A stretch of 10,793 bases of DNA, taken from an uncultured Prevotellaceae bacterium. GTDB taxonomy: Bacteria > Bacteroidota > Bacteroidia > Bacteroidales > Bacteroidaceae. A program made the translations under genes and the position numbers. This document shows, in pieces, positions 1 to 10,793 of the stretch. Where the stretch lies: the NCBI GenBank assembly GCA_937892315.1, contig CALAVF010000352.1:1-10793 (forward strand), given 5' to 3'. Positions within the stretch are counted from its first letter, which is position 1, and each line of letters starts with the position of its first letter. A model generated the notes under the pieces. That model ran no database searches and was not told the DNA's origin. It was given only the letters and a program-made list of their open reading frames with translations.

Positions 1-160
1 GAGATTTCGGAGGGTGATTTGAAGACATTTCTGTGTAATCTGCTCAATCGTGCCGCAGGCACTTGTCGGGATAAAAAACGACATACCCCTTTGGGGTGAT
101 TAAAGGGATTAAGCGGATTTTTCATATGCCATGTGGGGCATCTCCCCGTCTTTGTCGTCA

Positions 161-310
161 TGTCAATTTCGTCTTGGCAAAAAAGGCACGTAGGAAGCGT
201 TGAAAGTGGTCTGAGTCAGACCGCCGAGGTGGTGTGACTCAGACCACTCGGGCGATGTGAGTCACACCACTTCAGAGGTGACGGGTGTGTCATTTTGTCC
301 TATAGGGGGA
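161..310 (-). repeat. 150-bp structured 3'-UTR repeat, copy 1
   Basis: This segment aligns without gaps to 5461-5610 (constant offset 5300) with 11 differences, at 179, 184, 191, 226, 227, 250, 255, 261, 274, 284 and 304. Weaker similarity continues to about 324 on one side. On the other it reaches about 113 (GATTTTTCA and CATGTRGGGG words) with a small length difference. The core is three 15-bp odd-centred dyads starting at 208, 231 and 254, exactly 23 bp apart. The element lies in the 3' untranslated region of the porin gene, 87 nt past its stop, in the same orientation as copy 2 past tamB. No terminal inverted repeats or target duplications were seen. The family is not one I recognise. Its role could be RNA 3'-end protection or processing, a protein-binding array, or a passive dispersed repeat. 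Confidence 0.93.
205..248 (-). other. Long hairpin formed by dyad units 1 and 2, repeat copy 1
   Basis: AGTGGTCTGAGTCA at 205-218 is the exact reverse complement of 235-248. Inside it, one G-G mismatch (219/234) is followed by five more pairs (220-224 with 229-233, one of them a G-T wobble in the plus-strand reading) and a four-base apex at 225-228. A competing 12-bp perfect stem joins 229-240 with 259-270, so units 1+2 and 2+3 cannot both pair. The 15-mer GGTCTGAGTCAGACC at 208-222 is also a palindrome by itself. There is no T-run directly after the stem on the minus strand, so this is not a classical intrinsic terminator. Confidence 0.8.
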
Positions 311-378
311 TATGTTTTCGGAGGGATGAAGGAAGTGTTTTTATGGGGAGAAGGGGAATGTCGGTGAGGCTTGAAGGG

Positions 379-397
379 GCAAACAACGGTGGTTTGC
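379..397 (-). other. Small hairpin abutting the porin stop codon
   Basis: GCAAAC at 379-384 and GTTTGC at 392-397 form a perfect 6-bp stem with a 7-base loop, directly next to the TAA stop at 398-400. On the minus strand it is followed by CCCCTTC rather than a T-run, so terminator function is doubtful. It may be a 3'-UTR structure or chance. Confidence 0.35.
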
Positions 398-2461
398 TTA
401 GTCATAGAAGTTCCAACTGAGTCCAAAGCGGATGTTGCTTGGGTTCATTGGGTAGCCTGGTCCCCAGAAGTAACGTCCTGTGCCTTGGTTCGCATGGTGG
501 TACTGGATGTAGAAACGTGTGCGTTTCAGGTCGAAGTTTGCATAGGCGGAGATGACGGGATAGTTGCCTATCTTGACCCGTTTGTTGGCACTTTGATTCA
601 TGAACATGCCCAGAACAGGCGAATAGTCGGGGGCGTCGTATTCTGTGAAATAAACCAAATCGCCTCCCAACTCCGTCTTGAGCACTTTGGCAATGTTGAA
701 ACGGATGTAAAGATTGCTGTACAATGAAATCGTAGGGAGGGGTAGCACGTCTTTGTTTGTGCATGTCTGATAGGTCACATCGTTGTCCCAATGCAGAATA
801 CCCAGTGTGAAGTTTTGGCGGAGGTTTGCACTGACCACCTGAATGTTGTCGCTGCATTGGAGTGCTGACACATTATTTGTATATATAGGGTCTTCTGTGT
901 CGGCGTTCAGCGTTGTTCCCGTGTTCTGGAAATAGCAGAAATTCTTCATGTTCTCTACCCCGACCGTCAGTTTCGTATGGGTGTAAGGGAACGTGATGAC
1001 ACCCTCAATCCGTTGCCGCATCTCTTTTTCTGTTTTTTGGTCCCACCATGCGTGTTTGCTGTGATAGTGGCGGAAGTAGAAACTTGGGTGTGTATTCTTG
1101 ATGTAGGCATTGAGAGCCACCTGTGCCGTATCGCCCAGCAGGGGAATGTTGACTTCGGCATGGCCGTTGATGTCAAATTGCCCGATGCTTTCGCCTGCCA
1201 ACACAAACTCAGCATCCAAATTGTAGTGTACCTTCTCGCCCTGCGAACGGATGATTTGACCACCCACGAGAACGTTGTGTTCGGTGTACTCTTCCTTGGC
1301 AATCATCCCGTTCGTGTTGGTGTAATAGCCTCCATAGAGGGTGGAGTCGGGCAGGGTGAATTTGTTGTATTCGTAGCCAACGTATGCGTTCAGCCCGAAC
1401 ACCGCCCATTTGTTGAAACCTTCACACAGGGACAATCCCAGCAAGTTCTTCACCGAGAAGTTCTTGGTGCGGTCTTGTGCCGAATCTCCCGGCAGATAGG
1501 TGTATGAATGGTAGTCGGTTGGTTCTTCGTAGGCACGATAGTTACGCATCATCTTCTGAAGTTTCAGCGTGTGGAAGATTTTGCTGACTGGCACAAAGAC
1601 CTCCTTCGTAGTGGTGGAGTCAACTTCTTCTTCTCGATAGAAGCCGAGGTTGTAGTGGTGGTTGAAGAAAACGATGTCGTGCTCTTGGCGATTCCAGGTG
1701 TTGGACAGCAGGGTGGGGAAGTCGCTCGTTCCATAGTTTCTCGCCATGCTTTCTGGATTCGTGATGTAATTCTCGTCTTCAAGACCGCCGTTCTCAGCCG
1801 CTTTCATGAAATTGTGCTGATAGTAGAAGTGGAAGTTGTATTTGTCAGCAATGTAGGATGCCCATGCCGAAGCGTTCATGAACGAGGTGTTTTGACTGTC
1901 GTAATACCCCTGTCCATAAATGTAGTCGAAAATGCCACCGAAGTTGAAATGTTTGCCTGCATTGTTGGTATAGACCGCTTTCACGTGGTCAGAACCCGTT
2001 GTTTTCGAACCATTCCAGTTGTAGGTGACGTTCATGAATGGCGACTTCGTGTTATAGTAGCGGAAATGTTCTGTGTCCACAAAAAACATGTCGTAAGGGT
2101 CGGTGAAAAAGAACGTTGACATTTGTGGACGCTCCATGAAGATGCGTGACATGCGAGGCGAGCCAACGTTTCCGAGCGTATTGTAATGTCCCTCCTTCCC
2201 CTCGGGCAAATCGGAATTCATGAAGAGGTGCTGCAACGTGTCCACGTATGTGCTTGTCATGTTGCCATACTTCTCGTCCAGCGTCCATGCCCAGATGTCG
2301 TTGGGGACGGTTTTCCCCTTGGCACGAGATGACAAGGAGTCGGGGCGTGCATCCATCGACATGTCGGAATTGCTTTCCAACTCCGACACAATACGTTGTG
2401 CATTTGCCACAGCGGCAAATGCGACCAACAGGGAAAATAGGATGGGTTTTCTTAAATTCAA
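398..2461 (-). CDS. Putative outer-membrane porin, Porin_10-like, non-ATG start
   Basis: The 687-residue product begins with a signal peptide (RKP followed by a hydrophobic stretch, cleavage predicted after ANA at residue 21). The rest is rich in aromatic, Asn and Thr residues in alternating patterns typical of a beta-barrel, and it ends in the aromatic-containing tail LSWNFYD. An early block around NDIWAWTLDEKYG and the overall length resemble the Bacteroidetes 'putative porin' family (Porin_10), whose substrates are mostly unknown. The start is unusual: there is no in-frame ATG between the upstream TAG (2489-2491) and residue 34, which would lose the signal peptide. TTG at 2461 is the best candidate, with CTG at 2470 as an alternative that adds Met-Lys-Val. 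The gene lies 79 nt after the two-TM gene, and I see no TAnnTTTG promoter in that gap, so it is probably cotranscribed. Function beyond outer-membrane channel is inference. Confidence 0.88.
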   Translation of the reverse strand: MNLRKPILFSLLVAFAAVANAQRIVSELESNSDMSMDARPDSLSSRAKGKTVPNDIWAWTLDEKYGNMTSTYVDTLQHLFMNSDLPEGKEGHYNTLGNVGSPRMSRIFMERPQMSTFFFTDPYDMFFVDTEHFRYYNTKSPFMNVTYNWNGSKTTGSDHVKAVYTNNAGKHFNFGGIFDYIYGQGYYDSQNTSFMNASAWASYIADKYNFHFYYQHNFMKAAENGGLEDENYITNPESMARNYGTSDFPTLLSNTWNRQEHDIVFFNHHYNLGFYREEEVDSTTTKEVFVPVSKIFHTLKLQKMMRNYRAYEEPTDYHSYTYLPGDSAQDRTKNFSVKNLLGLSLCEGFNKWAVFGLNAYVGYEYNKFTLPDSTLYGGYYTNTNGMIAKEEYTEHNVLVGGQIIRSQGEKVHYNLDAEFVLAGESIGQFDINGHAEVNIPLLGDTAQVALNAYIKNTHPSFYFRHYHSKHAWWDQKTEKEMRQRIEGVITFPYTHTKLTVGVENMKNFCYFQNTGTTLNADTEDPIYTNNVSALQCSDNIQVVSANLRQNFTLGILHWDNDVTYQTCTNKDVLPLPTISLYSNLYIRFNIAKVLKTELGGDLVYFTEYDAPDYSPVLGMFMNQSANKRVKIGNYPVISAYANFDLKRTRFYIQYHHANQGTGRYFWGPGYPMNPSNIRFGLSWNFYD

Positions 2462-2540
2462 AACTTTCAGAATGTTTTTACGCTGACACTAAAAAGCGAG
2501 AATCATGGTTTCTGATGAATCTTTCTTTCCCGTCATGGAG

Positions 2541-2807
2541 TCAGAACATAAAGCGCAAGTAGAACTCCACCAATTTGAGAACGACGGCACCAAAGCCCAC
2601 GCTGAAGAACAGCACTTTCTGGTCGGGGAGTACAAAATAAATGACAACGGCAGCCACGAATCCAATCATGAAAATCCAGTTGAGCACTCTTCTTGCGGTC
2701 GTCACGCTGTCGCTGGACGATTTGCCCTTGTGCCATTTCTGCCGACTTTCTCTTTTGCTCTCCGCAACGGCTTCTGCAATGATTTTATCAACGTCTTCTT
2801 GATTCAT
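2541..2807 (-). CDS. Small two-TM membrane protein of unknown function
   Basis: The 88-residue product starts with a charged, probably helical, cytoplasmic segment (residues 1-39, rich in Glu, Lys, Arg and Ser). Two hydrophobic segments follow, about 41-60 (VLNWIFMIGFVAAVVIYFVL) and about 64-82, joined by a very short Pro-Asp-Gln turn, so it is probably a helical hairpin in the inner membrane with both ends inside. It ends FYLRFMF. The ATG at 2805-2807 is the only reasonable start. It lies 42 nt after the DUF4468-like gene and 79 nt before the porin, in the same direction, consistent with one operon. I do not recognise a named family and no catalytic motif is visible. Confidence 0.82.
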   Translation of the reverse strand: MNQEDVDKIIAEAVAESKRESRQKWHKGKSSSDSVTTARRVLNWIFMIGFVAAVVIYFVLPDQKVLFFSVGFGAVVLKLVEFYLRFMF

Positions 2808-2849
2808 CTGATGAAAAATCGTTAGTGATAAATACGGCTCTCTGCCAAT

Positions 2850-3500
2850 TTACTGATTGATGGTTTCTGAAATTTCTTTCTTCAGTTCGTTCACCAAGTC
2901 AATCGTCTTGATGCGGAACTTGCCAGGAATGCGCCTCAGTTCACCTTTCTTGTTGATGCACTCTTTGTCGCTAATCCAGTCTTCTGCTGTCACACGGTCG
3001 AACTTTCCTTCACCTTGGTCAACGTTGAATGCCAGATTGTGAAGGCAGAACTCCACCTGACCGTCATTCACTTGGAGGTCAAGCACATAAAAAGCCTGGG
3101 TGTAGTTCTTTGCCAGAGTCTTCATGGAGAAAATCAGTTCCTCGGCACCCAGGCATTGAATCGTTCCACTCTGCTTGTCTGCAGCCTTGACAGAAGAGTA
3201 TTCGATGTTCTTGAAAAAGTCTGCGTCTGTATAATTGCCACGCATACTGTTGGCTTCATAACGAAGGCTTGCCCATTGTGCCAACTTGGTATAAATGTCC
3301 GCTTTTTGTTTGCCTGTTGCAGCAATGACATCTTTGAAGACGACTTTTCCGTCCACCTCAGGCACAGCACCCTTGGCGGCGTATGCCGACATATTTTCAT
3401 TGGCAGCCTTTGGTGCCTTTCGTGCAAAGAGACCTTCACTTTGTGCTTGCATCATCATGGGAAGTGCCACCGCAAGCATGGCAACAATCATTTTCTTCAT
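2850..3500 (-). CDS. Secreted DUF4468-like protein
   Basis: The 216-residue product has a clear signal peptide (MKKMIVAMLAVALPMMMQA, cleavage before Gln20). The segment from about residue 47 to 160 (PEVDGKVVFKDVIAATGKQKADIYTKLAQW, then a polar stretch, then an LDLQVNDGQVEF strand) resembles the DUF4468 family, a predicted TBP-like alpha/beta fold found in secreted Bacteroidetes proteins of unknown function. The family match is from memory of its GxVxFxxVI...K..IY....W pattern. The C-terminal part (161-216) is charged and ends in a helix. It is the first gene of its unit, with a well-matched promoter at 3532-3563 and a leader of roughly 25 nt. The periplasmic or outer-membrane-facing location follows from the signal peptide; the function is unknown. 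Confidence 0.88.
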   Translation of the reverse strand: MKKMIVAMLAVALPMMMQAQSEGLFARKAPKAANENMSAYAAKGAVPEVDGKVVFKDVIAATGKQKADIYTKLAQWASLRYEANSMRGNYTDADFFKNIEYSSVKAADKQSGTIQCLGAEELIFSMKTLAKNYTQAFYVLDLQVNDGQVEFCLHNLAFNVDQGEGKFDRVTAEDWISDKECINKKGELRRIPGKFRIKTIDLVNELKKEISETINQ

Positions 3501-3531
3501 ATTCTTTCAGTTTTTTATAGTTATTTCGTTG

Positions 3532-3563
3532 CAAAGTTAACGCTTTTGTCACTTATAGTCAAA
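3532..3563 (-). promoter_or_regulatory. Bacteroidetes housekeeping promoter for the DUF4468-porin unit
   Basis: On the minus strand TTTG (3560-3563) is followed by exactly 20 bases and then TAACTTTG (3532-3539). This matches the Bacteroidetes sigma-ABfr consensus TTTG at -33 and TAnnTTTG at -7 at its usual spacing. The expected transcript start is about 25 nt before the ATG at 3500. It lies just after the terminator of the preceding unit. Confidence 0.82.
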
Positions 3564-3603
3564 TTATTACCTTTAAATCTTCTAAAAACGTCCCCATTAA
3601 AAC

Positions 3604-3639
3604 AACAGAGAGACACCATTTTGTTGGTATCTCCCTGTT
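3604..3639 (-). terminator. Rho-independent terminator after the sigma-factor operon
   Basis: On the minus strand AACAGGGAGATACCA pairs with TGGTGTCTCTCTGTT over 15 uninterrupted positions, two of them G-U wobbles, around a 6-base loop, followed by GTTTTAA. Read from the plus strand the two wobbles become A-C mismatches, so the stem is strand-specific and serves minus-strand transcripts. It begins 36 nt past the stop of the Spy-like gene. The T-run is short, which is the main weakness. Confidence 0.75.
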
Positions 3640-3675
3640 CTGTTGCATCAATCGGCACGTCTGGATGCCGCATGG

Positions 3676-4215
3676 TCATTTCTTCTCGCCCGATCCATGC
3701 GGTTTCTGGGTATTTCCCTGTTGCTGATTTCCCCGCCTTGGATGGAATTGCTTCAAAGCCTCCATCTGGAAACGGTTCAGGGCTTGACGCACCGCATACA
3801 CCTTTTGCCATGAAGAGAGCACCGAGCGGAACTTCTTGTAGTACGTCTGTTCCACCTTCTTGATGTTCACTTCGATGTTGTTCGACTGGTTCACAATCTG
3901 CTCATATTCAGCCTCTTTCAAGTTTCCCTTCCAGCCTTTCATCATCAGTTCCTGCTTCTCCTTCATCAGTTCCTGCTGTTTTACAAACATCTCATTCAGC
4001 AGCGGGAAAAACTTGGCGGCTTCAGCATCGGTGAGTTTTGCCTCACGAGTCACAAACTCCGTCATGTGTTTCTTGTACAATTCAGGATTGAACTCCTTGC
4101 GGGCATCCTCCTGCTGTCCTCCCGTCCTTGACCCGTCGCCAGAGCGTTGGGCATTGATGCTGATGCAGACCATCAGTGCCATGATAAAAGAAATCAACTT
4201 GTTCATAGTCTCCAT
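3676..4215 (-). CDS. Secreted Spy/CpxP/CnrX-like helical protein
   Basis: The 179-residue product has an N-terminal hydrophobic signal (about residues 4-20, cleavage after INA at 22) and then an almost wholly helical, charged body. LTDAEAAKFFPLLNEM (61-76) fits the LTxxEAxxFxPLxxE pattern common in Bacteroidetes relatives of Spy/CpxP, followed by a Met/Gln/Lys-rich helix (77-93), a long helix around 101-135 and a basic, Gln-rich tail with RR and HGSGEKK. The mature protein is net basic by count. Two starts are possible, ATG at 4215 and ATG at 4206; the second gives the tidier signal peptide. It starts 19 nt after the putative anti-sigma gene and is the last gene of the operon before the terminator at 3604-3639. 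Family members act as periplasmic chaperones or stress sensors. That role here is inference from family-like features and position. Confidence 0.87.
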   Translation of the reverse strand: METMNKLISFIMALMVCISINAQRSGDGSRTGGQQEDARKEFNPELYKKHMTEFVTREAKLTDAEAAKFFPLLNEMFVKQQELMKEKQELMMKGWKGNLKEAEYEQIVNQSNNIEVNIKKVEQTYYKKFRSVLSSWQKVYAVRQALNRFQMEALKQFHPRRGNQQQGNTQKPHGSGEKK

Positions 4216-4234
4216 GTGTTTTTATCAGATTTTA

Positions 4235-4609
4235 CTATTCAGTATAGCCCGACAGGTAGTCATAAACCGCCATGTTGTCCGCCATTGTGTAAGTCATCAG
4301 GTCCTCGTTGTAGTCATCGTCGGTGTACTCCGCTCTCATTTCCTCCACGTTCTGTGTCGTGGTAGGCAAAACATTCAGAGCCACCGTCACAATCAGAGCA
4401 AGCGAGGCAGCGATAGAGACGACACTAATCCACAAGTTGCGGCGACGGTTCTTGTTGATGTCAACAACCTTTGTGTTCTTGTCCGAAACGTCTTCCTCTG
4501 GAATCTGTTCCATGATACGAGCGGTAAGATTGTCGAAATATTCATCAGACACCTTGAATGGGTATCTGCCACCGTTCAGGTTTAATATTCTGCTATCTTT
4601 TGTACTCAT
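4235..4609 (-). CDS. Single-pass membrane protein, probable anti-sigma factor
   Basis: The 124-residue product has an N-terminal cytoplasmic part with PFKVSDEYFDNLTARIMEQIP (17-37), a motif style (PFxV...YFxxLxxxI) seen in small proteins encoded beside Bacteroidetes ECF sigma factors. RRR at 55-57 precedes one TM helix at about 59-81, so the N-terminus is inside. The periplasmic tail (about 84-124) is very acidic and Tyr-rich (11 Asp/Glu against one Arg). No zinc anti-sigma HxxxCxxC motif is present. The position directly after the sigma gene and the topology (short cytoplasmic domain, one TM, periplasmic tail) support an anti-sigma role like RseA or CnrY, but sequence alone does not prove it. 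It has its own ECF-type promoter upstream at 4630-4655. Confidence 0.85.
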   Translation of the reverse strand: MSTKDSRILNLNGGRYPFKVSDEYFDNLTARIMEQIPEEDVSDKNTKVVDINKNRRRNLWISVVSIAASLALIVTVALNVLPTTTQNVEEMRAEYTDDDYNEDLMTYTMADNMAVYDYLSGYTE

Positions 4610-4629
4610 ATTTTTGTGGTATTTATTGG

Positions 4630-4655
4630 TTTGACTTTCTTTCTCCTAAAAGGTT
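4630..4655 (-). promoter_or_regulatory. Predicted ECF-type promoter before the anti-sigma gene
   Basis: On the minus strand TTAAACCTTT carries AACC at 4652-4655. After exactly 16 bases comes GTCAAA at 4630-4635. The layout and spacing are the same as at 5300-5325 before the sigma gene. The GGAACTT/GTCWRA-type architecture is typical of sigma-E-like ECF factors. The implied transcript start is about 10-14 nt before the ATG at 4609, so the leader would be very short. Confidence 0.6.
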
Positions 4656-4682
4656 TAATCATTCGTGTACATTTTAAATTGA

Positions 4683-4714
4683 TTCTTCATTTTTCACTCT
4701 TCATTCTTTATTTT
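4683..4714. repeat. A-rich GAATGAARAGTGAAAAATGAA-type low-complexity tract
   Basis: Between the sigma stop and the anti-sigma promoter the minus strand carries imperfect copies of a 6-7 base unit (RTGAARA/GTGAAAA). A similar tract occurs in the opposite orientation at 10720-10750. Such tracts are common in Prevotella-like intergenic DNA as I remember them. No function is evident. Confidence 0.5.
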
Positions 4715-4728
4715 TATCTGTCTCCGGC

Positions 4729-5277
4729 TCATGATTCCTTCGCCTTGACAAAGTTCGTAATCTTCTCCACCGCGATGTGGTACGACGCTTTCAACGCACC
4801 CACGCTGGTGCCCACCAGTTCTGAAATCTCCTCATATTTCTTCTCCTCAAAATACTTCATGCAGAACACCTGCCTTTGTTTTGCTGGCAGGGTAGAGACC
4901 GCTTGCATCAGCACCTGTTCCGTCTCGTCACCGTCAAAGTCTTCATCCGCCACGAAAGTTGCCTGTCCCGTAAAGTCTTCGTCATCAATCGACACCATCT
5001 GTCGCCGCTGTTTCAGAAATGTCAACGACTCGTTATACGCAATTCTGTACAGCCACGTGCCCAGTGCCGAATCACCCTTGAAGCCGTCAATGCCTTTCCA
5101 CGCCTTGATAAACGTGTTTTGTAGCACATCGTCCGTATCCTCATGGTTTTGCAGCAGATAGTGAATCTGCCAGTACAATTGCCTTGAAAAGCAGTTGACA
5201 ATATCCTCAAACGCCCGTCTCTTTGTCCGTGCGTCCTTCAGTCTCTCCAGTATGTCCTGCTCATTCAACTTTGCCAT
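4729..5277 (-). CDS. ECF-family RNA polymerase sigma factor
   Basis: The 182-residue length and two-domain structure are typical of ECF (group 4) sigma factors. Region 2 spans about residues 22-91, including DTDDVLQNTFIKAW (47-60, core binding) and TWLYRIAYNESLTFLKQ (74-90, -10 recognition). An acidic linker (98-119) follows. Region 4 spans about 123-175, with LPAKQRQVFCMKYFEEKKYEEIS and the helix-turn-helix ELVGTSVGALKASYHIAVEKI, which contacts the -35 element. The ATG at 5275-5277 is the natural start. It is the first gene of a three-gene unit with the membrane protein and Spy-like protein. A housekeeping-type promoter (5350-5378) and an ECF-type promoter (5300-5325) stack upstream, suggesting basal expression plus autoregulation. 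The inducing signal is not visible; envelope stress is the likely class given the partners. Confidence 0.96.
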   Translation of the reverse strand: MAKLNEQDILERLKDARTKRRAFEDIVNCFSRQLYWQIHYLLQNHEDTDDVLQNTFIKAWKGIDGFKGDSALGTWLYRIAYNESLTFLKQRRQMVSIDDEDFTGQATFVADEDFDGDETEQVLMQAVSTLPAKQRQVFCMKYFEEKKYEEISELVGTSVGALKASYHIAVEKITNFVKAKES

Positions 5278-5299
5278 GCGTTTCTCTGTCTTGCAAATT

Positions 5300-5325
5300 T
5301 TAGACCTCCAACTTCACCAAAGGTT
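5300..5325 (-). promoter_or_regulatory. Predicted autoregulated ECF promoter before the sigma gene
   Basis: On the minus strand TTAAACCTTT (AACC at 5322-5325) is separated by exactly 16 bases from GTCTAA at 5300-5305. The expected start is about 15-18 nt upstream of the sigma ATG. The same AACC-N16-GTCWAA layout occurs before the anti-sigma gene at 4630-4655, which makes chance less likely. Confidence 0.65.
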
Positions 5326-5349
5326 TAACCCCTCCAGCGGTTGACGTTG

Positions 5350-5378
5350 CAAAGATACGAAAGATTTTGCAAAACAAA
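5350..5378 (-). promoter_or_regulatory. Housekeeping-type promoter for the sigma operon
   Basis: On the minus strand TATCTTTG (5350-5357) fits TAnnTTTG. TTTG at 5375-5378 lies 17 bases upstream, a little closer than the 20 seen at 3532-3563. A perfect 10-bp palindrome TTTTGCAAAA (5365-5374) sits between the two boxes and could be an operator or chance. The leader to the ATG would be about 65 nt and would run through the ECF promoter. Confidence 0.65.
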
Positions 5379-5460
5379 AGAAAAATGGAGAAAAAATCAG
5401 AGATTACGCAGATTTTTCACAAGTCATGTAGGGGAGTACCTTTGCCCCTTCTTGGTGGAA

Positions 5461-5610
5461 TGTCAATTTCGTCTTGGCTAAAACGGCACGCAGGAAGCGT
5501 TGAAAGTGGTCTGAGTCAGACCGCCTCGGTGGTGTGACTCAGACCACTCAGGCGGTGTGACTCACACCACTTCGGAGGTGACGAGTGTGTCATTTTGTCC
5601 TATTGGGGGA
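5461..5610 (-). repeat. 150-bp structured 3'-UTR repeat, copy 2
   Basis: This is the second copy of the element at 161-310, 139/150 identical and gap-free. It lies 85 nt past the tamB stop codon, on the same strand and at nearly the same distance as copy 1 past the porin stop (87 nt). Dyads start at 5508, 5531 and 5554. The third, GGTGTGACTCACACC (5554-5568), is a perfect odd palindrome here but imperfect in copy 1, while the unit 2 / unit 3 stem has one mismatch here and none in copy 1. Similarity continues to about 5624 and, less exactly, back to 5408. Confidence 0.93.
5505..5548 (-). other. Long hairpin formed by dyad units 1 and 2, repeat copy 2
   Basis: The stem bases are identical to those at 205-248. 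Only the two apex bases differ, GA in copy 1 and TC here, which are each other's reverse complement. The stem has 14 perfect outer pairs, one G-G mismatch and five inner pairs including one G-T wobble in the plus-strand reading. Confidence 0.8.
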
Positions 5611-5695
5611 GATTGTTTCGGAGGTTGTTGGGAAATGTTCGAGGGGAAGGAGAGGAAATGAGAAAAATGGAAAAAGAAATAGGTTTCGAAGTGTG

Positions 5696-8600
5696 TTACT
5701 TTGAAGCCTTTTGTTGTTTCTTTTTTTCTTTCATCCGTTTGCGGATGGATTCGAAGTCGTGCCGCCATGTGAGGCCGAGGCCTTGGGTGTTGAGGGTGGC
5801 TTTGGTGAAGTAGCGGTCGTTGGTTTGGTTGTAGGCTTTGACGTAGAGGGTGCCTTTCTGGTTCATTCGCCATTTCACTTCGAAGTCGCCGATGAAGTTG
5901 GCTTGATTGGTCAGGGCGTTGTCGCGATAGCCGAAGGCGCCATTGATGAGCAGACGCTCGTCGAGCAGATGGCCGGAGAGGATGCCTTCCACGTCAAGGT
6001 CATCCCAGCCCTTCTCGCCGGTGGTGAGGGACGAACCGAAGTTCCAGTTGGTGTTGTTGCCAATCACGTTGCTGAGCATCTGGTTGATTTGTCCGCTCAG
6101 GGTGGAGGAGAGCAGGGAGTTGGCAACTTGGTTGGAGTTGTCGGTGCCGTTGGCACGGGCATATTCGTTGGGGTAGAAACGTCCAAGTCCGAGCAGGTAT
6201 ATCATCTGGGTGTTCATCTCTTCCTCGGAGTTAATCATGGAACGCACCAGTTGCCGCACTTCTTCGTTGACGTTCGGGATGTCCATGTCGAAGGCAAAGT
6301 CCATGTTGCCGAGTTTGCCTGTGATGTCAAGGATGCAGATGACCTTCACCTTGTTGTTCTGAGAGAAGGCGGTAGTGGCGGTGAGGTCGCTGAGGGGCAC
6401 GGCATTGATGGTGTGGTGGCAGATGAGGTGGATGTTGGCATCGAAGGGGTTGCCGTTGAACTCGACCATGGAACCTGGCTGGAGGGCGAGGTCGCGGAAG
6501 ATGATGTCTTGCAGATAGAGGCGGTAGGAACCTGAACCGATGTTGTAGTTGCCGAAAAGTTGGAAAGAGCCTTTGTTGTACCACTTGGCTGTGAGTTGGG
6601 CGTTGCCGAAGGTACGCATGTAGCCGTCTTCGATGTTGTCCATGCGGAGTTTCACCTCGCAGGCAGGTGTAAGGTTGATGTCGAAGTTGATGAAGATGTC
6701 GCTGTCGTAGTTCTTCTTGGCTTCTTTCACGATGGTGAGCGAGTCTTTTTCCACGGCAGCGGGGGCTTCTTCATCGTGAAGTGTGAGGAACTGCGGATGG
6801 AGGGTCAGCAGGGAATCGCGGTCGCGGAACTCGATGAAGGTGTTGCCTGTGATGGCATCGGGTGTGGCGGCATCGTAGGCGAAGACGGAGCCTTTGGTGG
6901 GCGTGACACGGGCATTGACATAGAGCGGATGGCCGTCGCTGCCGTCGATGCTTAGGTCGCCGTCGGCAAAGACGGTGGCAAGGAACTTGTCGCTGTTGAA
7001 TTCGGTTTCGTCGTAGGCAAGCAGTTCGTGCAGGTCTGCCTTGAAGTGGTAGGCGAAGTTCTTCATGTTGCGGTGGGTCACCTGCCCGTTGATGGTGGAG
7101 CGATGGCCGAAGCGGTCGTAGATGCTGATGTCCTTGAAGTCGAACAGGTAGGGGCGTAGATGGAGTGTGTCCCCCTCGATGTGGTAAGGTACATTAGTGG
7201 CACGAAGCCGCAGGTTCATGTTGGGCACGGCATCGCCGACGATGTTGACGTCGTTGAGCGGGCCGATGATGCTGATGGGGCCTGTGACATAACCAGACAC
7301 CTCTTTGAAGACTCCGCCGAGGAAGCCGTGGATGAAGGCGGCGTTGGTGTTGTGGGTATCGACATTCAGCCGTATGTCGTTCTTGGCGGGAGAAATCCAG
7401 CCATTGACCGTGGTGATGCCTGTCACGTTCTTGTCTCTGCCTGTCAGCCCGTCGGGCACGGAGTAGAGGTCTACGATTCGCCCTTCCACAGAAATGCCTT
7501 CCACGTCCTTGTCCCAATGTGCCTCGATGTTGGCATTGCCGATGGGACCTTCTTGCACGGAGAGGTCTTCCACGTAGAGGTTGGCTCGCAGGTCGGGCAC
7601 ACCGCCGCCCAGCACATTGTTGACAACGGCTTGCCCTGATGCTTTGCCGGCAAAACGCACAGCGGTGAAATCGACGAGGGAAATGAAATACTTGATTTCG
7701 AGGTTGTTGAGGGTCGCCACCAGAGAGTCGGAAGGGGAGTTGGATGCCTTGCCGTCGATGGCAAGGAAACTGTTGGTGTTATTGTTGGCAAACTTCACGT
7801 TGTGGCACTCAATGTTCTTCTTGTAGAATGAGATGCGTGAAGGTGACACCGTCCATGTCGTGTCGTTGATGACTGCGGTGGATTTTCGCAGGGCAATGTC
7901 GGTCTTCATGCTGCCCAAAGAGTCTTTGAACTGAATGACAGGCAGCAACTGAAGGATGATGTGGTTTCTGCCTGTTGTGTTCAGGTAGAGGTCGCTGGTG
8001 ATGCGGTTGTCGTGGATGTCGGCAGCCACGTTCAGTTGTGTGGAGGAATTGGGCACGTCGTCATCGTCGCTCTCCTTGTACGTGGAGGCGATGGCATGGA
8101 CGTTCATGTTTTCGGCGGTGGTGTTGCAAGTCACGGCGATGTCGTCGTACTGCTTACCATTGTAGGTGAGGCATGGAGCCGAGAGTTGTAGTGCCATCTG
8201 TTGGGTTGTGGAGTTGACGTTTCCGAACAGGTGGACGGGTTGTGTGATGTCGAAATCGGCTTCTGTGAAGTGGTGCAGAAGCGGGGCGTCGGTGATGGTC
8301 AGGTCATAGTCGAAATTGGCTTGAGGGGCTTCATTCGATTTGACGATGGCTGGCAAGTGGTGTGCCAACTGATGGGTGACACTTGCTACGATGTCGGGAA
8401 GACTGACGTTGCCTTGGATGTTTCCTGAAAGGAGGTCGCTGTCGAGGGTGTAGAGGCTCTCGCCTTGTTCCTGTCCTTCAGCATGAAAGGAGAGGTTGTT
8501 CATGTGGTAGTGGTCGGTGGGGGTGTTCAGGTTGAGGTCGGTGATGTCGAAGTCTCCATAGAGGTGCTTGAAGTCGCTTCCGTGCAGGTTGGCTTGGGCA

Positions 8601-10174
8601 TTGAGAGAAAGCGTTTCTCCTGCATGTTTGTCGGTGAGGTTCAGTTTGTTAGGATTGAAGTTCTCCAGCAGAAGTTGAAGTTGAATATCTTTGGATGGTG
8701 TGTCCGTATAGGCAAAGTCTGTTTGGGCTTTGAAGTGCTCATCGTCAATGCTGGCTGTACCTTCGATTTGGGCGGAAGTGCTGCGTGCGTCGAACGTGAT
8801 GTTCTGGTAGTTGTAGCCGTTGTAGTGGAGATTGTGAATCTCTCCAGACGCCGTTCCTGCAGGGAAGGGTTTTGTATCTGCGAGATTCATGGCAAGGTCG
8901 ATGTCCAGCGAAGTGGTGCCCAGTTTTTCATCTTCCAAAATCTTGCCTAAATGAATGCTGTCGCCTTGGATGTTTCCTTCCAGAAAGCGTTCGGCATCGT
9001 AGGTCAGTTGGTAGTCGGCATTGCCAATGTCTGTGCTCACCTTGCCTCGGGAAGTGAGGGTCTTGTCGGCAGCATAGTTGATGTCACCTGCATAGTTGAA
9101 TGTTCCGACGGATTCAATGAGATGGTCCTTGCCGTGTTCTGGCATAAAAATGTCTGCCAGTTGTTGCATCTCGTGGCTGGTGAGGCGTAAGGTCGAAATG
9201 TTGGAAACGATGTTTCGTGTTTGGGAGTCAAGTGGATTTTCAATCTCCGCAGATGCCGAGAACAGGAAATCCTCGCCGCTTTGTAACAGCAGGTCTTTCA
9301 GCGTGATTCGTTCTTCATTGCCTGCTGCTTCCATTTGGAAACTGATAGGCGTGGTGAGTTGTGCCAGTTTCTCATTGAGGAAAGAGAGGTCGCGTGGAGA
9401 AAGACTGCCATGAATCGGCGTTGAAAAGAACTGAAATTTCTTTTCTGTTTCGTACTTGCCGTATTGAGCATAGAGGGAGTCAATGGCAATGTCGGAGTGG
9501 GGAAGTGAGAGGTTGAAGTGGGTTAGTGTGGCGTATTGTTCGTTGGCTGCTAACCGCAGTTGTGTGTTGTGGATGGAAAGCCCAGAATTGAGTTCTTTTG
9601 CCTGCAAACGGCGAATGGTGAGGTTGATGGAGTCGTTGCTCAGATGACGAAGCAGGAGGTTCATGCCGCAGTCGTGCAGATGCAGGTGGTTGGCATCCAT
9701 GTTGTTGGGGCGTGTAGCCTCTGACAAGACGTCGTAGGAAACATCGGCATGACGCATGATGAATGAACCGATGTGAAGGTCAATCTTTGACGGTTCTTCC
9801 TTTTCCTCGCTCTTGAAGGCATCGATGAGAAACTGAAAGTTCGGCTTGCTGTCGGGTGTCGCTTTGTAGAGGGTTGCCTTGGTGCCAAAGAGTTGTGCTG
9901 TGCCAATATCAATACGTCCGGCAAGCAGCGAGATCAGGTCGATGCTTGCCGACACACGTGCCACATGTGCCATCTGCTTGCCTGTTGGCTCATAGATGGT
10001 CATGTCGTTGACAATGATGCGATTCAGTAATCCGAGGTTGATGCTACCAATCTCTACTTTCGACTTGAGTTGACCAGTCAAAATATTAGAAGTCCAGCCT
10101 GCCAATGCTTGCTGCATGAAAGGGAGGCTGAACAGAAGAACGATGGCGGCGTACAGAGCCACAATCGTACCCAC
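5696..10174 (-). CDS. tamB: TamB-family translocation/assembly protein
   Basis: The 1492-residue product has one N-terminal membrane anchor (about residues 4-25, IVALYAAIVLLFSLPF). A very long beta-rich region of repeating short strands follows, and a C-terminal TamB/DUF490 domain spans about 1120-1470: NFDINLTPACEVKLRMDN, GSYRLYLQDIIFRDLAL, FNGNPFDANIHL, LDITGKLGNMDFAFDMDIPN, MIYLLGLGRFYPNE and a final beta segment ending LGLTWRHDFE. TamB-like proteins span the periplasm as a hydrophobic groove and are implicated in lipid transport and outer-membrane protein assembly, usually with a TamA/BamA-type partner, which is not in this window. The start is odd: GTG at 10174 is the only standard start codon in frame before the helix, but it leaves no positive charge before the TM. 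Upstream codons back to a TAA at 10229-10231 encode [15 protein letters not shown] basic residues with no ATG, GTG or TTG. It follows ribH by 46 nt. Confidence 0.95.
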   Translation of the reverse strand: MGTIVALYAAIVLLFSLPFMQQALAGWTSNILTGQLKSKVEIGSINLGLLNRIIVNDMTIYEPTGKQMAHVARVSASIDLISLLAGRIDIGTAQLFGTKATLYKATPDSKPNFQFLIDAFKSEEKEEPSKIDLHIGSFIMRHADVSYDVLSEATRPNNMDANHLHLHDCGMNLLLRHLSNDSINLTIRRLQAKELNSGLSIHNTQLRLAANEQYATLTHFNLSLPHSDIAIDSLYAQYGKYETEKKFQFFSTPIHGSLSPRDLSFLNEKLAQLTTPISFQMEAAGNEERITLKDLLLQSGEDFLFSASAEIENPLDSQTRNIVSNISTLRLTSHEMQQLADIFMPEHGKDHLIESVGTFNYAGDINYAADKTLTSRGKVSTDIGNADYQLTYDAERFLEGNIQGDSIHLGKILEDEKLGTTSLDIDLAMNLADTKPFPAGTASGEIHNLHYNGYNYQNITFDARSTSAQIEGTASIDDEHFKAQTDFAYTDTPSKDIQLQLLLENFNPNKLNLTDKHAGETLSLNAQANLHGSDFKHLYGDFDITDLNLNTPTDHYHMNNLSFHAEGQEQGESLYTLDSDLLSGNIQGNVSLPDIVASVTHQLAHHLPAIVKSNEAPQANFDYDLTITDAPLLHHFTEADFDITQPVHLFGNVNSTTQQMALQLSAPCLTYNGKQYDDIAVTCNTTAENMNVHAIASTYKESDDDDVPNSSTQLNVAADIHDNRITSDLYLNTTGRNHIILQLLPVIQFKDSLGSMKTDIALRKSTAVINDTTWTVSPSRISFYKKNIECHNVKFANNNTNSFLAIDGKASNSPSDSLVATLNNLEIKYFISLVDFTAVRFAGKASGQAVVNNVLGGGVPDLRANLYVEDLSVQEGPIGNANIEAHWDKDVEGISVEGRIVDLYSVPDGLTGRDKNVTGITTVNGWISPAKNDIRLNVDTHNTNAAFIHGFLGGVFKEVSGYVTGPISIIGPLNDVNIVGDAVPNMNLRLRATNVPYHIEGDTLHLRPYLFDFKDISIYDRFGHRSTINGQVTHRNMKNFAYHFKADLHELLAYDETEFNSDKFLATVFADGDLSIDGSDGHPLYVNARVTPTKGSVFAYDAATPDAITGNTFIEFRDRDSLLTLHPQFLTLHDEEAPAAVEKDSLTIVKEAKKNYDSDIFINFDINLTPACEVKLRMDNIEDGYMRTFGNAQLTAKWYNKGSFQLFGNYNIGSGSYRLYLQDIIFRDLALQPGSMVEFNGNPFDANIHLICHHTINAVPLSDLTATTAFSQNNKVKVICILDITGKLGNMDFAFDMDIPNVNEEVRQLVRSMINSEEEMNTQMIYLLGLGRFYPNEYARANGTDNSNQVANSLLSSTLSGQINQMLSNVIGNNTNWNFGSSLTTGEKGWDDLDVEGILSGHLLDERLLINGAFGYRDNALTNQANFIGDFEVKWRMNQKGTLYVKAYNQTNDRYFTKATLNTQGLGLTWRHDFESIRKRMKEKKKQQKASK

Positions 10175-10220
10175 AATGTTGACTAATATTTTCTCAAGTC
10201 GTTTTATAGGTCGTCGTTGT

Positions 10221-10712
10221 TTAGCGTTTTACCTTTCTTTTGAAATCGACCATTTTGATGGCTGTCACGGCACATTCGTCGCCTTTATTGCCCATCTTGC
10301 CACCTGCACGGTCTTCTGCTTGCTGCATGTCGAGCGTTGTGATGAGTCCGTAGATGACAGGCACATCCTGCACGGCATTGAGACGGGCCAGGCCGTAAGT
10401 GACACCTTGGCAAATGTAGCGGTCGTGAGGGGTATCACCGCGGATGACACAACCGATGGCAATGACGGCATCCACGCCTGTCTTGACCATCTGCGATGCT
10501 CCGTACACCAATTCAAAACTGCCAGGGACGGTCAGCACGGAAATGTCCTCTGCTGCCACACCGTTCTTGATGAGTGTGGCTTTTGCCCCGTTCAAGAGGG
10601 CGGCAGTGATGTTCTCGTTCCATTCTGCCACCACGATGCCCATCTTCATGCCTGTAGCGTCGGGCACCGAGTTGATGTCGTAGTCGGAAAGATTATGATT
10701 TTTTGTTGCCAT
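10221..10712 (-). CDS. ribH: 6,7-dimethyl-8-ribityllumazine synthase
   Basis: The product (163 residues from ATG at 10712) is cytoplasmic and catalyses the penultimate step of riboflavin synthesis, joining 5-amino-6-ribitylaminouracil and 3,4-dihydroxy-2-butanone 4-phosphate. Diagnostic motifs are Trp31 in AEWNENIT (substrate pocket), PGSFE (63-67), [13 protein letters not shown] (87-99) with the catalytic His96, PVIYGLIT (118-125) and [14 protein letters not shown] (131-144). Length and motif order match the family; such proteins assemble as pentamers or icosahedral 60-mers. The frame continues upstream to a TTG at 10739 but that would add a nonfamilial MFFTFHSSS segment, so ATG at 10712 is chosen. 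It is followed by tamB in the same direction, an unrelated function, so the pair looks like simple cotranscription. No riboflavin riboswitch is visible in the short upstream part. Confidence 0.97.
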
Positions 10713-10721
10713 AGATGATGA

Positions 10722-10749
10722 GTGAAAAGTGAAAAACAAAAAGTGAAAA
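10722..10749. repeat. GTGAAAA short repeats upstream of ribH
   Basis: On the plus strand GTGAAAA occurs at 10722-10728, 10729-10735 and 10743-10749. On the ribH sense strand this gives a C/T-rich leader. It resembles the tract at 4683-4714 in inverted orientation. No promoter of the TAnnTTTG type is recognisable in 10713-10793. Confidence 0.55.
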
Positions 10750-10753
10750 ATTT

Positions 10754-10786
10754 GCTACCGCATTTGTTTGTCCACAGACAGGTAGC
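10754..10786 (-). terminator. Possible terminator of a gene upstream of ribH
   Basis: On the minus strand GCTACC (10781-10786) pairs with GGTAGC (10754-10759) around a 21-base loop that itself contains TGTC-TGTG-GACA, and is followed by AAATTTTT. This could end a transcript entering from the right edge. The long loop and intervening AAA make it weak. Confidence 0.35.
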
Positions 10787-10793
10787 ATACACT

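What the first reader, a model, noticed from the sequence alone, without database searches (positions are those of the whole stretch)
161..310. A conserved 150-bp element sits in the 3' UTR of two envelope genes at the same distance and orientation
Seen: 161-310 and 5461-5610 are 139/150 identical with no indels, each 85-87 nt beyond the stop codon of a large minus-strand envelope gene (porin, tamB). The C/T-rich DNA between stop and element is not conserved in detail, so this is not simply a duplicated gene end. Inference: the element is either a 3'-UTR regulatory or processing module, a protein-binding array, or a dispersed repeat that inserts preferentially after genes. No family name comes to mind.
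Basis: partly seen in the sequence, partly recalled or inferred. Interest (0 to 1): 0.7.

Follow-up and report, generated by a model that had tools for sequence, protein, structure and literature searches.

The report
Triple-palindrome arrays paired with HU-like proteins
The two matching stretches are copies of a dispersed DNA element made of three evenly spaced 15-letter palindromes, known here from one group of mainly rumen bacteria, and it is probably the binding site of a dedicated HU-like DNA-binding protein whose own gene usually carries the same kind of array just before its start.

Summary
Observation confirmed: 161-310 and 5461-5610 match at 139/150 without gaps, 87 and 85 nt past the porin and tamB stops. 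The core is three copies of a 15-bp palindrome, GGTSTGASTCASACC (S = G or C), every 23 bp. It is not 3'-UTR-specific but a dispersed intergenic array: 275 exact units in the nearest genome, present in 18 of 45 genus genomes and 0 of 365 sampled genomes of other genera. Between 19 orthologous array pairs 0 of 684 non-S positions differ; spacers differ at 32 of 342, 7 of these from one inverted spacer. An HU-HIG protein (HU/IHF fold) occurs in 21 of 45 genomes: all 18 carriers plus three with a variant motif, GGTSAGASTCTSACC (Fisher p = 6e-12, not corrected for phylogeny). At least one unit lies upstream of its gene in 22 of 23 copies. Paralogous HU-HIG genes carry upstream arrays with other palindromes (20 of 28 GIG/GVG-class, 0 of 12 others); in two genomes the paralog's motif is also dispersed. 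Best reading: HU-like proteins, each with a private dispersed palindrome array. Binding is inferred, not shown.

The parts
160..303 (.). Array element, copy 1 (144-bp long form, edges ATGTCAATTTCGTC ... TTTTGTCCTAT)
   Evidence: 134 of 144 identical to 5460-5603; by my count of the printed rows about 27 of 41 distinct arrays fetched from the nearest genome have the left edge and 31 of 41 the right edge (that set was fetched by similarity, so it is biased to long forms)
208..222 (.). Copy 1 palindrome unit 1, GGTCTGAGTCAGACC
   Evidence: exact match to GGTSTGASTCASACC
231..245 (.). Copy 1 palindrome unit 2, GGTGTGACTCAGACC
   Evidence: exact match
254..268 (.). Copy 1 palindrome unit 3, GATGTGAGTCACACC (one base off consensus)
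   Evidence: read; not listed by the fuzzy scan
202..207 (.). Copy 1 left inner arm GAAAGT, opposite ACTTC at 269-273
   Evidence: arms CCTCAAAA / TTTTGAGG (up to 2 mismatches) on both sides of 97 of 146 arrays from all loci
5460..5603 (.). Array element, copy 2
5508..5522 (.). Copy 2 palindrome unit 1, GGTCTGAGTCAGACC
5531..5545 (.). Copy 2 palindrome unit 2, GGTGTGACTCAGACC
5554..5568 (.). Copy 2 palindrome unit 3, GGTGTGACTCACACC
104..159 (.). Outer stretch shared with 5399-5459 (weaker, with an indel)
   Evidence: D2; shared by part of the copies in the nearest genome
5399..5459 (.). Outer stretch of copy 2

Best explanation
The element is a tripartite operator array: three 15-bp palindromes (17 bp with the flanking base pair, which differs between species), 23 or 24 bp apart, bound by a dedicated HU-HIG protein, a 133-residue HU/IHF-fold protein encoded elsewhere in the same genome. 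Shown: the array's anatomy and dispersal, near-complete co-occurrence with this protein among the 45 genomes, an array upstream of the protein's own gene, and paralogous proteins with differently lettered arrays upstream of their genes and, in the two genomes sampled, dispersed as well. Inferred: that the protein binds the array (probably one dimer per palindrome), that binding at the array between promoter and start codon represses its own gene, and that at dispersed sites the protein-coated array acts as a local chromosome-architecture or road-block/insulator site, which would fit its intergenic position away from gene starts.
For: Selection on letters: 0 differences at 684 non-S positions in 19 orthologous G014/G037 pairs against 32 of 342 in spacers (7 of the 32 from one inverted spacer); 64 would be expected at the full spacer rate, about 50 without the inversion. 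At S positions 22 of 23 differences are G/C. Co-occurrence: strong ortholog (E at most 5.5e-62, 72% identity or more) in 21 of 45 genomes, including all 18 with the first motif; the other 3 (G018, G026, G019) carry the variant motif (11, 9, 12 units); of the 24 without it one (G020) has a single unit; p = 5.8e-12. Both traits need 5 changes on a 31-tip tamB tree, one tip discordant. Own-gene arrays: 20 of 23 copies by scan, 22 of 23 with at least one unit, last unit 44-45 bp before ATG in 15 of 23. Paralogs: 20 of 28 GIG/GVG-class with an upstream array, 0 of 12 GDFGSF-like class (one with only 61 bp upstream), random windows 4 of 400. Dispersed arrays match the same genome's paralog: CGACCACGWCGTGGTCG in G001 (2 in 400 kb), CGAYGTGSSSCACGTCG in G008 (4 in 398 kb), no cross-match. 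Arm residues INS go with GGTSTGA and ISS with GGTSAGA, also between two copies in G069. HU/IHF fold matches.
Against: No binding, footprint or expression data. The INS/ISS split is one clade on the HU tree, so it counts as one event plus a transfer; G065's C63 copy (INS) has a mixed array and G003 (ISS) has the protein but no array upstream. In G001, G014, G024 and G037 the array lies 113-344 bp from the ATG rather than at -45. 8 of 28 class paralogs show no array within 420 bp, and the 28 and 12 are not independent (several are orthologs of each other); the array found for L452 has an odd motif far upstream. In the 400 kb of G001 the first motif formed only 3 clusters, fewer than 275 units per genome suggest. 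HU proteins are mostly known as weakly sequence-specific (recalled). Co-occurrence is within one genus and partly phylogenetic. The chromosomal function is inference.
Confidence: 0.7

Rival explanations
1. A REP/REPIN- or MITE-like mobile repeat, moved by a transposase and without host function; nearness to HU-HIG genes is incidental.
For: Dispersed, high copy, extragenic; long copies with common edges in G001; copy number differs widely (2-275 units); HU gene plus array sits in different gene neighbourhoods and a nearly identical copy occurs in G069 and G018. Six of 16 carriers searched do have a Y1 (PF01797) match, one of them strong, in G001, the genome nearest the window.
Against: Ten of the 16 carriers searched have no PF01797 match: G003, G008, G011, G012, G014, G015, G024, G033, G035, G036 (G063, G065, G069 were not in that search). 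No decay at the palindromes of inherited copies. The motif differs with the HU version or paralog. Profile searches of the HU-HIG proteins gave HU-type families only. Other transposase families were not tested.
Confidence: 0.15
2. An RNA element: a two-way intrinsic terminator or 3'-end stabiliser formed by the palindromes in mRNA.
For: Strong predicted hairpins on both strands of both cores (z -5.3 to -6.9); T-rich arms after many arrays; at the pyrG locus the array stands 31 bp past a stop codon where 4 of 7 non-carriers of the same synteny have, by eye, a C/G-rich hairpin.
Against: 219 of 408 units have a C.C or G.G mismatch at positions 4/12; no compensatory changes at the 12 fixed positions although spacers change; 17 of 123 placed arrays lie between divergent genes; no Rfam family at gathering threshold; the simple terminator scan listed none at either core.
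Confidence: 0.1
3. An operator array for some other transcription factor; the HU-HIG gene is only one of its regulated targets.
For: An array upstream of the HU-HIG gene would also be expected if HU-HIG were merely a target.
Against: Paralogous HU-HIG genes have different array motifs, and in both genomes sampled the dispersed second motif matches the genome's own paralog; presence of HU-HIG tracks arrays across 45 genomes.
Confidence: 0.05

Closest known systems
REP/BIME and REPIN elements with RAYT transposases
   Same: High-copy extragenic palindromes, each tied to one gene family whose members carry their own version of the repeat beside them (passages of PMC2817692 and PMC3116915 seen)
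   Different: Partner is an HU-fold protein, not a Y1 transposase; mostly three tandem palindromes at a 23/24-bp period; array upstream of the gene rather than inverted REPs on both sides; G/C-only variation at three positions
BrickBuilt MITE of Porphyromonas gingivalis
   Same: 23-nt tandem repeats in an intergenic element of a Bacteroidales genome (abstract and passages of PMC4596501 seen)
   Different: Different consensus (AGAYCATARTATCCTCTCRTRTG), no match within 4 mismatches in the loci or window; repeat number varies widely there; its terminal repeats are not found in the window
HU / IHF nucleoid proteins and their sites
   Same: Same fold; the partner is in Pfam HU-HIG
   Different: Each paralog appears to have its own long, strictly fixed palindrome, unlike HU's weak specificity; arrays rather than single sites (HU/IHF facts recalled)
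parS-ParB, SlmA, Noc and matS type dispersed palindromes
   Same: Dispersed palindromes read by one protein (recalled)
   Different: Other protein folds; not in fixed tandem triplets; not multiplied into private codes for paralogs (recalled)

Membership tests
REP/REPIN-RAYT | high-copy extragenic palindromes | tested here: met
   275 units in G001, 84-109 in seven others; intergenic apart from one array inside a weak ORF call
REP/REPIN-RAYT | Y1 (PF01797) transposase in genomes with the repeats | tested here: not met
   no match in 10 of 16 array carriers searched; 6 have a match, strong only in G001
REP/REPIN-RAYT | GTAG or CGTC tag beside the palindrome (feature taken from the abstract start of PMC3733652 in the listing) | tested here: not met
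   tag on either strand within 10 bp on the left in 14 of 146 arrays, on the right in 7 of 146
REP/REPIN-RAYT | repeats in inverted pairs flanking the partner gene | tested here: not met
   units upstream in 22 of 23 HU-HIG copies; within 900 bp after the start codon the scan of 21 loci listed only one hit, with 3 mismatches
BrickBuilt MITE | 23-nt repeat consensus | tested here: not met
   0 matches with up to 4 mismatches in the loci held and the window
BrickBuilt MITE | terminal inverted repeats CCGAAAGGTCTC / GAGACCTTTGCA | tested here: not met
   none in the window with up to 1 mismatch
HU-HIG (PF18291) for the partner protein | profile match over curated cut-off | tested here: met
   44.4 bits against 26.2; NCBIfam HU_rel matches below its cut-off, 43.8 against 68.6
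HU-HIG (PF18291) for the partner protein | HU/IHF fold | tested here: met
   best of five AlphaFold2 models pLDDT 84.8, pTM 0.59, the others 77.0 to 49.6; Foldseek best 4fmr, E 7.7e-5, then HU structures; by sequence alone the best PDB match is only E 0.23, an HU
Operator of a sequence-specific DNA-binding protein | specific binding by the protein | not testable with these tools
   needs EMSA, DAP-seq or ChIP
Structured RNA element | compensatory changes keep base pairs | tested here: not met
   0 differences at fixed positions in 19 pairs; the variable S positions leave 219 of 408 units mismatched

The most novel reading that the evidence does not exclude
HU-HIG proteins of these bacteria form a private DNA code: each paralog recognises its own 17-bp palindrome, arranged in triplets, with specificity set in the beta-arm (N85 or S85 and neighbours), and each has its own dispersed array set and controls itself through a copy upstream of its gene. 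This would be a multi-channel system of sequence-specific, architecture-type proteins with paired genomic addresses, unlike any nucleoid protein I know of, and able to spread as gene-plus-array cassettes.
Probability: 0.5. Interest if true: 0.9.

Novelty: new variant of a known kind. Interest (0 to 1): 0.8.

Why it matters
HU-like proteins are abundant in Bacteroidota, often in many copies, with no known reason for the expansion (recalled; 9 to 13 HU-type matches in several genomes here). If each has its own palindromic address, that gives a direct, testable function to a large unassigned family (PF18291), a natural set of protein-DNA pairs for learning how a beta-arm could read sequence, and a protein-repeat partnership that resembles RAYT-REPIN but rests on a fold without known catalysis.

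Tried and rejected
Rfam at gathering threshold, phage and plasmid records and viral contigs gave no match. RAYT association was not supported. A search of paper texts for the motif letters listed 20 of 30 papers, none on a bacterial repeat by title and abstract. Searches on REP elements in Prevotella/Bacteroidetes and on HU-HIG proteins (listings only, partly cut: 20 of 22, 6 of 6, 0, 15 of 23, 10 of 41) showed no description of this array or pairing in that open-licence library.

I first thought the copy after tamB keeps its place upstream of a sigma-factor gene in G008; the G008 gene is only 28% identical, so I dropped it. A clean empty/filled site pair was sought at the L280 locus; beyond the array the G037 sequence does not match, so no target-site duplication can be stated. 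The pyrG locus gives filled and unfilled intergenic regions, too diverged to mark exact ends. Uneven spread of arrays over contigs was noted by eye and not tested.

Rows dropped: of 22 candidate G014/G037 pairs 3 were left out of the substitution count (two with fewer than 20 shared flank 12-mers, one of unequal length). Of 146 distinct arrays, 136 three-unit arrays with only exact units entered the S-pattern count. The fuzzy pattern scan can miss a unit (it missed 254-268). In the generic scan of 2.17 Mb of loci 23 hits were not of the T/A motifs: 19 lie in HU-HIG paralog loci, 4 elsewhere (L361, a dispersed paralog-type array in G008; L142, the AT-rich element; L346 and L414, not assigned). 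In the chosen stretches G001 gave 15 hits (2 first-motif, 2 CGACCACG, 5 AT-rich, 6 others) and G008 7 (2 first-motif, 4 CGAYGTG, 1 other); I did not study the 7 'others'. One tamB locus (L217) had only 169 bp downstream.

Full report
OBSERVATION. Positions 161-310 and 5461-5610 are 139 of 150 identical without gaps; the next best place on the + strand gives 59 of 150. They lie 87 and 85 nt past the stops of a Porin_10 gene and a TamB gene.

ANATOMY. The core is three copies of a 15-bp palindrome, GGTSTGASTCASACC, 23 bp apart (208, 231, 254 and 5508, 5531, 5554; the unit at 254 has one changed base). Of 41 distinct arrays fetched from it, about 27 share a left edge and 31 a right edge (my count of the rows; the set was chosen by similarity), giving a 144-bp long form (160-303 here); the rest share the core and short inverted arms. 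Arms like CCTCAAAA/TTTTGAGG, with up to two mismatches, lie on both sides of 97 of 146 distinct arrays from many species. Of these 146 arrays (three or more units, at most one mismatch each), 141 have three and 5 have four units; spacing is 24 bp (165 cases) or 23 bp (132). Arrays with fewer units also occur and were not in that set.

VARIATION. Positions 4, 8 and 12 are G or C. In 136 three-unit arrays with exact units, 219 of 408 units are mismatched at positions 4/12, and at the 272 junctions between units the pair (S12 of one, S4 of the next) is G,G 110, C,C 107, C,G 55 and G,C never. I have no full explanation of this junction rule.

DISTRIBUTION. The exact 15-mer occurs in 18 of 45 genomes of the genus (2 to 275 units; the reversed control pattern matched once, in G036) and in 0 of 365 genomes of 29 other genera of the family; of 399 genomes in that one search matched, all of this genus, and the reversed control matched once each in G036 and six others. 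No phage, plasmid or viral contig match. After tamB, only G001 of 30 fetched congener loci has an array, one of them with only 169 bp downstream.

PLACEMENT. Of arrays that could be placed: G014 16 tandem, 7 convergent, 5 divergent (1 inside an ORF call, 2 at edges); G037 15, 6, 4 (3 at edges); named set 49, 13, 8 (12 at edges). Gaps of 100 bp or more without arrays in the same loci, in the same order: 25/1/12, 16/1/11, 80/13/29. So arrays are intergenic, lean towards gene 3' ends and away from 5' ends, but are not bound to 3' UTRs. At pyrG, G011, G012, G033 and G063 have an array upstream of the gene; of 7 non-carriers of the same synteny, 4 (G010, G013, G016, G023) have, by eye, a C/G-rich hairpin there.

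SELECTION. The arrays of G014 (31) and G037 (28) listed by a two-unit pattern search were fetched. In 19 orthologous pairs (3 of 22 dropped) there were 0 differences at 684 non-S unit positions, 22 G/C differences and one G/T at the S positions, and 32 differences in 342 spacer positions. Seven of the 32 come from one spacer that is exactly inverted between orthologs (L290/L319). At the full spacer rate 64 differences would be expected at the fixed positions, about 50 without the inversion. Inherited copies are therefore kept letter for letter at the palindromes; a dead repeat would decay.

THE PARTNER. A gene found next to arrays in several lineages encodes a 133-residue HU-HIG protein (PF18291 over cut-off). 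In the 45 genomes a strong ortholog (E at most 5.5e-62, 72% identity or more) is present in 21: all 18 carriers plus G018, G026 and G019; the best hit in any of the other 24 is 5e-14 (G034), and some have none. The three apparent exceptions carry a variant array, GGTSAGASTCTSACC: G019 12, G018 11, G026 9 units; G036 has 53, G004 13, G008 9, G065 5, G003 3, G001 2, G069 2, and G020 (no ortholog) 1; 34 genomes have none. Ortholog against either motif: 21/0/1/23, p = 5.8e-12; against the first motif alone 18/0/3/24, p = 7.8e-10. The tests ignore phylogeny; on a 31-tip tamB tree each trait needs 5 changes (shuffled labels: mean 9.3) and one tip, G020, disagrees.

AUTOREGULATION GEOMETRY. Of 23 ortholog copies examined (21 plus second copies in G065 and G069), 20 have a three-unit array within 420 bp upstream by scan; G036 has two units, G031 one, G003 none. 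In 15 of 23 the last unit starts 44-45 bp before the ATG, and in most of these a TATCTTTG-like promoter element (Bacteroidota type, recalled) lies just upstream of the array, which would put the array in the 5' leader. In G001, G014, G024 and G037 it lies further up (113-344 bp).

PARALOGS. Forty HU-HIG paralog loci (about 38-49% identical) were fetched. Of the 28 with a GIGTL/GVGTL segment, 20 have an upstream array of the same layout but other letters, such as CGTACCCSWSGGGTACG, CGACGTGSSSCACGTCG, CGACCACGWCGTGGTCG or CGATGTCGWCGACATCG; of 12 with a GDFGSF-like segment none has (one had only 61 bp upstream); random 420-bp windows gave 4 of 400. The loci include orthologs of one another, so the counts are not independent. 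In stretches chosen without regard to arrays, G001 (400 kb) has two dispersed CGACCACG arrays and G008 (398 kb) four CGAYGTG arrays, in each case the motif of that genome's own paralog, with no cross-match; shuffled control 0. One more G008 copy lies in L361. In the same stretches the first motif gave 3 clusters each, fewer than the genome total of G001 would suggest.

SPECIFICITY. Copies with arm residues INS have GGTSTGA arrays and copies with ISS have GGTSAGA arrays, also within G069, which has one of each. Exceptions: G065's C63 copy (INS) has a mixed array, G003 (ISS) none. ISS copies form one clade and G069's ISS copy is almost that of G018, so this is one change plus a transfer. The best AlphaFold2 model (pLDDT 84.8, pTM 0.59; the other four 77.0 to 49.6) places residue 85 at the end of a strand, 78-86, which would be the first arm strand by analogy with HU (recalled); best PDB fold matches are 4fmr from Bacteroides vulgatus and HU/IHF proteins. 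By sequence alone no PDB match is significant (best E 0.23, an HU).

MECHANISM. Shown: conserved array, dispersal, co-occurrence, position upstream of the partner gene, paralog-specific motifs. Inferred: binding, a dimer on each unit, self-repression, and a structural or road-block role at dispersed sites. The RNA-terminator and mobile-repeat rivals each explain part, but not the fixed letters, the tolerated stem mismatches and the paralog-specific motifs together. A past mobile phase is likely: copy number differs widely and the HU gene with its array sits in different neighbourhoods. A Y1 transposase match is absent from 10 of 16 carriers searched but present in 6, strongly only in G001.

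NOVELTY. Searches of the held open-licence papers (listings) showed no account of these arrays or of HU-HIG with cognate repeats; subscription papers are not covered. It works like RAYT-REPIN pairs but fails their defining tests.

Noticed in passing
L498:10978, L499:13498, L502:2997, L503:11581, L504:10578, L142:7526: A second, AT-rich dispersed element in G001: several 17-bp palindromic units every 21 bp with TATAAAAT spacers and long inverted ends (TTCTTAAAACTAAA ... TTTAGTTTTAAGAA); five copies in 400 kb of chosen stretches. No partner looked for.
   Followed up: partly
136 three-unit arrays of many species: Junction rule: the S bases flanking a spacer are the same letter in 217 of 272 junctions, C,G in 55 and G,C never. 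Unexplained.
   Followed up: partly
L290 and L319 (orthologous array): One 9-bp spacer is the exact reverse complement between the two species, pointing to small inversions inside arrays.
   Followed up: partly
L478 (G069:C18): Second HU-HIG copy with a variant-motif array upstream, almost identical to the copy of G018 and with a similar downstream transporter-like gene: probable recent transfer of gene plus array.
   Followed up: partly
upstream of pyrG in G010, G013, G016, G023 (L344, L340, L339, L350): A C/G-rich hairpin, seen by eye, stands where relatives have the array.
   Followed up: no
window 4729-5277: Sigma-70 family (region 2 and 4) gene starting about 230 bp from the copy-2 array, with a TATCTTTG promoter-like element between them (motif recalled).
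   Followed up: no
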